From: Paracoccus sp. MBLB3053
GTDB taxonomy: Bacteria; Pseudomonadota; Alphaproteobacteria; Rhodobacterales; Rhodobacteraceae
Direction of reading: 5' to 3'
NCBI RefSeq assembly: GCF_031822435.1
Contig: NZ_JAVQLW010000001.1
Location: forward strand, 567,501 to 631,500
DNA length: 64,000 nt
Within the stretch, counting starts at the first letter, position 1, and every line of letters begins with the position of its first letter. Both the position numbers and the translations under genes were made by a program. Positions 1 through 64,000 of this stretch are shown one piece after another. The notes under the pieces are model-generated. The model had not been told where the DNA came from. It did no database searches and saw only the letters and a list, made by a program, of their open reading frames with translations.

Positions 1-834
1 GCGATCATTCTGACCGTGCTGGGGTTGAACACGGCCCGGAACGCCGCCGGATGGCAACCAATCACCCATACCCCCGCCCAGCGTGAGGCAATGCTTGCGG
101 GTTCATGGCGCATCATGCATCCGAACACCCCTGGCCCCCACAAAGCGGCGATCCTGCTTTCGGGATGCGACGGAGTTCATGACAACATGGATTACTGGGC
201 CGGGATCATGCTCGACCGGAACCGGATGGTCATGGTCCTGGACAGCCACATTCCGCGGCGTCTCGATCGCGTTCAGGCGTGGCGGGCGGTCTGCGCGGGA
301 CAGGTGCTGCCTGGCTCGGAACGCGCGGGCGACCTTGCCGTTGCCCTCGACGCCCTGCACCGCATGCCCGGGGTGGACCCATCCGAGACGCTTGTGCTTG
401 GCGCGTCGCATGGCGGCTGGACCGCGATGGAACTGATGTCCGAACTGAACGAACCTATGCCGCCACCCGGACTTTCGGCATGGCCCCGGCCACCCGCGGA
501 ACTCGCCGCCCAGATCGGCCCGCTGGTCCTGCTTTATCCCTATTGCGGGATGCTCAGCCATGGCGACGAAGCGCGCTGGCCACAGCATGTGAGCGGGCTG
601 ATGATCCTTGCCCAGAATGACAGCATCACCGATCCCACTGCGTGCCGCAGCATGGCCGACAAGCTGGTCGGAAAGGCCGCCGATCTGCACATGGTCACCC
701 TGCCCGGCACCAATCACGGCTTCGATCAAAGCGAGCGATCGGCGCTGTCCTCGCTTGAGTTCGACCCGGCTGCCCGCAGCAAGGCGACGGGTCTGGTGGA
801 GGATTTCCTGCAGGATTTTGCATCTGCCCATTGA
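1..834 (+). CDS. Alpha/beta hydrolase, dienelactone-hydrolase-like (5' end missing)
   Basis: The reading frame is open to the left edge, so the gene probably starts outside the window. A GTG at 16 is possible, but the preceding codons continue a hydrophobic stretch (AIILTVLGL) that looks like the end of a signal or anchor segment. Counting from 16, a G-A-S-H-G nucleophile elbow (Ser about 131), an acidic residue in NDSITD (about 202-206) and a His in GTNHGF (about 234) form a plausible Ser-Asp-His triad in the right order for a dienelactone-hydrolase-type fold. Substrate unknown. It lies 41 bp upstream of fmt on the same strand and may be co-transcribed with it. An overlapping open frame on the other strand has no recognisable motifs. 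Confidence 0.72.
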
Positions 835-875
835 TCCGCGCTATGAGGACCCCGACAGGAACAAGGGTCAGGCAC

Positions 876-1769
876 ATGCGCGTCATCTTCATGGGAACCC
901 CGGATTTTTCGGTGCCGGCGTTGCGGGCCATCGCGGCGCGACACGAGGTCGTGGCCGTCTATTCCCAGCCGCCCCGGGCCGCGGGCCGGGGGCAGAAGCC
1001 CCGCCCTTCGCCCGTCCATCAGGCTGCCGAGGAGCTCGGACTTTCGGTCCGCACGCCAGAACGCCTGAAATCGCCCGAGGACCAGGCGGATTTTGCCTCG
1101 CTTGGCGCAGATGTCGCGGTGGTGGTGGCTTATGGGCTGATCCTGCCACAATCCGTCCTGGATGCGCCCCGATTGGGCTGCCTGAATATCCACGCCTCGC
1201 TTTTGCCGCGCTGGCGGGGCGCGGCACCGATTCATCGCGCCATCATGTCAGGGGACGCCGAGACCGGGGTGGCGATCATGCAGATGGAAGCCGGCCTGGA
1301 CACAGGCCCGGTGCTGGCCGAAACCCGCACCCCGATCGATGCGCTGGACACGACGTCTGACCTGCATGATCGACTGGCCGAGATGGGGGCAGAATTGATC
1401 GTCGAGACGCTCGATCGACTTCCGCTAGCCGCCATTCCGCAGCCGGCCGCAGGCGTGACCTATGCAAACAAGATCGACAAGGCCGAGGCCCGGATCGACT
1501 GGTCCCGCCCCGCCGCAGAAATCGACCGGCAGATCCGCGCCCTTTCCCCCTTTCCCGGGGCCTGGTGCATGGTCGGCGATGAAAGGATCAAGCTTCTGCG
1601 TTCGCGGATGGCAACCGGCGCAGGCCAGGCGGGCCAGGTGCTGGAAGGTTTCACCATTGCCTGCGGCGATGGCGCGATCGAGGTTCTCGAAGCACAGCGG
1701 CAGGGCAAGCGCTCCATGCAGGCGACCGAGATCCTGCGCGGCCTGACTCTTCCGGAAAGGCTCGACTAA
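876..1769 (+). CDS. fmt: Methionyl-tRNA formyltransferase
   Basis: Cytoplasmic enzyme that formylates Met-tRNA(fMet) using 10-formyl-tetrahydrofolate, producing the initiator tRNA. The 297-residue protein begins [14 protein letters not shown], the usual Fmt N-terminus. The formyl-THF-binding loop [11 protein letters not shown] lies near residues 108-118. The catalytic Asn-His-Asp set is visible as N104, H106 and D142 (LDTGP). The C-terminal tRNA-binding domain follows from about residue 205 (the ALSPFPGAW region). The ATG at 876 is preferred over an upstream in-frame TTG at 831 because it gives the family N-terminus and has AAGGG about 10 bp ahead. Length is normal. No def gene is adjacent within the window. 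Confidence 0.96.
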
Positions 1770-1887
1770 GCCGCCGTCATTGCAGCATTTTCATCACATT
1801 GCCCGGCCGCGTTTCAACTCGATCGCGTGGACCGGGCCTTTGCATGATAGCATCCTGCCTGGCTGAAGTCGCAGTGGAGGCAATGCG

Positions 1888-2436
1888 ATGGACGAAATGA
1901 TACGGGTCATGGCGGCGAATTGGTGGGTGCTGCTGTTGCGCGGGATCGCGGCGATCCTGTTCGGGCTCCTCGCGCTGATCTGGCCGGGACTCACGGTCTA
2001 TGTGCTGCTGATCTTCTTTGGCGCATTCGCGATATTCGACGGCATTCTGGCGCTGTTCACGGCGTTTCAGCGGCGCAAGACGGATGAACGCTGGTGGGCC
2101 TGGGCGCTTGATGGCGGCCTGTCGATCGCAATTGGCGTGATGGCGCTGTTCTGGACCGAGGCGACGGCCCTTGCCTTCATCATCTGGATGGCAATCTGGG
2201 GTGTCATTGCCGGTGTCTTCCGCATCGTCGCCGCGATCCGGCTGCGCAATGAAATCGAGGGCGAATGGGCGCTGGGGCTCAGCGGGCTGCTTTTGGTCTT
2301 GTGGGGCGTGCTGATGGCGATGCTGCCGGCGGCGGGGCTCCTGAGCCTTGCCTGGCTCATCGGGACATTCGCCATCCTCATCGGGGTGACGCTCATCGTC
2401 CTTGCGTTCCGCCTGCGAAAGATCAAGGACGCCTAG
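1888..2436 (+). CDS. HdeD/DUF308 family membrane protein
   Basis: A 182-residue, strongly hydrophobic protein with about six predicted membrane segments arranged as short helical hairpins, the architecture of the HdeD (DUF308) family. HdeD is linked to acid resistance in E. coli, but most homologues have no defined role. The N-terminus MDEMIRVMAANWWVLLLRG resembles family members I recall. GGAGG stands about 8 bp before the ATG. The gene is monocistronic and converges on hrpB; the two stop codons share CTAG at 2433-2436. Family assignment is fairly sure; any acid-stress role is inference. Confidence 0.85.
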   Translation: MDEMIRVMAANWWVLLLRGIAAILFGLLALIWPGLTVYVLLIFFGAFAIFDGILALFTAFQRRKTDERWWAWALDGGLSIAIGVMALFWTEATALAFIIWMAIWGVIAGVFRIVAAIRLRNEIEGEWALGLSGLLLVLWGVLMAMLPAAGLLSLAWLIGTFAILIGVTLIVLAFRLRKIKDA

Positions 2437-4841
2437 GTGCCGCGCGGCTTGGCCCGGGTCGTCGGATCAGCCTCAAGGGGGTTCTCGGGCCAGGGGTGAC
2501 GCGGGTAGCGGCCGCGCATGTCCTTTCGCACTTCCGCATAGCCCCCGGTCCAGAACCCCGGCAGATCGGTCGTCACGGCAATCGGCTTTCCCCCGGGCGA
2601 CAGCATCGAGATCCGCAAGGCCCGTCCCCCGACAACCGGGTGGCGGGCAAGACCGAACAACTCCTGCAGCTTGAGTTCGATCGACGGCGTTTCGTGGTCA
2701 TAGTCGATTGGCACCTTTCGGCCGAGCGGCGTGACGAAATGGGCGGGCGCAGCCTGATCAAGACGCTGCTGCCCAGACCAGCCGATCTTCGCCTTGAGCG
2801 CCTCGGACAGATCGAGCCCCCTCAGGTCGGCCGCCGTTCGCACCCCGAGCAGATAGGGCAGCAGCCATTCTGGATCGGCAAGCAGGCTTTCGTCGTCGAC
2901 CGGGCCAAGCTCGGCGATCAGGGCGATCCGCGCCCGCAGCCGTGCAGCCCCCGCCGTCCAGTAGAGACCCAGCGCCCTGAGCCCGTCGAAAGCGGCGCGC
3001 GCCATCGCCTCGGGGTCGGGATCGTCAAGCGCCCGGTCCGACAGCAGCACCGAACCCAGCCGTTCCTGACAGCGTGCGATGACGCGGTTGTCGCGGCGTG
3101 ACCATTCGACCACTTCAACCGTTTCGATCATGTCACCGAACAGGCTGCGGATCTCGGTCTCATCGATTGCCGACGCCATGCGGATGCAGGCTTCGCGGGC
3201 ATCGCCGTCAAGATCCGTCGCAACGATGAAGCGGGCATTCGCAAGCGGATCGCCGTCGCGCAGTATGGCTCCCTTGCCTCCTGACAGGACATAGCGCGGC
3301 TGATCGCCCCTTCGACGCGCGCCGATCCGGTCGGGATAGGCAAGCGCAGCGGCTGCCCCCACCGACAGCCCCTTTCCCTCGGGCGCCATGCGACGAAGGC
3401 GCTTCGCCTCGTCCCGGATGCGGTGCAACGCACCTGCATTCACCGGCCATGGATGGCGCGCCTCATATCCTTTGAGGTCGCGGATGGCACGCAGTCGCGG
3501 AGTGATATCCGCCGGAGCGCCAGTCAGGGGATCGCGCTCGCCCATCAGCGCCGCAAGCTCGGCCGCATCCCGGCCCGCGACGACGAGCATATGCGCCAGA
3601 CGCGGATGCAAGGGCAGGCCGGCCAAAGCCCGGCCATGAGGCGTGATACGTTCATCGCGGTCAAGCGCGCCCAGATCCCGCAGCAAACTCCGCGCCTCGC
3701 ACAGGGCGGATTCGGGCGGCGGGGTCAGAAAGGCAAGCTCGCTGCCGTCCGAGCCCCAGTTCGCCAGTTCCAGCGCCAGCCCGGCCAGATCTGCCACGGC
3801 GATTTCGGGCGGGGCGAAAGCGGGCAATGCACCTTCTTCGGCCTTGGCCCACATCCGGTAGCAGATACCCGGCGCAACCCGTCCGGCGCGACCGCGCCGC
3901 TGTTCGGCCTCGGCCCGGCTCACGCGTTCCGTCACCAGGCGGGACATGCCAGAGCCGGGATCAAAGCGCGCACGCCGCGCCCTGCCAGCATCCACGACCA
4001 CCTTCACATCGGGGATCGTCAGAGAGGTTTCGGCAATCGAGGTCGCAAGCACGATCCGCCGCCGCCCCCGAGCAGGCTGCATGGCCGCGCGCTGCGCCTT
4101 GAAATCCATCGCCCCGAACAGCGGCACGATCTCGGCATCCACGTCGATCATGGCGGCAACGCGTCGGATCTCGCCCTCTCCCGGCAGGAATGTCAGGATG
4201 GTTCCCCCCGTCTCGCGCGTCGCGGCCTCGGCCTCGCGAACCAGCCGCGCGGCCTCGGGGATCAGTCGCGCTCCGGCAGGCAGCGGCCGATCCAGCCAGC
4301 GGGTTTCTACAGGAAACGCCCGCCCCTCGGATCGGATCACCGGGGCCGCATCGAGCAATGCCGCGACCGGCTCGGCATCAAGCGTCGCGGACATCACCAG
4401 CACCACAAGATCCGGCCGCAGCGCCGCCCGTGATTCCCATGTCAGCGCCAGCCCCAGGTCCGCGTTCAGGCTGCGTTCGTGGAATTCGTCGAAGATCACG
4501 CAACCGATGCCGGGAAGCTCGGGATCGGACTGCAGCATGCGGGTCAGGATGCCCTCGGTCACGACCTCGATCCGTCGGCCTGGAACAGCTTCGCCACGAA
4601 TGCGATAGCCCACGGTCTCGCCGACAGCTTCGCCCAGAGTTTCGGCCATGCGCTCGGCACTCGCGCGGGCGGCAAGGCGGCGCGGTTCAAGCATGACGAT
4701 CCGCCCCTTGATCACCGGCAGAAGGGCCAGCGGAACGCGCGTCGTCTTGCCCGCGCCGGGCGGCGCCATCAGAACGGCACGGCCCTGCGCGACCAGCGCG
4801 GCAGTCAGTTCGGGAAGGACGGATTCGATGGGCAGGGTCAT
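2433..4841 (-). CDS. hrpB: ATP-dependent RNA helicase HrpB
   Basis: DEAH/DExH-box helicase of the HrpB group, 802 residues, close to the usual length. Walker A APPGAGKTT lies at residues 26-34, the DEFH box at about 118-121, motif III SAT around 155, and motif VI as QRRGRAGR further on. A helicase-associated domain and the HrpB C-terminal domain fill the rest. Its cellular job is poorly defined; family members are non-essential helicases. The gene stands alone between two plus-strand genes. Its stop overlaps that of the DUF308 gene by 4 bp. Confidence 0.95.
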   Translation of the reverse strand: MTLPIESVLPELTAALVAQGRAVLMAPPGAGKTTRVPLALLPVIKGRIVMLEPRRLAARASAERMAETLGEAVGETVGYRIRGEAVPGRRIEVVTEGILTRMLQSDPELPGIGCVIFDEFHERSLNADLGLALTWESRAALRPDLVVLVMSATLDAEPVAALLDAAPVIRSEGRAFPVETRWLDRPLPAGARLIPEAARLVREAEAATRETGGTILTFLPGEGEIRRVAAMIDVDAEIVPLFGAMDFKAQRAAMQPARGRRRIVLATSIAETSLTIPDVKVVVDAGRARRARFDPGSGMSRLVTERVSRAEAEQRRGRAGRVAPGICYRMWAKAEEGALPAFAPPEIAVADLAGLALELANWGSDGSELAFLTPPPESALCEARSLLRDLGALDRDERITPHGRALAGLPLHPRLAHMLVVAGRDAAELAALMGERDPLTGAPADITPRLRAIRDLKGYEARHPWPVNAGALHRIRDEAKRLRRMAPEGKGLSVGAAAALAYPDRIGARRRGDQPRYVLSGGKGAILRDGDPLANARFIVATDLDGDAREACIRMASAIDETEIRSLFGDMIETVEVVEWSRRDNRVIARCQERLGSVLLSDRALDDPDPEAMARAAFDGLRALGLYWTAGAARLRARIALIAELGPVDDESLLADPEWLLPYLLGVRTAADLRGLDLSEALKAKIGWSGQQRLDQAAPAHFVTPLGRKVPIDYDHETPSIELKLQELFGLARHPVVGGRALRISMLSPGGKPIAVTTDLPGFWTGGYAEVRKDMRGRYPRHPWPENPLEADPTTRAKPRGT

Positions 4842-5048
4842 TCAGGGCTTATGCCAAAGGCAGCACATGGCGAAAAGCCTTGCTCCACCGGATCCAATTC
4901 TTGCGGGCTTCCGCGCGAGGGATGCACACCGCCGCGCCCGATGCCGAACGGGCCAATGCCCCTCGCCCAACTTCTGACGGCGCCGCCCTCTACAAATCAG
5001 CCCGCCTTCTGCATATCTTGAGCGATACGAAATAAGACCGGGGACAGG

Positions 5049-6416
5049 ATGGGCATCGCGGACGATCTGATGCAGGGGCTGGGGATCTCGGACCCGGTGA
5101 TCCGGCTGGGCGTGACCGGGCTTTCACGGGCGGGCAAGACCGTCTTTATCACTTCGCTGGTTGCGAACCTGCTGGACCGGGGCCGGATGACCGCCCTTCG
5201 GGCGGCTGCGGACGGATCGCTGAAATCGGCATGGTTGCAACCGCAACCCGACGATACGGTGCCGCGCTTCGACTTTGAACGCCATCTTGCCGCGATGACC
5301 GGCCCCGACCCCCATTGGCCCGAGGGGACGCGTCATGTCAGCCAGTTGCGCCTGTCGCTGCGGTTGCAGCGCCGAGGCTTACTTTCCGGCTGGCGCGGTC
5401 AGCAGGTCGTCCATCTCGACATTGTGGACTATCCAGGCGAATGGCTGCTGGACCTGAGGTTGATGGACAAGGATTTCGACGCCTGGTCGAGCGAGGTGCT
5501 CGAACGCGCCAAGGGCCGCCCCGGAGCCCAGGCGTTCCATGATGCGCTTGCCGCCAGCAGTCGCGAACAGTTCGACGAAACCGCTGCGCAAAAGCTCGCG
5601 GCCGCCTATACCCTGCACCTGCACCAATCGCGCGATGCGGGCTGGTCGGATTGCACCCCCGGCCGGTTCCTGATGCCCGGCGAGCTGGAAGGTTCACCCG
5701 CCCTGACCTTCACGCCCCTGCCCGCCGAGTTTCGAGACACCCCGGTCTGGCGTGAATTCGCGCGCCGGTTCGGCTCATACAAATCCCGCGTGGTGAAGCC
5801 GTTCTTTCGCGATCACTTTGCCCGGATCGACCGCCAGGTCGTGTTGATGGACGTGCTGGGCGCGATCCATGCAGGCCCCCAGGCGGTCGAGGACATGCGG
5901 CGCGCCATGGCCGATATCCTGACGGCTTTTCGCCCCGGTCGCGCGGGGTGGCTTGCGCAGCTTCTGGGCACAAGGCGGGTGGGACGCATCCTGTTCGCCG
6001 CGACCAAGGCCGACCATCTGCACCATATCCAGCATCCGCGACTGACCGCGATCACCGGGGCCATGCTGCGCGAGGCCCGCGACCGCGCCGATTTCTCAGG
6101 TGCGCGCACCGAGGCCATGTCCATCGCCAGCCTGCGCAGCACGACCGAGGAAACGATCAAGCAGGATGGCGAGGAACTGCCCGCCGTGCGAGGCACGTTG
6201 ATGGACGGCCGCCAAGCCGCGTTCTATCCGGGCGAACTGCCGGCCAACCCGGCGGAACTGCTGGTTCACGCCCGTCAGGGCGCAGATAACTGGCTTGACG
6301 GGGATTATGCGATCATGGATTTCGCGCCCGCACCCAACACGATGCGACCCGGCGACGGCCCGCCCCATATCCGCCTGGACCGGGCTGCCGAATTCCTGAT
6401 TGGCGACCAGATCTGA
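5049..6416 (+). CDS. YcjX family P-loop GTPase-like protein (DUF463)
   Basis: 455 residues with a P-loop GLSRAGKT at about 24-31 and a DIVDYPGEWLLDL segment at about 123-135 that fits a G3/switch region. This is the YcjX/DUF463 family, predicted cytoplasmic nucleotide-binding proteins associated with envelope stress in enterobacteria. The start has GGGGACAGG just upstream. It is followed after 12 bp by the YcjF-like gene, the conserved ycjX-ycjF pairing, and then by a cell-wall synthase. The pairing suggests an envelope role; the biochemical function is unknown. Confidence 0.88.
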   Translation: MGIADDLMQGLGISDPVIRLGVTGLSRAGKTVFITSLVANLLDRGRMTALRAAADGSLKSAWLQPQPDDTVPRFDFERHLAAMTGPDPHWPEGTRHVSQLRLSLRLQRRGLLSGWRGQQVVHLDIVDYPGEWLLDLRLMDKDFDAWSSEVLERAKGRPGAQAFHDALAASSREQFDETAAQKLAAAYTLHLHQSRDAGWSDCTPGRFLMPGELEGSPALTFTPLPAEFRDTPVWREFARRFGSYKSRVVKPFFRDHFARIDRQVVLMDVLGAIHAGPQAVEDMRRAMADILTAFRPGRAGWLAQLLGTRRVGRILFAATKADHLHHIQHPRLTAITGAMLREARDRADFSGARTEAMSIASLRSTTEETIKQDGEELPAVRGTLMDGRQAAFYPGELPANPAELLVHARQGADNWLDGDYAIMDFAPAPNTMRPGDGPPHIRLDRAAEFLIGDQI

Positions 6417-6428
6417 AAAGGAAGGACC

Positions 6429-7583
6429 ATGGCTGAACCTCCAAAGCGCCGCGGACCAGTCCTGATCGAAATGGGCGAGCCTGATGGTTCGATCCGCGGC
6501 AAGGCCACGGCAGCGCCCAGCGGCCCAGAGCCGGTGACCCGCTTGGAGAATGATACAGGCACGGGTGATGATCGGCGCGATCGGCGCGCCCCGCGTGCCG
6601 AACCGCGCGATGGCGAAACCCTTCCCTCACCCGCAGACGCCCCGATGATTGATGATGGCAGGCCATCGGCCCTGCCCCAGCCGCGCACCATGCAGCTTGT
6701 CACCCGGCTAGTCGGCGGCGGGCCGTCGAAGCTGACCCGCTTCTTCATCAATACCGGCGTCGCACTATTCAGCTTTCTGCTGTCCGTGGCCGCGCTGCGC
6801 TATCTCGGCGAGCTCTTGAACAGCTACCCGTTGCTGGGCTGGATCGGCATCCTGCTGATGGTCATGTTCTGCATCGCCGCACTTGGCATGGCCTGGAGGG
6901 AATACCGCGCCTGGTCGCGCTTTGCCGCGATTGACGGGATCAACCGGGCGGCGGGCGCGGCCATGGCCGCGGGTGACGTGAAGGCGGCGCAGACGGTGGT
7001 CAGCAAGCTCGAGCATCTCTACCGCGGGCGCGACGAGCTTGACTGGGGCCGCAAGCGCCTGGCCGAGCACAGGGCTGAAGCCTATGACGCGACCACCCTG
7101 ATCGCGATGGCCGAAACCGAACTGCTTGCCCCCCTGGACCAACAGGCGCGGCGCGAGATCGAGGCGGCGGCACGCACGGTTGCCGCCGCGACGGCGCTCA
7201 TTCCGCTTGCCCTCGCTGATGTGGTGGCGGCATTGGCCGCGAACCTGCGGATGATCCGCCGCATGGCTGAAATCTATGGCGGCCGCGCCGGTGCGGTCGG
7301 GGGCTGGCGCCTGGCCCGGACGGTCATGACACATCTCGTTGCGACGGGGGCCGTCGCGGCTGGGGACGACCTGATCCACACTGTCGCTGGTGGCGGCATT
7401 CTCGCGCGCGTGTCCAAACGCTTTGGCGAGGGCGTGGTCAACGGGGCGCTCACCGCCCGCGTCGGCATCGCCGCCATGGAGGTCTGCCGGCCGCTTCCCT
7501 TTGTCCAGCAGCCCGTGCCGAAAGTTGGAAACCTGATCGCGCGCGGCCTGAAAGGCCTTTTCGGAGATGACGAACCCAAGTGA
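6429..7583 (+). CDS. YcjF-like inner-membrane protein (TIGR01620/DUF697)
   Basis: 384 residues. The first 95 or so are hydrophilic, charged and low-complexity. Two membrane helices follow at about 110-165 (FFINTGVALFSFLLSVAALR and GWIGILLMVMFCIAALGMAW). The C-terminal half is rich in Ala and helical, matching DUF697, with a further hydrophobic stretch near 245-270. It forms an operon with the upstream YcjX-type gene (12 bp gap). Presumably it sits in the cytoplasmic membrane and works with YcjX. Function unknown. Confidence 0.85.
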   Translation: MAEPPKRRGPVLIEMGEPDGSIRGKATAAPSGPEPVTRLENDTGTGDDRRDRRAPRAEPRDGETLPSPADAPMIDDGRPSALPQPRTMQLVTRLVGGGPSKLTRFFINTGVALFSFLLSVAALRYLGELLNSYPLLGWIGILLMVMFCIAALGMAWREYRAWSRFAAIDGINRAAGAAMAAGDVKAAQTVVSKLEHLYRGRDELDWGRKRLAEHRAEAYDATTLIAMAETELLAPLDQQARREIEAAARTVAAATALIPLALADVVAALAANLRMIRRMAEIYGGRAGAVGGWRLARTVMTHLVATGAVAAGDDLIHTVAGGGILARVSKRFGEGVVNGALTARVGIAAMEVCRPLPFVQQPVPKVGNLIARGLKGLFGDDEPK

Positions 7584-7646
7584 CTGCGCGCCGTGTGGCT
7601 GGGTCTTTTTCCGTCGAAAAGGCTCTTTGTTCATCTATGATTGGGC

Positions 7647-9719
7647 ATGAGCTCGCGCCGCTTCGCATCACTCCTGCTTGCCATTGTCCTGGTGCTTGGT
7701 ATCGGCGCCGGAATGCGGGACCGGTTTGACGACTGGGTGGCGGCGACCGATCTTCCCCGGCTCGATGTGCCGGTTGGGGTCGAGGTTCTGGCGCGCGATG
7801 GATCTCTGCTGCGTGCCTTTCAGGTGGGCGACGGTCGTTGGCGACTGGAACCCGGATCGGTCGACCCCTCGTTTCTGGACATGCTGACCCTTTGGGAGGA
7901 TCGGCGCTTCGCTTCGCATCGCGGCATCGACCCGGCAGCGATCCTCCGCGCGGGCTGGCAGGCGATGCGGCATGGCCGCATCGTGTCGGGCGGCTCGACG
8001 CTGACGATGCAGGTCGCCCGGTTGCTCGAAGACGGGCCAACCGGCAGATGGGACGGAAAGTTGCGGCAGGTGCGACTGGCGCTGGCCCTTGAACGCAAGC
8101 TGCCGAAAGCCGCGATACTCGATCTCTATCTGCGGCTCGCCCCTTACGGCGCGAATGTCGAAGGCATCCGCGCAGCGAGCCTGCAATGGTTCGGCAAGGA
8201 ACCGCGTCGGCTGACGCCGGCGCAGGCCGCGTTGCTTGTGGCCCTGCCGCAATCGCCCGAGACAAGGCGGCCCGATCGCTTTCCAGGTGCTGCCCGGCGC
8301 GCACGCGACCGTGTGCTTGCGCGCGCGGCGAAACAGGGGCTGATCTCCGGCGCCGAGGCCATGGCGGCAATGACCGAACCCGTCCCGACGGCCCGGCGCA
8401 GCTTCCCGGCACTGGCCCCGCTGCTGGCGGCCAGGCTTATCCGCGAGAACCCTGGCGCGGGACGGATCGAAACGACGATTGACGCCCGGCTTCAACGCAG
8501 AGCCGAAGCGCTTGCCTCGCGCGCGGTGCAAGGGGCTGGCCGAAGGCTCTCGGCCGCGATCCTGCTCGCCGACCATCGTTCGGGCGAGATACTCGCCGAA
8601 GTAGGCGCGGCCGACTGGACGGATCAAGGCTCGGCCGGTTTCGTGGACATGACCCGGGCATGGCGTTCGCCCGGTTCGACGCTGAAGCCCTTTGCCTATG
8701 CCTTGGCCTTCGATGCCGGGCTTGCCCATCCCGAGACCCTGATCGAGGACCGTCCGAGCACCTTCGGCCGGTGGCAACCGCAGAATTTCGATCACCAGTT
8801 TCGCGGCACGGTCAGCTTGCGGCAGGCGCTGATCTGGTCGCTGAACATTCCCGTCGTGAAACTGGCCGAGGCGATCGGCCCGAACCGCCTGGCCCAAGGG
8901 CTGGATCGCGCCGGGATCGCGCTGCGACTGCCCGCAGAGACCGCCGGGCTGGCATTGGTGCTGGGCGGCGCGGGCGTGACGCTGGAAGGGCTCGCGACCG
9001 GCTATGCGACGATCGCAAGGGGTGGGCGAGGAGTTGCTCTTTCTGCACTGCCTGGCAGAGCCCACCCCCTGACCGATGCGGTTTTCAGCGCAGTCGCAGC
9101 CTGGCAGGTAAGCGACATCCTCGCCGGAAATCCGGCACCGCATGGGGCGAGGCAAAGGCAGTTTGCTTACAAAACGGGCACATCTTACGGTCATCGTGAC
9201 GCGCTGTCGGTCGGCTTCGATGGCGCCCATGTCGGCGCGGTCTGGCTAGGGCGACCGGACGGAACGGCGGTTCCCGGGGCATTCGGGGGCGATCTCGCTG
9301 CGCCCGTCCTCTTTGACCTGTTCGACATGATATCCCCGGTCCCGCTACCTCCGCCGCCCGGCGAGACTCTGACGCTGCCCAACAGCGCCTTGCCATTGCC
9401 GCTTCGCCGTTTTGCCGCTTCGGGACAGGTCAGTCGGGTTGCCGCCGGACCTTCTGCGCCTGATCGGCTGACGCTCGCCTTTCCTCCGGATGGCGCGATT
9501 ATCGACGGTCGGGGACCGATCATCGTCAAGGCCAGGGGCGGCCGCGGGCCCTGGACATTCCTTGTAAACGGTCGGCCAGCCACCATCGCTTCGCACCGAC
9601 CGGAGAGCCTGATTTCCGGACCCGGGCCGGGCTTTGCCCATTTCACGGTCATCGATGCGGATGGGAACTCGGCCACGGCAACGGTGAAGGCGGAACAACA
9701 CGAATTAACGTTGCGTTGA
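7647..9719 (+). CDS. pbpC: Penicillin-binding protein 1C (bifunctional peptidoglycan synthase)
   Basis: 690 residues: an N-terminal membrane anchor (about 5-22), a GT51 glycosyltransferase domain, a transpeptidase domain and a C-terminal BiPBP_C-type domain (about 610-690). GT51 signatures are EDRRFASHRGID from residue 83 and GGSTLTMQ at 114-121. Transpeptidase motifs are STLK at 343-346, SLN at 397-399 and KTGTS from 508. It polymerises and crosslinks periplasmic peptidoglycan. ATG 7647 is preferred to the in-frame TTG at 7641. The alpha-2-macroglobulin-like partner often encoded next to pbpC is not in this window. It lies about 60 bp after the ycjX-ycjF pair. Confidence 0.95.
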   Translation: MSSRRFASLLLAIVLVLGIGAGMRDRFDDWVAATDLPRLDVPVGVEVLARDGSLLRAFQVGDGRWRLEPGSVDPSFLDMLTLWEDRRFASHRGIDPAAILRAGWQAMRHGRIVSGGSTLTMQVARLLEDGPTGRWDGKLRQVRLALALERKLPKAAILDLYLRLAPYGANVEGIRAASLQWFGKEPRRLTPAQAALLVALPQSPETRRPDRFPGAARRARDRVLARAAKQGLISGAEAMAAMTEPVPTARRSFPALAPLLAARLIRENPGAGRIETTIDARLQRRAEALASRAVQGAGRRLSAAILLADHRSGEILAEVGAADWTDQGSAGFVDMTRAWRSPGSTLKPFAYALAFDAGLAHPETLIEDRPSTFGRWQPQNFDHQFRGTVSLRQALIWSLNIPVVKLAEAIGPNRLAQGLDRAGIALRLPAETAGLALVLGGAGVTLEGLATGYATIARGGRGVALSALPGRAHPLTDAVFSAVAAWQVSDILAGNPAPHGARQRQFAYKTGTSYGHRDALSVGFDGAHVGAVWLGRPDGTAVPGAFGGDLAAPVLFDLFDMISPVPLPPPPGETLTLPNSALPLPLRRFAASGQVSRVAAGPSAPDRLTLAFPPDGAIIDGRGPIIVKARGGRGPWTFLVNGRPATIASHRPESLISGPGPGFAHFTVIDADGNSATATVKAEQHELTLR

Positions 9720-9764
9720 TCCTCTAAGGCTTTTCATTGGCCGCTTTTGCGACATATTCGCCCC

Positions 9765-10196
9765 ATGCTGCATGTTGACGACCAAATCACGATTCACGAA
9801 TGGGAACTGTCAGAACAGTTCAGCCGGTCCCAGGGACCGGGCGGTCAGAACGTGAACAAGGTTGAGACCGCTGTCGAACTGCGCTTCGAGGCTGAACGCT
9901 CGCCCGGTCTCAGCCCGGCCGTCAAGACCCGGCTGCGCCGAATTGCGGGAAGACGCTGGACACAGGATGGTGCTATCCTGATCCGAGCGGAGGAGACGCG
10001 AAGTCAGGCCAGAAACCGCGAAATCGCGCGCGAACGGCTGGTCGAGATGATCCGGCAGGCGCTCATCGCGCCGCGCAAGCGGATCGCCACCCGACCGACA
10101 TTGGGCAGCCAGAAGCGCAGGCTCGCGGCAAAGACACAAAGAGGGACGGTCAAGTCCCTGCGCGGCAGGATCCGCGAATCCGAGGGAGGCGAATGA
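9765..10196 (+). CDS. arfB: Alternative ribosome-rescue factor ArfB (class I RF-like, GGQ protein)
   Basis: 143 residues with the peptidyl-tRNA hydrolysis motif GPGGQNVNK (GGQ at 26-28) and a basic, Lys/Arg-rich C-terminal tail (about 105-138). That tail inserts into the empty mRNA channel in the YaeJ/ArfB family. There is no stop-codon recognition domain, which separates it from RF1/RF2. It releases stalled peptides from non-stop ribosomes, backing up tmRNA-SmpB (smpB is at 14342). ATG 9765 gives the family N-terminus; a TTG at 9747 is less likely. Its stop overlaps the start of the Nudix gene (ATGA), so the two are probably translationally coupled. Confidence 0.93.
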   Translation: MLHVDDQITIHEWELSEQFSRSQGPGGQNVNKVETAVELRFEAERSPGLSPAVKTRLRRIAGRRWTQDGAILIRAEETRSQARNREIARERLVEMIRQALIAPRKRIATRPTLGSQKRRLAAKTQRGTVKSLRGRIRESEGGE

Positions 10197-10657
10197 AGGG
10201 CAACTTTCGCGAAAGACTTGGTCGGCTCATGGGTCGCAAGCCGCCGGAAATACAGGTGGCCGCGCTTTGTCTGGATAGCAGCAATGGCAAGGTCCTGTTG
10301 GTGACCAGCCGGGGAACCGGTCGATGGATCGTGCCCAAAGGTTGGCCGATGCCCGGGATCAGCCTTGCCGATGCCGCCCTGCAGGAAGCCTGGGAAGAAG
10401 CAGGCGTTCGTGGCAAGGTTAATCAGAATTCCATCGGCAGATACAAATACGACAAGGAACAGGATCGCGGATTTTCCATCCCGATCGAGGTTCATGTCTA
10501 TCAGGTCGATGTGAAATCGCTCGCCGATGATTTCCTTGAGGTGAAGGAGCGCAAGCGCCGCTGGTACAAACCCGAGCGCGCCGCGGAACTCGTGGCCGAA
10601 AGCGGGCTGAAGGAAATGCTGCGCGCCCTTCCCTCAAAGCGGGAACAGAAGGCCTGA
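10193..10657 (+). CDS. Nudix hydrolase (DIPP-like)
   Basis: 154 residues. The N-terminal region AALCLDSSNGKVLLVTSR and the W-I-V-P-K-G-W segment match small Nudix enzymes of the diphosphoinositol/diadenosine polyphosphate type. The Nudix box is recognisable as GWPMPG...QEAWEEAGV, ending with the metal-binding EExG. The usual first Glu (after Gx5) is Ile and the Arg of REUxEE is Gln, so the box is non-standard. Substrate unknown. It overlaps arfB by 4 bp and is 1 bp from the phosphate transporter gene, so the three are probably one operon. Confidence 0.85.
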   Translation: MKGNFRERLGRLMGRKPPEIQVAALCLDSSNGKVLLVTSRGTGRWIVPKGWPMPGISLADAALQEAWEEAGVRGKVNQNSIGRYKYDKEQDRGFSIPIEVHVYQVDVKSLADDFLEVKERKRRWYKPERAAELVAESGLKEMLRALPSKREQKA

Positions 10658-10658
10658 C

Positions 10659-12083
10659 ATGGCGCGAAGCTGGCGCGAATACCGGGTTCTGGACAAGGAT
10701 CTCGGGCGGATTACCAAGGCCGAGCATGCGGCCGCGGCCTCGTCGCGGCCTTTGCTTCGAATCGGAATCGCATTGGTCTTCATTGCCGTGGCCGCGGAAT
10801 TCGCGGCGATCATGCTCGCCGGGCATCCGGCATGGGGCATCATGGCAGCTTCGATCGCGGTCGCCGTCTATCTTGCCCTTTCGATCGGTGCGAACGACGT
10901 GTCGAACGCATTGGGCCCCGCCGTCGGCGCCGGGGCAATCGCGCTGACGACCGGGCTAGTGCTGGTCGCGGTGATGGAGATTCTGGGCGCGGTCCTGGCC
11001 GGGGGCGCAGTGACGAACACGCTGACCGAAGGGCTGATCGGCGAAGCAATGGGGCATGGCCAGCCGACAGCACGAATGATGCTTGCCGCCTTGCTGGGTG
11101 CAGCAAGCTGGATCACCCTCGCGACCCGCATGAACGCTCCGGTCAGTACCACGCATACGGTCGTCGGTGCGATCGCTGGGGCTGGTATCGCGACGTTCGG
11201 CCTTGCATCGGTGAACTGGGCTGGGCTCGCAATGATTGCAATCGGCTGGGTGATCTCACCCATTGTCTCGGGCCTGTTGGCGGCCCTGATCCTGTCGAGT
11301 ATGCATCGCCATGTTCTGGACAAGGAAGACCCCATTCCCGCGGGCCGGATCTGGCTGACCGGGCTGGTCTCGATCACGACAGGTCTGCTGGTCGCGATGG
11401 CGGCCATTGCCTTTCGCGATCTGGGTGGATGGATCGTGGCGCTTCTGGCCATCGGCGGGGCAGGCCTGGGCGCTCTCTATGCACATCTGATGCTGGCCCG
11501 GCAGATCGAAGGGGCGGTGGGGGAAAAGATCGGACTGAAAAGGCTGCTGGGCATGCCGCTGACCGCCGCGGCTTTGGTCATGGGGTTTGCCCATGGATCG
11601 AACAGCACCTCGAACATCGCGGCCCCCCTCACGATCATCCTTGAGCACATCGCCGGCCCGAACGAGCAAGAGATCGACCTGACGGTCGTCTTGCTGCTTT
11701 CCGGGATGGGGGTCGCGGTCGGCATCCTGCTGTTCGGCGGGCGACTGGTGACCATGGTGGGCAGCCGCATCACCCGCCTGAACCCTTCGCGTGCGCTGTG
11801 CATCTCGCTGGCGACGGCGCTGACGGTCCTGGGTTTTTCCGTCGCTGGCATGCCGGTATCGACGACCCATATCTCGGTCGGAGGCGTCTTTGGCGTGGGC
11901 TTCTATCGCGAATGGCGCGATCAGCAAAAGGCCAAGGAACGCGCACCCATGCCCGTCGAGGAACAACGCCGACGCCACCTCGTGCGCCGGTCGCATGTGC
12001 GCACGATTCTTGGGGCCTGGATCGTCACCGTTCCGGTGAACGCCGCGCTGGCGGCTGCCCTGGCCAAGTTGCTGGGGCTTTAA
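10659..12083 (+). CDS. Inorganic phosphate transporter, PiT family
   Basis: 474-residue polytopic membrane protein with about ten hydrophobic segments and the two inverted PiT signatures: GANDVSNALGPAVGAGA near residue 74 and HGSNSTSNIAAP near residue 312. PiT carriers move metal-phosphate complexes into the cell with protons or sodium. A hydrophilic loop near 100-115 from the C-terminus precedes the last helices. It starts 1 bp after the Nudix gene, so expression may depend on upstream translation. Its stop overlaps that of the convergent TPP enzyme gene by 4 bp (TTAA). Confidence 0.94.
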   Translation: MARSWREYRVLDKDLGRITKAEHAAAASSRPLLRIGIALVFIAVAAEFAAIMLAGHPAWGIMAASIAVAVYLALSIGANDVSNALGPAVGAGAIALTTGLVLVAVMEILGAVLAGGAVTNTLTEGLIGEAMGHGQPTARMMLAALLGAASWITLATRMNAPVSTTHTVVGAIAGAGIATFGLASVNWAGLAMIAIGWVISPIVSGLLAALILSSMHRHVLDKEDPIPAGRIWLTGLVSITTGLLVAMAAIAFRDLGGWIVALLAIGGAGLGALYAHLMLARQIEGAVGEKIGLKRLLGMPLTAAALVMGFAHGSNSTSNIAAPLTIILEHIAGPNEQEIDLTVVLLLSGMGVAVGILLFGGRLVTMVGSRITRLNPSRALCISLATALTVLGFSVAGMPVSTTHISVGGVFGVGFYREWRDQQKAKERAPMPVEEQRRRHLVRRSHVRTILGAWIVTVPVNAALAAALAKLLGL

Positions 12084-13741
12084 GCGCGGCGCTGCATTGC
12101 CTCGCCCGCCGCCCGGGTTTCGGCAAGTGTCGCCCCCGCCGTCAGCGCTTCGGGGTCGAGCTTAAGGTCGATGACGGCAAGGCTGCCTGCCATCTCGGCG
12201 CGGCGGAACGCGGGCGCGAACTGATCCTGGTGGGTCACGATTTCGCCATGCCCCCCATATGCGCGGGCCAGCGCGGCAAAATCCGGGCTTGCAAGATCGG
12301 TGCCGGAGACCCGTCCGGGATAGCTTCGTTCCTGGTGCATGCGGATCGTGCCGTAACGGCCGTTATTCGCGACAAGCACGATGACTGCCGCGCCATACTG
12401 GGCGGCGGTCGAAAGCTCGTTCATGGTCATCTGGATACACCCATCGCCAGCGACGCAGACAACCGTACGCTCGGGATGTTCCAGCTTTGCGGCGATCGCG
12501 GCGGGAAGCCCGTAACCCATCGACCCCGAAGTCGGCGCAATCTGGCTGTTCCATTTCCGAAACCGGAAATAGCGGTGAATGAAGGTCGCGTAATTTCCGG
12601 CGCCATTCGTGATGACGGCATCTGGCGCCAGATTGTCGGACATCCAGCGGATGACCGCTTCCATGCGCACGTCCCCGGGCGTGGCTTTCGGAATGCTCCA
12701 CCGCTCGTAGACCTTTCTGAGTTGTTCGCTCCATTCATCCCAACGTCGCCGTGCGGGCAGCAGAGCCAATCCCGCCAGAACCTCGCGCGGATCGGCAACA
12801 AGCCCCGGGTCCGCCCGCCAGAGATGGCCAAGCTCTTCCGGCGAGGGATGGACATGGATCACCCTGGCATGGGGGCGAACCGGGTCCATCAGCTCGAAGC
12901 CGCGGGTCAGGGTATCGCCCAAACGCGAGCCCAGTGAGAGGATGCAATCGGCCTGCTCCAAAGCATGCCCGAGCGCCGGGTTCATGCCGACCCCCAGATC
13001 ACCGACATAGGCGGGATGGACATTGTCGATATGCCCCTGCCGCCGAAAGGCGACGGCCACGGGAAGCCCCCAATTCCCGGCGAAACGCGCAAGGTCGTCG
13101 GATGCCTCTTGCGACCAGATCGTGCCGCCGGCCACGACCAAGGGCCGCTCGGCCTGGGCAACCGCCTCGGCGATTGCCGCGACCGAAGACGGGGCGACCG
13201 CCGAAAGCGGCGGCACATAAGGGGCTAGATCGGGCACTTCGGCGCGGGCCGAAAGCACATCCTCGGGCAGCGCCAGCACCACCGGCCCCGGCCGGCCGGA
13301 CATGGCGACATGGAAGGCGCGGGCCAGATATTCGGGGATGCGCTCGGATTGGTCAATCTGTGCGACCCATTTGGCCAAGGGTCCGAACATCGCGCGGTAG
13401 TCGACTTCCTGAAAGGCCTCGCGGTCTCGATCGGCGCGGGCAATCTGGCCCACGAAGAGGATCATGGGCGTCGAATCCTGCCGCGCCACATGCACTCCGG
13501 CACTGGCGTTCGTGGCTCCCGGTCCGCGAGTGACGAAGGCAATTCCCGGCCGTCCTGTCAGCTTTCCATGTGCCTCGGCCATCATCGCCGCACCGCCTTC
13601 ATGCCGACAGACGATGTTGCGAATGTCCGAGGCATAAAGCCCGTCCAGGACTGCAAGGAAGCTTTCGCCCGGCACCGAGAAAACCCGAGACACGCCATTT
13701 GCCTTCAGCCCGTCTACCAAAATCTGCCCGCCATGCCGCAT
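12080..13741 (-). CDS. Thiamine-diphosphate-dependent enzyme, acetolactate-synthase-like
   Basis: 553 residues with the three-domain layout of the ThDP decarboxylase/ALS superfamily. The N-terminal PYR domain has the catalytic Glu in CRHEGGAAMMAEA (about 45-57). A central domain follows, then a C-terminal PP domain with the GDG...N cofactor motif (GDGCIQMTMNE, then NNGRYGT). Members include acetolactate synthase large subunits and several 2-oxoacid decarboxylases. No small regulatory subunit gene is adjacent, so an orphan enzyme of unknown substrate is more likely than the main biosynthetic IlvB. It stands alone, divergent from the phosphatase gene. Confidence 0.88.
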   Translation of the reverse strand: MRHGGQILVDGLKANGVSRVFSVPGESFLAVLDGLYASDIRNIVCRHEGGAAMMAEAHGKLTGRPGIAFVTRGPGATNASAGVHVARQDSTPMILFVGQIARADRDREAFQEVDYRAMFGPLAKWVAQIDQSERIPEYLARAFHVAMSGRPGPVVLALPEDVLSARAEVPDLAPYVPPLSAVAPSSVAAIAEAVAQAERPLVVAGGTIWSQEASDDLARFAGNWGLPVAVAFRRQGHIDNVHPAYVGDLGVGMNPALGHALEQADCILSLGSRLGDTLTRGFELMDPVRPHARVIHVHPSPEELGHLWRADPGLVADPREVLAGLALLPARRRWDEWSEQLRKVYERWSIPKATPGDVRMEAVIRWMSDNLAPDAVITNGAGNYATFIHRYFRFRKWNSQIAPTSGSMGYGLPAAIAAKLEHPERTVVCVAGDGCIQMTMNELSTAAQYGAAVIVLVANNGRYGTIRMHQERSYPGRVSGTDLASPDFAALARAYGGHGEIVTHQDQFAPAFRRAEMAGSLAVIDLKLDPEALTAGATLAETRAAGEAMQRRA

Positions 13742-13824
13742 CGACTGTTCCCTTGTCTTATCCTTACAACGCGATAGCCTGCGTCTGCGGATCGCGAAGC
13801 AAGACCCGAGGCGCGAGACATCTC

Positions 13825-14295
13825 ATGCGGACACCATCAGTTCTTTTCGTCTGCCTTGGCAATATCTGCCGCTCTCCGCTGGCCGAAGCAGCGACGCGGG
13901 CCACGGCGTCGGAAACGGGTTTTGCCATCCGCGTCGATTCCGCCGGGACCGGAGACTGGCATGTCGGCCACCCTCCCGATCGCCGGGCCCTAGCCGTGGC
14001 CCAGCAGCATGGCATAGACATATCCCACATGCGTGCCCGCCAGGTCGGCCCCGCGGACTTTCGCGAGTTTGATCATATCATCGCCATGGACAGTGAGAAC
14101 CTTGCCAGCTTGCGGCAGATCGCACCGTTCGATGGGCGGGCACACCTGTCGCTGCTTCTGGATCACGTTCCGGGCCGGGCAGGCGAATCCGTCGCCGACC
14201 CCTATTTCGGCGGTGCGGCGGGCTTTGCCGCGACCTGGCGCGATGTGACGGCCGGAGCGCAAGGTGTCTTGCATCTGCTGCGGGCCCAAACTTGA
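13825..14295 (+). CDS. Low-molecular-weight protein-tyrosine phosphatase
   Basis: 156 residues, the normal length. The P-loop CLGNICRS has nucleophile Cys10 and Arg16, and the general acid is Asp125 in ADPYFGG. Family members remove phosphate from tyrosine; the physiological target here is unknown, and exopolysaccharide-linked BY-kinases are not in view. ATG 13825 starts the conserved [10 protein letters not shown] strand; longer upstream in-frame sequence lies inside the divergent promoter region and lacks similarity. The 3' end precedes smpB by 46 bp on the same strand. Confidence 0.94.
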
Positions 14296-14341
14296 GCCAA
14301 ATCTTTACTTTGACGGATGGGAACCCTATCTCTGCCCGATC

Positions 14342-14812
14342 ATGGTAGCCAAGTCAGATCCCAATTACAAAGTCATCGCCGAGAACCGCCGGGCGCGTTT
14401 CGACTATTTCATCGAGAGCGATCTTGAGGTCGGCATCGTCCTGACCGGTTCCGAAGTGAAAAGCCTGCGCACAGGCCAGTCGAATATCGCCGAGAGCTAT
14501 GCTTCGGTCGAAGATGGCGAGTTGTGGCTGATCAATGGCTATATCGCCGCCTACAAGCAGGCCGGCGTCTTTGGCCATGAGGAACGGCGCAAGCGCAAGC
14601 TTCTCGTCTCCCGCAAGGAACTGGCGCGACTTTGGCAGGCGATCGGCCGCGAGGGCATGACGCTGGTGCCGCTGGTCATGTATTTCAACGATCGCGGCAA
14701 GGTGAAGCTGAAGATCGGTGTCGCCAAGGGCAAGAAGGTCGCGGACAAGCGCGAGACCGCCGCCAAGCGCGACTGGAACCGCCAGAAACAACGTTTGCTG
14801 AAGCAGGGCTAG
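14342..14812 (+). CDS. smpB: SsrA-binding protein SmpB
   Basis: 156-residue basic protein that delivers tmRNA to stalled ribosomes. Typical features: an N-terminal [13 protein letters not shown] segment, GSEVKSLR near residue 40, and a basic C-terminal tail ([15 protein letters not shown]) that reads as a helix in the mRNA channel. ATG 14342 is selected because it gives the family N-terminus; an in-frame upstream start at 14264 would overlap the phosphatase gene. It is the main partner of trans-translation; ArfB, encoded at 9765, is the backup system. The ssrA RNA itself is not seen in the window. Confidence 0.97.
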
Positions 14813-14884
14813 CGCCACCAGCCATTGCACGGCCTGCCCGGTGCGGTTAGACGGGGGACGCTTTTGCGTCTGCCCGGAGGAAGG

Positions 14885-15748
14885 ATGATGCCGACCGATC
14901 TGGACGATCCGAAAACGCTCGTGTCGACCGAGTGGCTGGCGGCGCGTCTGAACGATCCCGAGTTGCGCGTGATCGATGCAAGCTGGTTTCTGGAACCGGG
15001 GCGCGACGCACAGGCGGAATACCGGGCGGCGCATATACCGCGCGCGCGTTTCTTCGATCTCGACGAGGTTTCGGACCCACGCAGCGACCTACCCCATATG
15101 GCCCCGCCACCCGAAATGTTCATCAGCAGGATGCGCGCTATCGGCATTGCGGACGGCCAGCAGATTGTCGTCTATGACAATTCTCCGGTGCGTTCGGCCG
15201 CTCGGGCCTGGTGGACCTTCCGCCTGATGGGCAAGCAGGATGTCGCGGTGCTTGACGGCGGCCTGGGCAAGTGGCTGGCCGAGGGACGGCCCGTCGAAAG
15301 CGGCGAGCAGGTCTTCCGCGACAGGCATCTGAACGTTCAGCCCTGCCCCGATCTCGTCCGCGACGTGACGAAGGTTGCAGCAGCCAGCAAGCTTGGCACG
15401 CACGAAATCATAGACGCCCGCTCTGCCGAGCGTTTCCGCGGCGAGGCCCCCGAGCCGCGCGCCGGGCTGCGCTCGGGACGCATTCCCGGCTCCAAGAACC
15501 TTCCTTTCGGTCGACTTTTCGAAAAGGACGGCACGATGAAGGCCCCCGCCGTGCTGCGGGCGGAATTCGAAGCCGCGGGCATAGACCTTGCAAGACCTGC
15601 GATCACAACCTGCGGATCGGGAGTGACTGCAGCTGTCTTGTTCCTTGCGCTCGAACGCATCGGGCATCAAGACCATTCCCTTTACGACGGAAGCTGGGCC
15701 GAATGGGGCAGCTTCCCGGACCTTAAAATTGCAACCGGAGACGCGTGA
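14885..15748 (+). CDS. sseA: 3-mercaptopyruvate sulfurtransferase
   Basis: 287 residues in two rhodanese domains (about 12-135 and 165-285). The C-terminal catalytic loop reads CGSGVTA with Cys243, the signature of mercaptopyruvate sulfurtransferases rather than thiosulfate sulfurtransferases (CRKGVT). It transfers sulfur from 3-mercaptopyruvate to cyanide or thiols. Two adjacent ATGs (14885 and 14888) follow GGAGG at 14876; the second has the better spacing, so the protein may be one residue shorter. Its TGA overlaps the next ATG by one base (TGATG), coupling it to the aminotransferase gene. The pairing suggests amino acid and sulfur turnover. Confidence 0.92.
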   Translation: MMPTDLDDPKTLVSTEWLAARLNDPELRVIDASWFLEPGRDAQAEYRAAHIPRARFFDLDEVSDPRSDLPHMAPPPEMFISRMRAIGIADGQQIVVYDNSPVRSAARAWWTFRLMGKQDVAVLDGGLGKWLAEGRPVESGEQVFRDRHLNVQPCPDLVRDVTKVAAASKLGTHEIIDARSAERFRGEAPEPRAGLRSGRIPGSKNLPFGRLFEKDGTMKAPAVLRAEFEAAGIDLARPAITTCGSGVTAAVLFLALERIGHQDHSLYDGSWAEWGSFPDLKIATGDA

Positions 15749-16932
15749 TGCTGGGCAATCTGAAACCGCAGGCCCCCGATAAAATTCTGGCCCTGATGGG
15801 CGAGTTCAAGGCCGATCCCCGCCAGGGCAAGATCGACCTCGGCGTGGGTGTCTACAAGGACGCGACCGGCCATACCCCGATCATGCGCGCCGTGCTGGAA
15901 GCCGAGAAGCGCATGCTGGAAACCGAGACCACCAAGACCTATGCCGGTCTGTCCGGCGAGCCGGACTTCCAGAAGGCGATGGCCGAGCTGATCCTGGCCG
16001 ATGGCTACAAGCCCGAGACGACCGCGGCGCTGGCGACCGTCGGCGGCACCGGCGCGATCCGCCAGGCGCTGGAACTGGCCCGCATGGCCAATCCCGACCT
16101 GCGCGTGTTCGTCTCGGACCCAACCTGGCCAAACCACATCTCGATCATGAATTTCATGGGCCTGCCGGTCGTCAGCTACCGCTATTTCGACAATGCGACC
16201 CGCTCGGTCAATTTCGAGGCGATGAAAGAGGACATCTCGGCCGCCAAGAAAGGCGACGTGGTCCTGCTGCATGGCTGCTGCCACAACCCGACCGGCGCCA
16301 ACCTGTCCATCGAGCAGTGGGCCGAGGTCGCCGCGATCCTCGAGACCACCGGCGCGACGCCGCTGATCGATCTCGCCTACCAAGGCTTCGGTGACGGCCT
16401 GGAAGAGGACGCCGCCGGCACCCGCCTGATCGCCTCGCGCATCCCCGAAGTGCTGATCGCCGCCTCGTGCAGCAAAAACTTCGGCATCTATCGCGAGCGC
16501 ACCGGCTGCCTCTTGGCGCTGTGCACCGACAAGGCGACCAAGGACCTGGCGCAGGGCGCGATGGCCTTCCTGAACCGCCAGACCTATTCCTTCCCGCCCT
16601 TCCACGGCGCGAAGATCGTCTCGACGATCCTGAACGACGCAGGCCTGCGCGCCGACTGGATGGCGGAACTCGAGGAAGTCCGCGGCGGCATGCTGCGCCT
16701 GCGCACCCAGCTCGCCAACGAGCTGCGCGATCTGTCGGGCTCGGACCGCTTCGACTTCGTCGCCGAGCATCGCGGCATGTTCTCGCGCATCGGCGCCTCG
16801 CCCGAGCAGGTCGCCAAGATGAAGGAAGAATTCGCCATCTACATGGTGGGCGATTCGCGCCTGAACATCGCCGGGCTGAACGACACCACGGTTCCGATCC
16901 TCGCCCGCGCGATCATCGAAGCTGGCGTCTGA
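15748..16932 (+). CDS. tyrB: Aromatic amino acid aminotransferase (class I, PLP)
   Basis: 394-residue PLP enzyme that transaminates aromatic and dicarboxylic amino acids with 2-oxoglutarate. The PLP Lys is K243 in CSKNFGIYRERTG. The phosphate-binding segment GGTGAIRQAL is near 99-108 and HNPTGANL at 179-186. The sequence, beginning MLGNLKPQAPDKILALMGEF, is very close to the structurally characterised Paracoccus denitrificans aromatic aminotransferase as I remember it, including the length. This is the best genus clue in the window. It is strongly biased to G/C third positions, as expected of a well-expressed gene. Translationally coupled to sseA. Confidence 0.95.
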   Translation: MLGNLKPQAPDKILALMGEFKADPRQGKIDLGVGVYKDATGHTPIMRAVLEAEKRMLETETTKTYAGLSGEPDFQKAMAELILADGYKPETTAALATVGGTGAIRQALELARMANPDLRVFVSDPTWPNHISIMNFMGLPVVSYRYFDNATRSVNFEAMKEDISAAKKGDVVLLHGCCHNPTGANLSIEQWAEVAAILETTGATPLIDLAYQGFGDGLEEDAAGTRLIASRIPEVLIAASCSKNFGIYRERTGCLLALCTDKATKDLAQGAMAFLNRQTYSFPPFHGAKIVSTILNDAGLRADWMAELEEVRGGMLRLRTQLANELRDLSGSDRFDFVAEHRGMFSRIGASPEQVAKMKEEFAIYMVGDSRLNIAGLNDTTVPILARAIIEAGV

Positions 16933-17273
16933 CCCCCGCAGCAAGGCAGGGCCGATGGAAAGGCCCTCGCACCAGATGACGCCATCAATGTGGCAGCAGC
17001 TCGAAGCAAAAAGCCTGTCGCGTTCATCGCGGCAGGCATTTGATTTCGCATATCGAGATGATGCGTCACGGACCGCCATCAAGCCGAAGCCTCTAGGGAT
17101 GGTCTCTCGTCAAGACGCGAAATGGTGCCAAGATATGCTGCTGTCTGGATCGTCACCCTGAGCCAGGCCGGCGTCAGGTCCAACCTACCCGAGGGCCGCA
17201 GCAGGGACTTGGCGCTGCTTGATACGGATCAGTTGGATGCTCTTTTTGGCTCCAAAGGTCAGGGCTTTGCCGT
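16933..17273. other. Intergenic region between convergent genes, with one strong hairpin
   Basis: About 340 bp separate tyrB from the leftward coiled-coil protein gene. The only clear element is the hairpin at 17013-17037. The rest has no open frame with a convincing start or motif on either strand, and no RNA gene that I recognise. Confidence 0.6.
17013..17046. terminator. Bidirectional rho-independent terminator
   Basis: A 10-bp stem with one G-U pair (GCCTGTCGCG at 17013-17022 with CGCGGCAGGC at 17028-17037) and loop TTCAT. On the minus strand it is followed by TTTTT, on the plus strand by ATTTGATTT. It therefore probably ends tyrB transcripts and also leftward transcripts from the coiled-coil/OmpA locus. 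Confidence 0.75.
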
Positions 17274-17606
17274 TCAGTTCTTGCGGCCCAGCTTGCTGTC
17301 GATGAAGTCGCGCAACTCCTCGATCTCGGTCCTGCATTCCAGCAACTGCGCCTTCGACTGGCGTATCTCGGTATCGGCGGCACCCAGCCGGGAGGTCCAT
17401 TCGACTTCGCGCGTTTCCAGGAGTTCGACCGCCTTGTCGCGTTCCTCTTCCGCCCGATGCAGTTCCTGAGCCATTGATTCAAGCTCGCCTATTTCGGCAC
17501 GGGTCACCCGACCGAGACGATGGATCAGCGACCTGGCAAACCAGCCGAGAAGGAATGCCGCAAAGAGAATGACCGCAGTCGCAATGATGAATTCGTTTCG
17601 GTTCAT
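17274..17606 (-). CDS. Single-span membrane protein with coiled coil
   Basis: 110 residues: a short N-terminus, one membrane helix (about 6-24, IIATAVILFAAFLLGWFAR), then a charged segment from about 38 to 100 rich in Glu, Arg and Leu at heptad-like spacing, predicted to form a coiled coil. No family recognised with certainty; it resembles small YhcB-like or LapA-like envelope proteins in layout only. It lies 51 bp downstream of the OmpA-domain gene on the same strand, so the two are likely co-transcribed and may act together at the envelope. Function unknown. Confidence 0.7.
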   Translation of the reverse strand: MNRNEFIIATAVILFAAFLLGWFARSLIHRLGRVTRAEIGELESMAQELHRAEEERDKAVELLETREVEWTSRLGAADTEIRQSKAQLLECRTEIEELRDFIDSKLGRKN

Positions 17607-17657
17607 GAACGGCCTTCAGCAGTAAAAGTAGTCATGTGGCGCACCCGCGTCGCCGGA

Positions 17658-19886
17658 TTATTCCACATTCTCGGGAGAAACAGCCTGTTCAAAATCGGGC
17701 GGCGACATCGGTTCGATTTCGGGCAGGTTTTCCTGGGCCAGGTCGGCCCCGGCAGAATCGGCCTCGCTTTCCTCGACCACGTTTTCGCGATTGTCAGGGA
17801 ATGCCGCCTCAAGCGCGGGAACCGTCAGCGCCTCAATCACCTTGGTCAGCGACTCCTCGCTTAGTGCCGCGCCAGATAGGTCGACCCCATCGTTGCCTTC
17901 CGAAGAGCCCGCCTGGACCTCGTCCGCGGCGCTGTCCTTGGTCAGCAACTGGCTCAGAGGTTCGGTTGCGGCCTGCCGCGCGGCTTCCGCGGTTTTCGCT
18001 GCGGTCACTTCAGCCGGGTCGGTCACCCCAGAGGTCTTTTTCGGTGGTTCGATCTCGGCCTGCGTCACCGGTCGTTCGGAAAGCAGGGTAAATTCGGTGC
18101 GCCGATTGGCCTCGCGGCCCGCTTCCGTGTCGTTGTCGGCGATGGGCTGGCTTTCACCATATCCCTTCGCGGTCATGTGGCTCGCCTCGACGCCATGGTC
18201 GCGAATGGCGTTCAGCACCGCTTCGGCTCGGCTTTGCGACAGCTCGCGGTTCATTTCCTCTGAACCTTGCGAGTCGGTATGCCCCCCGACCTCGATACGA
18301 AAATCCGCGCAAGGTTCGAGAATTTCGGCGATGCGCTGCAGCGTCGCCTCTGGGTCGCCGGCAATGACGGATTTGCCCGGCTCGAAACCGATTTCGGACT
18401 CGTTCATTGCCGCGTTCAACCGGTCGACACAATCTATCCCTGACGGGACCGAAACGGTCGGATCAAACTGGCTGTCGTAGCGGATCGACAGCTCGTATCG
18501 CGCCCCAGCCCCCAGCCGTTCTGAAAGACGGGCGACAGCGATATCCGAGGCAGTTCGGCTTCCCGAAACTCCCGACAGGCGGATCAGATCCGGGGTCACG
18601 GTGACATTGCCGTCTTCCAGGCCGGACAGCGCCTCCAGCGCCGCAATGGTGCGCAGCGTCCATCCCTGTGGCACCATTCCATCGACCCGCAAGGCGTCGT
18701 CGACTTGTCCGAACCGTGCGCGCGCAAGACTGTCGACTGCATCCCGCATGCGCTCGTCCGCGATCCTACCGCGCAGCTGGACACCATCGTCGACCCTGGC
18801 AGCCGAGAACTCGACCGGGCCGGTAGCCGCCTCGACCTTCTTTTCCTGTTCGGAGGTCAGGGTGAACAATGCAGGCAACGCGCCTTCCAGCCGGCCGACC
18901 GCCGCATCGAAGGTTGCAGAGTCGACCGATGCGGGCGCGAAAAGTGCAACATCCGTCCCCGAAATGGTCACCGAGCCCACGCCCATGGCACTGACTGCGT
19001 CGATGGCTAGAACTGCCGCGTCGGCCCATTGACCTGTCGGCGCGCCGAGCGCGAGCGTGCATTGTGGCTTTCCGGGTATCCCGGCCTTCTGACCGGCCGC
19101 GATGATTCTGTCCTGCGCCGCTTCACTATCAGCGGCACAAGCATCGAACCTGGCGCCGCTCTGCTCTTTCACGAAGCGCATCGAGAAAGGCGAAATGATC
19201 GGACGTGGAGCGGTGACATCTGCCGTCAGCGTGACGCCCGCCGGTCGCGCACGTTCAAGAGCGGTTTCAAGCTCGGCCTTTTCGCGAAGGCTGTCGGTGA
19301 TTGCCCTGACCTCGACCGAGCCGGCCGAAATCGAGATCTTCGCGCGCTTGGCCAGCTGCGCCGCCCTTAGGCCGTATACGTATGCCGCGTCCCAGCCATC
19401 CGGCTCGGGGTAATCAGCGGTCTCGACAAGGTCAGAAATCCGGGCGGCACCGGTATCCTTGCGCAGGGCCGCGATCAGGGCGGCTCGATCAAGCGAGGCA
19501 GGCACCAAGCCGACGATCGAGATGCCTTGATCGTTCCTGAGAAGCTCGACCTCGAATTCGGGGGTCGCGAGGCTCGCTCGCGCGGCGACCTGCATCCCGT
19601 CGACCACCCGCGCCTGTTCTACGACGGTTTCGGCCCGCGATCGCGCGCGAAAGCGCTGAACCTCGTCAGGGGCGGTGCCGCTCAGATGGATCTGAAGGCC
19701 ATCCGCGCGCACATGTGCCCAATCATATCCGCCAAGGCGCAACGCCTCGGCCACATCCGCAGCCGAGCGGGTCTCTATGTAGTCTGCCGCGACCTCGGCG
19801 CCATAAAAAGACAGACCGCCAGCGGCGGTCATGGCGATGAGCGTGGCGACGAATGCGGGACCGCTGCGTGATCTGGTCTTGGCCAT
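17658..19886 (-). CDS. Envelope-anchored protein with BON-like repeats and a C-terminal OmpA domain
   Basis: 742 residues from ATG 19886, which has AAGG about 11 bp upstream; an in-frame ATG at 19922 would add 12 residues without a visible ribosome-binding site. An N-terminal hydrophobic segment (about 9-30) suggests a membrane anchor or signal. The central 500 residues look like several BON-type alpha/beta repeats (recurring V..G.V/L..G patterns). An OmpA/MotB peptidoglycan-binding domain follows with GHTDSQGSEEMNRELSQSRA and GYGESQPIADN. A Ser/Ala/Glu-rich acidic tail of about 100 residues closes the protein. Probably links membrane to peptidoglycan; specific role unknown. Confidence 0.88.
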   Translation of the reverse strand: MAKTRSRSGPAFVATLIAMTAAGGLSFYGAEVAADYIETRSAADVAEALRLGGYDWAHVRADGLQIHLSGTAPDEVQRFRARSRAETVVEQARVVDGMQVAARASLATPEFEVELLRNDQGISIVGLVPASLDRAALIAALRKDTGAARISDLVETADYPEPDGWDAAYVYGLRAAQLAKRAKISISAGSVEVRAITDSLREKAELETALERARPAGVTLTADVTAPRPIISPFSMRFVKEQSGARFDACAADSEAAQDRIIAAGQKAGIPGKPQCTLALGAPTGQWADAAVLAIDAVSAMGVGSVTISGTDVALFAPASVDSATFDAAVGRLEGALPALFTLTSEQEKKVEAATGPVEFSAARVDDGVQLRGRIADERMRDAVDSLARARFGQVDDALRVDGMVPQGWTLRTIAALEALSGLEDGNVTVTPDLIRLSGVSGSRTASDIAVARLSERLGAGARYELSIRYDSQFDPTVSVPSGIDCVDRLNAAMNESEIGFEPGKSVIAGDPEATLQRIAEILEPCADFRIEVGGHTDSQGSEEMNRELSQSRAEAVLNAIRDHGVEASHMTAKGYGESQPIADNDTEAGREANRRTEFTLLSERPVTQAEIEPPKKTSGVTDPAEVTAAKTAEAARQAATEPLSQLLTKDSAADEVQAGSSEGNDGVDLSGAALSEESLTKVIEALTVPALEAAFPDNRENVVEESEADSAGADLAQENLPEIEPMSPPDFEQAVSPENVE

Positions 19887-19948
19887 CCGGTGGACCTTCG
19901 GGCTGTTTCCGACCCGCCGCATTTAATGCCGCAGGCCGGAATTCGCAA

Positions 19949-20905
19949 TCAGACGAGCCCGGCCAAGGCAAGAAACAGCGCAACGATCAGCCCTGAATTG
20001 CGATTCGCACGGAACAGCCGCAGGCATCCCGCGCTGTCATTCATGTCGAAGCGGCTGAGTTGCCACAGCAAGTGCAAGGCAAAACCTGCGATACCGGCGA
20101 GCCCCAGCCAGAGTGCAATCCCCTGTGCACCCGCAGCCAGCAGCGAAAGCGCCAGGAGAACTACGGCAGCCCCCCCGAAACGGGCGAGCCAGCGCTTCGA
20201 ATCGGCTCCGAACAAGCGCGCGGTCGACTTGACCCCGATGAGCGCGTCGTCCTCGGCGTCCTGATGGGCATAGATCGTGTCGTAGAAAATCGTCCAGGCG
20301 ATCCCCGCCAGGTAAGCAAGAACGGGTGCCAGTGCGATGCCCCCCAAATGCGCCGCCCAGGCAAGCAGGACGCCCCAGTTGAAGGCGAGGCCCAGAAAGA
20401 CCTGCGGCCACCAGGTGAAGCGCTTGGCAAAGGGATAGATCGCAACCAGGGCCAGCGAGGCCACACCCAGCCAGATTGCGGCACTTCCCAGCGTCAGCAG
20501 GATGACGAAGCCCAGCAGGCATTGCGCGACAAGCCAAAGATAGGCCCCCAGAACAGACACTTGTCCCGAAGGGATCGGGCGCGAGCGCGTCCGGCTGACT
20601 TGGGCGTCGAAGTCTCGGTCGGAGATATCGTTCCAGGTGCATCCCGCGCCGCGCATCAGGATGGCCCCCAATGCACAGGCAACCGCGATCCACAGGTCGC
20701 GCCAGGTCGGCCGGTCGGCAATCATCGCAAGCCCGATGCCCCACCAGCATGGCAGCAGCAGCAACCAGGTGCCGATCGGCCGGTCAGCACGAGAGAGCCG
20801 AAGCCAGGGTCTCCAGCTTTCGGGCGCGTGACGATCCACCCAGTTGTCGGGCGGAGCATCCGCAACGCTGCGTTGGGCCTCTGGCGTCTGGCGGTCGGTA
20901 TGCAT
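19949..20905 (-). CDS. ubiA: 4-hydroxybenzoate polyprenyltransferase
   Basis: Integral membrane prenyltransferase of ubiquinone biosynthesis, attaching the polyprenyl tail to 4-hydroxybenzoate. The 318-residue protein has about eight or nine membrane helices and both Asp-rich motifs: NDISDRDFD near residues 92-100 and DTIYAHQDAEDD near 208-219, which bind Mg-prenyl-diphosphate. ATG 20905 is chosen because longer forms would run into the rsmE start at 20922. It is divergent from rsmE with only 16 bp between start codons, so promoters must overlap coding sequence. COQ9 (29165) is a further ubiquinone gene in the window. Confidence 0.95.
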   Translation of the reverse strand: MHTDRQTPEAQRSVADAPPDNWVDRHAPESWRPWLRLSRADRPIGTWLLLLPCWWGIGLAMIADRPTWRDLWIAVACALGAILMRGAGCTWNDISDRDFDAQVSRTRSRPIPSGQVSVLGAYLWLVAQCLLGFVILLTLGSAAIWLGVASLALVAIYPFAKRFTWWPQVFLGLAFNWGVLLAWAAHLGGIALAPVLAYLAGIAWTIFYDTIYAHQDAEDDALIGVKSTARLFGADSKRWLARFGGAAVVLLALSLLAAGAQGIALWLGLAGIAGFALHLLWQLSRFDMNDSAGCLRLFRANRNSGLIVALFLALAGLV

Positions 20906-20921
20906 TAGTCTGCGCCCCATC

Positions 20922-21644
20922 ATGGCGAAAATCAGGCTGTTCATAGATCACCCGTTGGCCCAGGGACAAGGCATCGCACTGAATGCCGACCAGGCGCATT
21001 ACCTTTCCTCGGTCATGCGCCAGGGCCCCGGCGACGAAATCCTTGCCTTCAATGGGCGCGACGGTGAATGGCTGCTGCGGATCGAAAGGCTGGCAAAGCG
21101 CAATGGCGACGTGGTCCCGGTTCGACAGACCGCGCCACAAATGAACCCGCCTGACCTTTGGCTGATCTTTGCCCCGATCAAGAAGGCTCGCACCGATTTC
21201 ATTGTCGAAAAAGCGGCCGAGATGGGCGCGGCAAAAATTCTTCCCGTGCACACGGACCACACGAATTCCGAGCGGATCCGCCAGGACCGACTTCAAGCCC
21301 ATGCCGTGGAAGCAGCCGAACAATGCGGCGGCACTTTCGTGCCGCAGGTCCACGACCTTGTTTCGCTTGGACGGCTGCTGGATGGCTGGAACGGCACGAG
21401 GCGCATCTTGTGGGCAGATGAAGCCCTTGCCGGACCGGCCGAAACGCTGGCCGGCGGCCTTGAACGGGGACCTTGGGCGATTCTGATCGGTCCCGAGGGG
21501 GGCTGGTCTGAGGCTGAGCGGGCAAGGCTGATAGCAACGGATTGTGTCACCCGCATATCATTGGGCCCCCGGATTTTGCGGGCCGATACAGCTGCCGTCG
21601 CGTCACTCGCATTGTGGCAATCGGCCCTTGGCGACTGGCAGTAG
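20922..21644 (+). CDS. rsmE: 16S rRNA (uracil-1498-N3)-methyltransferase
   Basis: 240-residue SPOUT methyltransferase that modifies U1498 of 16S rRNA. The N-terminal PUA-like part contains HYLSSVMRQGPGD. The C-terminal knotted SAM-binding part has LIGPEGGWSEAE and SLGPRILRADTA, both family hallmarks. The start gives the usual N-terminus (MAKIRLFID). Divergent from ubiA. Only a weak hairpin follows before the DUF1127 gene. Confidence 0.96.
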   Translation: MAKIRLFIDHPLAQGQGIALNADQAHYLSSVMRQGPGDEILAFNGRDGEWLLRIERLAKRNGDVVPVRQTAPQMNPPDLWLIFAPIKKARTDFIVEKAAEMGAAKILPVHTDHTNSERIRQDRLQAHAVEAAEQCGGTFVPQVHDLVSLGRLLDGWNGTRRILWADEALAGPAETLAGGLERGPWAILIGPEGGWSEAERARLIATDCVTRISLGPRILRADTAAVASLALWQSALGDWQ

Positions 21645-21883
21645 CCCCCGGCTTCTATTTCGAGCAACTTTCTAGCGACGTTAACAACTTTTTCGAAGAT
21701 TTATTGCACAAAACACCTTCTCCGAAGGGGTTTACACAAAAACTTAATAAAAACGGCGCCTTATGCGTGCGGCGCATAGCTGGAATGCCGCCCTGAGCGT
21801 AGTTTTCCCAATCTGCTCGCCTTATATGCTTGGCATCAGATTGAACGCCCGAATTCAGGGCACTTCCAAACACAGGTGACATC
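21645..21883. other. AT-rich intergenic region upstream of the DUF1127 gene
   Basis: The stretch from about 21655 to 21760 is visibly AT-rich compared with its GC-rich surroundings. It contains a small hairpin (CCTTC at 21716 with GAAGG at 21724) that could be a weak rsmE terminator. A TTATATGC sequence near 21822 is a possible -10 element for the DUF1127 gene, but no good -35 goes with it. No coding sequence seen. Confidence 0.45.
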
Positions 21884-22078
21884 ATGTCTGCGATTGACAC
21901 GAACCGCGTCCATGGCGGGATGCGCTCTTTCGGTTTTGGCTCGAAATTTCTGGCGGCAATGGCTGCCTGGAACGACGCGCGCGTGACGCGCAATGAGCTT
22001 AGCCGCCTTTCGGACCGCGAGCTGGACGATATCGGTCTGTGCCGCGGCGATATCGAACGGGTCGCGCGCGCCCGCTGA
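21884..22078 (+). CDS. DUF1127 (YjiS-like) small protein
   Basis: 64 residues. The C-terminal half matches DUF1127: WNDARVTRNELSRLSDRELDDIGLCRGDI, an Arg-rich helical motif of about 35 residues. Small DUF1127 proteins are abundant in alphaproteobacteria, and some have been tied to stress responses and RNA turnover. The gene has its own AT-rich upstream region and a strong terminator 26 bp after the stop, so it is monocistronic. No CCUCCUCCC-type RNA motifs, which follow the R. sphaeroides homologue, are seen downstream. Confidence 0.9.
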   Translation: MSAIDTNRVHGGMRSFGFGSKFLAAMAAWNDARVTRNELSRLSDRELDDIGLCRGDIERVARAR

Positions 22079-22104
22079 TCCTTACCGGATCGGCATTGCA
22101 AATA

Positions 22105-22136
22105 GGCCCCAGGGAGCGATCCCGCGGGGCCTTTTT
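22105..22136 (+). terminator. Rho-independent terminator of the DUF1127 gene
   Basis: Outer stem GGCCCC (22105-22110) with GGGGCC (22126-22131), inner stem GGGA/TCCC closed by a GCGA tetraloop, then TTTTT. A textbook terminator on the plus strand, also positioned just past the end of the convergent prmA gene. Confidence 0.92.
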
Positions 22137-22187
22137 CATGCTCGGCACGAGCATCGTGAACAAACCCGCCACGAGACGAGTTTTCGT

Positions 22188-23057
22188 TTACTTCCGCGAC
22201 ACGACCAACGTGGACCATTCTCCGTAATCGTCACGGCGCTCAAGCGGCAGGCCGCCCGCCTCATAGGCCGCTATGACTTCATCCGCCTGGGTCGTGAGTA
22301 TCCCTGACAGGATAGCCTTGCCGCCCGGCGCGATATGTCGCGCCATGTCGGGGACGAGGTCGATCAGTGGCTGCTTCAGGATATTCGCGAAAACCAGATC
22401 GAACGGGGCCGCGGTCTCGATCAGTGGATGATCGAACCCGACGGCCTCGACACATTCGACGCGGCCGATCAGACCGTTCGCGATCACGTTGGCGCGCGCG
22501 ACATCCACCGCGACCGGGTCGATATCGCCTGCCAGCACCACCACCGGAAAAGCGCGCGCCGCGGCCATGGCAAGAACGGCGGTTCCGCACCCCACGTCTA
22601 CGATCCGCTCGGGCCTGGCGCCCGCCTCGATCAGCCGATCCAAAGCAAGAAGACAACCCTTGGTCGTCGCGTGATGCCCCGTACCGAAAGCCATCGCGGC
22701 TTCGATCAGCAGGGATTCGGCGCCCTCGGGTATCCTGTCGGCATCGTGGCTGCCATGGACAAAAAATCGACCAGCCTCGACAGGCGCCAGCTCGCGCTTG
22801 ACATGGGCGACCCAATCCACCTCGGGAAGCTCCGAGATGACAAATGGATCCGCGTTGAAGGCGGCAGCCAAAAGCGCGAGCGCGACTTCGTCAGGCGCCT
22901 CGGTGAAATAGAGCCCCACCTCCCATCGATTGCTGCCATCCTCGATCTCGAAGACGCCGCTTCCGACGGGTTCTGGGGTCAGTTCTTCGCCCATTTCGGC
23001 AAGCGCCTCGGCGGCCTCGCGTCCTGCGGTCTGGGTCAGCGCGGTCCAGGTTGGCAT
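22188..23057 (-). CDS. prmA: Ribosomal protein L11 methyltransferase
   Basis: 289-residue SAM-dependent methyltransferase that methylates ribosomal protein L11. The N-terminal recognition domain is followed by GTGHHATTKGCL near 145 and the SAM motif VDVGCGTAVLAMAA near 168. The catalytic-region NILKQPL near 220 is a variant of the usual NIL(A/L)xPL. ATG 23057 is preferred over longer in-frame starts since it overlaps the msrA stop as TGATG, showing translational coupling with msrA. Confidence 0.94.
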   Translation of the reverse strand: MPTWTALTQTAGREAAEALAEMGEELTPEPVGSGVFEIEDGSNRWEVGLYFTEAPDEVALALLAAAFNADPFVISELPEVDWVAHVKRELAPVEAGRFFVHGSHDADRIPEGAESLLIEAAMAFGTGHHATTKGCLLALDRLIEAGARPERIVDVGCGTAVLAMAAARAFPVVVLAGDIDPVAVDVARANVIANGLIGRVECVEAVGFDHPLIETAAPFDLVFANILKQPLIDLVPDMARHIAPGGKAILSGILTTQADEVIAAYEAGGLPLERRDDYGEWSTLVVSRK

Positions 23058-23641
23058 CAGGTTTCCTCGGGGATATCGGTCAAAGGGGCGCATACGCCCG
23101 TGCCGCGCAAGCCGCAATAGCCGTCCGGGTAGCGGTCCAGATATTGCTGGTGATCCTCGTGCGCCGGGAAGAACGGCGCGGCGGGCAGGATCTCGGTCGT
23201 GATCTTCGGGAACCCCTCGACAGCAAGCCGATTATTGAAATCGGCCTTGCTCAGCTCGGCGGCGGCTTTCTGGCTGCCGGTGTAATACATGATCAGCGAA
23301 CGATATTGCGTGCCCACGTCATTGCCCTGACGGTTGCCCTGCGTTGGATTGTGGTTTTCCCAGAAGATCTGCAACAGGCGCTCATAGCTGATACGCGAAC
23401 TGTCGAAAACAACCCGCACGACTTCGGCATGTCCGGTATCGCCGTTGCAGACCTGCTTGTAGGTCGGGTTCTCGACTGTGCCACCGGCAAAGCCGACCTC
23501 GGTCAGCCAGACGCCGTCCTGTTTCCAGAACAGCCGTTCGACACCCCAATAGCAGCCCATGCCGAAGATGGCCTGGTCAAAACCCTTGGGAGCCGGTGCA
23601 TCCAGAGGACGACCGAAAATGCGATGGAGGGGAGCGGTCAT
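23057..23641 (-). CDS. msrA: Peptide methionine-S-sulfoxide reductase MsrA
   Basis: 194 residues. It repairs the S epimer of methionine sulfoxide in proteins. The catalytic motif GCYWGVE has Cys30 (a Tyr replaces the more common Phe of GCFWG). The resolving cysteines are in the C-terminal YCGLRGTGVC. GHAEVV and the QYRS segment are typical. First gene of an msrA-prmA pair. It diverges from the P1 peptidase gene with about 110 bp between starts. Confidence 0.96.
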   Translation of the reverse strand: MTAPLHRIFGRPLDAPAPKGFDQAIFGMGCYWGVERLFWKQDGVWLTEVGFAGGTVENPTYKQVCNGDTGHAEVVRVVFDSSRISYERLLQIFWENHNPTQGNRQGNDVGTQYRSLIMYYTGSQKAAAELSKADFNNRLAVEGFPKITTEILPAAPFFPAHEDHQQYLDRYPDGYCGLRGTGVCAPLTDIPEET

Positions 23642-23754
23642 TGGCGCATCCTTTCAAAACTCTTGCCGTCGATTTAAGCGCGGCCATACCTTCGTGCAAC
23701 GCTGCAATGCCGCGCCGGGTTCGACCGGCGGCCCCGAACTGCGGAAAGGACGCC

Positions 23755-24738
23755 ATGCGCACCGGCCCCATGAACCTGGTCACCGACGTCTCGGGCCTGC
23801 GGGTCGGCAATGCGAGGGATGACAATCTGCGATCGGGCGTAAGCGTTCTTGTGGCTGACAAGCCGCTTTGTTGCGGCTTCAGCGTGATGGGCGGAGCGCC
23901 CGGTACGCGTGAGACCGAACTTCTCGCCCCCGACAAGACCGTCCAAGGGGTCGACGCGCTGGTGCTTTCCGGCGGCTCGGCTTTCGGATTGGCTGCCTGC
24001 GACGGCGTTTCGGAGGGCCTGCGCGCCATGGGTCGGGGCTTCGAGATCGGCCCGGTGCGCGTTCCGATCGTTCCCGGGGCGATCATCTTCGATCTGCTGA
24101 ACGGTGGCGACAAGGACTGGACCGGAAACCCCTATCCCAAACTCGGCCGCGCTGCGCTCGACGCGGCCGGCCGAGTTTTCGGCTTGGGGAGCGAGGGCGC
24201 CGGCACCGGGGCAATGACGCATCGCTGGAAGGGCGGGCTGGGATCTGCATCTGCGGTATTGGACAACGGCATCACCCTGGGCGCCCTGGTCGCCGTCAAT
24301 GCCCTGGGCTCCGTCACCGTGGGGGAAACACGACAGTTCTGGGCTGCCCCCTGGGAACTGGGCGGCGAGTTCGGCAACCTGGGGCTACCGGGTACCTTCG
24401 TCGCGGCCGATGAGCCTATCATGACCAAACGTATGGGAGAGGCCACGACGATTGCGATCGTCGCGACCGACGCTGCGCTGGACAAGGCTGCTCTGACCCG
24501 TCTTGCGACAGCCGCCCAGGACGGAATGGCCCGTGCCATCGTGCCCAGCCATACGCCTTATGACGGTGATCTGGTCTTTGCGGTCTCGACCGGAGATCGC
24601 CAATTGCCAGATCCGGTTCTGACGCCGTTCCATCTGGGTCACGCGGCGGCCTGTGTTCTGGCCCGGGCGATCGCGCGCGGGGTGCACGCGGCCACCCCCC
24701 GTCCCGGCGACCTGCAGCCCTGCTGGAATCGCCAGTAA
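23755..24738 (+). CDS. P1 family peptidase (DmpA/L-aminopeptidase-esterase type)
   Basis: 327 residues. P1 peptidases self-cleave into two chains and hydrolyse N-terminal residues or beta-peptides. The segment EGAGTGAMTHRWKGGLGSAS (about 148-167) matches the family cleavage site, with the Ser of GLGSAS as likely nucleophile and new N-terminus. GGSAFGLAACDGV and the early VTDVSGLRVGNA segment also fit. ATG 23755 has GGAAAGGA 5 bp upstream; a longer in-frame start at 23596 would overlap msrA. Monocistronic; ends in a hairpin. Confidence 0.9.
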   Translation: MRTGPMNLVTDVSGLRVGNARDDNLRSGVSVLVADKPLCCGFSVMGGAPGTRETELLAPDKTVQGVDALVLSGGSAFGLAACDGVSEGLRAMGRGFEIGPVRVPIVPGAIIFDLLNGGDKDWTGNPYPKLGRAALDAAGRVFGLGSEGAGTGAMTHRWKGGLGSASAVLDNGITLGALVAVNALGSVTVGETRQFWAAPWELGGEFGNLGLPGTFVAADEPIMTKRMGEATTIAIVATDAALDKAALTRLATAAQDGMARAIVPSHTPYDGDLVFAVSTGDRQLPDPVLTPFHLGHAAACVLARAIARGVHAATPRPGDLQPCWNRQ

Positions 24739-24741
24739 AAA

Positions 24742-24772
24742 GGGGACGACGGGAGAGAGAGCCGCCGTCCCC
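24742..24772 (+). terminator. Hairpin after the P1 peptidase gene, without U-tract
   Basis: Stem GGGGACG (24742-24748) with CGTCCCC (24766-24772), then an A-C mismatch and CGG/CCG inside it. No T-run follows, so this is a possible stabilising or rho-dependent 3' end rather than a classic terminator. Confidence 0.45.
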
Positions 24773-24937
24773 AGTCTGAACACGCCAAGAGGGAAACCCG
24801 ACGCTAGCCGCTGAACGTCCGAAAAGCCTTTGAGTTCAAAACTTTTTGCCTCTTCCACGTTTTTTGCCTTCGGCCTTGCGTCGAAACGTCAAAAGCGCAA
24901 GCCTTTTGCGCACACCCCGCGCCAAGGAGTCCTCGAC

Positions 24938-26410
24938 ATGAACAAGCACGCGACCGATCTCAAGATGCTCCTCAAGGACCCGTCCCTGCTCGAAACCCGT
25001 GCCTATGTCGCAGGCGAGTGGGTCGAGGCGGATGACAAGGCCACATTCGATGTCGTGAATCCCGCCCGTGGCGACGTGATTGCCCAGGTGACTGATCTGG
25101 GCCGCGCGGAAGTGGCCCGCGCAATCGCCGCCGCAGCCGAGGCGATGAAGGGCTGGTCCGCCCGCACGGCGAAGGAACGCGCGCAGATCATGCGGAAATG
25201 GTTCGACCTGATGATGGAGAACCAGGAAGACCTGGCCAAGATTCTGACCGCCGAAATGGGAAAACCTCTGGCAGAGGCCAAGGGAGAAATCGCCTATGGC
25301 GCAAGCTTCATCGAATGGTTCGGCGAAGAGGCCAAGCGCATCTACGGTGAGACCATTCCCGGACACCTCCCTGACAAGCGCCTGACCGTCATCCGGCAGC
25401 CCATCGGAGTGGTCGCATCGATCACGCCGTGGAATTTTCCAAATGCGATGATCACGCGGAAATGCGCGCCTGCCCTTGCGGCAGGGTGTGGTTTCGTGGG
25501 CCGGCCCGCTTCGGAGACGCCGCTTTCGGCGCTGGCCATGGCCGTGCTGGCCGAGCGCGCGGGATTGCCCAAGGGTATTTTCAGCATCGTCCCCTCGGGC
25601 AAGGCATCCGATATCGGCAAGGAGTTCTGCGAGAACCCACTGATCCGCAAGCTCACCTTCACCGGCTCGACCCAGACAGGTCGCATCCTGCTGCGGCAGG
25701 CGGCCGATCAGGTATTGAAATGCTCGATGGAACTTGGGGGCAATGCGCCCTTCATCGTCTTCGATGACGCCGATCTCGATACCGCAGTCGAAGGCGCCAT
25801 GGCTTCGAAATTCCGCAACAATGGCCAGACCTGCGTCTGCGCGAACCGGATCTATGTCCAGTCAGGGGTCTATGATGCCTTTGCCGAAAAGCTTGCGGCT
25901 GCGGTCGAAAAGCTGAAGGTCGGCGACGGTCTTGCCGAAGGGGTCACGACCGGGCCGCTGATCAGCGAAAAGGCGGTCGAGAAGGTTCAGGACCACATCC
26001 GGGACGCGCTGGACGGTGGCGCGCAGGTTCTGACCGGGGGCAAGGCGATGGAGGGGCTGTTCTTCGAACCTACGGTCGTTACCGGGATCACCCAATCGAT
26101 GAAGGTCGCGACCGAAGAAACTTTCGGGCCACTTGCGCCGCTCTTTCGCTTCGAGACCGAGGAGGAGGCCGTGGCCCATGCCAATGACACGATCTTTGGT
26201 CTTGCCGCCTATTTCTATGCCCGCGATATCGGCCGCGTGACCCGCGTGCAGGAGGCGCTTGAATACGGCATCGTCGGTGTGAATACCGGGATCATCTCGA
26301 CCGAGGTCGCGCCTTTCGGCGGGGTCAAGCAGTCCGGGCTGGGCCGCGAAGGCTCGCGGCACGGGATCGAGGACTACCTCGAAATGAAATACATCTGCCT
26401 TTCGATCTGA
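24938..26410 (+). CDS. gabD: Succinate-semialdehyde dehydrogenase
   Basis: 490-residue aldehyde dehydrogenase that oxidises succinic semialdehyde to succinate, typically the last step of GABA use. SITPWNFPNAM lies near 161-171, the general base is Glu265 in ELGGNAP, and the nucleophile is Cys299 in GQTCVCANR with the second Cys301 typical of GabD. The conserved Lys of KPA(S/E)xTP, which contacts the NAD(P) adenosine ribose, is Arg189 here (GRPASETP). GCCAAGGAG stands 12 bp before ATG 24938. No gabT is adjacent. A strong terminator follows. Confidence 0.92.
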   Translation: MNKHATDLKMLLKDPSLLETRAYVAGEWVEADDKATFDVVNPARGDVIAQVTDLGRAEVARAIAAAAEAMKGWSARTAKERAQIMRKWFDLMMENQEDLAKILTAEMGKPLAEAKGEIAYGASFIEWFGEEAKRIYGETIPGHLPDKRLTVIRQPIGVVASITPWNFPNAMITRKCAPALAAGCGFVGRPASETPLSALAMAVLAERAGLPKGIFSIVPSGKASDIGKEFCENPLIRKLTFTGSTQTGRILLRQAADQVLKCSMELGGNAPFIVFDDADLDTAVEGAMASKFRNNGQTCVCANRIYVQSGVYDAFAEKLAAAVEKLKVGDGLAEGVTTGPLISEKAVEKVQDHIRDALDGGAQVLTGGKAMEGLFFEPTVVTGITQSMKVATEETFGPLAPLFRFETEEEAVAHANDTIFGLAAYFYARDIGRVTRVQEALEYGIVGVNTGIISTEVAPFGGVKQSGLGREGSRHGIEDYLEMKYICLSI

Positions 26411-26423
26411 CGGCAGTAAGGAA

Positions 26424-26452
26424 AAGGCCCCGGAGCGCCGCTCCGGGGCCTT
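26424..26452. terminator. Bidirectional terminator between gabD and trcR
   Basis: A perfect 12-bp stem (AAGGCCCCGGAG at 26424-26435 with CTCCGGGGCCTT at 26441-26452), loop CGCCG. The minus strand continues TTTTCC, the plus strand GAAAAAT. Placed between convergent genes, it should stop both transcripts. Confidence 0.93.
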
Positions 26453-26470
26453 GAAAAATCGGGACTGGGA

Positions 26471-27220
26471 TCAGCGATCCTCGTCTTCGTCTTCCTCGTC
26501 GGACGCCGGGAGGTTGAAGAAGCTGTCTGCGTCCAGCGGCTCTTCCTTGGCAGGCTTCTCGTCGGCACTGCCAAGGCTGAAGTTCTCGAGCCCGGCGATC
26601 GAGCTCGGCATGCGGGGTTCTTCCGGCATGGCCAGCGAGGTTTCCGTGGAAAGCAGCTTGCGACGCTCGTCGTCGGTCATCATGGCACCTTCGGCGGTGC
26701 GGCGTTTCGCGGCCTTCTGCACGGCCGAGTCAAGCTCCGACTGGCGGCAAAGACCCAGCGCGACCGGGTCGATCGGCTGGATGTTCTGGATGTTCCAATG
26801 TGTCCGTTCGCGGATCGAGGCGATCGTCGGCTTGGTGGTGCCGACAAGCTTCGCAATCTGTGCATCTGCCAGTTCCGGGTGGAACTTGACCAGCCAGAGG
26901 ATCGCCGCCGGGCGGTCCTGACGCTTCGAAAGCGGGGTGTAGCGCGGACCACGACGCTTTTCCTCGCCCTCGGCGGCGGGGTTGTGCTTCAGGCGCAGCT
27001 TGTAGCGCGGGTCCTTCTGACCTTTTTCGATCTCGATCGGTTCGAGCTGGTTCGAGGCAACGGGATCGAAGCCTTTGACACCAACCGCCACGTCGCCGTC
27101 GGCAATGCCCTGAACTTCGAGCTCATGCATGCCACAGAAGTCGCCGATCTGCTTGAAGCTGAGCGTCGTATTGTCGACCAGCCAGACGGCGGTGGCCTTG
27201 GCCATCAGCGGCTTGTTCAT
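26471..27220 (-). CDS. trcR: DUF1013 protein, TrcR-type cell-cycle transcription regulator
   Basis: 249 residues starting MNKPLMAKATAVWLVDNTTL, the family N-terminus. ATG 27220 has AAGGAGAAGG immediately upstream; a longer in-frame form (from 27322) lacks this. DUF1013 is restricted to alphaproteobacteria and its Caulobacter/Sinorhizobium member is called TrcR. The N-terminal 60 residues look helix-turn-helix-like (SFKQIGDFCGMHELEVQGIA), a second such element lies near 115-140 (LADAQIAKLVGTTKPTIASI), and the C-terminal 30 residues are highly acidic. Expected to bind RNA polymerase or promoter DNA and tune cell-cycle genes. Divergent from the RNase T2 gene. Confidence 0.88.
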   Translation of the reverse strand: MNKPLMAKATAVWLVDNTTLSFKQIGDFCGMHELEVQGIADGDVAVGVKGFDPVASNQLEPIEIEKGQKDPRYKLRLKHNPAAEGEEKRRGPRYTPLSKRQDRPAAILWLVKFHPELADAQIAKLVGTTKPTIASIRERTHWNIQNIQPIDPVALGLCRQSELDSAVQKAAKRRTAEGAMMTDDERRKLLSTETSLAMPEEPRMPSSIAGLENFSLGSADEKPAKEEPLDADSFFNLPASDEEDEDEDR

Positions 27221-27383
27221 GACCTTCTCCTTAACAATATCTTCTTCGGCCGGGAAAACGGCTTCTGGCGGGCGCCATTCCATTTTCGGGGAGGGGGGAT
27301 TGCCGTTTATATATGCTTTCATGGAACCGGAATAAAGCCTGAATTTCGTGGCGCGCGGGCATGGCTGCAGCTAGGTTCCGGAA

Positions 27384-28016
27384 ATGAAGACGATACTCGC
27401 CCTTGCCGCGCTTGTCCTTTCCGCAAGCATTGCCGACGCCCGGGACCGGGCGGGTCAGTTCGACTATTATGTCCTTTCGCTGAGTTGGTCCCCAAGCTGG
27501 TGCGCCATCGAAGGCCGCGAGGAAGGATCGGATCAATGCGATGCCGGTCGCAGGCTGGGCTTCACGGTCCATGGGCTATGGCCACAATACGAAAAAGGGT
27601 GGCCATCAGACTGTCGGACGAACGCCCGGGATCCTTCACGTCTCGAAACCCGCGAGATGGCCGATGTGATGGGGTCGGCCGGACTGGCTTGGTATCAATG
27701 GAAAAAGCACGGCCGCTGCTCGGGGCTTTCGTCTCGAGACTATTTCACGCTGATCCGTCGCGCCTCGGACAGCGTGAACTTGCCGAAAGTTCTTGAACGC
27801 CTGAGCAAGGACGTCAACCTGCCATCTCGCGTGATCGAAGATGCCTTTCTGGAATCCAATCCGGAAATGCGCCGCGACGGGATCACGGTCACCTGCCGGA
27901 GCCGCTCTTTGCAGGAAGTGCGGATCTGCCTGACCAAGGATCTTGAGCCGCGCGATTGCGCCCCCGACAGCCGTCGCGACTGCCAGGGTAGTTTTCTGAT
28001 GCCCGCGCCGCGCTAG
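27384..28016 (+). CDS. Secreted ribonuclease T2
   Basis: 210 residues with a signal peptide of about 19 residues (MKTILALAALVLSASIADA). CAS I is FTVHGLWPQ with His63. CAS II is WYQWKKHGRC with His109; here the family His-Glu of HEWxKHG reads Tyr-Gln. Several Cys residues (40, 52, 77, 112 and later) could form disulfides in the periplasm. The enzyme cleaves RNA via 2',3'-cyclic phosphates, probably for nutrient scavenging. Monocistronic, divergent from trcR. Confidence 0.92.
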   Translation: MKTILALAALVLSASIADARDRAGQFDYYVLSLSWSPSWCAIEGREEGSDQCDAGRRLGFTVHGLWPQYEKGWPSDCRTNARDPSRLETREMADVMGSAGLAWYQWKKHGRCSGLSSRDYFTLIRRASDSVNLPKVLERLSKDVNLPSRVIEDAFLESNPEMRRDGITVTCRSRSLQEVRICLTKDLEPRDCAPDSRRDCQGSFLMPAPR

Positions 28017-28120
28017 GCGGACGCAGCATCGGCCCGGACGGCTGTTAACCGAATCGCAATGATTTGGGCCGAGGCTGGGATTGCGGGACAGGCGCAAAGG
28101 CAGGGCGCCAACTCGAAAGC

Positions 28121-28153
28121 CACACCCGGCCCGTGCTCCGTCGGGCGGGTGTG
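28121..28153. terminator. Long hairpin between convergent genes
   Basis: A 12-bp stem with one bulged G (CACACCC-G-GCCCG at 28121-28133 with CGGGC-GGGTGTG at 28142-28153). It lies between the RNase T2 gene and the convergent oxidoreductase gene. No T-run on either side, so its role as a terminator is only inferred from position. Confidence 0.45.
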
Positions 28154-28175
28154 CGCTGCCCTTCCGACCCAGCCA

Positions 28176-29168
28176 TCACCCTTCGTCGGCGACCTGCAGC
28201 AGGATCTTTCCGATATGCTCGCTGCTTTCCATCCGGCGATGCGCCTCGGCCGCGTCGGCCAGGGGGAATGTGCTGTCGATCACCGGGCGGACCGCGCCCG
28301 CCTCGACAAGCGGCCACAGCTCGCAGCGCAAGTCATTCGCAATGCGCGCCTTGGCGGCTTCGGACTGCGGGCGCAAGGTGGAGCCGGTGACATGCAGGCG
28401 GCGCATCATGATCTGCGCGAAATTGAGATCGGCCTTGGCCCCGCCAAGAAAGGCGATCATCACGAGGCGCCCATCATCGGCAAGCGACTTCAGATTTCGC
28501 GCGATGTAACTGCCCCCAACCATGTCGAGAATGAGATCGGCCCCGCCCGACTTGCCAAGAACCTTGACGAAATCTTCATCGCGATAGTTGATCGCAACAG
28601 CGCCAAGCTTGGTGCAGGCCGCGCACTTCTCGGCGGATCCCGCCGTCGCCCAGACCCTTGCTCCCAGAGCATTGGCGATCTGGATAGCCATTGTTCCTAT
28701 GCCGGAGGAGCCGCCATGGACCAGAAAGCGCTCTCCTGCCCGCAAAGCGCCTCGGTCCACGACATTTGACCAGACCGTATAGGCGGTTTCGGGAAGCGCC
28801 GCCGCCTCGCGCAGCGAAAGCCCGACAGGAACAACGAGGGCATGTTCAGCGGGGCAGGTCACATATTCGGCATAACCCCCACCGGGAAGCAGGGCGCAGA
28901 CGCGATCTCCGGTTTTCCAGCGCGTGACGCCTGTGCCGACGCCCACAACGGTGCCCGCGCATTCAAGCCCCGGCAGGTCCGATGCTCCGGACGGAGGCGC
29001 ATAGAGCCCGGCCCGTTGCAATGCGTCCGGACGATTGACCCCTGCCCATTGGACGCGGATCAGGATCTGGCCATGCCCCGCGACCGGCACCGGGCGGGAA
29101 ACCGGTTTCAGGACATCAGGCCCGCCCGGCTCGGAAATCTCGACCGCTCGCATCATGTCCGGGATCAT
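28176..29168 (-). CDS. NAD(P)H:quinone oxidoreductase, zinc-free MDR family (PIG3-like)
   Basis: 330 residues of the medium-chain dehydrogenase fold without the zinc Cys set. The N-terminal GroES-like part contains WAGVNRPDALQR and PGLECAGTVVGVG. The Rossmann motif HGGSSGIGTMAIQIA lies near 150-164. PIG3-type enzymes reduce quinones by one electron. The start overlaps the COQ9 stop as ATGA, so it is translated after COQ9; the pairing with a ubiquinone-biosynthesis gene fits a quinone-related role. Confidence 0.92.
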   Translation of the reverse strand: MIPDMMRAVEISEPGGPDVLKPVSRPVPVAGHGQILIRVQWAGVNRPDALQRAGLYAPPSGASDLPGLECAGTVVGVGTGVTRWKTGDRVCALLPGGGYAEYVTCPAEHALVVPVGLSLREAAALPETAYTVWSNVVDRGALRAGERFLVHGGSSGIGTMAIQIANALGARVWATAGSAEKCAACTKLGAVAINYRDEDFVKVLGKSGGADLILDMVGGSYIARNLKSLADDGRLVMIAFLGGAKADLNFAQIMMRRLHVTGSTLRPQSEAAKARIANDLRCELWPLVEAGAVRPVIDSTFPLADAAEAHRRMESSEHIGKILLQVADEG

Positions 29169-29851
29169 GCATCACCCTGTTCGGACGCCGGGCGCAGCCC
29201 GTCACGCATGCGGCCCGGCGCCGGATGAGCTTTGGGGCGATGAATCCAGCTTGTCGCAGCACTGGCCAAGGCACCAAGCCCCGGCAGATTGGCCAGCCTT
29301 CCCTTGATCTTTTCGAAGCGCATGACCCCGTCGATTCGACGATCGAGAAAGGATCGCGTTTCTTCCAGTTCCGGGGAGTCGTCGCCCAGCCAGTAAAGAA
29401 CCGTCGCGCCGAACACTGTCGAAAGCGTGGCCCGCTTGGAATACCAGTTCACATCATCGGAGGTGTCACCAAGCCCGTCCCAGATCGCATCCGCGGTTTC
29501 CCAGATCAGGCGCGCACCCAAGGCGGCATTCTGCGGCAGCGCCATCACCACGGCCCCCGAGCGCGCCATTTCACGGTTGCTCAGCATCAGCCGGTGCATG
29601 ACCGCATCGGTGATCCGATCGGGAAAGCGGCCCTGCAAGGGCGTCGTGGCCAGCCATTCGCGCAATGCGGCATCCCCGCGGCGATGATAGGCGGCCGCAA
29701 GATCCGCCCCCCCACGAGGAAGATGCACGCGCACCAGCCCTGCTGACATGCCGATGTCGCGCGCGCCCGCAGCAATGGCCTTGTCGGACATCCCGTCAAA
29801 TATGACGTGCTCAAGTGCGGCGTCGATTAGCCTGTCCCGCTCGTTGGTCAT
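29165..29851 (-). CDS. COQ9 family ubiquinone biosynthesis protein
   Basis: 228 residues. The N-terminal 70 or so form a TetR-like helix-turn-helix fold, followed by the COQ9 lipid-binding core with VMALPQNAALGARLIWETADAIWDGLGD and VNWYSKRATLSTVFGATVLYWL, which are family signatures. In eukaryotes COQ9 presents quinone intermediates to COQ7; in alphaproteobacteria it is thought to help a late hydroxylation. First gene of a two-gene operon with the quinone oxidoreductase. Divergent from rpsU. Confidence 0.93.
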   Translation of the reverse strand: MTNERDRLIDAALEHVIFDGMSDKAIAAGARDIGMSAGLVRVHLPRGGADLAAAYHRRGDAALREWLATTPLQGRFPDRITDAVMHRLMLSNREMARSGAVVMALPQNAALGARLIWETADAIWDGLGDTSDDVNWYSKRATLSTVFGATVLYWLGDDSPELEETRSFLDRRIDGVMRFEKIKGRLANLPGLGALASAATSWIHRPKAHPAPGRMRDGLRPASEQGDA

Positions 29852-29963
29852 GGTCTCCTCCTGCGGATCAACCGGTAAATTCTGGACAAAAGCGATTCGC
29901 CCTGTTATGAGGCCGCTTCCTGCAATTCGCTCAACTCTAACTTAGGAAGGTGGTGACAACCAC

Positions 29964-30170
29964 ATGCAGGTAAGTGTTCGCGACAATAACGTCGAACAGG
30001 CGCTTCGTGCTCTGAAGAAAAAACTTCAGCGCGAAGGGGTGTTCCGTGAAATGAAGCTCAAGCAGCATTTCGAGAAGCCCTCGGTCAAAAAGGCCCGTGA
30101 AAAGGCTGAGGCCGTCCGCCGCGCCCGCAAGCTGGCGCGCAAAAAAGCGCAACGCGAAGGCGCGCTGTAA
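29964..30170 (+). CDS. rpsU: 30S ribosomal protein S21
   Basis: 68 residues, Lys/Arg-rich C-terminal half, starting [20 protein letters not shown], the alphaproteobacterial bS21 form. It binds near the platform of the small subunit and helps initiation. A long purine-rich ribosome-binding region (AGGAAGGTGGTG) precedes the ATG. Monocistronic, closed by a terminator shared with the convergent Lrp gene. Confidence 0.97.
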
Positions 30171-30194
30171 GACAAGCGACACGCGTTTATTGTT

Positions 30195-30229
30195 ACCCCC
30201 GTGGCTCTGCCTCGGGGGTTTCATTTTTT
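30195..30229 (+). terminator. Rho-independent terminator after rpsU
   Basis: Stem ACCCCCG (30195-30201) with CGGGGGT (30213-30219), then TTCATTTTTT. It lies between the convergent rpsU and Lrp-family genes. Confidence 0.9.
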
Positions 30230-30230
30230 C

Positions 30231-30692
30231 TCAGACTGGCAGCGCCGTCGTGAAGGCCACCGTCTTCAGCGAAAAGGATGAATGCATCTGCGCGACGCCG
30301 GGCAGCTTTGCCAGCCGCTGGCGATGGATGCGGGCAAAATCATCCGTGTCCTGGGCCACGACCTTGAGCAGGTAGTCGGCCGATCCCGCCATCAGGTGGC
30401 ATTCCAGCACGTCGGGGATCGTGCGGACGGCCTTCTCGAAGGCGTCAAGCAACTCATCCGCCTGCCCCGACAGGGTGATCTCGACAAAGACCGTGGTCGG
30501 ACGCTCCAGCTTTCGGGCATCCAGCAGCGCGACATATCCCCGGATCAGCCCGGTTTCTTCCAGCCGTTGGACCCGACGATGGCAGGCGCTGGCGGACAGG
30601 CTGACCTCGGCCGCGAGTTCGGCATTGGTAATGCGCCCATTCCGCTGCAGCACGCTCAGAATCCGGCGGTCCGTTGCGTCGATTTCGATCAT
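30231..30692 (-). CDS. Lrp/AsnC family transcriptional regulator
   Basis: 153 residues. The N-terminal helix-turn-helix (about 8-50, ILSVLQRNGRITNAELAAEV and SACHRRVQRLEETGLI) is followed by a RAM ligand-binding domain with VLECHLMAGSADYLLKV. Members sense amino acids and regulate their metabolism; no target operon is adjacent. It stands alone between rpsU and mscL, so effector and targets cannot be inferred. Confidence 0.93.
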   Translation of the reverse strand: MIEIDATDRRILSVLQRNGRITNAELAAEVSLSASACHRRVQRLEETGLIRGYVALLDARKLERPTTVFVEITLSGQADELLDAFEKAVRTIPDVLECHLMAGSADYLLKVVAQDTDDFARIHRQRLAKLPGVAQMHSSFSLKTVAFTTALPV

Positions 30693-30808
30693 TGATGACT
30701 TCCCTGCGCAGTATTTGCCGTTCCGGCGAATTTTTCGTCAGCCTAGCGGGGCGTCGCGCAAAAGAAAACGGCGCGCCACTGGCACGCCGATCGCATCGAG
30801 CCTTTTCG

Positions 30809-31249
30809 TCAGGCCCTGCTTGCTCTCAACTCGTCCCGGATCTGGACCAGCAACTCTTCCTGGGATGGACCTGCGGGCGCGGCCTGTTGCTCGGCCTCGC
30901 GCTTCTGCGACACGCTGCGCTGGATGCGATTCACCGCCTTGACCAGCAGAAACACGGCCCAAGCGATGATCAGGAAATTGATGATCGCCGAAAGAAAGGC
31001 TCCGTAGGCAAAGACCGATGCCCCGCTGTCGCGCGCGGTCTGCAGGCTTGCGCCGTCCGGGACATCGCCCTTGAGCACGAAATAATGGCCGCTGAAATCC
31101 GTGCCACCGGTCAGAAGACCGATGATCGGGTTGATGAGATCCGTAACGAGAGAATTCACGATCGCAGTGAAAGCGGCACCGATGATGATGCCTACCGCCA
31201 GATCGATGACGTTCCCGCGGGCGATGAATTCCTTGAATTCCTTGAGCAT
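30809..31249 (-). CDS. mscL: Large-conductance mechanosensitive channel MscL
   Basis: 146 residues, starting [20 protein letters not shown], the amphipathic N-terminal helix and TM1 of MscL. TM2 lies near 80-103 ([20 protein letters not shown]) and a charged C-terminal bundle ends the protein. It opens on membrane tension to release solutes in hypo-osmotic shock. ATG 31249 has GGGAGA about 13 bp upstream; longer in-frame upstream starts give no family sequence. Divergent from the GST gene. Confidence 0.96.
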
Positions 31250-31344
31250 GTGCTTAACGTCTCCCAGACCTGTCGTGCCGTCGTGGGGGCCCATTCCCGC
31301 CACGGGGCAAGCATTCCCGAAAGATTGTTCAGGATCTATCCAAA

Positions 31345-32043
31345 ATGTCTGCACTTTCCGATTTTCCGATCACCCGTCGCTGGCCGCCCCTGCGCCCGGA
31401 TGTCATCCAGCTTTACACGCTGAACACCCCGAATGGCATCAAGACTTCGGTGATGCTCGAAGAATGCGGACTGGATTACGACGCACACCGCGTCAGCATC
31501 AGCGACCCAGAAGAGCAGCACACGCCCGAATTCCTTTCGCTGAACCCGAACAACAAGATCCCCGCCATGATCGACCCGAACGGGCCGGATGGAGAACCGA
31601 TAGGCCTGTTCGAAACCGGCGCGATGCTGATCTATCTGGGCGACAAGACCGGCAAGTTCCTGCCCCGCGACGGAGCCGCGCGCTATCACACCATCCAGTG
31701 GCTGATGTGGCAGATGGGGGGCGTCGGTCCGATGTTCGGCCAGGTCGGCTTTTTCCATCGCTACAAGGGAAAGGAGATCGAGGATCCCCGCCCCCGCACT
31801 CGCTATTACAACGAAGCGAAGCGCTTGATGGGCGTGCTGGACAAGCACCTTGATGGCAAGGACTGGATCATGGGCGAATATTCGATCGCCGACATGGCCG
31901 TCGGGCCCTGGCTGCGAACGGTGCGGGTGAACTACGAGGCAGAGGAGGAAACAGGAATGACCGGCTATGCAAATGTCGTGGCCTATCTCGACCGTTTCCT
32001 CGAACGCCCGGCAGTGCAGAAGGGCATCACCGTCGGGGCCTGA
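31345..32043 (+). CDS. Glutathione S-transferase family protein (YghU-like)
   Basis: 232 residues. The thioredoxin-like N-terminal domain has [10 protein letters not shown] and [11 protein letters not shown] (the cis-Pro and glutathione gamma-glutamyl contacts), and the helical C-terminal domain includes [13 protein letters not shown]. The layout [21 protein letters not shown] fits the nu-class YghU/YfcG enzymes, which act as glutathione disulfide-bond oxidoreductases. Monocistronic. Precise substrate unknown. Confidence 0.9.
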
Positions 32044-32094
32044 GCCCTGCGATCGGAAGGCGGTCGCTGGATCACCCGCGGCCGTCGGGACGGC

Positions 32095-35242
<3,148 letters not shown>

Positions 35243-35301
35243 GGCGTGGCTCCGTCGGGTTTGGCGTCCCTTACCGCATGGCGGGGCGGATTGGTAGGGT
35301 G

Positions 35302-35407
35302 GTACACTGCGGGTCCGGGCCAAGGCGACGATTTCCCTGCATTTGCTGGGTTTCGGCCTGTTCCGGGCGTACACAGCCCGTACACCGCGCGTACACAGCC
35401 TGTACAC
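35302..35407. repeat. Cluster of five GTACAC boxes, four at 11-bp spacing
   Basis: GTACAC occurs at 35302, 35369, 35380, 35391 and 35402. The last four form two tandem 22-bp copies (35368-35389 and 35390-35411) that differ at two positions. The 11-bp period places all boxes on about the same face of the helix, as for a multimeric DNA-binding protein. The cluster sits in the 252-bp region between the divergent starts of pheT and the first TM2 gene and could control either. Confidence 0.7.
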
Positions 35408-35494
35408 CGCCCTTGCCCGGGCCCTTGCCTGGCCCCTTGCACCGCGGCCAGGAGATCCTATGTTAATCCTGTAAACATCAAGGACAGAGGACCG

Positions 35495-35806
35495 ATGGAC
35501 AGCCAAAGGGAAATGCTGATCGAACAGAGGGTCGCGAATGACGCGAAATCACCGCTGGTGGCCTATCTGCTGGCGATCCTGCTTTGGGGCTTCGGCGCGC
35601 ACCGCATGTATCTGGGCCGCTGGATGAGCGGCATCGTCATGCTGGTCCTGTGGGGCCTTGGCTGGCTGATGACACCGATCCTGATCGGCTGGCCGCTGGT
35701 CGGGCTGGTCGCGCTTTGGGCGGTGATCGACCTGTTCCTGATCCCCGGCATGATCCAGGAGGACAAGGACGAGATGCGCCGCAGGCTGGGCTCGTACTGG
35801 ACCTGA
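35495..35806 (+). CDS. TM2-domain membrane protein (paralogue 1)
   Basis: 103 residues. A hydrophilic N-terminus with EMLIEQRVANDAKS is followed by two membrane helices (about 20-45 and 50-80). The TM2 motif is GAHRMYLGRWMSGI, and the C-terminus DLFLIPGMIQEDKDEMRRR is charged. TM2 proteins are small bacterial membrane proteins of unknown function. ATG 35495 has AGGACAGAGG upstream. It shares the start and end patterns with the TM2 gene at 36746, so the two are paralogues flanking a DUF4239 gene. Confidence 0.88.
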   Translation: MDSQREMLIEQRVANDAKSPLVAYLLAILLWGFGAHRMYLGRWMSGIVMLVLWGLGWLMTPILIGWPLVGLVALWAVIDLFLIPGMIQEDKDEMRRRLGSYWT

Positions 35807-35871
35807 CGTCAATCGACTAAGTCTCGACAGACTCTTTACTTTTCAGCCTGTCTTGCCCGACTATCGCGGGC

Positions 35872-36651
35872 ATGTTCGAGATCTGGCAGAATGTGACCCT
35901 TGGGACCGCCTTCGTGGGCGGCACCATCCTTGTTTCGCTTGTGACCTATTTCCTTGCCCGCCGGCTGCTGGCCGGCAGCGAGGTCGAGCGCCACAGGGAA
36001 CTGGCCAGTTCGATCGTCGTCCGTCTGGGCGCGTTGCAGGGCCTGATCCTTGCACTGGTCTTCGCGCAGGAAATGGCATCCTATCAGCGGCTCGAAGGCG
36101 TGCTTTCGGCCGAGGCCAATGCCGTGGCCGATATCTACAACGATGCCATCCGCTATGACAGCGCCGAGGCCGAGCCGGTCAAGGCCGCGATGCTGCATTA
36201 TGTCGATGCGGTCGTGACACGGGAATGGCCCGAGAACGGGCCGGGCGGCCAGCTTTCGGCGGAAGGCTGGGTCGCCTGGGACGGGGCCTATCGCCGGCTG
36301 CTTGACCTTGTTCCCACGACGCCCCGGCAACAGGCGCTGCACGACAACATGCTGAACCGCATCCATGACATTTCCCGTTCCCGCAACCAGCGCGACCGGT
36401 CCTGGTCATTGCCGACCTTCGCGCTGTTCTGGTTCGCCGCCATTTCGGGCGTCGTGCTGATTTCGGCCGGGTATTACATCTTCCCCCCCGAGCGGCAGAA
36501 CATCGTGCTGATGACGATCTTTGCCACCTATACGGGGATCGTGATGTTCATGATCTTTGCCTTTGCCAACCCCTACAACCCGCCTGCGGCAATCCAGCCA
36601 GAGCCGCTGAAGGCGCTGCTTGAAACATTTCGGTCGGGCGGCGGGAGCTGA
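35872..36651 (+). CDS. DUF4239 family membrane protein
   Basis: 259 residues with two N-terminal hydrophobic segments (about 9-32 and 48-66), a soluble middle of about 110 residues, and two C-terminal membrane helices (about 180-202 and 210-233). This is the layout of DUF4239 (bestrophin-like) proteins, whose role is not established. It lies between two TM2 paralogues on the same strand, 65 bp after the first and 94 bp before the second, suggesting a three-gene membrane cassette. Confidence 0.78.
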   Translation: MFEIWQNVTLGTAFVGGTILVSLVTYFLARRLLAGSEVERHRELASSIVVRLGALQGLILALVFAQEMASYQRLEGVLSAEANAVADIYNDAIRYDSAEAEPVKAAMLHYVDAVVTREWPENGPGGQLSAEGWVAWDGAYRRLLDLVPTTPRQQALHDNMLNRIHDISRSRNQRDRSWSLPTFALFWFAAISGVVLISAGYYIFPPERQNIVLMTIFATYTGIVMFMIFAFANPYNPPAAIQPEPLKALLETFRSGGGS

Positions 36652-36745
36652 GGCGAACGCTGTGGACAATCGACGTCCATTAACCGGATGTTAACTTTTC
36701 GTGCCCTAGCCTGCCGTCGTGACATTTTCTTTTGGAAACAGACCA

Positions 36746-37066
36746 ATGACGTTGGACACGCAACAACAGATTCTCATCGAGCAGCGCCTCGCCAATGACG
36801 GCAAGAATATGCTGCTCGCTTACTTTCTTCTGCTCGCCTTTGGTTCGGCCGGGATTCACCGCTTTTATCTGGGCAAGACCAAGTCGGCCAAAATCATGCT
36901 GGGCATGTTCATCCTGGGCATCGTGACGATGCCGCTTTTCTTCGCCGGGCTTGTCCTGATCATCCCTCTGATGATCTGGTCATTTATCGACCTCTTCCGG
37001 GTTCCGGGGATGGTCAACGAACGTCGCGAGGAACTGCGCCGCTCACTGACTGCGGCGGTCGCTTGA
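36746..37066 (+). CDS. TM2-domain membrane protein (paralogue 2)
   Basis: 106 residues. Starts MTLDTQQQILIEQRLANDGK, clearly related to the N-terminus of the TM2 protein at 35495. TM2 motif GIHRFYLGKTKSAKI, two membrane helices (about 25-48 and 55-82), C-terminus DLFRVPGMVNERREELRR. ATG 36746 is preferred over an in-frame GTG at 36719 because it aligns with the paralogue, although the ribosome-binding site is weak (GGAAAC). Ends 40 bp before the convergent pheS gene. Confidence 0.87.
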   Translation: MTLDTQQQILIEQRLANDGKNMLLAYFLLLAFGSAGIHRFYLGKTKSAKIMLGMFILGIVTMPLFFAGLVLIIPLMIWSFIDLFRVPGMVNERREELRRSLTAAVA

Positions 37067-37105
37067 GCAATCTCAACCCAGCGTGAACTCGAAGCCTGAG
37101 CCGCG

Positions 37106-38188
37106 TCAGCGGCTCAACCCGCCCGCCACGCTGGGCACATCGCCTGCGGCAAAGCCGTAATGGCGCAGCCAGCGCAGGTCGGACTCGAAGAAGGCGCGCA
37201 GGTCGGGGATGCCGTATTTCAGCATCGCGATGCGGTCGATGCCCATGCCGAAGGCAAAGCCCTGCCATTCATTCGCGTCGATCCCGGCGGCAGCCAGAAC
37301 CTTGGGGTGGACCATGCCGGAACCGAGGATCTCCATCCAGGATTCGCCCTGCCCGATGGTCAGCTTGCCGCCTTCCCATGAACAGCGGATATCGACTTCG
37401 GCCGAGGGTTCGGTGAAGGGGAAATGCGAGGCGCGGAAGCGCAGCTCGACATTGTCGACCTCGAAGAAGGCGCGGCAGAATTCCTCGAGCGTCCATTTCA
37501 GGTTCGCCATCGAGATGTCCTTGCCGATGGCGAGGCCCTCGACCTGGTGGAACATCGGCGAATGGGTCTGGTCCATGTCCATGCGATAGACGCGGCCCGG
37601 CGCGATCACGCGAATGGGCGCGCCCGAGGCCTGCATGGCGCGGATCTGCACCGGCGATGTATGGGTGCGCAGGACATGCGGCGGGCGCGGGTCATCCGAC
37701 GCGCGCGCCATGAAGAAGGTGTCGTGTTCCTGCCGGGCGGGGTGCTCGGGCGGGATGTTCAGCGCGTCGAAGTTGAACCAGTCAGATTCGATCTGCGGGC
37801 CTTCGGCGACGCGGAAGCCCATATCGGCGAAGATCGCGGTGACCTCTTCGGTCACCTGGCTGACGGGGTGGATCGTGCCCTGCCCGCGCGGGCGGCCCGG
37901 CAGGGTGACGTCAAGCCATTCTTCCTTCAGGCGGGCGTCAAGCGCGGCGTCCTCGAGCCCCTGCTTGCGGGCGCGGAGCGCTGCGTCGATTTCGTCCTTG
38001 AGGCGGTTCAGGTCTGCGCCGCGGGTCTGGCGATCCTCGGGCGTCATCCGCCCCAGTTCCTTCATCATGCCGCTGATCTCGCCCTTCTTGCCAAGGGCGC
38101 CCAGGCGAACCTGTTCCAGCGCATCCGTATCGGCAGCGCCGGAAATGCGGTCGAGATAGGATTGGCGAAGGGTGGTCAGATCGGACAT
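37106..38188 (-). CDS. pheS: Phenylalanyl-tRNA synthetase alpha subunit
   Basis: 360 residues. The N-terminal coiled coil (about 1-95) binds tRNA. Class II motif 2 is [20 protein letters not shown] and motif 3 is [17 protein letters not shown]. Catalyses Phe-tRNA formation with PheT. The two subunit genes usually lie side by side; here the TM2-DUF4239-TM2 cassette separates them. It follows arsC on the same strand with a 68-bp gap. Confidence 0.97.
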
Positions 38189-38256
38189 GGCGGGCTTTCC
38201 TTGCGGTTCCCGCGCGCCTTATCACGCGCGGGCGGAATGCGAAAGTGCGGGGGGTC

Positions 38257-38595
38257 CTAGAAGGTCTCGGCGACCAGATCGACCGGGCGGCAGAGGCGCG
38301 TCGCGCGTGGCCCGGCAACGATCGGACGCTCGACCAGGATCGGATGCGCCACCATGTGGTCGAGGATGACGTCATCATCCGCGCCGATGAGGCCACGCTC
38401 GGCGGCATCCGTGCCCTTGGCGCGCAGCGCCTCAGCGGGCGTCAGGTTCGCGGCGGCAAGCAGGGAAGCAAGCTCATCCCGGTTCCAGCCCTGCTTGATA
38501 TAGTCGACGATGCGGGGCTCGTGCCCGGCATCGCGGATCATCTGCAGCACCTTGCGCGAGGTGCTGCAGGTCGGCTTGTGGTAGATGGTGATCAC
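38257..38595 (-). CDS. arsC: Glutaredoxin-dependent arsenate reductase (ArsC family)
   Basis: 112 residues. Cys10 in HKPTCSTSRK and the later Arg pattern around residue 95-108 (RPIVAGPRATRLCRP) match the plasmid-type ArsC fold. The enzyme reduces arsenate to arsenite. No ars regulator or efflux gene is adjacent, and related YffB/Spx-like proteins share the fold, so a detoxification role is not proven. It begins 3 bp after the alanine symporter stop. Confidence 0.85.
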   Translation of the reverse strand: MITIYHKPTCSTSRKVLQMIRDAGHEPRIVDYIKQGWNRDELASLLAAANLTPAEALRAKGTDAAERGLIGADDDVILDHMVAHPILVERPIVAGPRATRLCRPVDLVAETF

Positions 38596-38598
38596 GTC

Positions 38599-40008
38599 TT
38601 ACTTCCAGATCTCGCGGTTCACGCCCGGCGCGATCTCGGGATGGTCGGCGACATGGAAGGTCGGCTCCTGCCCCGCCGCGCGCTGGCGAAGGTAATCGCG
38701 CGTGACATAGGCGATGGTGCCCGACAGCGCAACGATCGCGATCAGGTTGATCGTCGCCATCAGCCCCATCGAGGCATCTGCGAAGTCGAAGACGGTCTGC
38801 ACCGTCTGGATCGCACCCCAGATCACCATCGCCATGACCGCGACGCGCAGGCCCGTCACCACGCTCATATGGCCATGGCCAAGGTAGATGATCGCGTTCT
38901 CGGCATAGGCATAGTTCCCGATGATCGAGGTGAAGGCGAAGAAGAAGATCGCGACCGCCACGAAGTAATGGCCGAAATTGCCGAAATGCTCGCCAAGCGC
39001 GGCCTGGGTCAGTGCGACGCCGGTCAGTTCCGCCGAAGGGATCGCCCCCGAAAGCAGGATCATGACCGCCGTGGCCGTGCAGACCAGCAGCGTGTCGATG
39101 AAGACGCCAAGCGCTTGGACGAAGCCCTGGCTGGACGGGTGGTGCGGCGCGGGCACCGCCACGGCCGCGATGTTCGGGGCCGAGCCCATGCCGGCCTCGT
39201 TCGAGAAGAGCCCGCGCTTCACCCCGTTCAGCATTGCCGCCGCGAAACCGCCCGCGGCGCCGCCCGCCGCCTCCTGCCAGCCAAGGGCCGAGGCGATGAT
39301 ATGGCCGATGATGCCCGGCACCTGCGTGATATGGGTGATGAGCACCCAGGCCGCCGCGAGCAGGTAGATCCCCGCCATGAAGGGCACGACGAATTCCGCG
39401 ACCCGCGCGATCTGCGGGATGCCGCCGAAGATGATGATCCCGGTCAGCGCCGCGATGACGATGCCGACGATCGCCTTGTTCACCCCGAAGGCCCCCGACA
39501 CCGCCTCGGCGATCGAATTCGACTGCACGGCGTTGAAGATGAGCCCGAAGGCAAGGATCAGCGCGACCGCGAAGATCGCCGCAAGCCAGCCCTGCCCCAG
39601 CCCTTTCTGGATGTAATAGGCCGGCCCCCCGCGATACATGCCGCCCGGCCCGTGATCCTTGTAAAGCTGGGCCAGGGTCGATTCGGAATAGGCGGTGGCC
39701 ATGCCGACCAGCGCGACCATCCACATCCAGAAGATCGCGCCCGGCCCCCCCAGCGTGATCGCGACCGCGACACCCGCGATATTTCCGGTGCCGACGCGCG
39801 AGGCGAGGCTGATGGTCAGCGCCTGGAACGGCGAGATCCCGTCCTTGTCCCCCGCGCGCGAGCCGAGCACGCATCGGAACATCTCGCCGAAATGCCGGAT
39901 CTGGATGAACCCGAGGCGGATGGTGAAGAAGATCCCGACCGCCAGCAGGCCGTAGATCAGCACATATCCCCAGAAGATGGTGTTCAGGAAGTCGATGATC
40001 GCAGTCAT
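38599..40008 (-). CDS. Alanine/glycine:cation symporter (AGCS family)
   Basis: 469 residues with about ten or eleven membrane helices. The AGCS signature GTGNIAGVAVAITLGGPGAIFWMW lies near 75-98 and the FSNEAGMGSAPN motif near 270. These carriers take up alanine or glycine with sodium or protons. ATG 40008 has AGGAGC 7 bp upstream, deciding against the in-frame start at 40047. First of a probable operon with arsC. Confidence 0.94.
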   Translation of the reverse strand: MTAIIDFLNTIFWGYVLIYGLLAVGIFFTIRLGFIQIRHFGEMFRCVLGSRAGDKDGISPFQALTISLASRVGTGNIAGVAVAITLGGPGAIFWMWMVALVGMATAYSESTLAQLYKDHGPGGMYRGGPAYYIQKGLGQGWLAAIFAVALILAFGLIFNAVQSNSIAEAVSGAFGVNKAIVGIVIAALTGIIIFGGIPQIARVAEFVVPFMAGIYLLAAAWVLITHITQVPGIIGHIIASALGWQEAAGGAAGGFAAAMLNGVKRGLFSNEAGMGSAPNIAAVAVPAPHHPSSQGFVQALGVFIDTLLVCTATAVMILLSGAIPSAELTGVALTQAALGEHFGNFGHYFVAVAIFFFAFTSIIGNYAYAENAIIYLGHGHMSVVTGLRVAVMAMVIWGAIQTVQTVFDFADASMGLMATINLIAIVALSGTIAYVTRDYLRQRAAGQEPTFHVADHPEIAPGVNREIWK

Positions 40009-40066
40009 GGGCTTGCTCCTGTTACATGCCCGTGATTGTGCGGTCACGCAGGCAAGCCCGCAAGAA

Positions 40067-41443
40067 TTAGCGCGCCTCGACCCGCAGCCTTACCCCGCCA
40101 TGTGGCCGAAGTGTCAGGATCATGCGCGGTTCGGGGGCAGCTCCTGCCAGATCGAAACGCAGCCGCGCAAGCAGCGTCGAAAGGATGATCACCGCCTCCT
40201 GTATGGCGAAGCTTGCGCCGATGCAGATCCGCGGCCCGGCCCCGAAGGGCAGGAAGGCATAGCGATCGCGGTCGCAATCGGCGGCGAAACGATCGGGATC
40301 GAAGCGGTCGGGATCATCCCACAGCATGTGATGGCGATGCAGCGCATAGATCGGCAGCATGATCGTGTCGCCCGGCCTGACCTCGCGCCCGCCCAGCCGG
40401 TCGTGGATGCGCGAGGTGCGCGACAGGAAGGCCGCGGGTGGATAAAGGCGCAGCGTCTCGTCGACGATCTGGCGGGTATAGGGCAGGCGCGCAACATCGG
40501 CCGCGGTGGCGGCGCGTGCGCCCAGGACCGCGCGGGCCTCGATGGCCGCGCGGTCCTGCACCCCGGGATCGAAGGCCACGAGATAGAGCGCCCAGGCCAG
40601 CGTCAGGGCCGTCGTCTCGTGCCCGGCCACGATGAAGGTCAACAGGTTGTCGCGCAGCTCGCCCTCGGCCATGGCGCGGCCGGTTTCGGGGTCCTGCCCG
40701 GCGCGGAGCAGGTCCAGAAGATCGGGCACCTCGCGCGGACCCGAGCGCGCGCGCGCGCGGATCGCGTCATCGGCCACCCGCTTCATCCGTCGCAGGTCAC
40801 GGCCGGAAAACAGCCGCCCCGGCCTTGGCACCCAGCCCGGAAGGCCCAGGATGTCCAGCACCGAAAGCCGCGCCGAGCTGGCGATATAGGCGTCGATCGC
40901 CTGGTGGACGGCATCGCGGTCGAAACCCTCGCTGCCCGAGAAGGTGACATCCGAGATCACCTCGAAGGTCGCCGCGACGGTTTCGGCAAAGACGTCGACC
41001 GGGCCGCTGGCGGCGGCCAGGCGGCGCGCGCTGGCCTCGGCGCTGGCCGTCATCACCGGTGCCAGCGCCTCGACATGGCGCTGCGCGAAGGCGGGGGCCG
41101 CGGCGCGGCGCTGCCAGCGCCAATGCGCCCCCTCGGCCACGAAAAGCGACTGGCCGATCGCCGGCTCGAGCAGCAGCTTGGTCACGATCGACTTGGGATA
41201 GTCCTCGACCCGGTCCTTGAGCACGATGCGCAGGGCTTCGGGGTCCATCACCATGTGCCAGCGCTTGCCGGTGCGCCCCGACACCATCGGCTGGCGCGTC
41301 GCGATTTCCGGGATCAGCTCCAGGACGTTGCGCCGCGCCGTGAGCGCCGAGCCGATCACGCCCAGGGGCCTGCGGCCCAGCGTCACGCGGGCAGGATAAC
41401 GTGATCTGCGGCTTGTCTGGTGGGGTGCGGCGAGATCGTCCAT
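40067..41443 (-). CDS. Cytochrome P450
   Basis: About 458 residues. I-helix AGHETTALTLAW, ExxR in DETLRLYPPAA, and the heme loop FGAGPRICIGASFA with Cys about 407 are all present. No N-terminal membrane anchor, so soluble bacterial type. Substrate and electron donor are not evident; no ferredoxin gene is adjacent. The start is uncertain: ATG 41443 lies just past the rplT terminator and lacks a Shine-Dalgarno, so it may be leaderless, or a start at 41479 (inside the terminator stem) or an internal GTG may be used. Confidence 0.9.
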   Translation of the reverse strand: MDDLAAPHQTSRRSRYPARVTLGRRPLGVIGSALTARRNVLELIPEIATRQPMVSGRTGKRWHMVMDPEALRIVLKDRVEDYPKSIVTKLLLEPAIGQSLFVAEGAHWRWQRRAAAPAFAQRHVEALAPVMTASAEASARRLAAASGPVDVFAETVAATFEVISDVTFSGSEGFDRDAVHQAIDAYIASSARLSVLDILGLPGWVPRPGRLFSGRDLRRMKRVADDAIRARARSGPREVPDLLDLLRAGQDPETGRAMAEGELRDNLLTFIVAGHETTALTLAWALYLVAFDPGVQDRAAIEARAVLGARAATAADVARLPYTRQIVDETLRLYPPAAFLSRTSRIHDRLGGREVRPGDTIMLPIYALHRHHMLWDDPDRFDPDRFAADCDRDRYAFLPFGAGPRICIGASFAIQEAVIILSTLLARLRFDLAGAAPEPRMILTLRPHGGVRLRVEAR

Positions 41444-41445
41444 GC

Positions 41446-41476
41446 ACGAAAAAACCCGCACCTCGGGTGCGGGTTT
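41446..41476 (-). terminator. Rho-independent terminator of the rpmI-rplT operon
   Basis: On the minus strand an 11-bp stem AAACCCGCACC / GGTGCGGGTTT with loop CGA, followed by TTTTTT. It lies 44 bp past the rplT stop. The U-tract ends 5 bp before the proposed P450 start. Confidence 0.94.
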
Positions 41477-41519
41477 CATCACGTTTCGCCTTTTTTCGGC
41501 GGTCCGGAACGGGTCCGGA

Positions 41520-41879
41520 TCAGGCAGCGGCCTTGGCTTGTGCGACGACGGCGGCAAAAGCCTCCGGCTCGTGCACGGCCAGGTCGGCCAGAACCTTGCG
41601 ATCCACCTCGATGCCGGCTTTCGCCAGGGCAGCGATGAAACGCGAATAGGTCATTTCGGCATCGACCGCGCGGACGGCGGCGTTGATGCGCTGGATCCAC
41701 AGGGCGCGGAAGTTGCGCTTGCGGTTCTTGCGGTCGCGGGTCGCGTATTGGTTGGCCTTGTCGACAGCCTGGGTCGCGGTGCGGAAGTTGCGCGAACGGT
41801 TGCCGTAATAGCCTTTCGCCGCGTCAAGAACCTTCTTGTGGCGGGCGTGGGTGACTTTACCCGATTTGACTCGTGCCAT
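41520..41879 (-). CDS. rplT: 50S ribosomal protein L20
   Basis: 119 residues, strongly basic. Starts [19 protein letters not shown] and contains [12 protein letters not shown] and [14 protein letters not shown], the bL20 hallmarks. Essential for large-subunit assembly; in many bacteria it represses its own operon. Second gene after rpmI (12 bp gap). infC, which often leads this operon, is not adjacent. Confidence 0.98.
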
Positions 41880-41891
41880 GTCTGGTTCTCC

Positions 41892-42092
41892 TTAGCGGTT
41901 GTACGGCATGTATTTCTTGACGATCTTCGCGTCCGCATCGGACAGGATCATCGTCCCGGTCACGTCGCGGATGAATTTCGTCGAGCGCTTGATCATGCCG
42001 TGGCGCTTGCCGGCCGGGCCAGCTTTCACTTTGCCCGAGGCCGTGAACGAGAACCGCTTTTTGGCGGCCGCTTTTGTCTTCATCTTCGGCAT
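41892..42092 (-). CDS. rpmI: 50S ribosomal protein L35
   Basis: 66 residues, [20 protein letters not shown], the bL35 N-terminus, with a basic middle and the terminal [13 protein letters not shown] 42092 has AGGAG upstream. Co-transcribed with rplT. A longer frame upstream is non-coding. Confidence 0.97.
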
Positions 42093-42200
42093 TTTACTCT
42101 CCTTGCGGTCAGAGTGAACGCACGACTCGGCAATGCCATGTCGGCCGGCCGCGCGGGTGGAAGCGCGCCCTATACGGGGACGCGCACGAAAAGGCAAGCC

Positions 42201-42596
42201 CTATTGACCCGTCTGGCCCTCGGCCGGTGCCGGGGTTTCGGCCGGGGCTTCGACCGGTGCTTCGGCGGGGGGCTCGGCAGAGCTTTCTGCCGGAGCTTCT
42301 GCCGGTGCTTCTGCCGGAACTTCTGACGGAGCTTCTGCCGGTGCTTCTGCCGGCGCTTCGGGGGGGATCGGCGCGTAGAAGCTTTCGCCGCTTTGCAGCC
42401 GATGCCAGGACTGCGCCAGCGTGTCGAGACCAAGGGGTCGGCTGTCGAGCAGGCTTCCGGCAAAAAGCGCCACAAGGCCCAGCACCAGCGCGACCGCTGC
42501 CCCACGCGGCGCGCGAGTCTGAGCGACCGCGATGATCGCCAACAGGACCGAAAGCGCGCAAAGCGCCACGCCGCCAAGCAGCAGGATGTCGATCAT
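42201..42596 (-). CDS. Small membrane protein with Pro/Ala/Glu repeat tail
   Basis: 131 residues. Two hydrophobic segments (about 4-24 and 33-50) precede a C-terminal 55-residue tail of PAEAP-type repeats. No known family. It lies between pyk (40 bp away) and rpmI on the same strand. The tail may extend through the periplasm or cytosol as a flexible rod. Function unknown. Confidence 0.72.
   Translation of the reverse strand: MIDILLLGGVALCALSVLLAIIAVAQTRAPRGAAVALVLGLVALFAGSLLDSRPLGLDTLAQSWHRLQSGESFYAPIPPEAPAEAPAEAPSEVPAEAPAEAPAESSAEPPAEAPVEAPAETPAPAEGQTGQ
42238..42366 (-). repeat. In-frame minisatellite coding for PAEAP repeats
   Basis: About a dozen imperfect units of 12-15 bp (GCTTCTGCCGGT-like on the plus strand) encode the Pro-Ala-Glu tail of the membrane protein at 42201. 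Being in multiples of three, copy-number changes would alter length without frameshift. Confidence 0.75.
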
Positions 42597-42635
42597 CGAA
42601 TGGCCCCCTCGCCCGGATTCATTGCGATCAAAGGC

Positions 42636-44081
42636 TTATTCCGGATCGGTGCGATAGATCAAGCGTTCGTCACAGGGCGCGATGCGCAAGATATTCGTCG
42701 TGCCCGATTGGTTGAACGGCACGCCCGCCATGACGACGATCTGGTTCGTTTCGTCGGCAAAACCGAAATCCCGCGCCGCCTTGGCGGCATTGACCACGGC
42801 CTGCTTGAAGCGTTCGAGCGAGGGGGTCAGCACGCAATGCGTGCCCCAGGTCAGGCAGAGCCGGCGCAGCGTGGCCGTCTCCGAAGACATGGCGATGATC
42901 GGCACGCGCGGTTTTTCACGCGCGACGAGGCTCGCGGTCGTGCCCGATTCGGTAAAGGCGCAGATCGCGGAAATGTCCGTCGTCTCGGCGATCTCTCGCG
43001 CGGCGGCCACGATCGCATCGGCCACGGTCTGGCGCTTGGCGGCACGCGAGCTTTCGATGACCTCGCGATAGGTCGGATCGGATTCGACCGAGCGGGCGAC
43101 ATTGTCCATGGTCGCCACGGCCTCGACCGGATAGGCGCCGGCCGCGCTTTCGGCCGAAAGCATGATCGCGTCGGCGCCCTCGTAGATCGCGGTGGCCACG
43201 TCCGAGACCTCGGCGCGGGTCGGCATCGGGCTTTCGATCATCGATTCCAGCATCTGGGTCGCGACGATCACGGGCTTTGCCGCGGCGCGGCAGGCACGGG
43301 TCAGGCGCTTCTGGATCGGCGGCACGGAATGGACCGGCAGTTCGACGCCAAGATCGCCGCGCGCCACCATGATCCCGTCCGAGACCTTGAGGATTTCCGA
43401 GAAGGCCCGCACGGCGGCGGGTTTCTCGATCTTCGAGATGATTGCGGCGCGGCCCTTTGCGAGCTTGCGCGCCTCGATCACGTCTTCCGGGCGCTGCACG
43501 AAGCTGAGCGCAAGCCAGTCCACGCCCATCTCGCAGGCGAATTCCAGATCGTCGCGGTCCTTTTCGGACAGCGCGGCCAGCGGCAGCACCACGTCGGGCA
43601 CGTTCACGCCCTTGCGGTTCGAGATCGGCCCGCCCGCCGTCACCACGCAATCGGCGAAGTCCGCGCCGCAGCTTTCGACCGTCAGGCGGATCTTGCCGTC
43701 ATTGACCAGAAGCTCGGCACCGGCTTCCAGCGCTGCGAAGATCTCGGGATGGGGCAGCTGGACACGGTGGATATCGCCCGGCCTCTCGTCCAGATCAAAG
43801 CGGAAGCTCTGTCCGTCCTGCAGGTCAAGCGGCCCTTCGGCAAAGGTGCCGACCCGCAGCTTCGGCCCCTGAAGGTCCGCGAGCACCGCGATCGGGCGGC
43901 CCGATTCGGCCTCGACCCGGCGAATGATGTCGTAGCGGGCGCGCTGTTCTTCGTGCGAGCCATGGCTCATGTTCAGCCGGAACACGTCCGCCCCGGCCTC
44001 GAACAGCGCCCGGATGGTGGCGAAGTCGCTGGAGGCTGGGCCGAGTGTTGCCACGATCTTGACCTTGCGATGCCGTCTCAT
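42636..44081 (-). CDS. pyk: Pyruvate kinase
   Basis: 481 residues. KIVATLGPASSDF and FRLNMSHGSHEE (about 7-45), IISKIEKPAAVRA (catalytic Lys, about 215-227) and MVARGDLGVELP (metal site) are the class signatures; TQMLESMIESPMPTRAEVSD follows. A C-terminal allosteric domain is present. Converts phosphoenolpyruvate and ADP to pyruvate and ATP. ATG 44081 has GGGAGAG upstream; a long in-frame extension continues past it without similarity. Divergent from the formylglutamate hydrolase gene. Confidence 0.97.
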   Translation of the reverse strand: MRRHRKVKIVATLGPASSDFATIRALFEAGADVFRLNMSHGSHEEQRARYDIIRRVEAESGRPIAVLADLQGPKLRVGTFAEGPLDLQDGQSFRFDLDERPGDIHRVQLPHPEIFAALEAGAELLVNDGKIRLTVESCGADFADCVVTAGGPISNRKGVNVPDVVLPLAALSEKDRDDLEFACEMGVDWLALSFVQRPEDVIEARKLAKGRAAIISKIEKPAAVRAFSEILKVSDGIMVARGDLGVELPVHSVPPIQKRLTRACRAAAKPVIVATQMLESMIESPMPTRAEVSDVATAIYEGADAIMLSAESAAGAYPVEAVATMDNVARSVESDPTYREVIESSRAAKRQTVADAIVAAAREIAETTDISAICAFTESGTTASLVAREKPRVPIIAMSSETATLRRLCLTWGTHCVLTPSLERFKQAVVNAAKAARDFGFADETNQIVVMAGVPFNQSGTTNILRIAPCDERLIYRTDPE

Positions 44082-44201
44082 CCGTCTCTCCCGTCGTGTT
44101 TGCGCTAGCGAACGCTGTATAGACCCAAGCGTGGCCTCGCGGCAACTGGCGCAAGGCTCGGGGCTTGCACTAAAGATTGCCCCATGCAAGGCGAAGGAAC
44201 C

Positions 44202-44942
44202 ATGACGGCAACGGCTTACACGATTTTCGGAAGCGATCGGCCCTCGCGCTGGCTGATCACCTGCGACCATGCGACGAATCGCGTCCCCGACTGGATCAAT
44301 GGCAGCGATCTGGGAATCGCGCCCGAGGATATGGGCCGCCACATCGCTTTTGACATCGGGGCGGCGGGGCTGGCGCGGATGTTGGCCGAGCGGCTGGATG
44401 CCCCGGCGATCCTGTCGAATTTCTCGCGCCTGGTGATCGACCCCAATCGCGGCGAGGACGATCCGACCTTGCTGATGCGGATCTATGACGGCACCGTCAT
44501 TCCGGCCAATCGCCGCATGGATGAAGCCGAACGCGATCGGCGGCTGAACCTGCTTTACCGGCCCTATCACGAGGCCTATGCCGGGCTGGCGGCACGCCAT
44601 CCGCGCCGGGCGATCTGCGCCATTCACAGCTTTACCCGGCAATTGCGCGGGCGCCCGCGCAGGCCCTGGGCCGTGGGCGTCTTGTATTCGCATCGCGATG
44701 AAAGACTTGGCCCCGCGCTTATCCGCGAATGCCGCGACGAAGGCTGGATCACCGGCGACAACGAACCCTATTCCGGCCACCTGGAGGGCGATTCGATCGA
44801 CCGTCACGCCCTGGCGCATGGCCGCCCGAACGTGCTGATCGAGATCTGCAACGATCTGATCGAGGACGAGGCGGGACAGATCCTGTGGGCCGACCGGCTG
44901 GCCGGGGTGCTGGGCGGAATCCTGGACCGCAACGGTCTTTAG
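44202..44942 (+). CDS. N-formylglutamate amidohydrolase family protein
   Basis: 246 residues. LITCDHATNRVP near 20-31, HSFTRQLRGRPRRPW near 145-159 and the EICNDL segment fit the FGase (HutG-type) family, which contains His/Asp/Glu metal ligands. It releases glutamate from N-formylglutamate in histidine breakdown, but no hut genes are in the window. ATG 44202 has GAAGGA just upstream; ATG 44184 is an alternative. Its stop overlaps the convergent MarR-gene stop by 4 bp. Confidence 0.88.
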   Translation: MTATAYTIFGSDRPSRWLITCDHATNRVPDWINGSDLGIAPEDMGRHIAFDIGAAGLARMLAERLDAPAILSNFSRLVIDPNRGEDDPTLLMRIYDGTVIPANRRMDEAERDRRLNLLYRPYHEAYAGLAARHPRRAICAIHSFTRQLRGRPRRPWAVGVLYSHRDERLGPALIRECRDEGWITGDNEPYSGHLEGDSIDRHALAHGRPNVLIEICNDLIEDEAGQILWADRLAGVLGGILDRNGL

Positions 44943-45421
44943 CGCGAGGCCTTGGCCGCGTAATCGTTCAGGTGCTGGCGCAGCAACTGCATGTCGCGCG
45001 TCAGGCTGGTCAACTTGTCGCGGGGAAAACCCGCCGCCTCGGCCACGCAGCGCATGATCTCGCCCACGCCGGAATGCATGTCGCGCCCTTTGTCGGTGAG
45101 GCTGATCAACACCCTTCGTTCATCCGCGCTGTCACGCTGCCGACTGAGGAGACCCATCGATTCAAGCCGCTTGAGCATCGGCGTCAGGGTATTGGTTTCC
45201 AGAAACAGCTTTTCCCCAAGCTGGCCGATGGTCACCCCATCCCGGTCCCAAAGCGCCAGCATGACGAGATATTGCGGAAAGGTCAGCCCGAGCCGGTCGA
45301 GCTGGTGGCGATAGACCCGGTTGAAGGCCAGCCCCGCCGAATAGGTCGCGAAGCAAAGCTGGTCATCCAGACCCGGGATCTCGGCTTCGGGCGACGGGGG
45401 GCAAGGCATGTCCTGTGTCAT
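44939..45421 (-). CDS. MarR family regulator, OhrR-like
   Basis: 160 residues with a winged helix (about 55-120: LTFPQYLVMLALWDRDGVTIGQL, then LTPMLKRLESMGLLSRQRD). The N-terminal DDQLCFATYSA places a Cys (residue 23) where OhrR proteins have the peroxide-sensing Cys, so it is probably a redox sensor of organic hydroperoxides. No ohr gene is adjacent. A cluster of four dyads just upstream is the likely operator, suggesting autoregulation. Confidence 0.9.
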   Translation of the reverse strand: MTQDMPCPPSPEAEIPGLDDQLCFATYSAGLAFNRVYRHQLDRLGLTFPQYLVMLALWDRDGVTIGQLGEKLFLETNTLTPMLKRLESMGLLSRQRDSADERRVLISLTDKGRDMHSGVGEIMRCVAEAAGFPRDKLTSLTRDMQLLRQHLNDYAAKASR

Positions 45422-45432
45422 GGGATGAATTT

Positions 45433-45529
45433 ATATCGTTCGCGATATTATCGCAAGCATTGACATTCTTTCCCGCGCGTTTTATATCGTGTGCGATCCT
45501 GTCGCTCGCGATGTTATCTTGTGCGATGT
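45433..45529. promoter_or_regulatory. Operator-like array of four dyads upstream of the OhrR-like gene
   Basis: Four sites with the pattern xTATCG-N4-CGATxT: 45433-45448 (ATATCG TTCG CGATAT, perfect arms), 45484-45499, 45499-45514 and 45514-45529 (degenerate). The last three are spaced exactly 15 bp. The first lies 12 bp from the regulator's start codon; the second overlaps the -10 of a rightward promoter. Consistent with MarR-family binding; which protein binds is inferred. Confidence 0.7.
45460..45488 (+). promoter_or_regulatory. Strong sigma-70-type promoter, rightward
   Basis: TTGACA at 45460-45465, 17-bp spacer, TATATC at 45483-45488. It overlaps operator dyad 2 and faces away from the regulator gene. 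Predicted start about 45495. Confidence 0.65.
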
Positions 45530-45641
45530 TGAATGTTGAGCCGTGGTGGGCCGGGCGACAGGGTCCGAAGACCGCAAGGCCGAAACGATTTTTCAACGAG
45601 TTTCCGCCCATGATCGGCAGCGATCATGGGCGATTGTTTTT
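45495..45641 (+). ncRNA. Candidate small RNA between the OhrR-like gene and priA
   Basis: About 147 nt are bounded by the promoter at 45460-45488 and a terminator ending about 45641, in a gap with no recognised gene. The only open frame runs through operator sites and the terminator stem and has no motif or ribosome-binding site. The overlap of promoter and operators implies control by the OhrR-like protein. Existence of the transcript is inferred. Confidence 0.45.
45605..45641 (+). terminator. Rho-independent terminator
   Basis: A perfect 12-bp stem, CGCCCATGATCG (45605-45616) with CGATCATGGGCG (45621-45632), loop GCAG, followed on the plus strand by ATTGTTTTT. It has no T-run on the minus strand, so it is not a terminator for priA, whose stop lies 15 bp to the right. 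Confidence 0.85.
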
Positions 45642-45655
45642 GACATGACCCAAAG

Positions 45656-47857
45656 TCAGAAGAAGCTTTGCGGGTCGATATCGACGGAAAGGCGCAGGTT
45701 CGCAGGCGCTTTCGGCGCATGGGCCAGCCATTGCGAGATGGCCTGCTGCACCGGGGCCTGACGTGACGCGCGGATAAGCATGCGCACCCTGTAGCGGGCC
45801 CGGACACGCGCGATCGGAGCCGGAGCAGGCCCCCAAAGCTCGGCCCCGATGGCGCGCAGCGGCTCGGCGCGGCGGGCCAGTTCGCGGGCGTAGTCTTCGA
45901 CCACGGGCTGGTCGGGATGGGACAGGATGATCCCTGCTAGCCGGCCATAGGGCGGCATCCCCGCCCCCTGGCGCTGCATCGCCTCGGCATCCCAGAACTC
46001 CTCATCCTCGCCCGAGAGAATCGCGCGGATCACCGGATGCTCGGGCTGGTGGGTCTGCAAGAGCGCGAGCCCCCGCGCATCTCCGCCTTCGCGCCCCGCA
46101 CGCCCGGCGACCTGGCGCATCAGCTGGAAGCTGCGTTCGGCCGCGCGCATGTCTGCGCCCTGCAGCCCGAGATCGGCGTCGATCACGCCCACAAGCGTCA
46201 GGCGCGGGAAATTGTGGCCCTTGGCGACGATCTGCGTGCCGATGATGATATCCGTCTCGCCCTCGCTGATTTCCGCAATGGCGGCCTTCAGGGCACGGGC
46301 CGAATGGAACAAGTCGGAGCTGAGCACCGTCGACCGCGCCTCGGGGAAGCGCTCGGCGACCTCCTCGGCCAGACGCTCGACGCCGGGGCCGATGGCGGTC
46401 ATCCTGCCCTCGACGCCGCAGCTTGGGCAGGCGACAGGCACCGGCTTCGTCTCGCCGCATTGGTGACAGACAAGCCGGTTCTGGAAGCGGTGCTCGACCA
46501 TGCGTGCATCGCATTGATCGCAGCCGACCTGTTGGCCGCAGGCCCGGCATGCGGTGATCGGCGCATAGCCGCGCCGGTTCAGGAACAGAAGCGACTGTTC
46601 GCCCCGCTCCTTGCGCGCGCGGATCTCGGCGGCGAGGCGCGGGCTGATCCAGCGGCCCTTCTCCATCTCCTGCTTGCGCAGGTCGATCGCGCCCATCTCG
46701 GGCAGCTCCGCCGTGCCATAGCGCGCGCGCAGGTCGATGCGGGCATATTTCCCCGCCCCCGCATTCACCCAGCTTTCCAGCGAGGGCGTGGCCGAGGCCA
46801 GCACCACCTGCGCCCCCGCGACCGAGGCGCGCAGCACCGCCATGTCGCGGGCGCTGTAGAAGACGACATCCTCCTGCTTGTAGGAGCTGTCATGTTCTTC
46901 ATCGACGACGATAAGGCCCAGATCGGCAAAGGGCAGGAACAAGGCCGAGCGCGCGCCCACGACCATGCCGACATGGTGCGTCGCCGCCATGGTCCACAAC
47001 CGGCGGCGCTCCGTCCGGGTGATGCCGCTGTGCCATTCGCCGGGGCGCGCACCGAACCGCGCCTCGACCCGCGACAGGAATTCCGAGGACAGCGCGATTT
47101 CCGGCAGCAGGACCAGCGCCTGCCGGCCCTGCCGCAGGCATTCCGCGACGGCCTCCAGGTAGACCTCGGTCTTGCCCGAGCCGGTGACGCCGCGCAGCAG
47201 GGTCGTGCCGTAGCGCCGCCCGCCCAGCGCGTCGCGCAATTGCTGCGCGGCATCGGCCTGATCCGGCGCAAGGGGCTTCCCGGGCAGATCGGGATCGAGC
47301 CTGGCATAGGGCGTGTCGCGCGGCGCAAGCGTTTCGGCCAGCGTGCCGGCCTTGACGAGGCCCTGCACCACGCCGGAGCTGACGCCCGCAAGCTGCGCCA
47401 GTTCGCCGGGCGCGAAACCGGCCCCGCCGTGATCGTCGATCACGCGCAGCACGGCGGCGCGGGCATCGGTCATCCGCTCGGGCTCGGGACCCGCGCGGTG
47501 GATCACGCGCCGGGCCGAGGGCGGCTGATCCAGATCCGGTGCGCGCGTCGCCATACGCAGCATCGAGGGCAAGGGCGTCAGGGTATATTCGCCCATCCGG
47601 GTCAGGAACTCGATCATCTCGGGCTGCAGGGGCGGGGCATCGATCAGCCGCGCGACGGGCCGCAGCTTTGCCATGTCGAAATCGCCAATGCCCGGCCCCC
47701 AGACCGCGCCCATGACGCGACGCGGCCCCAAGGGCACGACAACAAGCTGGCCCAGCCGCACGCCGCCTTCGGGCGCGAGATAGTCGAGGATGCCGACGAC
47801 TTCCTGCGTCAGCACCGCGATCCGCGCGCCATGGGGATAGAAAAGCGGCCGGTCCAT
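45656..47857 (-). CDS. priA: Primosomal protein N', replication-restart helicase PriA
   Basis: 733 residues. The N-terminal 3'BD/WH region is followed by Walker A GVTGSGKTE near 223, the DEEH box (VVDEEHDSSYK), a zinc-binding insertion with the Cys pairs CRACGQQVGCDQC, CHQCG and CPSC, and motif VI in QVAGRAGREG. It reloads the replicative helicase at stalled forks. Upstream of the divergent tal-DUF484-xerC genes, the usual alphaproteobacterial order. Confidence 0.97.
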   Translation of the reverse strand: MDRPLFYPHGARIAVLTQEVVGILDYLAPEGGVRLGQLVVVPLGPRRVMGAVWGPGIGDFDMAKLRPVARLIDAPPLQPEMIEFLTRMGEYTLTPLPSMLRMATRAPDLDQPPSARRVIHRAGPEPERMTDARAAVLRVIDDHGGAGFAPGELAQLAGVSSGVVQGLVKAGTLAETLAPRDTPYARLDPDLPGKPLAPDQADAAQQLRDALGGRRYGTTLLRGVTGSGKTEVYLEAVAECLRQGRQALVLLPEIALSSEFLSRVEARFGARPGEWHSGITRTERRRLWTMAATHHVGMVVGARSALFLPFADLGLIVVDEEHDSSYKQEDVVFYSARDMAVLRASVAGAQVVLASATPSLESWVNAGAGKYARIDLRARYGTAELPEMGAIDLRKQEMEKGRWISPRLAAEIRARKERGEQSLLFLNRRGYAPITACRACGQQVGCDQCDARMVEHRFQNRLVCHQCGETKPVPVACPSCGVEGRMTAIGPGVERLAEEVAERFPEARSTVLSSDLFHSARALKAAIAEISEGETDIIIGTQIVAKGHNFPRLTLVGVIDADLGLQGADMRAAERSFQLMRQVAGRAGREGGDARGLALLQTHQPEHPVIRAILSGEDEEFWDAEAMQRQGAGMPPYGRLAGIILSHPDQPVVEDYARELARRAEPLRAIGAELWGPAPAPIARVRARYRVRMLIRASRQAPVQQAISQWLAHAPKAPANLRLSVDIDPQSFF

Positions 47858-48030
47858 GCGCTCAGGCGGAGGCGGGCTTGATGGGCAGGGTCGTCACGGC
47901 ATTCTCCGGCGCAGCGTGGCCGGATAGTGGCACGCGGCGTCCGTCGGTCGCAAGCCGCCCCGCCCGGACTTCACCCGGCGGGGTTTATCGGCTAAACCCG
48001 AACCAAACCCCGTGAACAAGGGCATTTGCC

Positions 48031-48684
48031 ATGAAATTCTTCGTCGATACCGCCGACACCGCCGCCATCCGTGAACTCAACGACCTGGGCATGGTCGATG
48101 GTGTCACCACCAACCCCTCGCTGATCCTGAAGTCGGGCCGCGACATCATCGAAGTGACCAAGGAGATCTGCGACATCGTCGAAGGTCCGGTCAGCGCCGA
48201 GGTCGTCGCGAAAGGCGCCGAGGACATGATCCGCGAAGGCAAGCACCTCGCCGAGATCGCCTCGAACATCACCGTCAAGGTTCCGCTGACCTGGGACGGG
48301 CTCAAGGCCTGCAAGGCGCTGTCGTCCGAAGGCCACATGGTCAACGTGACGCTGTGCTTCAGCGCAGCGCAGGCGATCCTCGCCGCCAAGGCCGGCGCGA
48401 CCTTCATCAGCCCCTTCATCGGCCGTCTGGACGACATCAACCTCGACGGCATGCAGCTGATCGAGGACATCCGCCAGATCTATGACAATTTCGACTTCAA
48501 GACCGAGATCCTTGCGGCCTCGATCCGCTCGGTGAACCATATCACCGACGCCGCCCGCGTCGGCGCCGATGTCATCACCGCGCCGCCCGCCGTCATCAAG
48601 GCGATGGCGAATCACGTCCTGACCGACAAGGGCCTGGCGCAATTCGACGCCGACTGGGCCAAGACCGGCCAGAAGATCGGCTGA
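48031..48684 (+). CDS. tal: Transaldolase/fructose-6-phosphate aldolase (TalC/MipB type)
   Basis: 217 residues, the short transaldolase form. [25 protein letters not shown] near 27-35 and the Schiff-base Lys in [13 protein letters not shown] (about 86) identify the family. Acts in the pentose phosphate pathway or as fructose-6-phosphate aldolase. A GC-rich hairpin (47958-47983) lies in the leader. Its TGA overlaps the next start as TGATG. Confidence 0.95.
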
Positions 48685-49394
48685 TGTCCGAGGATCAGGC
48701 CGTCGACCTTCCCGAGGATCTGCGCGCCCGGCTGCTGGCCCGGCCCGAGCTGATCCTTTCGGACCGCGACCTGATGCGCGCGCTGATCGGCGCGCGCGAG
48801 GCGGATTTCGGCGACAATGTCGTCGACATCCGCGGCCGGGCGATGGAGGCGCTGGAAACGCGCCTTGACCGCCTGGAAGCCACCCACGAAACGGTGATCT
48901 CGACCGCCTTCGAGAATCAGTCGGGGATGAACACCATCCACCGCGCGGTTCTGTCGCTGCTGGAGCCGATGGATTTCGAGGCTTTCCTTGAAAATCTCGA
49001 ATCTTCCGTCGCGCCCATCCTGCGGGTCGAAACCCTGCGCCTGATCATGGAATCCGGTTCAACCGAGCCACCCCGCGAGGTTGCCGGGTCGCTCAGCATC
49101 GTTCCCGGCGGCACCGTTGCCGAGCTGATCTCGGGCGGGCGTCGCGCCCCGCGTGGCGATGACATCATCCTGCGCCGCGTGGCCGAACAGACCCTGCCCC
49201 ATCATGGCGAGGCGCGCGCACCGATCCGCTCGGAGGCGCTGCTGCCCATCGACCTGGGCCCGGGTCGGTTCCCGGCGCTGCTGCTGATGGGGTCGGCAGA
49301 TATCGCCCGGTTCAGCCCCGCGCATGGCACGGACCTGCTGCGCTTCTTTGGCCAGACCTTCCGGCTTGTCCTGATTTCCTGGCTGCGCGAATGA
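48684..49394 (+). CDS. DUF484 family protein
   Basis: 236 residues. An N-terminal helical segment with LPEDLRARLLARPELILSDRDLMRAL, a coiled region VVDIRGRAMEALETRLDRLEATHETV and a GAF-like C-terminal part match DUF484. The family is always found next to xerC in proteobacteria, but its role is unknown. It overlaps tal at its start and xerC at its end (4 bp). Confidence 0.9.
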   Translation: MSEDQAVDLPEDLRARLLARPELILSDRDLMRALIGAREADFGDNVVDIRGRAMEALETRLDRLEATHETVISTAFENQSGMNTIHRAVLSLLEPMDFEAFLENLESSVAPILRVETLRLIMESGSTEPPREVAGSLSIVPGGTVAELISGGRRAPRGDDIILRRVAEQTLPHHGEARAPIRSEALLPIDLGPGRFPALLLMGSADIARFSPAHGTDLLRFFGQTFRLVLISWLRE

Positions 49395-50329
49395 GCGGCG
49401 GGGCCGAGCCCTTGGCACTGGCCCCCCTGATGGCCGACCAGCTTGCGCGCTGGCTCGACAGCGAACGCGCCGCGCGCGACCGATCAGACCACACGATCCG
49501 GGCCTATCAGGCCGACCTGCTGGCCTTCCTTTCTTTCCTTGGCGGCCATTTCGGCGCCCCCGCCTTGCCCGCCACATTGGGCAACCTGACCCAATCCGAA
49601 ATGCGTTCCTTTGCCGCCGCCGAACGCGCGCGGGGCCTGTCGGCCCGATCGCTGGCGCGCAGGCTTTCGGCGGTGCGCAGCTTCATCCGCTGGATGTCCG
49701 ACCGGCACGGCTTCGACGCCTCGAAGGCGCTTGCCTCGCGCGGGCCGAAATTCACCCGCTCGCTGCCACGTCCGCTTGCGCCCGACCAGGCGCAGGCGCT
49801 GCTGGAGCTCGCGGCGGATGCCCATCCAGAACCATGGATCGCGGCACGGGATGCGGCGGTGCTGACGCTGCTTTACGGCTGCGGGTTGCGGATTTCCGAG
49901 GCGCTGCAACTTGATGGCGCGGACTGGCCATTGCGCGAGGCGCTGACCATCCGCGGCAAGGGCCAGAAGGAACGGCAGGTGCCCGTTCTGCCGGTCGCCC
50001 GTGATGCCATCGCGGAATATTTGCGGCTCTGTCCCTTTCCCCTTGAAAGCGACGCGCCGCTTTTTCGCGGCGCCCGAGGCGGCAGGCTGAACCCCACGGT
50101 GCTGGGCGGGGCGATGCGACAGATGCGCCAATCGCTGGGCCTGCCCGCCACCGCGACGCCACACGCGTTGCGTCATTCCTTCGCCACCCACCTGCTTGCC
50201 GCCGGGGGTGACCTGCGTACCATCCAGGAATTGCTGGGCCATGCCAGCCTTTCGACGACTCAGGTGTATACGGGTGTGGATGACGCCCATCTGCTGGCCG
50301 TCTACCGCGCCGCGCATCCCCGCGGCTGA
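49391..50329 (+). CDS. xerC: Tyrosine recombinase XerC
   Basis: 312 residues with an N-terminal SAM-like DNA-binding domain and the C-terminal catalytic domain. The catalytic set is visible: Arg in GLRISEA, Lys in GKGQKERQVP, His-x-x-Arg in HALRHSFATHLL, His in LGHASL and Tyr293 in STTQVYT. Resolves chromosome dimers at dif with XerD. Position after DUF484 in a coupled tal-DUF484-xerC run and not beside integration sites supports the housekeeping role rather than a mobile integrase. Confidence 0.95.
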   Translation: MSGGAEPLALAPLMADQLARWLDSERAARDRSDHTIRAYQADLLAFLSFLGGHFGAPALPATLGNLTQSEMRSFAAAERARGLSARSLARRLSAVRSFIRWMSDRHGFDASKALASRGPKFTRSLPRPLAPDQAQALLELAADAHPEPWIAARDAAVLTLLYGCGLRISEALQLDGADWPLREALTIRGKGQKERQVPVLPVARDAIAEYLRLCPFPLESDAPLFRGARGGRLNPTVLGGAMRQMRQSLGLPATATPHALRHSFATHLLAAGGDLRTIQELLGHASLSTTQVYTGVDDAHLLAVYRAAHPRG

Positions 50330-50368
50330 CGCCTTTACTTTCCCCCTGCCCGGTCGCAATAGGGCCGG

Positions 50369-51127
50369 ATGTTCGACCTATCCCTTGATCTCGTGATTTT
50401 CCTTGTCGGGGCGGCCTTTGCGGCTGGCTTCATCGATTCGATCGCGGGCGGGGGCGGGCTGATCACCATCCCGGCCCTGCTGCTTGCCGGCCTGCCGCCG
50501 GCGCAGGCCTTGGCGACGAACAAGGTGCAGGGTGTCTTTGGCGCAGGAACGGCCGCGCTTTCCTATGCCCGCAGCGGGCTTGTCGATCTGCGCGCCCAGA
50601 CCGGCGCGGCCCTGGTGGCTTTTGCAGCCGGGCTGACCGGGGCAATGTTGGTCAGCTACCTGCCGACGGATGTGCTGAAATATGGCCTGCCGGTCCTGCT
50701 GATCGCCATCGCCATCTTCTTCGCGCTGAAGCCCGGCCTGAACGACACCGACCGCGAACGGCGCATGTCCCCGTTGGTCTTCACGGCCACATTCGTTCCG
50801 GCCATCGGTTTTTACGACGGGCTGCTCGGCCCCGGCACGGGCGCCTTCTTCATGCTGGGTTTCGTGATGCTGGCGGGATACGGCGTGCTGAAGGCCACGG
50901 CACATACCAAGCTTTTGAACTTCGCCTCGAACCTGGGCGGGCTCGTTGCCTTCGCCATGGTCGGAAAGCCGCTATGGTTGCTTGGCGGAGCGATGGCGAT
51001 CGCCCAGATCGCCGGCGCCCGACTGGGCGCGCGGCTTGCCATCCGCGTCGGGTCACGCGTGATCAAGCCGCTGCTGGTCATCACCTCATCGGCGCTGGCG
51101 CTGCGGCTGATCTGGCAACTGATCTGA
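50369..51127 (+). CDS. TSUP family transporter (TauE/SafE)
   Basis: 252 residues, eight or so membrane helices in two repeats, each beginning with a glycine-rich DSIAGGGGLITIPALL-type motif (near 27) and its second version around 155 (GFYDGLLGPGTGAFFM). These proteins are thought to export small sulfur-containing or organic anions. Follows xerC by 39 bp but appears separate; convergent with the RTX protein gene. Confidence 0.92.
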   Translation: MFDLSLDLVIFLVGAAFAAGFIDSIAGGGGLITIPALLLAGLPPAQALATNKVQGVFGAGTAALSYARSGLVDLRAQTGAALVAFAAGLTGAMLVSYLPTDVLKYGLPVLLIAIAIFFALKPGLNDTDRERRMSPLVFTATFVPAIGFYDGLLGPGTGAFFMLGFVMLAGYGVLKATAHTKLLNFASNLGGLVAFAMVGKPLWLLGGAMAIAQIAGARLGARLAIRVGSRVIKPLLVITSSALALRLIWQLI

Positions 51128-51134
51128 GACCGGC

Positions 51135-51953
51135 CTAGACGAAATCGAACATCGAGGAGTCGAGCTGGTCGATCGGCACACCCCTGAGCGCCAGCCGGTC
51201 GCCATCACCGAAATCGAAGATCACGTCCTTGCCGTCCTGTGTCGCCACGGCCATCAACTCGGCGTAATTGTCGATGCCGTCGATATTGATGGTCACGGAT
51301 TCGGCAGGCGCCCCGGTTTCGCTGCCATCGGCGCGCAGGCCGGTTTCAAAATCGCGGATGGCGTCCTTGCCGCCGTCGAAGACGAAGGCGTCATGGCCCC
51401 ACCCCCCGAAGAGCCGGTCATCCCCGGCCCCGCCGCTGAGTGTATCGTCGCCATAATCGCCGTGCAGCGTATCCTTGCCAGCGTCGCCGGTGAGGTAGTC
51501 GTTGCCGTAATCGCCATGGATCGAATCGCGCCCATCCTCGCCGCGCAGGCGGTCGTTGCCCTCGCCGCCAAACAGGCTGTCATTGCCGGTCCCACCGAAG
51601 ATCGTGTCATTGGCCGAGGCGCCATAGATGAAGTCATTGCCGGCCTGGCCCCAGATCTTGTCATTGCCCGCATCGCCGAACAGGAAATCATCCCCCTCTC
51701 CGCCCCAGACCTGGTCGTCCCCGGTGCCCCCCAGGACAAAATCCGAACCTTTCTTGGCATAGATGTCGTCATTGCCGGCAAGGCCGAACAGGGCATCGTC
51801 CTTGTTCGTGCCGTAAAGGCTGTCATTGCCCATCGTGCCTTCTTCGGCGTCCAGGGAATCAAGCCGATCAAGCTGATCGTCGAGCGTATCGGCGATATCG
51901 GCGAGCATGTTGGCGTAGATCACGGCGTATTTCTGATAGGACAGGGTCGCCAT
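51135..51953 (-). CDS. RTX calcium-binding repeat protein
   Basis: 272 residues. Roughly residues 40-195 are about 15 nonapeptide repeats of the GGxGxDxU type (for example GGTGDDQVW and GGEGNDRLR), which bind calcium as a beta roll. The N-terminus (1-35) is helical and has no signal peptide; the C-terminal 70 residues resemble a serralysin-like calcium cap and probably carry the type I secretion signal. No protease or lipase domain is present, so it may be a bare RTX protein. Type I secretion genes are not in view. Confidence 0.88.
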   Translation of the reverse strand: MATLSYQKYAVIYANMLADIADTLDDQLDRLDSLDAEEGTMGNDSLYGTNKDDALFGLAGNDDIYAKKGSDFVLGGTGDDQVWGGEGDDFLFGDAGNDKIWGQAGNDFIYGASANDTIFGGTGNDSLFGGEGNDRLRGEDGRDSIHGDYGNDYLTGDAGKDTLHGDYGDDTLSGGAGDDRLFGGWGHDAFVFDGGKDAIRDFETGLRADGSETGAPAESVTINIDGIDNYAELMAVATQDGKDVIFDFGDGDRLALRGVPIDQLDSSMFDFV

Positions 51954-52190
51954 TGCAGAACTCCTTGCAGGATTTCAGACCGAGCGTGGTGTAAACATAC
52001 TTATGCCACAGACATGACGCTGCTGCGACGCAGCGAAAGCGCCCTGCGCGCCGCTCGGCGGATATTTCACCCGGACTGATCTACTTTTGCGCGCAATGTC
52101 GCCAAACGCCGCCGCATGGCTGCGCAGCAGTCGTGCAATCCGGCCGCGCTTGCCCCAGCATGGGCGGCACACGATTCGTCGAGGTCTCAC

Positions 52191-53177
52191 CTATCGCGGG
52201 AAACCCTCTGCGCGCCGCAACTCACCGGTGATCTTTCCGCGCCAATTGCTTTGCTGGCCGGTCAGGAAGCGACGCGCGGCAAGCGAGGATTCGTCGAGAA
52301 GCCCCAGATGGATCAGCACAGCCGCGATCGCGGCCTCGGCCCCGCGGGTGCTGCCATCCTCGATCTTCAGCGCGACGCCCAGGCCCAGATCGGGCAGGAT
52401 GCCGACGAAGACGGCTTCTGCCCCGGTCTTCAGCGCGGCCCGCCCACCCGTGGCGCGCATCAGTTCGGTGCAGGCACGGCCCTCGCCCGCAACCAGTTCG
52501 GGATGGGCGATCATCGCCTCGACCAGACGCCTCTGCGCCTCGCCCCGGATGCCGGCACCCGGATTGGCAAAACCTGCCATCGCCCGCGCAAGCCCCTCGA
52601 CCGAACAGGCGAAGTTCGGGGCCGAGCATCCGTCAACGCCCCATCCGGCCGATCTTTCCCCCGTCACCTCTTCGAAAGCGGCGCGGACGGCCTGCTGGAC
52701 CGGATGGTCGATTTCGACATATTCCGCGCTGCCGCCCAGATGCTGGTTGAGCGTGAGAAAGCCAGCATGCTTGCCCGAGCAGTTGTTGTGCAACTGGCAG
52801 GGCGACGTTTCGGAGCAGGTCAGGCGCTTGTTCTCGTCGCGATCCCTCGGCATGTGGCTGCCGCAGCGCAGGTCGGCTTCGGAAAGCCCCAGCGCCGAGA
52901 GCCATGCCTCGACGCGATTCGTGTGGATTTGCCCGCCATTGTGGCTCGCGCAGGCCAAGGCAAGTTGTTCAGAGCCAAGCCCTGCCGCATCGGCCGCACC
53001 GCTTTCGACAAGAGGCAGGGACTGGATCATCTTGCAGGACGAGCGCGGAAAGATCACGCTGGCGGGATCACCCCATGCCTCGACGATGCCATCTGCGTCC
53101 GCAATGACCAGATGGCCGCGATGTTTGCTTTCCAGCAGCCCGCCGCGCCAGATCTCGATCAGATGGGCGGCGGTCAT
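52191..53177 (-). CDS. Asparaginase, thermolabile AnsA/Rhizobium type
   Basis: 328 residues. ESKHRGHLVIAD, FPRSSCKMIQSLPLVESG (about 42-59) and CSGKHAGFL match the Rhizobium etli-type L-asparaginase family, which is unrelated to E. coli AnsB and uses a Ser-x-x-Lys pair (here SSCK). It hydrolyses asparagine to aspartate and ammonia. ATG 53177 is the family start; longer upstream in-frame sequence has no similarity. Stands alone, divergent from the IalB-family gene. Confidence 0.92.
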   Translation of the reverse strand: MTAAHLIEIWRGGLLESKHRGHLVIADADGIVEAWGDPASVIFPRSSCKMIQSLPLVESGAADAAGLGSEQLALACASHNGGQIHTNRVEAWLSALGLSEADLRCGSHMPRDRDENKRLTCSETSPCQLHNNCSGKHAGFLTLNQHLGGSAEYVEIDHPVQQAVRAAFEEVTGERSAGWGVDGCSAPNFACSVEGLARAMAGFANPGAGIRGEAQRRLVEAMIAHPELVAGEGRACTELMRATGGRAALKTGAEAVFVGILPDLGLGVALKIEDGSTRGAEAAIAAVLIHLGLLDESSLAARRFLTGQQSNWRGKITGELRRAEGFPR

Positions 53178-53329
53178 GAATGTTTTTTCCCTGACATTCG
53201 CGCGATTTTCCTGAAACGGGGCTTTTTTAGCAACTGGTTTTCGCATTATCCTGTCGCCAGTTGGGTTGAAAGCACCACCGACATCGGCAACAAGCCCGGA
53301 TAAACCGGACAATGGCAGGAGGCCAGAGC

Positions 53330-53857
53330 ATGTTGAAATCCGCGCCGCGCGTGGCGGCGGCAGCCACCCTTTTCGCAATTACCCTATCCAGCGCCGCGCT
53401 CGCTCAGGGCACGGACTCCCCGATCGGGACTGCAGGTGACTGGACGGCATTTTCGGCAAACAACCCCAAGGAATGCTGGGCAGTTTCCGCCCCGAAAGAG
53501 ACGCGCAATACCGACTCGAACGGCAATGCCAAGGAAGTGACGCGCGGCGACATCCGCCTTTACGTCGCCTATCGGCCGGGCCAGTCGGGCGAAGTGTCCT
53601 TTACCGGCGGCTATCCCTTTGCCCCGGATTCCGCGGTCGAGCTGAACATCGGTGGCCAGAACTTCAAGCTGTTCACCGAAGGCGAAAGCGCATGGGCAGC
53701 ATCGCCTTCGGAAGACACGAAAATCGTCTCGGCGCTGCGCGCGGGCTCTTCGGCCATCGTCACCGGCCGTTCGGCCCGCGGCACCGTCACCAAGGACACG
53801 TTCAGCCTTTCGGGCATCACCGCGATGACGAACAAGGCGCAGGAAAGCTGCAAATAA
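53330..53857 (+). CDS. Invasion-associated locus B (IalB) family periplasmic protein
   Basis: 175 residues with a signal peptide (about 1-25, ending SSAALAQ). DWTAFSANNPKECWAVSAPKE and VSFTGGYPFAPDS are typical of the IalB family, named from Bartonella but widespread in free-living alphaproteobacteria. Cys near residue 49 and the C-terminal ESCK may form a disulfide. ATG 53330 has AGGAGG 7 bp upstream, so the earlier ATG at 53312 is unlikely. Ends in a strong terminator. Physiological role unclear. Confidence 0.88.
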   Translation: MLKSAPRVAAAATLFAITLSSAALAQGTDSPIGTAGDWTAFSANNPKECWAVSAPKETRNTDSNGNAKEVTRGDIRLYVAYRPGQSGEVSFTGGYPFAPDSAVELNIGGQNFKLFTEGESAWAASPSEDTKIVSALRAGSSAIVTGRSARGTVTKDTFSLSGITAMTNKAQESCK

Positions 53858-53890
53858 GCTGACAGAGCGGCAATTCTGTCAGATTCGGTG

Positions 53891-53921
53891 AAACAGGGGC
53901 CTGCGCCCCTGTTTTCTTTTT
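53891..53921 (+). terminator. Rho-independent terminator after the IalB-family gene
   Basis: A 10-bp stem, AAACAGGGGC (53891-53900) with GCCCCTGTTT (53905-53914), loop CTGC, followed by TCTTTTT. Separates the gene from rlmN. Confidence 0.94.
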
Positions 53922-53974
53922 GGCGCATTTACCCTATATAGCTGCCTTCCCCCAGTCGCCCGGATCCCCTAGCC

Positions 53975-55147
53975 ATGACCGCCCCGATCACTCAGGACTT
54001 GTTGACCATACCGCGCAAGCTGCCCGAAGCGGCGCTGAAGAACATCGTCGGCCTGACCCGCGATGAGCTGCGCGATGCGCTGATCGAAGCTGGCACGCCC
54101 GAAAAGCAGGCCAAGATGCGCGTGGGTCAGATCTGGCAATGGGTCTATCACTGGGGCGTGCGCGATTTCGCGCAGATGACCAACCTGGCCAAGGACTACC
54201 GCGCCTTTCTGGCCGAGCGTTTCGAGATCTCGCTGCCGGAAATCGTCACCCGCCAGGTTTCGGCGGATGGCACGCGCAAATACCTGCTGCGCATCGCCGG
54301 GGGGCATGAGGTCGAAACCGTCTACATTCCCGAGGAAAGCCGCGGCACGCTTTGCATCAGCAGTCAGGTCGGCTGCACGCTGACCTGTTCCTTCTGCCAC
54401 ACCGGGACCCAGAAACTGGTGCGCAACCTGACCGCGGGGGAAATCGTCGGGCAGGTGATGGTCGCCCGCGACGATCTGGGCGAATGGCCGAAGCAGGGCG
54501 AACCCAAGGACGAGACGCGCCTTGTCTCGAACGTCGTGCTGATGGGCATGGGCGAGCCGCTGTACAATTTCGAGAACGTGCGCAACGCGATGAAGGTGGT
54601 CATGGATGGCGAAGGCATCAGCCTGTCGCGCCGCCGCATCACGCTGTCGACCTCGGGCATCGTCCCCGAAATCGCCAAGACCGCCGAGGAAATCGGCTGC
54701 CTTCTGGCCGTCAGCTTCCACGCCACCACCGACGAGGTGCGCGACAAGCTGGTGCCGGTGAACAAGAAATGGAACATCGAGACGCTTCTGAACGCGCTGC
54801 GCGAATATCCGCGCCTGTCGAACAGCGAGCGGATCACCTTCGAATATGTCATGCTCGACGGCGTGAACGACAGCGATGCGGATGCCCGCCGTCTTGTCAA
54901 GCTGATCCGCGGCATCCCGGCCAAGATCAACCTGATCCCCTTTAACGAATGGCCCGGTGTCGCCTACAAGCGCTCCAGCTGGGAACGCATCGAGGCATTC
55001 GCGGATATCGTCCACAAGGCCGGTTACGCCTCGCCGATCCGCACCCCGCGCGGCGAGGACATCATGGCCGCCTGTGGCCAGCTGAAATCTGCAACCGAGC
55101 GCGGTCGCAAGTCCCGCGCCGAGATCGCGGCTGAAACCGGGGCCTGA
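53975..55147 (+). CDS. rlmN: 23S rRNA/tRNA adenine C2-methyltransferase RlmN (radical SAM)
   Basis: 390 residues. The [4Fe-4S]-binding CxxxCxxC is C134, C138 and C141 in [12 protein letters not shown], and the late Cys for the resolving step lies in [10 protein letters not shown]. Methylates A2503 of 23S rRNA and A37 of some tRNAs. A TATATA sequence at 53936-53941 just upstream may be its -10 element. It is convergent with the ACT-domain gene with a 5-bp gap. Confidence 0.97.
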
Positions 55148-55152
55148 TCCGG

Positions 55153-55557
55153 TCAGGCCCCGCCTGCCGCAACCAGTTCCAAGACGCGCATCGCCTCTTT
55201 TTCTCGCCCATCGGGCACGAACAGGTGGTCGTGGTAATAGCCGGCCACCGGGTTTACGCCCATGCCGTGCCGCGCCAGTGCGGCTGTCACATGGGCCATG
55301 AACCCCACGGCCTCCAGCGACGAATGTACATCAAGCGTGATCATCCGGCAGGGGTACTCATGGGCGATGCCATGCGCTTCGGCCTCTGATCGCAAGAGGA
55401 TCAGGGTCGTGCCCTCGGACTCGCGAAAGACCATGCGGGGCGTCAGATCCGGCGGAATTGCATTATCGGGCAAGGTGGCAAAGACGTAGACGCCCTCCAT
55501 CAGCCGCGCCGAAAGGCTTCGCAGCAGTCGTTCCAGCTTCTGCTCGCCGCTCATCAT
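55153..55557 (-). CDS. ACT domain protein (DUF2241/ACT_7)
   Basis: 134 residues from ATG 55557 (a second ATG follows at 55554), with GGGGGG upstream. The ACT-like core TLILLRSEAEAHGIAH... CRMITLDVHSSLEAVGFMAHVTAAL and the C-terminal VAGYYHDHLFVP belong to the small stand-alone ACT proteins. Such domains bind amino acids, but this protein has no catalytic domain, so it may be a sensor or a partner of another protein. An in-frame extension upstream overlaps gpmI antisense and is not coding. Confidence 0.85.
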   Translation of the reverse strand: MMSGEQKLERLLRSLSARLMEGVYVFATLPDNAIPPDLTPRMVFRESEGTTLILLRSEAEAHGIAHEYPCRMITLDVHSSLEAVGFMAHVTAALARHGMGVNPVAGYYHDHLFVPDGREKEAMRVLELVAAGGA

Positions 55558-55623
55558 CCCCCCGTTCGGTCTGGGATTTTTCTGCCGCAGATCAGGGGAA
55601 AGAGAAAGCCGTGATCTCGGCTG

Positions 55624-55643
55624 CCCGCTGCGCAAGCAGCGGG
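55624..55643 (+). promoter_or_regulatory. Tetraloop hairpin in the gpmI leader
   Basis: A perfect 8-bp stem CCCGCTGC / GCAGCGGG closed by a GNRA-type GCAA loop, about 90 bp before gpmI ATG. No U-tract. It could be a stabilising or regulatory leader element, or a protein-binding site at the DNA level. Confidence 0.4.
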
Positions 55644-55731
55644 TCGCCGCAGGAAACCGCCAATTCCCACCCCGAACTTGCCCCGCGCGACGCAGGGTCG
55701 TAGAAGCGTCGGGACCGTGAATGAGGCCCAC

Positions 55732-57255
55732 ATGACGCATCCGAAGCCTGTCGTCCTTTGCATCCTTGATGGTTGGGGCATTTCCACCCGCCCCGAGCAG
55801 AGCGCGCCGGATCAGGCCAATACACCGAATTTCGACCGTCTGATGCAAGACTGCCCGCATGGCACGCTGATCACCTTTGGCCCGGATGTCGGCCTGCCGC
55901 GCGGTCAGATGGGCAATTCCGAGGTTGGGCACACCAATATCGGTGCTGGCCGGGTCGTCGCGATGGATCTGGGCCAGATCGACCTGGCGATCGAGGATGG
56001 CAGCTTCTTCTCCAATCCCGAGATCGAGGATTTCGCGGCCCGGCTCAAATCCAGCGGCGGCACGGCCCATCTCATGGGCGTCGTGTCCGACGGCGGCGTG
56101 CATGGCCATATCCAGCATGTCCTTGCAGCAGCCCGCGCGATCACCGAAAAGCATGTGCCGGTGGTGATCCATGCGATCACCGATGGGCGCGACGTGCCCC
56201 CGAAATCGGCTGATGGCTTCATCGCCGACCTGCTGGCGGGCCTGCCCGAAGGCGCCTCGGTCGCAACCGTTATCGGCCGCTATTACGCGATGGACCGTGA
56301 CAACCGCTGGGAACGCGTCAGCCGCGCCTATGCCGCGATGGTCCGGGGCGAGGGGTTGGCGGCCGCCGATGCCGCGGCAGCGGTAGAGGCATCCTACCAG
56401 CGCGACGAAAGCGACGAATTCATCCAGCCCACGGTGATCTCCGGTTACACAGGCGCGCGCGACGGCGACGGCTTCTTCTGCCTGAATTTCCGCGCCGACC
56501 GCGCGCGCGAGATCCTTGCCGCGATCGGCCAGCCCGGTTTCGAAGCCTTTGACGCGGGCGAGCGGCCGAAATGGGCCGCGCTTCTGGGCATGGTCGACTA
56601 TTCGGCGAAGCACGACGAATACATGCGGGCCGCCTATCCCAAGCGGCAGGTGACGAACACGCTGGGGGCATGGGTCGCGGCCAAGGGCCTGACGCAGTTC
56701 CGTCTGGCCGAAACCGAGAAATACCCACATGTCACCTTCTTCCTGAACGGCGGCAAGGAAACGCCCGAGCCGGGCGAAGACCGCTTCATGCCGGCAAGTC
56801 CGAAGGTCGCGACCTATGATCTGGCGCCGGAAATGGCCGCGCCCGAGGTCAGCGCCAGGCTCGTCGAGGCGATCGAGGCAGGTTATGACCTGATCGTGGT
56901 GAACTTCGCGAACCCCGACATGGTCGGCCATACCGGCAGCCTGCCCGCCGCGGTGCGCGCCGTCGAGGCCGTCGACAAGGGCCTGGGCATGATGTTCGAC
57001 GCACTGGAAAAGGCCGGGGGCGCAGCGGTCGTGATCGCCGATCATGGCAATTGCGAAACCATGGTCGATCCCGTGACCGGCGGGGCGCATACCGCCCATA
57101 CCGTCAACCCGGTCCCAGTCATCGTCTATGGCGGGCCCTCGGATGCGGTGCTGCGCGACGGTCGGCTTGCCGATGTCGCGCCGACCGTTCTGGACCTGAT
57201 GGGCCTTGACCAGCCGGCCGAGATGACCGGCACATCGCTGATCGAGCGCTCATGA
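55732..57255 (+). CDS. gpmI: 2,3-bisphosphoglycerate-independent phosphoglycerate mutase
   Basis: 507 residues. LCILDGWGIS near 9-18 (metal Asp), catalytic Ser63 in GQMGNSEVGHTNIGAGR, and the C-terminal metal set in NFANPDMVGHTGS and DHGNCE identify the enzyme. Interconverts 3- and 2-phosphoglycerate with manganese. ATG 55732 gives the family start. Its TGA overlaps envC by 4 bp, the first of a chain of coupled genes ending in rppH. Confidence 0.97.
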   Translation: MTHPKPVVLCILDGWGISTRPEQSAPDQANTPNFDRLMQDCPHGTLITFGPDVGLPRGQMGNSEVGHTNIGAGRVVAMDLGQIDLAIEDGSFFSNPEIEDFAARLKSSGGTAHLMGVVSDGGVHGHIQHVLAAARAITEKHVPVVIHAITDGRDVPPKSADGFIADLLAGLPEGASVATVIGRYYAMDRDNRWERVSRAYAAMVRGEGLAAADAAAAVEASYQRDESDEFIQPTVISGYTGARDGDGFFCLNFRADRAREILAAIGQPGFEAFDAGERPKWAALLGMVDYSAKHDEYMRAAYPKRQVTNTLGAWVAAKGLTQFRLAETEKYPHVTFFLNGGKETPEPGEDRFMPASPKVATYDLAPEMAAPEVSARLVEAIEAGYDLIVVNFANPDMVGHTGSLPAAVRAVEAVDKGLGMMFDALEKAGGAAVVIADHGNCETMVDPVTGGAHTAHTVNPVPVIVYGGPSDAVLRDGRLADVAPTVLDLMGLDQPAEMTGTSLIERS

Positions 57256-58493
57256 AACTGCGTTTCGTCCTGCCCGCCGTTCTGGCAGCCGGCCTTGCGA
57301 CGGTTGCGCCGGCCCAGCCGGCAAGTTCGGCCCAGCAGAATGCGCAGCTAAGCCAGGCCGCGCAGGAAGCAGCCGAAGCAGCCGACATGCTGCGCGACGC
57401 GACCGGGCAATTGGACGACGCGCTGAGCAAGGAAGACCAGGTCGCCTCGCTCACCCAGATGATTCGCGCCTATGAGCAGGGCCTTTCCGCGCTGCGCGAC
57501 GGGTTGCGCCGCGCCGGCATCCGCGAACAGGAAATCCATGCCGAGTTCGACGCCCGGCGCGACACGCTTGGCCGCGTCATCGGCGTGATGACCGCGATGC
57601 AGCATTCGCCCGAGACGATGCTTCTGCTGCATCCTGCCGGCCCCGAAGCTTCGGCCCGCGCCGGCATGGTGTTGTCGTCTGTCGCGCCCGGCCTGCAGGC
57701 CGAAGCCGCCGAGATGCAAAAGCAGCTCGAGGAAATCCGCACCGTCCGCACGCTGCAACTGAACGCCGCCAATACGCTGGCTCAGGGACTTGCCCAGGTT
57801 CAGGAAGCGCGCCGCCTGCTGGCCTCCGCCGTCACCGACCGCTCGCAGATGCCGATCCGCTTCGGGGAGGACCCGGCCGAGCTGACAGCGCTGGTGCAAT
57901 CGGCAGACACGCTTGATGCCTTTGCCTCGGGCATTGTCGGCATGGAGCAGGATGTCGGCGCGCCGATGGCCGATTTCGAGGGCGCGCAGGGCAGTCTGCG
58001 GCTACCCGTGCTGGGTCAGGTCCTGCGCCACTATAACGAGCCCGACGCCGCTGGGGTCGAGCGTCCCGGCCTGGTGATCGCCACGGGGCCCGCCGCGCTT
58101 GTCACCTCACCCTGGGCCGCGACGATTCGCTATCGCGGGCCCTTGCTGGATTACGGCAATGTGATGATCGTTGAACCCGCGCGCGGTTATCTGATGATAT
58201 TTGCCGGGTTGGGGCAGGTCTTCGGAGAGACCGGGGATGTCGTTGCCCCGGGCGAACCGATTGGCCTGATGGGGGGAAGCGAACCCTCGGCCGAAGAGTT
58301 CGGCGCGGAATTCGTTGCCAATGCAGCCATAGGAGGCGGCGCTGGACAGACCGAGACACTGTATGTTGAACTCCGCAAGGGCAAGGAAACTCTGGACCCG
58401 GCGGAGTGGTTCGTGATGAATCCCATCATGGGCGAGGCCAGCCAGACCACAATAGGCCAGAACACAACCGGGCAGGACGGAACGACCGAATGA
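57252..58493 (+). CDS. envC: EnvC-like murein hydrolase activator (degenerate M23)
   Basis: 413 residues: a signal peptide (about 1-22), a long coiled coil (about 28-200) and a C-terminal LytM/M23-like domain (from about 270) ending LYVELRKGKETLDP. The metal-binding His of active M23 enzymes are missing, as in EnvC, so it likely activates amidases rather than cleaving peptidoglycan itself. Lies between gpmI and ctpA with 4-bp overlaps on both sides, the usual alphaproteobacterial order. Confidence 0.9.
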   Translation: MKLRFVLPAVLAAGLATVAPAQPASSAQQNAQLSQAAQEAAEAADMLRDATGQLDDALSKEDQVASLTQMIRAYEQGLSALRDGLRRAGIREQEIHAEFDARRDTLGRVIGVMTAMQHSPETMLLLHPAGPEASARAGMVLSSVAPGLQAEAAEMQKQLEEIRTVRTLQLNAANTLAQGLAQVQEARRLLASAVTDRSQMPIRFGEDPAELTALVQSADTLDAFASGIVGMEQDVGAPMADFEGAQGSLRLPVLGQVLRHYNEPDAAGVERPGLVIATGPAALVTSPWAATIRYRGPLLDYGNVMIVEPARGYLMIFAGLGQVFGETGDVVAPGEPIGLMGGSEPSAEEFGAEFVANAAIGGGAGQTETLYVELRKGKETLDPAEWFVMNPIMGEASQTTIGQNTTGQDGTTE

Positions 58494-59902
58494 AAAACTA
58501 CCTTCTGGCCGGCGCGATCGGCACTCTGGCGGGCGCAGCGGTCGTCACGCAATTCGCAGGTCCCCTCATCGCGCAGGAGACCGGCAAGAACGCTTCGATC
58601 TACGAACAGCTCGATCTGTTCGGCAATGTCTTCGAACGCGTCCGTTCCGATTACGTCGAGCAGGTCGACGACAAGGAACTGATCGAAGCTGCCATCAACG
58701 GCATGCTCACCTCGCTCGATCCGCACAGTTCGTTCCTGTCGGCCAAGGATTACGAGGACATGCAGACCCAGACCCGCGGCAGCTTCGGCGGCCTGGGCAT
58801 CGAGGTCGGGCAGGAAGACGGGCTCGTCAAGGTGATCTCGCCCATAGACGATACGCCGGCTGCCGAGGCAGGCGTCAAGGCGGGCGACTTCATCACCCAT
58901 GTGAATGGCGAATCCCTGATGGGCATGTCGCTTGACGAGGCCGTCGAGAAGATGCGTGGCCCGGTCGGGTCCGAAATCAAGATCACCATCCTGCGCGAGG
59001 GTGAACAGGAGCCCTTCGATCTGACCATCGTGCGCGACACGATCAAGCTGACCGTGGTCAAGACCCGCGTCGAGGGCCATGCCGTCGTGCTGCGCGTTTC
59101 GACCTTCAACGACGAAACCATGGATACGCTGAAATCCGAGATGACCAAGGCCATCAAGGATGCAGGTGGCATGGACAAGATCACCGGATTCGTCCTTGAT
59201 CTGCGCAACAATCCCGGCGGCTTGCTGAACCAGGCGATCGAGGTTTCGGATGCATTCCTCGACAAGGGCGAGATCGTGTCGACGCGCGGCCGCAAGCCCG
59301 AGGAAAGCGAACGCTGGAATGCCCGGATGGGCGATCTTGCCGAAGGCAAGCCGATGGTCGTACTGATCAACGGTGGCTCGGCCTCGGCTTCGGAAATCGT
59401 CACCGGCGCGCTTCAGGATCATCGCCGTGCCATTGTCGTCGGCACCAAATCCTTCGGCAAGGGCTCGGTTCAGACCGTGATGCCGGTCACCGCAGACAGC
59501 GCCATCCGCCTGACCACGGCGCGTTACTACACGCCGTCCGGACGCTCGATCCAGTCGCTCGGCATCCAGCCCGACATCATCGTCCAGCAGCCCACGCCGA
59601 AGCCCGCCGACGAAACCGACGAGCCCAAGACGGAATCCAAATTCCTGAACTCGGAGGCTGATCTGCGCGGCGCGTTGAACAACGATTCGATCACCGAGGA
59701 AGAGCGCAAGCAGATCGAGGAAGAGGCCAAGCAGGTCGAAGCCACCGCCAAGCTGCGCGACGAGGATTATCAGCTCGCCTATGCGGTCGACATCCTCAAG
59801 GGCCTGTCAGCGGTCAGCTTCCACGCCGATGCCGTGCCGGCAAGCGCGAAGCCCGCTGTCACGGGCGAAAACGCAGCGGACGAAGGCGCGGTCAATCAAT
59901 GA
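58490..59902 (+). CDS. ctpA: C-terminal processing protease CtpA (S41 family)
   Basis: 470 residues: a signal or anchor (about 3-28), a PDZ domain (about 95-180) and an S41 catalytic domain. Nucleophile Ser299 in [11 protein letters not shown] and general base Lys324 in SFGKGSVQ are visible. An acidic Pro/Glu-rich C-terminus follows. Processes or degrades periplasmic proteins and cell-wall hydrolases. Start ATG 58490 overlaps the envC stop (ATGA). Confidence 0.96.
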
Positions 59903-60390
59903 ACGACCTGCTGCTGGGGCCGTCCGGCCTGCCCTACCGGCCTTGTGCGGGGGTCGTGCTGATCAATGGCGACGGTCTCGTCTTTGCCGGCCAGCGCATC
60001 GACAATCCCGGACATGCCTGGCAAATGCCGCAGGGTGGGATAGACGCGGGCGAATCCCCGCGCGAAGCCGCCCTGCGCGAACTGGTCGAGGAAACCGGCG
60101 TGCCGCCGAATCTGGTCGAAGTTCTGGCCGAATCCCCCGACTGGGTCACCTACGATCTGCCTGCCGAACTGCTGGGAAAGGTCTGGAAAGGGCGCTTCGG
60201 GGGTCAGCAGCAAAAATGGCTCGCGCTGCGCTTTCTGGGTTCGGACAGCGACGTGAAGATCGAAACGGAGCATCCCGAATTCGACCGCTGGCAATGGATG
60301 CCGGCGGCCGAACTGCTCCAGTCCATCGTCCCGTTCAAACGCTCGGTCTATGAACAGGTCTTCACTGATTTCAGAGAGTTGCTGGCCTAG
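59899..60390 (+). CDS. rppH: RNA pyrophosphohydrolase RppH
   Basis: 163 residues. A complete Nudix box runs from G46 to V68 (GGIDAGE... [14 protein letters not shown]), and the N-terminal [11 protein letters not shown] and WQMPQGGID fit RppH. Removes pyrophosphate from the 5' end of mRNAs to start decay. Unlike the Nudix protein at 10193, the box is standard. Last of the coupled gpmI-envC-ctpA-rppH genes. Confidence 0.94.
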
Positions 60391-60712
60391 TCGCCGAGGT
60401 TCTGGCGCCTTGGATCCTCAGGCCGCGCAGAGGAGACAGGGCAGGAATTCCGATCAGATGGAGGCGACGTTTTCGCGATCGCCGCGTGCGACGAAATCCG
60501 ATCTTTCCGGGTCGCTGCATTGCAGCGATGACATGATCGTTTGCTCGATCGGGCAGACTCTCCTTGATTTCCCCGGTCTCGGCGCCCATGTTGCCGAGGC
60601 TACGTTATTTCTTTCAGCATCCTGTCTCCGTTCGGCTTCAGTCTGCGTTTCGATCTGACTGAGCCAGGTCGCCGCATATTGTGGGCGACATCTATCACAA
60701 GGAGACATCACG
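60391..60712. other. Intergenic region between rppH and cspA
   Basis: 322 bp. A compact hairpin (TCGCTGC at 60512-60518 with GCAGCGA at 60522-60528) is the only clear structure. The part next to cspA probably makes a long 5' leader, common for cold-shock genes, with AAGGAG just before the start. Small open frames on the minus strand lack ribosome-binding sites and motifs. Confidence 0.5.
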
Positions 60713-60919
60713 ATGGCCAAAGGCACCGTGAAATGGTTCAACGCAACTAAAGGCTACGGCTTCATCGCCCCGGAAAGCGGCGGCAAGGACATCTTCGTCC
60801 ACATCTCCGCGCTTGAGCGCGCTGGCATCAATCACCTGAATGATGGCCAAGCCGTGACCTTCGAAATCGAATCCGGCCGTGACGGCCGTGAGTCCGCTCG
60901 CGATCTCGCTATCGCCTGA
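60713..60919 (+). CDS. cspA: Cold-shock protein
   Basis: 68 residues with the RNA-binding motifs KGYGFIAP (RNP1) and DIFVHIS (RNP2) on one OB fold, starting [17 protein letters not shown]. Binds single-stranded nucleic acid and acts as an RNA chaperone. Strong AAGGAGA ribosome-binding site 7 bp ahead. The next gene, a small basic ORF, starts 173 bp downstream. Confidence 0.96.
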
Positions 60920-60935
60920 CGTACAGACCTGGCGG

Positions 60936-60980
60936 TCCGGCCTATGCATGGCCGGATCGCACCTTCAACGCCCCCCCCCC
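60936..60980. repeat. Dyad and ten-C homopolymer after cspA
   Basis: TCCGGCC (60936-60942) pairs with GGCCGGA (60950-60956) around a 7-nt loop, followed by a run of ten C at 60971-60980. No T-run follows, so it is not a classic terminator. Homopolymer runs this long are rare and can slip. Confidence 0.6.
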
Positions 60981-61092
60981 GCAAAATACTCCACGCGCGG
61001 CAGTTTTCGCGCAATTCGTGCCGGTTTGCCCGCACGGAGGGTGATTTTGTTGCCCGAGGGGTTCATCCACTTCAGATTTACAAGGACAAAAC

Positions 61093-61206
61093 GTGCCCAG
61101 CAGACGAACCATCCGCCGGAAATCCACCCAGAAGCAGCAGGACAAGCGACGTCTCGCCGCGATGTATGCGGCCAGGCAGGCCCAAAGCAAACCTTACCAA
61201 CGCTGA
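61093..61206 (+). CDS. Small basic protein, 37 residues, GTG start
   Basis: Reads (V/M)PSRRTIRRKSTQKQQ..., a very basic protein with about 13 Lys/Arg. AAGGA at 61082-61086 gives a well-spaced ribosome-binding site, and a terminator starts 3 bp after the stop codon. That combination supports a real gene despite the length. It may bind nucleic acid. I do not recognise a family. It lies between cspA and the guanidine riboswitch. Confidence 0.5.
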   Translation: MPSRRTIRRKSTQKQQDKRRLAAMYAARQAQSKPYQR

Positions 61207-61208
61207 TG

Positions 61209-61234
61209 CCTTGCGCCGGGCAAGGTTTCCTTTT
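61209..61234 (+). terminator. Rho-independent terminator after the small basic ORF
   Basis: Stem CCTTGC (61209-61214) with GCAAGG (61220-61225), loop GCCGG, followed by TTTCCTTTT. Lies 3 bp after the small-gene stop. Confidence 0.82.
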
Positions 61235-61476
61235 CCCACCTGCAAAGACCGGGCGTTCGTTTCACGCCCATGGGGACCGGCATCACATTACCAAAACAGG
61301 GCGCCCAGGCTATCAAGCGCCATCATGTCCCTGATTGCCACCAAAAGGCCGCGACTCTCGCCCAAGCGTCAAACCATTCTGCGAACGCGCGGCTCTGTGG
61401 CACCCGAAGCGATGCCGAATGCCAGTCAGGCGGCAAGATGCGTTCGACATCAGGCATTAAGCAGGGCTTGCATAAC

Positions 61477-61505
61477 TTGCCCCCCGTCACGCATCGCCCT
61501 ATATC
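61477..61505 (+). promoter_or_regulatory. Promoter of the gdx transcript
   Basis: TTGCCC (61477-61482), 17-bp spacer, TATATC (61500-61505). Predicted start at about 61511-61513, directly at the first riboswitch stem, so the leader would consist of the riboswitch alone. Confidence 0.6.
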
Positions 61506-61510
61506 TTTGA

Positions 61511-61576
61511 TCGAGGACGACCTCACCCACACGGCGACCAGGCGGGACGGCCCGATCTTATCGACGGAGATCAGGC
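61511..61576 (+). ncRNA. Guanidine-II (mini-ykkC) riboswitch
   Basis: Two hairpins with ACGR loops, the defining feature of mini-ykkC RNAs: GAGG-ACGA-CCTC at 61513-61524 and CGGG-ACGG-CCCG at 61543-61554, 18 nt apart. The Shine-Dalgarno GGAGA (61566-61570) follows 11 nt after the second, so guanidinium binding should free it and switch on translation of the downstream exporter gene. This matches the known association of the class with SugE/Gdx genes. Confidence 0.85.
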
Positions 61577-61897
61577 ATGGCTTGGTTCTTTCTCATCATC
61601 GCAGGACTTCTTGAGGTCGTCTGGGCCTATTCCATGAAGAAGTCCGCCGGCTTCACGCTTCTTGTCCCCAGCATCGTGACCCTCGTCACGATGCTCGGCA
61701 GTTTCGCTTTGCTCGCGCTTGCGATGCGCAGCCTTCCTCTGGGCACGGCCTACACGATCTGGACAGGGATCGGCGCAGTCGGTGCATTCCTGCTGGGGAT
61801 CACCTTTCTTGGCGAGGCAGTCACCCCGCTGCGCCTGATCGCCGCGCTTCTCATCATCAGCGGAATCGTCGCGATGAAACTCGGCGGTGGCAACTGA
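61577..61897 (+). CDS. gdx: Guanidinium exporter Gdx (SugE, SMR family)
   Basis: 106 residues, four membrane helices. Starts MAWFFLIIAGLLEVVWAYSM with the essential Glu14 in the first helix, and GTAYTIWTGIGAVGA (about 57-71) is the Gdx/SugE form of the SMR signature. Exports guanidinium in exchange for protons. The guanidine-II riboswitch directly upstream supports this assignment over a general multidrug pump. Converges on urtE with a 42-bp gap. Confidence 0.94.
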   Translation: MAWFFLIIAGLLEVVWAYSMKKSAGFTLLVPSIVTLVTMLGSFALLALAMRSLPLGTAYTIWTGIGAVGAFLLGITFLGEAVTPLRLIAALLIISGIVAMKLGGGN

Positions 61898-61939
61898 CGA
61901 AGGCCGCGCCGGGTGGGAATCCCGTCGACGAAAAGAGGG

Positions 61940-62650
61940 TCAGGCGGCCGCGCCCAACCCGGCCAGTCGCGCCTTCAACTCCTCGCGCGGGACCTCGGCA
62001 CGCGTTCCTGAAATGACGGGGCGCCCGCGTTCCAGCATCAGGAAACGGTCGCCAAGATCATGGGCGAAATCGAAGAACTGTTCGACCAGCACGATCGCCA
62101 TGTCGCCCCTGTCGCGCAGCCCTTTGATGACCCTGCCGATCTGCTGGATGATATTGGGCTGGATGCCTTCGGTCGGCTCGTCCAGCAGCAGCACCCTTGG
62201 CCGCATGATCAGCGCCCGCGCGATGGCCAGCTGTTGTTGCTGCCCACCCGAAAGATCACCCCCGCGCCTGTGGCTCATCTCGGCAAGGACCGGGAAGTGC
62301 TCGAAGATCTCCTCGGGAACCATGTGATCCGAGCGCGGCAGTACAGAAAACCCTGTCTCGAGATTCTCGCGCACGGTCAGCAAGGGAAAGATCATTCGCC
62401 CTTGCGGGACGTAGCCCACGCCCTTTTGCGCCATGGTCTGGGCATTCACTCGGCCCAGTTCCTCGCCGTTGAGGCGCAAGCTGCCGCCCGAACGCGGATG
62501 GCTGCCCGACAGCACCTTCAAGAGGCTGGTCTTGCCTACGCCGTTATTGCCCATGACACAGGTGACCTGCCCGGGCTCGGCAATCAGGTCGATGCCATAA
62601 AGGATCTGGCTGCCGCCGTAATGCAGTGTGATGTCGCGCGCTTCCAGCAT
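61940..62650 (-). CDS. urtE: Urea ABC transporter ATP-binding protein UrtE
   Basis: 236 residues: Walker A GNNGVGKTS (about 34-42), signature LSGGQQQQLAIARAL, Walker B LLLDEPTEGIQPNI. The last phrase and LHYGGSQILYGIDL are typical of UrtE. Energises urea uptake together with UrtD. Last gene of the operon; it follows urtD without a gap. Branched-chain amino acid LivF is the nearest alternative but fits less well. Confidence 0.92.
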   Translation of the reverse strand: MLEARDITLHYGGSQILYGIDLIAEPGQVTCVMGNNGVGKTSLLKVLSGSHPRSGGSLRLNGEELGRVNAQTMAQKGVGYVPQGRMIFPLLTVRENLETGFSVLPRSDHMVPEEIFEHFPVLAEMSHRRGGDLSGGQQQQLAIARALIMRPRVLLLDEPTEGIQPNIIQQIGRVIKGLRDRGDMAIVLVEQFFDFAHDLGDRFLMLERGRPVISGTRAEVPREELKARLAGLGAAA

Positions 62651-63394
62651 TTATCCACGCCCCAGATAGACTTCGATCACTTCGGGATTGGCCGTGACAT
62701 GGTCGAGGCTGCCTTCCGCCAGAACCGCCCCCTCGTGCAGCACCGTCACGCGACACTCAAGCCGACGGACGAACTCCATGTCATGTTCGACGACCACGAC
62801 GGCATGCTTTTCGGCCAGGCGACGCAGCAGGGTCGTCGTCTGTTCGCGTTCGGCCAGCGTCATGCCGGCAGCGGGCTCGTCGACCAGCAAAAGACGCGGG
62901 TCCTGCGCCAGCAGCATGCCGATCTCCAGCCATTGCTTCTGGCCATGGCTCAGCTCACCCGACTTGCGTGACAGTTGATCGGCAAGCCCGACCTCGGCCG
63001 CCAGCTCCACGACCCGCCTGTCACTTTCCGACGACGGGCGCCAGCGCAGCACGCTGAACGGGCCGCGCGGCGCGCTCAGCGCCATGGTGAGGTTTTCGGC
63101 CACGGTTTGGTCTTCGAACACCGTCGGGCGCTGGAACTTGCGACCGATGCCCGCGCGGGCGATCTGCGATTCGTTCATCCGCAGCAGGCTGCGGGATTGT
63201 TCACCCCACAAGACCTGCCCGTCATCGGGCCGCGTCTTTCCGGTCACGATATCCATGAAGGTGGTCTTGCCCGCGCCATTGGGCCCGATGATCGCGCGCA
63301 ATTCGCGTTCGCCGATTTCAAAGGACAGGTTGTTGATCGCGCGAAACCCGTCGAAGCTGACGGAAATTCCCCTGACCTCCAGCAGCGCGGTCAT
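62651..63394 (-). CDS. urtD: Urea ABC transporter ATP-binding protein UrtD
   Basis: 247 residues: ISVSFDGFRAINNLSFEI, Walker A GPNGAGKTT (about 37-45), FMDIVTGKTRPDDG, signature SHGQKQWLEIGMLL and Walker B LLLVDEPAAGMT, all matching UrtD. The first two phrases separate it from LivG. Start overlaps the urtC stop by 4 bp (ATGA). Confidence 0.93.
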   Translation of the reverse strand: MTALLEVRGISVSFDGFRAINNLSFEIGERELRAIIGPNGAGKTTFMDIVTGKTRPDDGQVLWGEQSRSLLRMNESQIARAGIGRKFQRPTVFEDQTVAENLTMALSAPRGPFSVLRWRPSSESDRRVVELAAEVGLADQLSRKSGELSHGQKQWLEIGMLLAQDPRLLLVDEPAAGMTLAEREQTTTLLRRLAEKHAVVVVEHDMEFVRRLECRVTVLHEGAVLAEGSLDHVTANPEVIEVYLGRG

Positions 63395-64000
63395 TCAACG
63401 GCCTCCTTCTCGCGCAGTGATCCCATGTCAGGCCCCAGCGGTGCGCCGCGGCGCTTGGGCGTGCGCAGCCCCTCGAACAGATCGACCAGCCCGGCAATGC
63501 CCTTGGGCGCGAACAGCGTTACAAGAACGAAGCTGAGGCCCAGCAGCACCTGCCACCAGTCGACCCACTTGATCGTGTAGAAGCCCAGGTTCACGTCCGG
63601 CGCGCGCCCCCCGGTGAACCAGCTGGACAGCAGGGAAACAAAGACAGCACCGATTGCGGCGCCGTAAAGTCGCCCGCGCCCTCCGATGGCGACCCAGACC
63701 GCAAGATAGATCGAGGCGATGGGCGCAAGCTCGGCCGGGTTGATGATGCCCGCCTGTGGATAGTAAAGCGCGCCCGCGATCGCCGTCACGACCGCCGCGA
63801 GGACAAAGACCACCAGCTTGTAGCCTTCGACCGAATAGCCAAGGAAGCGGACCCGAGCCTCATCATCGCGGATGGCGCGGGTGACGCTGCCAAACTTGCC
63901 CGAGGCGACCCAGGCGATCAGCAGATAGCCCAGTCCCAATGCCAGGGCCGAGGCCCATAGGAACCAGATCGACAGCTTGGCCTGCGAGACGTCCGACAGG
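63391..64000 (-). CDS. urtC: Urea ABC transporter permease UrtC (5' part outside window)
   Basis: The C-terminal 202 residues, continuing past the right edge. Membrane helices and the EAA-like segment TRAIRDDEARVRFLGYSVEGYK identify a LivM-type permease, and its place before urtD and urtE shows it is UrtC. It forms the channel with UrtB. The reading frame is open to position 64000, so the start, urtB and urtA must lie to the right. Confidence 0.92.
   Translation of the reverse strand, partial: LSDVSQAKLSIWFLWASALALGLGYLLIAWVASGKFGSVTRAIRDDEARVRFLGYSVEGYKLVVFVLAAVVTAIAGALYYPQAGIINPAELAPIASIYLAVWVAIGGRGRLYGAAIGAVFVSLLSSWFTGGRAPDVNLGFYTIKWVDWWQVLLGLSFVLVTLFAPKGIAGLVDLFEGLRTPKRRGAPLGPDMGSLREKEAVE

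What the first reader, a model, noticed from the sequence alone, without database searches (positions are those of the whole stretch)
61477..61897. Guanidine-II riboswitch with its promoter in front of gdx
The two ACGR-loop hairpins (loops at 61517-61520 and 61547-61550) and the exporter gene are seen directly. That mini-ykkC RNAs sense guanidinium and control Gdx is established. The predicted transcription start coincides with the first hairpin, so the leader is a minimal riboswitch; this is inference. The hairpins have short 4-bp stems, so the sequence would be easy to miss in routine annotation.
Basis: partly seen in the sequence, partly recalled or inferred. Interest (0 to 1): 0.75.

Follow-up and report, generated by a model that had tools for sequence, protein, structure and literature searches.

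The report
Guanidine riboswitch before guanidine exporter gene
This is a small RNA switch that senses the toxic compound guanidine and very likely turns on the pump gene next to it; that is known biology, but the same kind of switch also sits before an unrelated family of pumps in this and many related bacteria, which hints at a second kind of guanidine pump.

Summary
Confirmed. Window 61509-61555 (+) matches Rfam Guanidine-II (RF01068) at 33.3 bits (gathering score 32), 21 nt before a Gdx/SugE-type exporter gene (61577-61897). It is a new member of a known kind.

The start-site inference gains comparative support: in 44 of 45 genus leaders the best sigma70-like -10 ends 6-12 nt before the P1 core, and P1 is mostly 4-5 bp, so transcription probably starts at P1. 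In 24 leaders outside the class only 6 have such spacing, and P1 has a median of 8 bp. Folding suggests that the 3' side of P2 masks the Shine-Dalgarno, but this vanishes when coding sequence is included.

New: the same genome has a second guanidine-II riboswitch before a PACE (PF05232) transporter. So do 13 of 24 PACE-bearing genomes of the genus sample and 70 of the 80 nearest PACE relatives returned; at order level 37 of 94 riboswitch matches precede PACE. I saw it in none of 46 PACE-bearing genomes outside the class, and found no mention in the held papers searched. It predicts that a PACE clade exports guanidinium or a guanidino compound; transport is untested.

The parts
61477..61482 (+). 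-35-like hexamer TTGCCC of the presumed sigma70-type promoter
   Evidence: sequence; a TTG at about the same distance from P1 recurs across the genus leaders; not found by the strict scanner
61500..61505 (+). -10-like hexamer TATATC, 17-nt spacer, ends 7 nt before the P1 core
   Evidence: sequence; -10 to P1 gap 6-12 nt in 44 of 45 leaders
61511..61513 (+). predicted transcription start (inference from the -10; not mapped)
   Evidence: inference
61509..61555 (+). Guanidine-II (mini-ykkC) riboswitch aptamer, Rfam RF01068
   Evidence: 33.3 bits, gathering score 32, full model length
61513..61524 (+). P1 hairpin GAGG-ACGA-CCTC, loop 61517-61520
   Evidence: sequence, cmscan alignment, several stem pair types across leaders
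61525..61542 (+). linker between P1 and P2
61543..61554 (+). P2 hairpin CGGG-ACGG-CCCG, loop 61547-61550
61550..61576 (+). predicted ligand-free hairpin (61550-61552 with 61574-61576, 61554-61559 with 61567-61572) that uses the 3' side of P2 and masks three of four Shine-Dalgarno bases
   Evidence: strand folding minimum-energy structure of 61512-61579 (z -1.28, 22 of 200 shuffles fold at least as well, so weak); like structure in L042 and L049, not in L044 and L048
61566..61569 (+). Shine-Dalgarno GGAG, 7 nt before the ATG
   Evidence: sequence
61577..61897 (+). gdx (sugE-type SMR) guanidinium exporter gene, 106 aa
   Evidence: ORF; PF00893; SugE model, under its cut-off; PDB SMR chains aligned over residues 1-102

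Best explanation
It is a guanidine-II (mini-ykkC) riboswitch at the very 5' end of the gdx mRNA. Most likely RNA polymerase starts at or within 2 nt of P1. Without guanidinium the leader folds so that the 3' side of P2 (in this leader), or the 3' side of P1 plus linker (in part of the relatives), pairs near the Shine-Dalgarno and translation is low. Two guanidinium ions bound at the ACGA and ACGG loops join P1 and P2 by a kissing interaction, which keeps those strands in their hairpins, frees the Shine-Dalgarno and turns on translation of the exporter, which pumps guanidinium out. Shown here: the aptamer, its position, the gene family, the conserved promoter spacing. Established elsewhere for the class: guanidinium binding; proposed or supported there: kissing loops and translational ON control. 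Inferred: the start site and the exact masking strand.
For: Rfam hit over gathering score; Gdx/SugE-type protein directly downstream; of 48 genus matches 33 precede a gdx-like gene, 13 a PACE gene, 1 (L009) a gene for urea-amidolyase-associated protein UAAP1, 1 (L054) neither; promoter spacing locked in 44 of 45 leaders; varied but pairing stem bases; class mechanism in passages of PMC7266159, PMC12186494, PMC9094411 and PMC9561414. For this leader, forcing the aptamer raises computed Shine-Dalgarno openness from 0.25 to 0.64 when the RNA ends at the start codon.
Against: With 18 nt of coding sequence the computed openness of this leader falls instead (0.25 to 0.08), and with 36 nt it fell in 18 and rose in 10 of 44 genus leaders. 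In 56 of 130 leaders neither masking strand is predicted at over 0.5. Duplexes of the P1 3' strand with the Shine-Dalgarno are no better than duplexes between different leaders. The fold is not unusually stable (z -1.28). The strict promoter scan finds nothing. No ligand test was possible.
Confidence: 0.9

Rival explanations
1. A diverged or dead mini-ykkC relic that still matches the model but no longer switches gdx, so gdx is constitutive.
For: Score only 1.3 bits over the cut-off; P1 core of 4 bp; folding of leader plus coding sequence does not show a consistent switch.
Against: Both loops and both 4-bp cores intact; relatives keep loops, stems, promoter spacing and the gene; a P1 of 4-5 bp is the rule, not decay: 27 of 32 gdx leaders and 89 of 98 PACE leaders, among leaders that passed a 4-bp selection rule.
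Confidence: 0.05
2. The riboswitch acts on transcription (termination or RNA stability) rather than on translation start.
For: A terminator-like site is listed at 61569-61587 on the + strand, at the start of gdx.
Against: That stem has 8 pairs with only 3 G-C, lies over the start codon and has an imperfect T run; the class is described as translational (passages); the Shine-Dalgarno begins 11 nt after P2.
Confidence: 0.08
3. Chance pair of ACGR hairpins in GC-rich DNA.
For: GC-rich sequence; short stems.
Against: Own-genome E 1.2e-4; a two-hairpin rule was met in 96 of 144 real upstream stretches of PACE genes but in none of 7200 shuffles of them; genus-wide gene association.
Confidence: 0.01

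Closest known systems
Guanidine-II (mini-ykkC) riboswitch, Rfam RF01068, as in E. coli (sugE) and Pseudomonas aeruginosa
   Same: two ACGR hairpins, linker, Shine-Dalgarno just downstream, SMR exporter gene next (class features from passages)
   Different: P1 mostly 4-5 bp against a median of 8 in 24 leaders outside the class; promoter abuts P1, so the 5' flank needed for the P0 helix proposed for Pseudomonas (passage) would hardly be transcribed (inference)
Gdx guanidinium exporters of the SMR family (Gdx-Clo; that PDB 6wk5 and 8vxu are Gdx-Clo is recalled, the PDB table calls them SMR family multidrug resistance proteins)
   Same: aligned over residues 1-102 without gaps; E13, W16, S42, Y59 and W62 are shared there (their role in guanidinium binding is recalled; a look-up of these names in PMC7695847 found none)
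   Different: ordinary divergence; transport not tested
PACE transporters (AceI, PA2880; PF05232)
   Same: the second riboswitch of this genome precedes a two-repeat BTP protein, 156.9 bits, NCBIfam PACE_transport over cut-off
   Different: AceI and PA2880 were studied as chlorhexidine/biocide pumps, with diamines as possible natural substrates and LysR-type genes flanking PACE in A. baumannii (passages); here control is by a guanidine riboswitch, which I did not see at the PACE genes sampled outside the class

Membership tests
Guanidine-II riboswitch (RF01068) | covariance-model score at or above the gathering score | tested here: met
   33.3 vs 32 bits
Guanidine-II riboswitch (RF01068) | two hairpins each with an ACGR loop | tested here: met
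   ACGA 61517-61520, ACGG 61547-61550
Guanidine-II riboswitch (RF01068) | helices kept by compatible changes in relatives | tested here: met
   pairing above shuffles at P1 pairs 3-4 (both sets) and 5, P2 pair 6 (gdx) and pairs 4-6 (PACE); P1 pair 6 is not above shuffles in either set and gdx P2 pair 5 is not; pairs 1-4 were required by the selection rule and relatedness was not corrected for
Guanidine-II riboswitch (RF01068) | next to guanidine-related genes | tested here: met
   gdx here; 33 gdx-like, 13 PACE, 1 UAAP1, 1 neither of 48 genus matches
Guanidine-II riboswitch (RF01068) | binds guanidinium | not testable with these tools
   needs in-line probing
Guanidine-II riboswitch (RF01068) | ligand frees the Shine-Dalgarno | tested here: inconclusive
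   supported when folding stops at the start codon, not with coding sequence added
Gdx subtype of SMR | sequence closer to Gdx than to EmrE | tested here: met
   chains 8vxu and 6wk5 at 107-110 bits, EmrE chains 48-51 bits; SugE model best of 22 but 118.6 bits under its cut-off of 126
Gdx subtype of SMR | guanidinium/proton antiport | not testable with these tools
   needs transport assay

The most novel reading that the evidence does not exclude
Alphaproteobacteria have a guanidine regulon in which guanidine-II riboswitches, starting at the first transcribed bases, control not only gdx but a clade of PACE transporters; these PACE proteins are a second, unrelated family of guanidinium (or guanidino-compound) exporters, which would give part of the PACE family a physiological substrate and explain why PACE pumps recognise the bis-biguanide chlorhexidine.
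Probability: 0.55. Interest if true: 0.68.

Novelty: new member of a known kind. Interest (0 to 1): 0.45.

Why it matters
The window element itself is routine. What follows from it is less so. What PACE pumps do besides pumping biocides was called undescribed in a 2018 review (passages); a 2022 paper notes short-chain diamines as possible physiological substrates (passage). A guanidine-specific riboswitch in front of many PACE genes of alphaproteobacteria turns that question into a direct transport test. The promoter-abutting leader also suggests how little RNA a working riboswitch may need, and argues against a P0-type platform in this lineage.

Tried and rejected
A Shine-Dalgarno switch through the 3' strand of P1 as the general rule: duplex energies between P1 3' strand and Shine-Dalgarno region (44 leaders) were no better than between leaders at random (mean -5.9 vs -6.1 kcal/mol; 433 of 500 permutations as strong or stronger), though stronger than with mono-shuffled sequence (-4.6). 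With folding cut at the start codon, forcing the aptamer changed openness by more than 0.1 upward in 13 and downward in 4 of 32 gdx leaders, and in 46 up and 2 down of 97 PACE leaders; with 18 nt of coding sequence it was 6 up and 6 down of 32, and 30 up and 25 down of 97. Shuffling the linker about halved the gain (gdx 0.143 to 0.071, PACE 0.179 to 0.073); swapping the Shine-Dalgarno stretch between leaders did not lower it in gdx (0.184) and lowered it somewhat in PACE (0.141). I therefore keep the mechanism as literature-based with local support.

Functional replacement of gdx by PACE in the genus: 13 of 61 genomes have riboswitch-PACE, 33 riboswitch-gdx, 4 both; Fisher p 0.069, not significant. 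The only two of 61 genomes without any SMR match (G039, G043) both have riboswitch-PACE, which fits but is two cases.

A single origin of riboswitch-PACE: not shown; the label needs 11 changes on the tree (shuffled mean 32.6). The eight weaker RF01068 matches of the own genome (19.2 bits and less) were not followed. Full urea/guanidine carboxylase in the own genome: no match over the cut-off for TIGR02712 or TIGR03424, so assimilation was not pursued.

Full report
Observation. The sequence at 61513-61554 has the two hairpins as described, GAGG-ACGA-CCTC and CGGG-ACGG-CCCG. cmscan of the whole window against Rfam 15 gives one match at gathering threshold: RF01068 Guanidine-II at 61509-61555 +, 33.3 bits, gathering score 32, E 0.0071, whole model. 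After 21 nt follows the ATG of a 106-aa SMR protein, PF00893 92.7 bits. Its best NCBIfam model is SugE, 118.6 bits against a cut-off of 126, and it aligns to PDB chains 8vxu and 6wk5 (Gdx-Clo, name recalled) at 107-110 bits against 48-51 bits for EmrE chains. The finding is real and well placed.

Genus comparison. In 61 genomes of the genus, 42 have an RF01068 match at E <= 0.01 and 32 have one over the cut-off. The genes after all 48 matches are 33 gdx-like SMR, 13 PACE, 1 UAAP1 (L009; urea-amidolyase-associated, 230 bits against a cut-off of 205.95) and, for L054, neither, probably chance.

Promoter and start. The best sigma70-like site in the 60 nt before P1 ends 6-12 nt before the 4-bp P1 core in 44 of 45 leaders, most often 8; in shuffles a gap of 3-13 nt occurs in 26%. 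The exception is L026 (gap 2); L055, without a detectable first loop, and L009 and L054 were left out. With a slightly different rule (gap 5-12) the counts are 31 of 32 gdx, 12 of 12 genus PACE, 64 of 73 named PACE and 9 of 10 order-level PACE leaders, against 16-20% in shuffles (only leaders that passed the two-hairpin rule with enough upstream sequence). In 24 leaders from outside the class the gap is 5-12 in 6, and the median P1 is 8 bp; in 5 loci of the class outside the family the gap is 5-12 in 4, but the median P1 is 9 bp, so the short P1 is not a feature of the whole class (one of 30 loci, L171, gave no pair under the rule). P1 is 4 or 5 bp in 27 of 32 gdx leaders and 89 of 98 PACE leaders. 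So a start at P1 is a lineage feature, inferred from sequence and not mapped. The window promoter itself matches 8 of 12 consensus positions, and the strict scan lists none.

Expression platform. The class is described as translational, with a putative linker anti-Shine-Dalgarno (PMC9094411, passages) or, in Pseudomonas aeruginosa, a proposed P0 helix of the 5' and 3' flanks (PMC9561414, passages). A P0 helix needs 5' flank that would hardly be transcribed here. For the window leader the minimum-energy fold keeps P1, breaks P2 and pairs the 3' side of P2 with the Shine-Dalgarno stretch. L042 and L049 fold alike; L044 keeps P2 and has only the inner Shine-Dalgarno hairpin; L048 differs. Over 130 leaders, masking by the 3' side of P2 at over 0.5 is predicted in 30 (4 of 32 gdx, 4 of 12, 19 of 75 and 3 of 11 PACE), by P1 3' side or linker in 44 (14, 1, 24, 5), and by neither in 56 (14, 7, 32, 3). 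In leaders cut at the start codon, aptamer formation raises mean computed openness from 0.34 to 0.48 (32 gdx) and from 0.27 to 0.45 (97 PACE), about twice the gain seen with shuffled linkers. With 18 nt of coding sequence the gain all but disappears (0.39 to 0.40 and 0.30 to 0.33), and with 36 nt it is 10 up, 18 down of 44. I call this inconclusive.

The second riboswitch. The own genome holds one more match over the cut-off, at contig 1 2136400-2136450, 32.7 bits, before a gene (ORFs) for a PACE protein: PF05232 156.9 bits, NCBIfam PACE_transport over its cut-off. In the genus sample 24 of 61 genomes have PACE; 13 of these carry the riboswitch directly upstream. The loci of the other 11 show no RF01068 at E <= 1. 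In one of these, L057, a divergent ORF has a LysR-type HTH; several others have similar upstream stretches but were not tested.

Breadth. A scan of genome contigs with a PACE alignment found 419 relatives and kept the best 80 (ranked by likeness to a riboswitch-linked query, so a biased set; L070 is the same locus as L046; by record titles mostly Rhizobiales and Rhodobacterales, orders recalled). cmscan at E <= 1 finds RF01068 ending 9-23 nt before the gene match in 70 of 80 (17/20, 17/20, 17/20, 19/20), 42 of them at or over the gathering score. A rule of two ACGR hairpins finds 74 of 80, 12 of 13 genus riboswitch genes, 0 of 11 genus genes without a match, 10 of 31 genus- and order-level genes without a strict match, 0 of 9 genes from outside the class, and 0 of 7200 shuffles; those 31 are a part of the order-level PACE genes, and cmscan gives weak RF01068 matches in five of them (L189, L193, L199, L204, L201; 22.7-28.6 bits). 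At order level (341 genomes) RF01068 at E <= 0.001 has 94 matches in 86 genomes, and PACE is in 79 genomes (whose list of places was cut). 37 matches in 34 genomes lie directly before PACE (which was given only PACE rows of genomes that also had a riboswitch row). At phylum level (349 genomes; RF01068 in 71, PACE in 58), reading the coordinates by eye gives adjacency in G000, G043, G067, G074, G495 and G643, all of the same class, and in none of 46 PACE-bearing genomes listed as same phylum only; that RNA search used stricter filters that lose weak matches. All 61 riboswitch rows lie in a branch of 88 rows (support 99/93) that also holds 26 without it and one of the 9 rows from outside the class. 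The own PACE groups with rhizobial and Roseobacter-type rows rather than with the main genus clade. Forks are poorly resolved (147 columns).

Is it in print? Searches of the held library: 'PACE transporter' with guanidine and riboswitch, 0 papers; guanidine riboswitch with chlorhexidine, 0; PF05232, 2 papers, one seen in the listing, the other (PMC6195760) looked through for 'riboswitch', 0 occurrences; 'PACE family' with riboswitch, 2 papers seen in the listing only; COG4125, 0; the full PACE name with guanidin, 12 papers, 10 seen in the listing, of which I read passages of PMC9045395. PMC7266159 and PMC12186494 were looked through for PACE: 0 and 1 occurrence, the one being an author's name. 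The passages of PMC2864571 and PMC3766115 that I saw name emrE, speB, multidrug transporters, urea and agmatine use; PACE was not among the terms asked there. The 2017 validation paper is not held, and supplements could not be read, so an earlier table entry is possible.

Reading. The window element is an ordinary guanidine-II riboswitch for gdx. Its regulon in this lineage very probably includes PACE pumps. A chemical link exists: three Gdx homologs other than Gdx-Clo carry singly substituted biguanides (PMC10829512, passages), and PACE pumps carry chlorhexidine (PMC6195760, passages), a bis-biguanide (recalled). A rival for the PACE part is export of a guanidino compound such as agmatine or guanylurea, or of diamines, with guanidinium only as signal.

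Noticed in passing
L002:1501-1551 (own genome contig 1, 2136400-2136450), outside the window: Second guanidine-II riboswitch over the Rfam cut-off, directly before a PACE/BTP transporter gene.
   Followed up: yes
L009 (genus genome G025): Guanidine-II riboswitch (42.8 bits) before a urea-amidolyase-associated protein UAAP1 gene, likely a guanidine-use operon.
   Followed up: partly
order-level genome G253, contigs 15, 22 and 30: Three PACE genes in one genome, each with its own guanidine-II riboswitch match.
   Followed up: no
L082 and L116: Upstream stretches of PACE genes with a damaged first hairpin (L082) or a changed loop and no second hairpin (L116): likely decaying riboswitches.
   Followed up: no
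L083, L091, L124, L094, L111: PACE leaders with a much longer stretch between the two ACGR hairpins, perhaps able to form an extra hairpin (by eye).
   Followed up: no
L057 3-407 (-): A genus PACE gene without riboswitch is divergent from an ORF with a LysR-type HTH.
   Followed up: partly
window:61940-63999 (-): Urea ABC transporter genes urtE and urtD and a urtC-like piece lie convergent to gdx; not under this riboswitch.
   Followed up: no
window:61937-61960 (-): Terminator-like stem of 10 pairs with a T-rich tail at the 3' end of urtE, between gdx and urtE.
   Followed up: no
window:60971-60980: Run of ten C bases after the cold-shock gene, possible slippage or assembly-sensitive site.
   Followed up: no
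own genome contig 1, 2484811-2485086 (L038): A second SMR gene; the own-genome RF01068 search lists no match near it.
   Followed up: no
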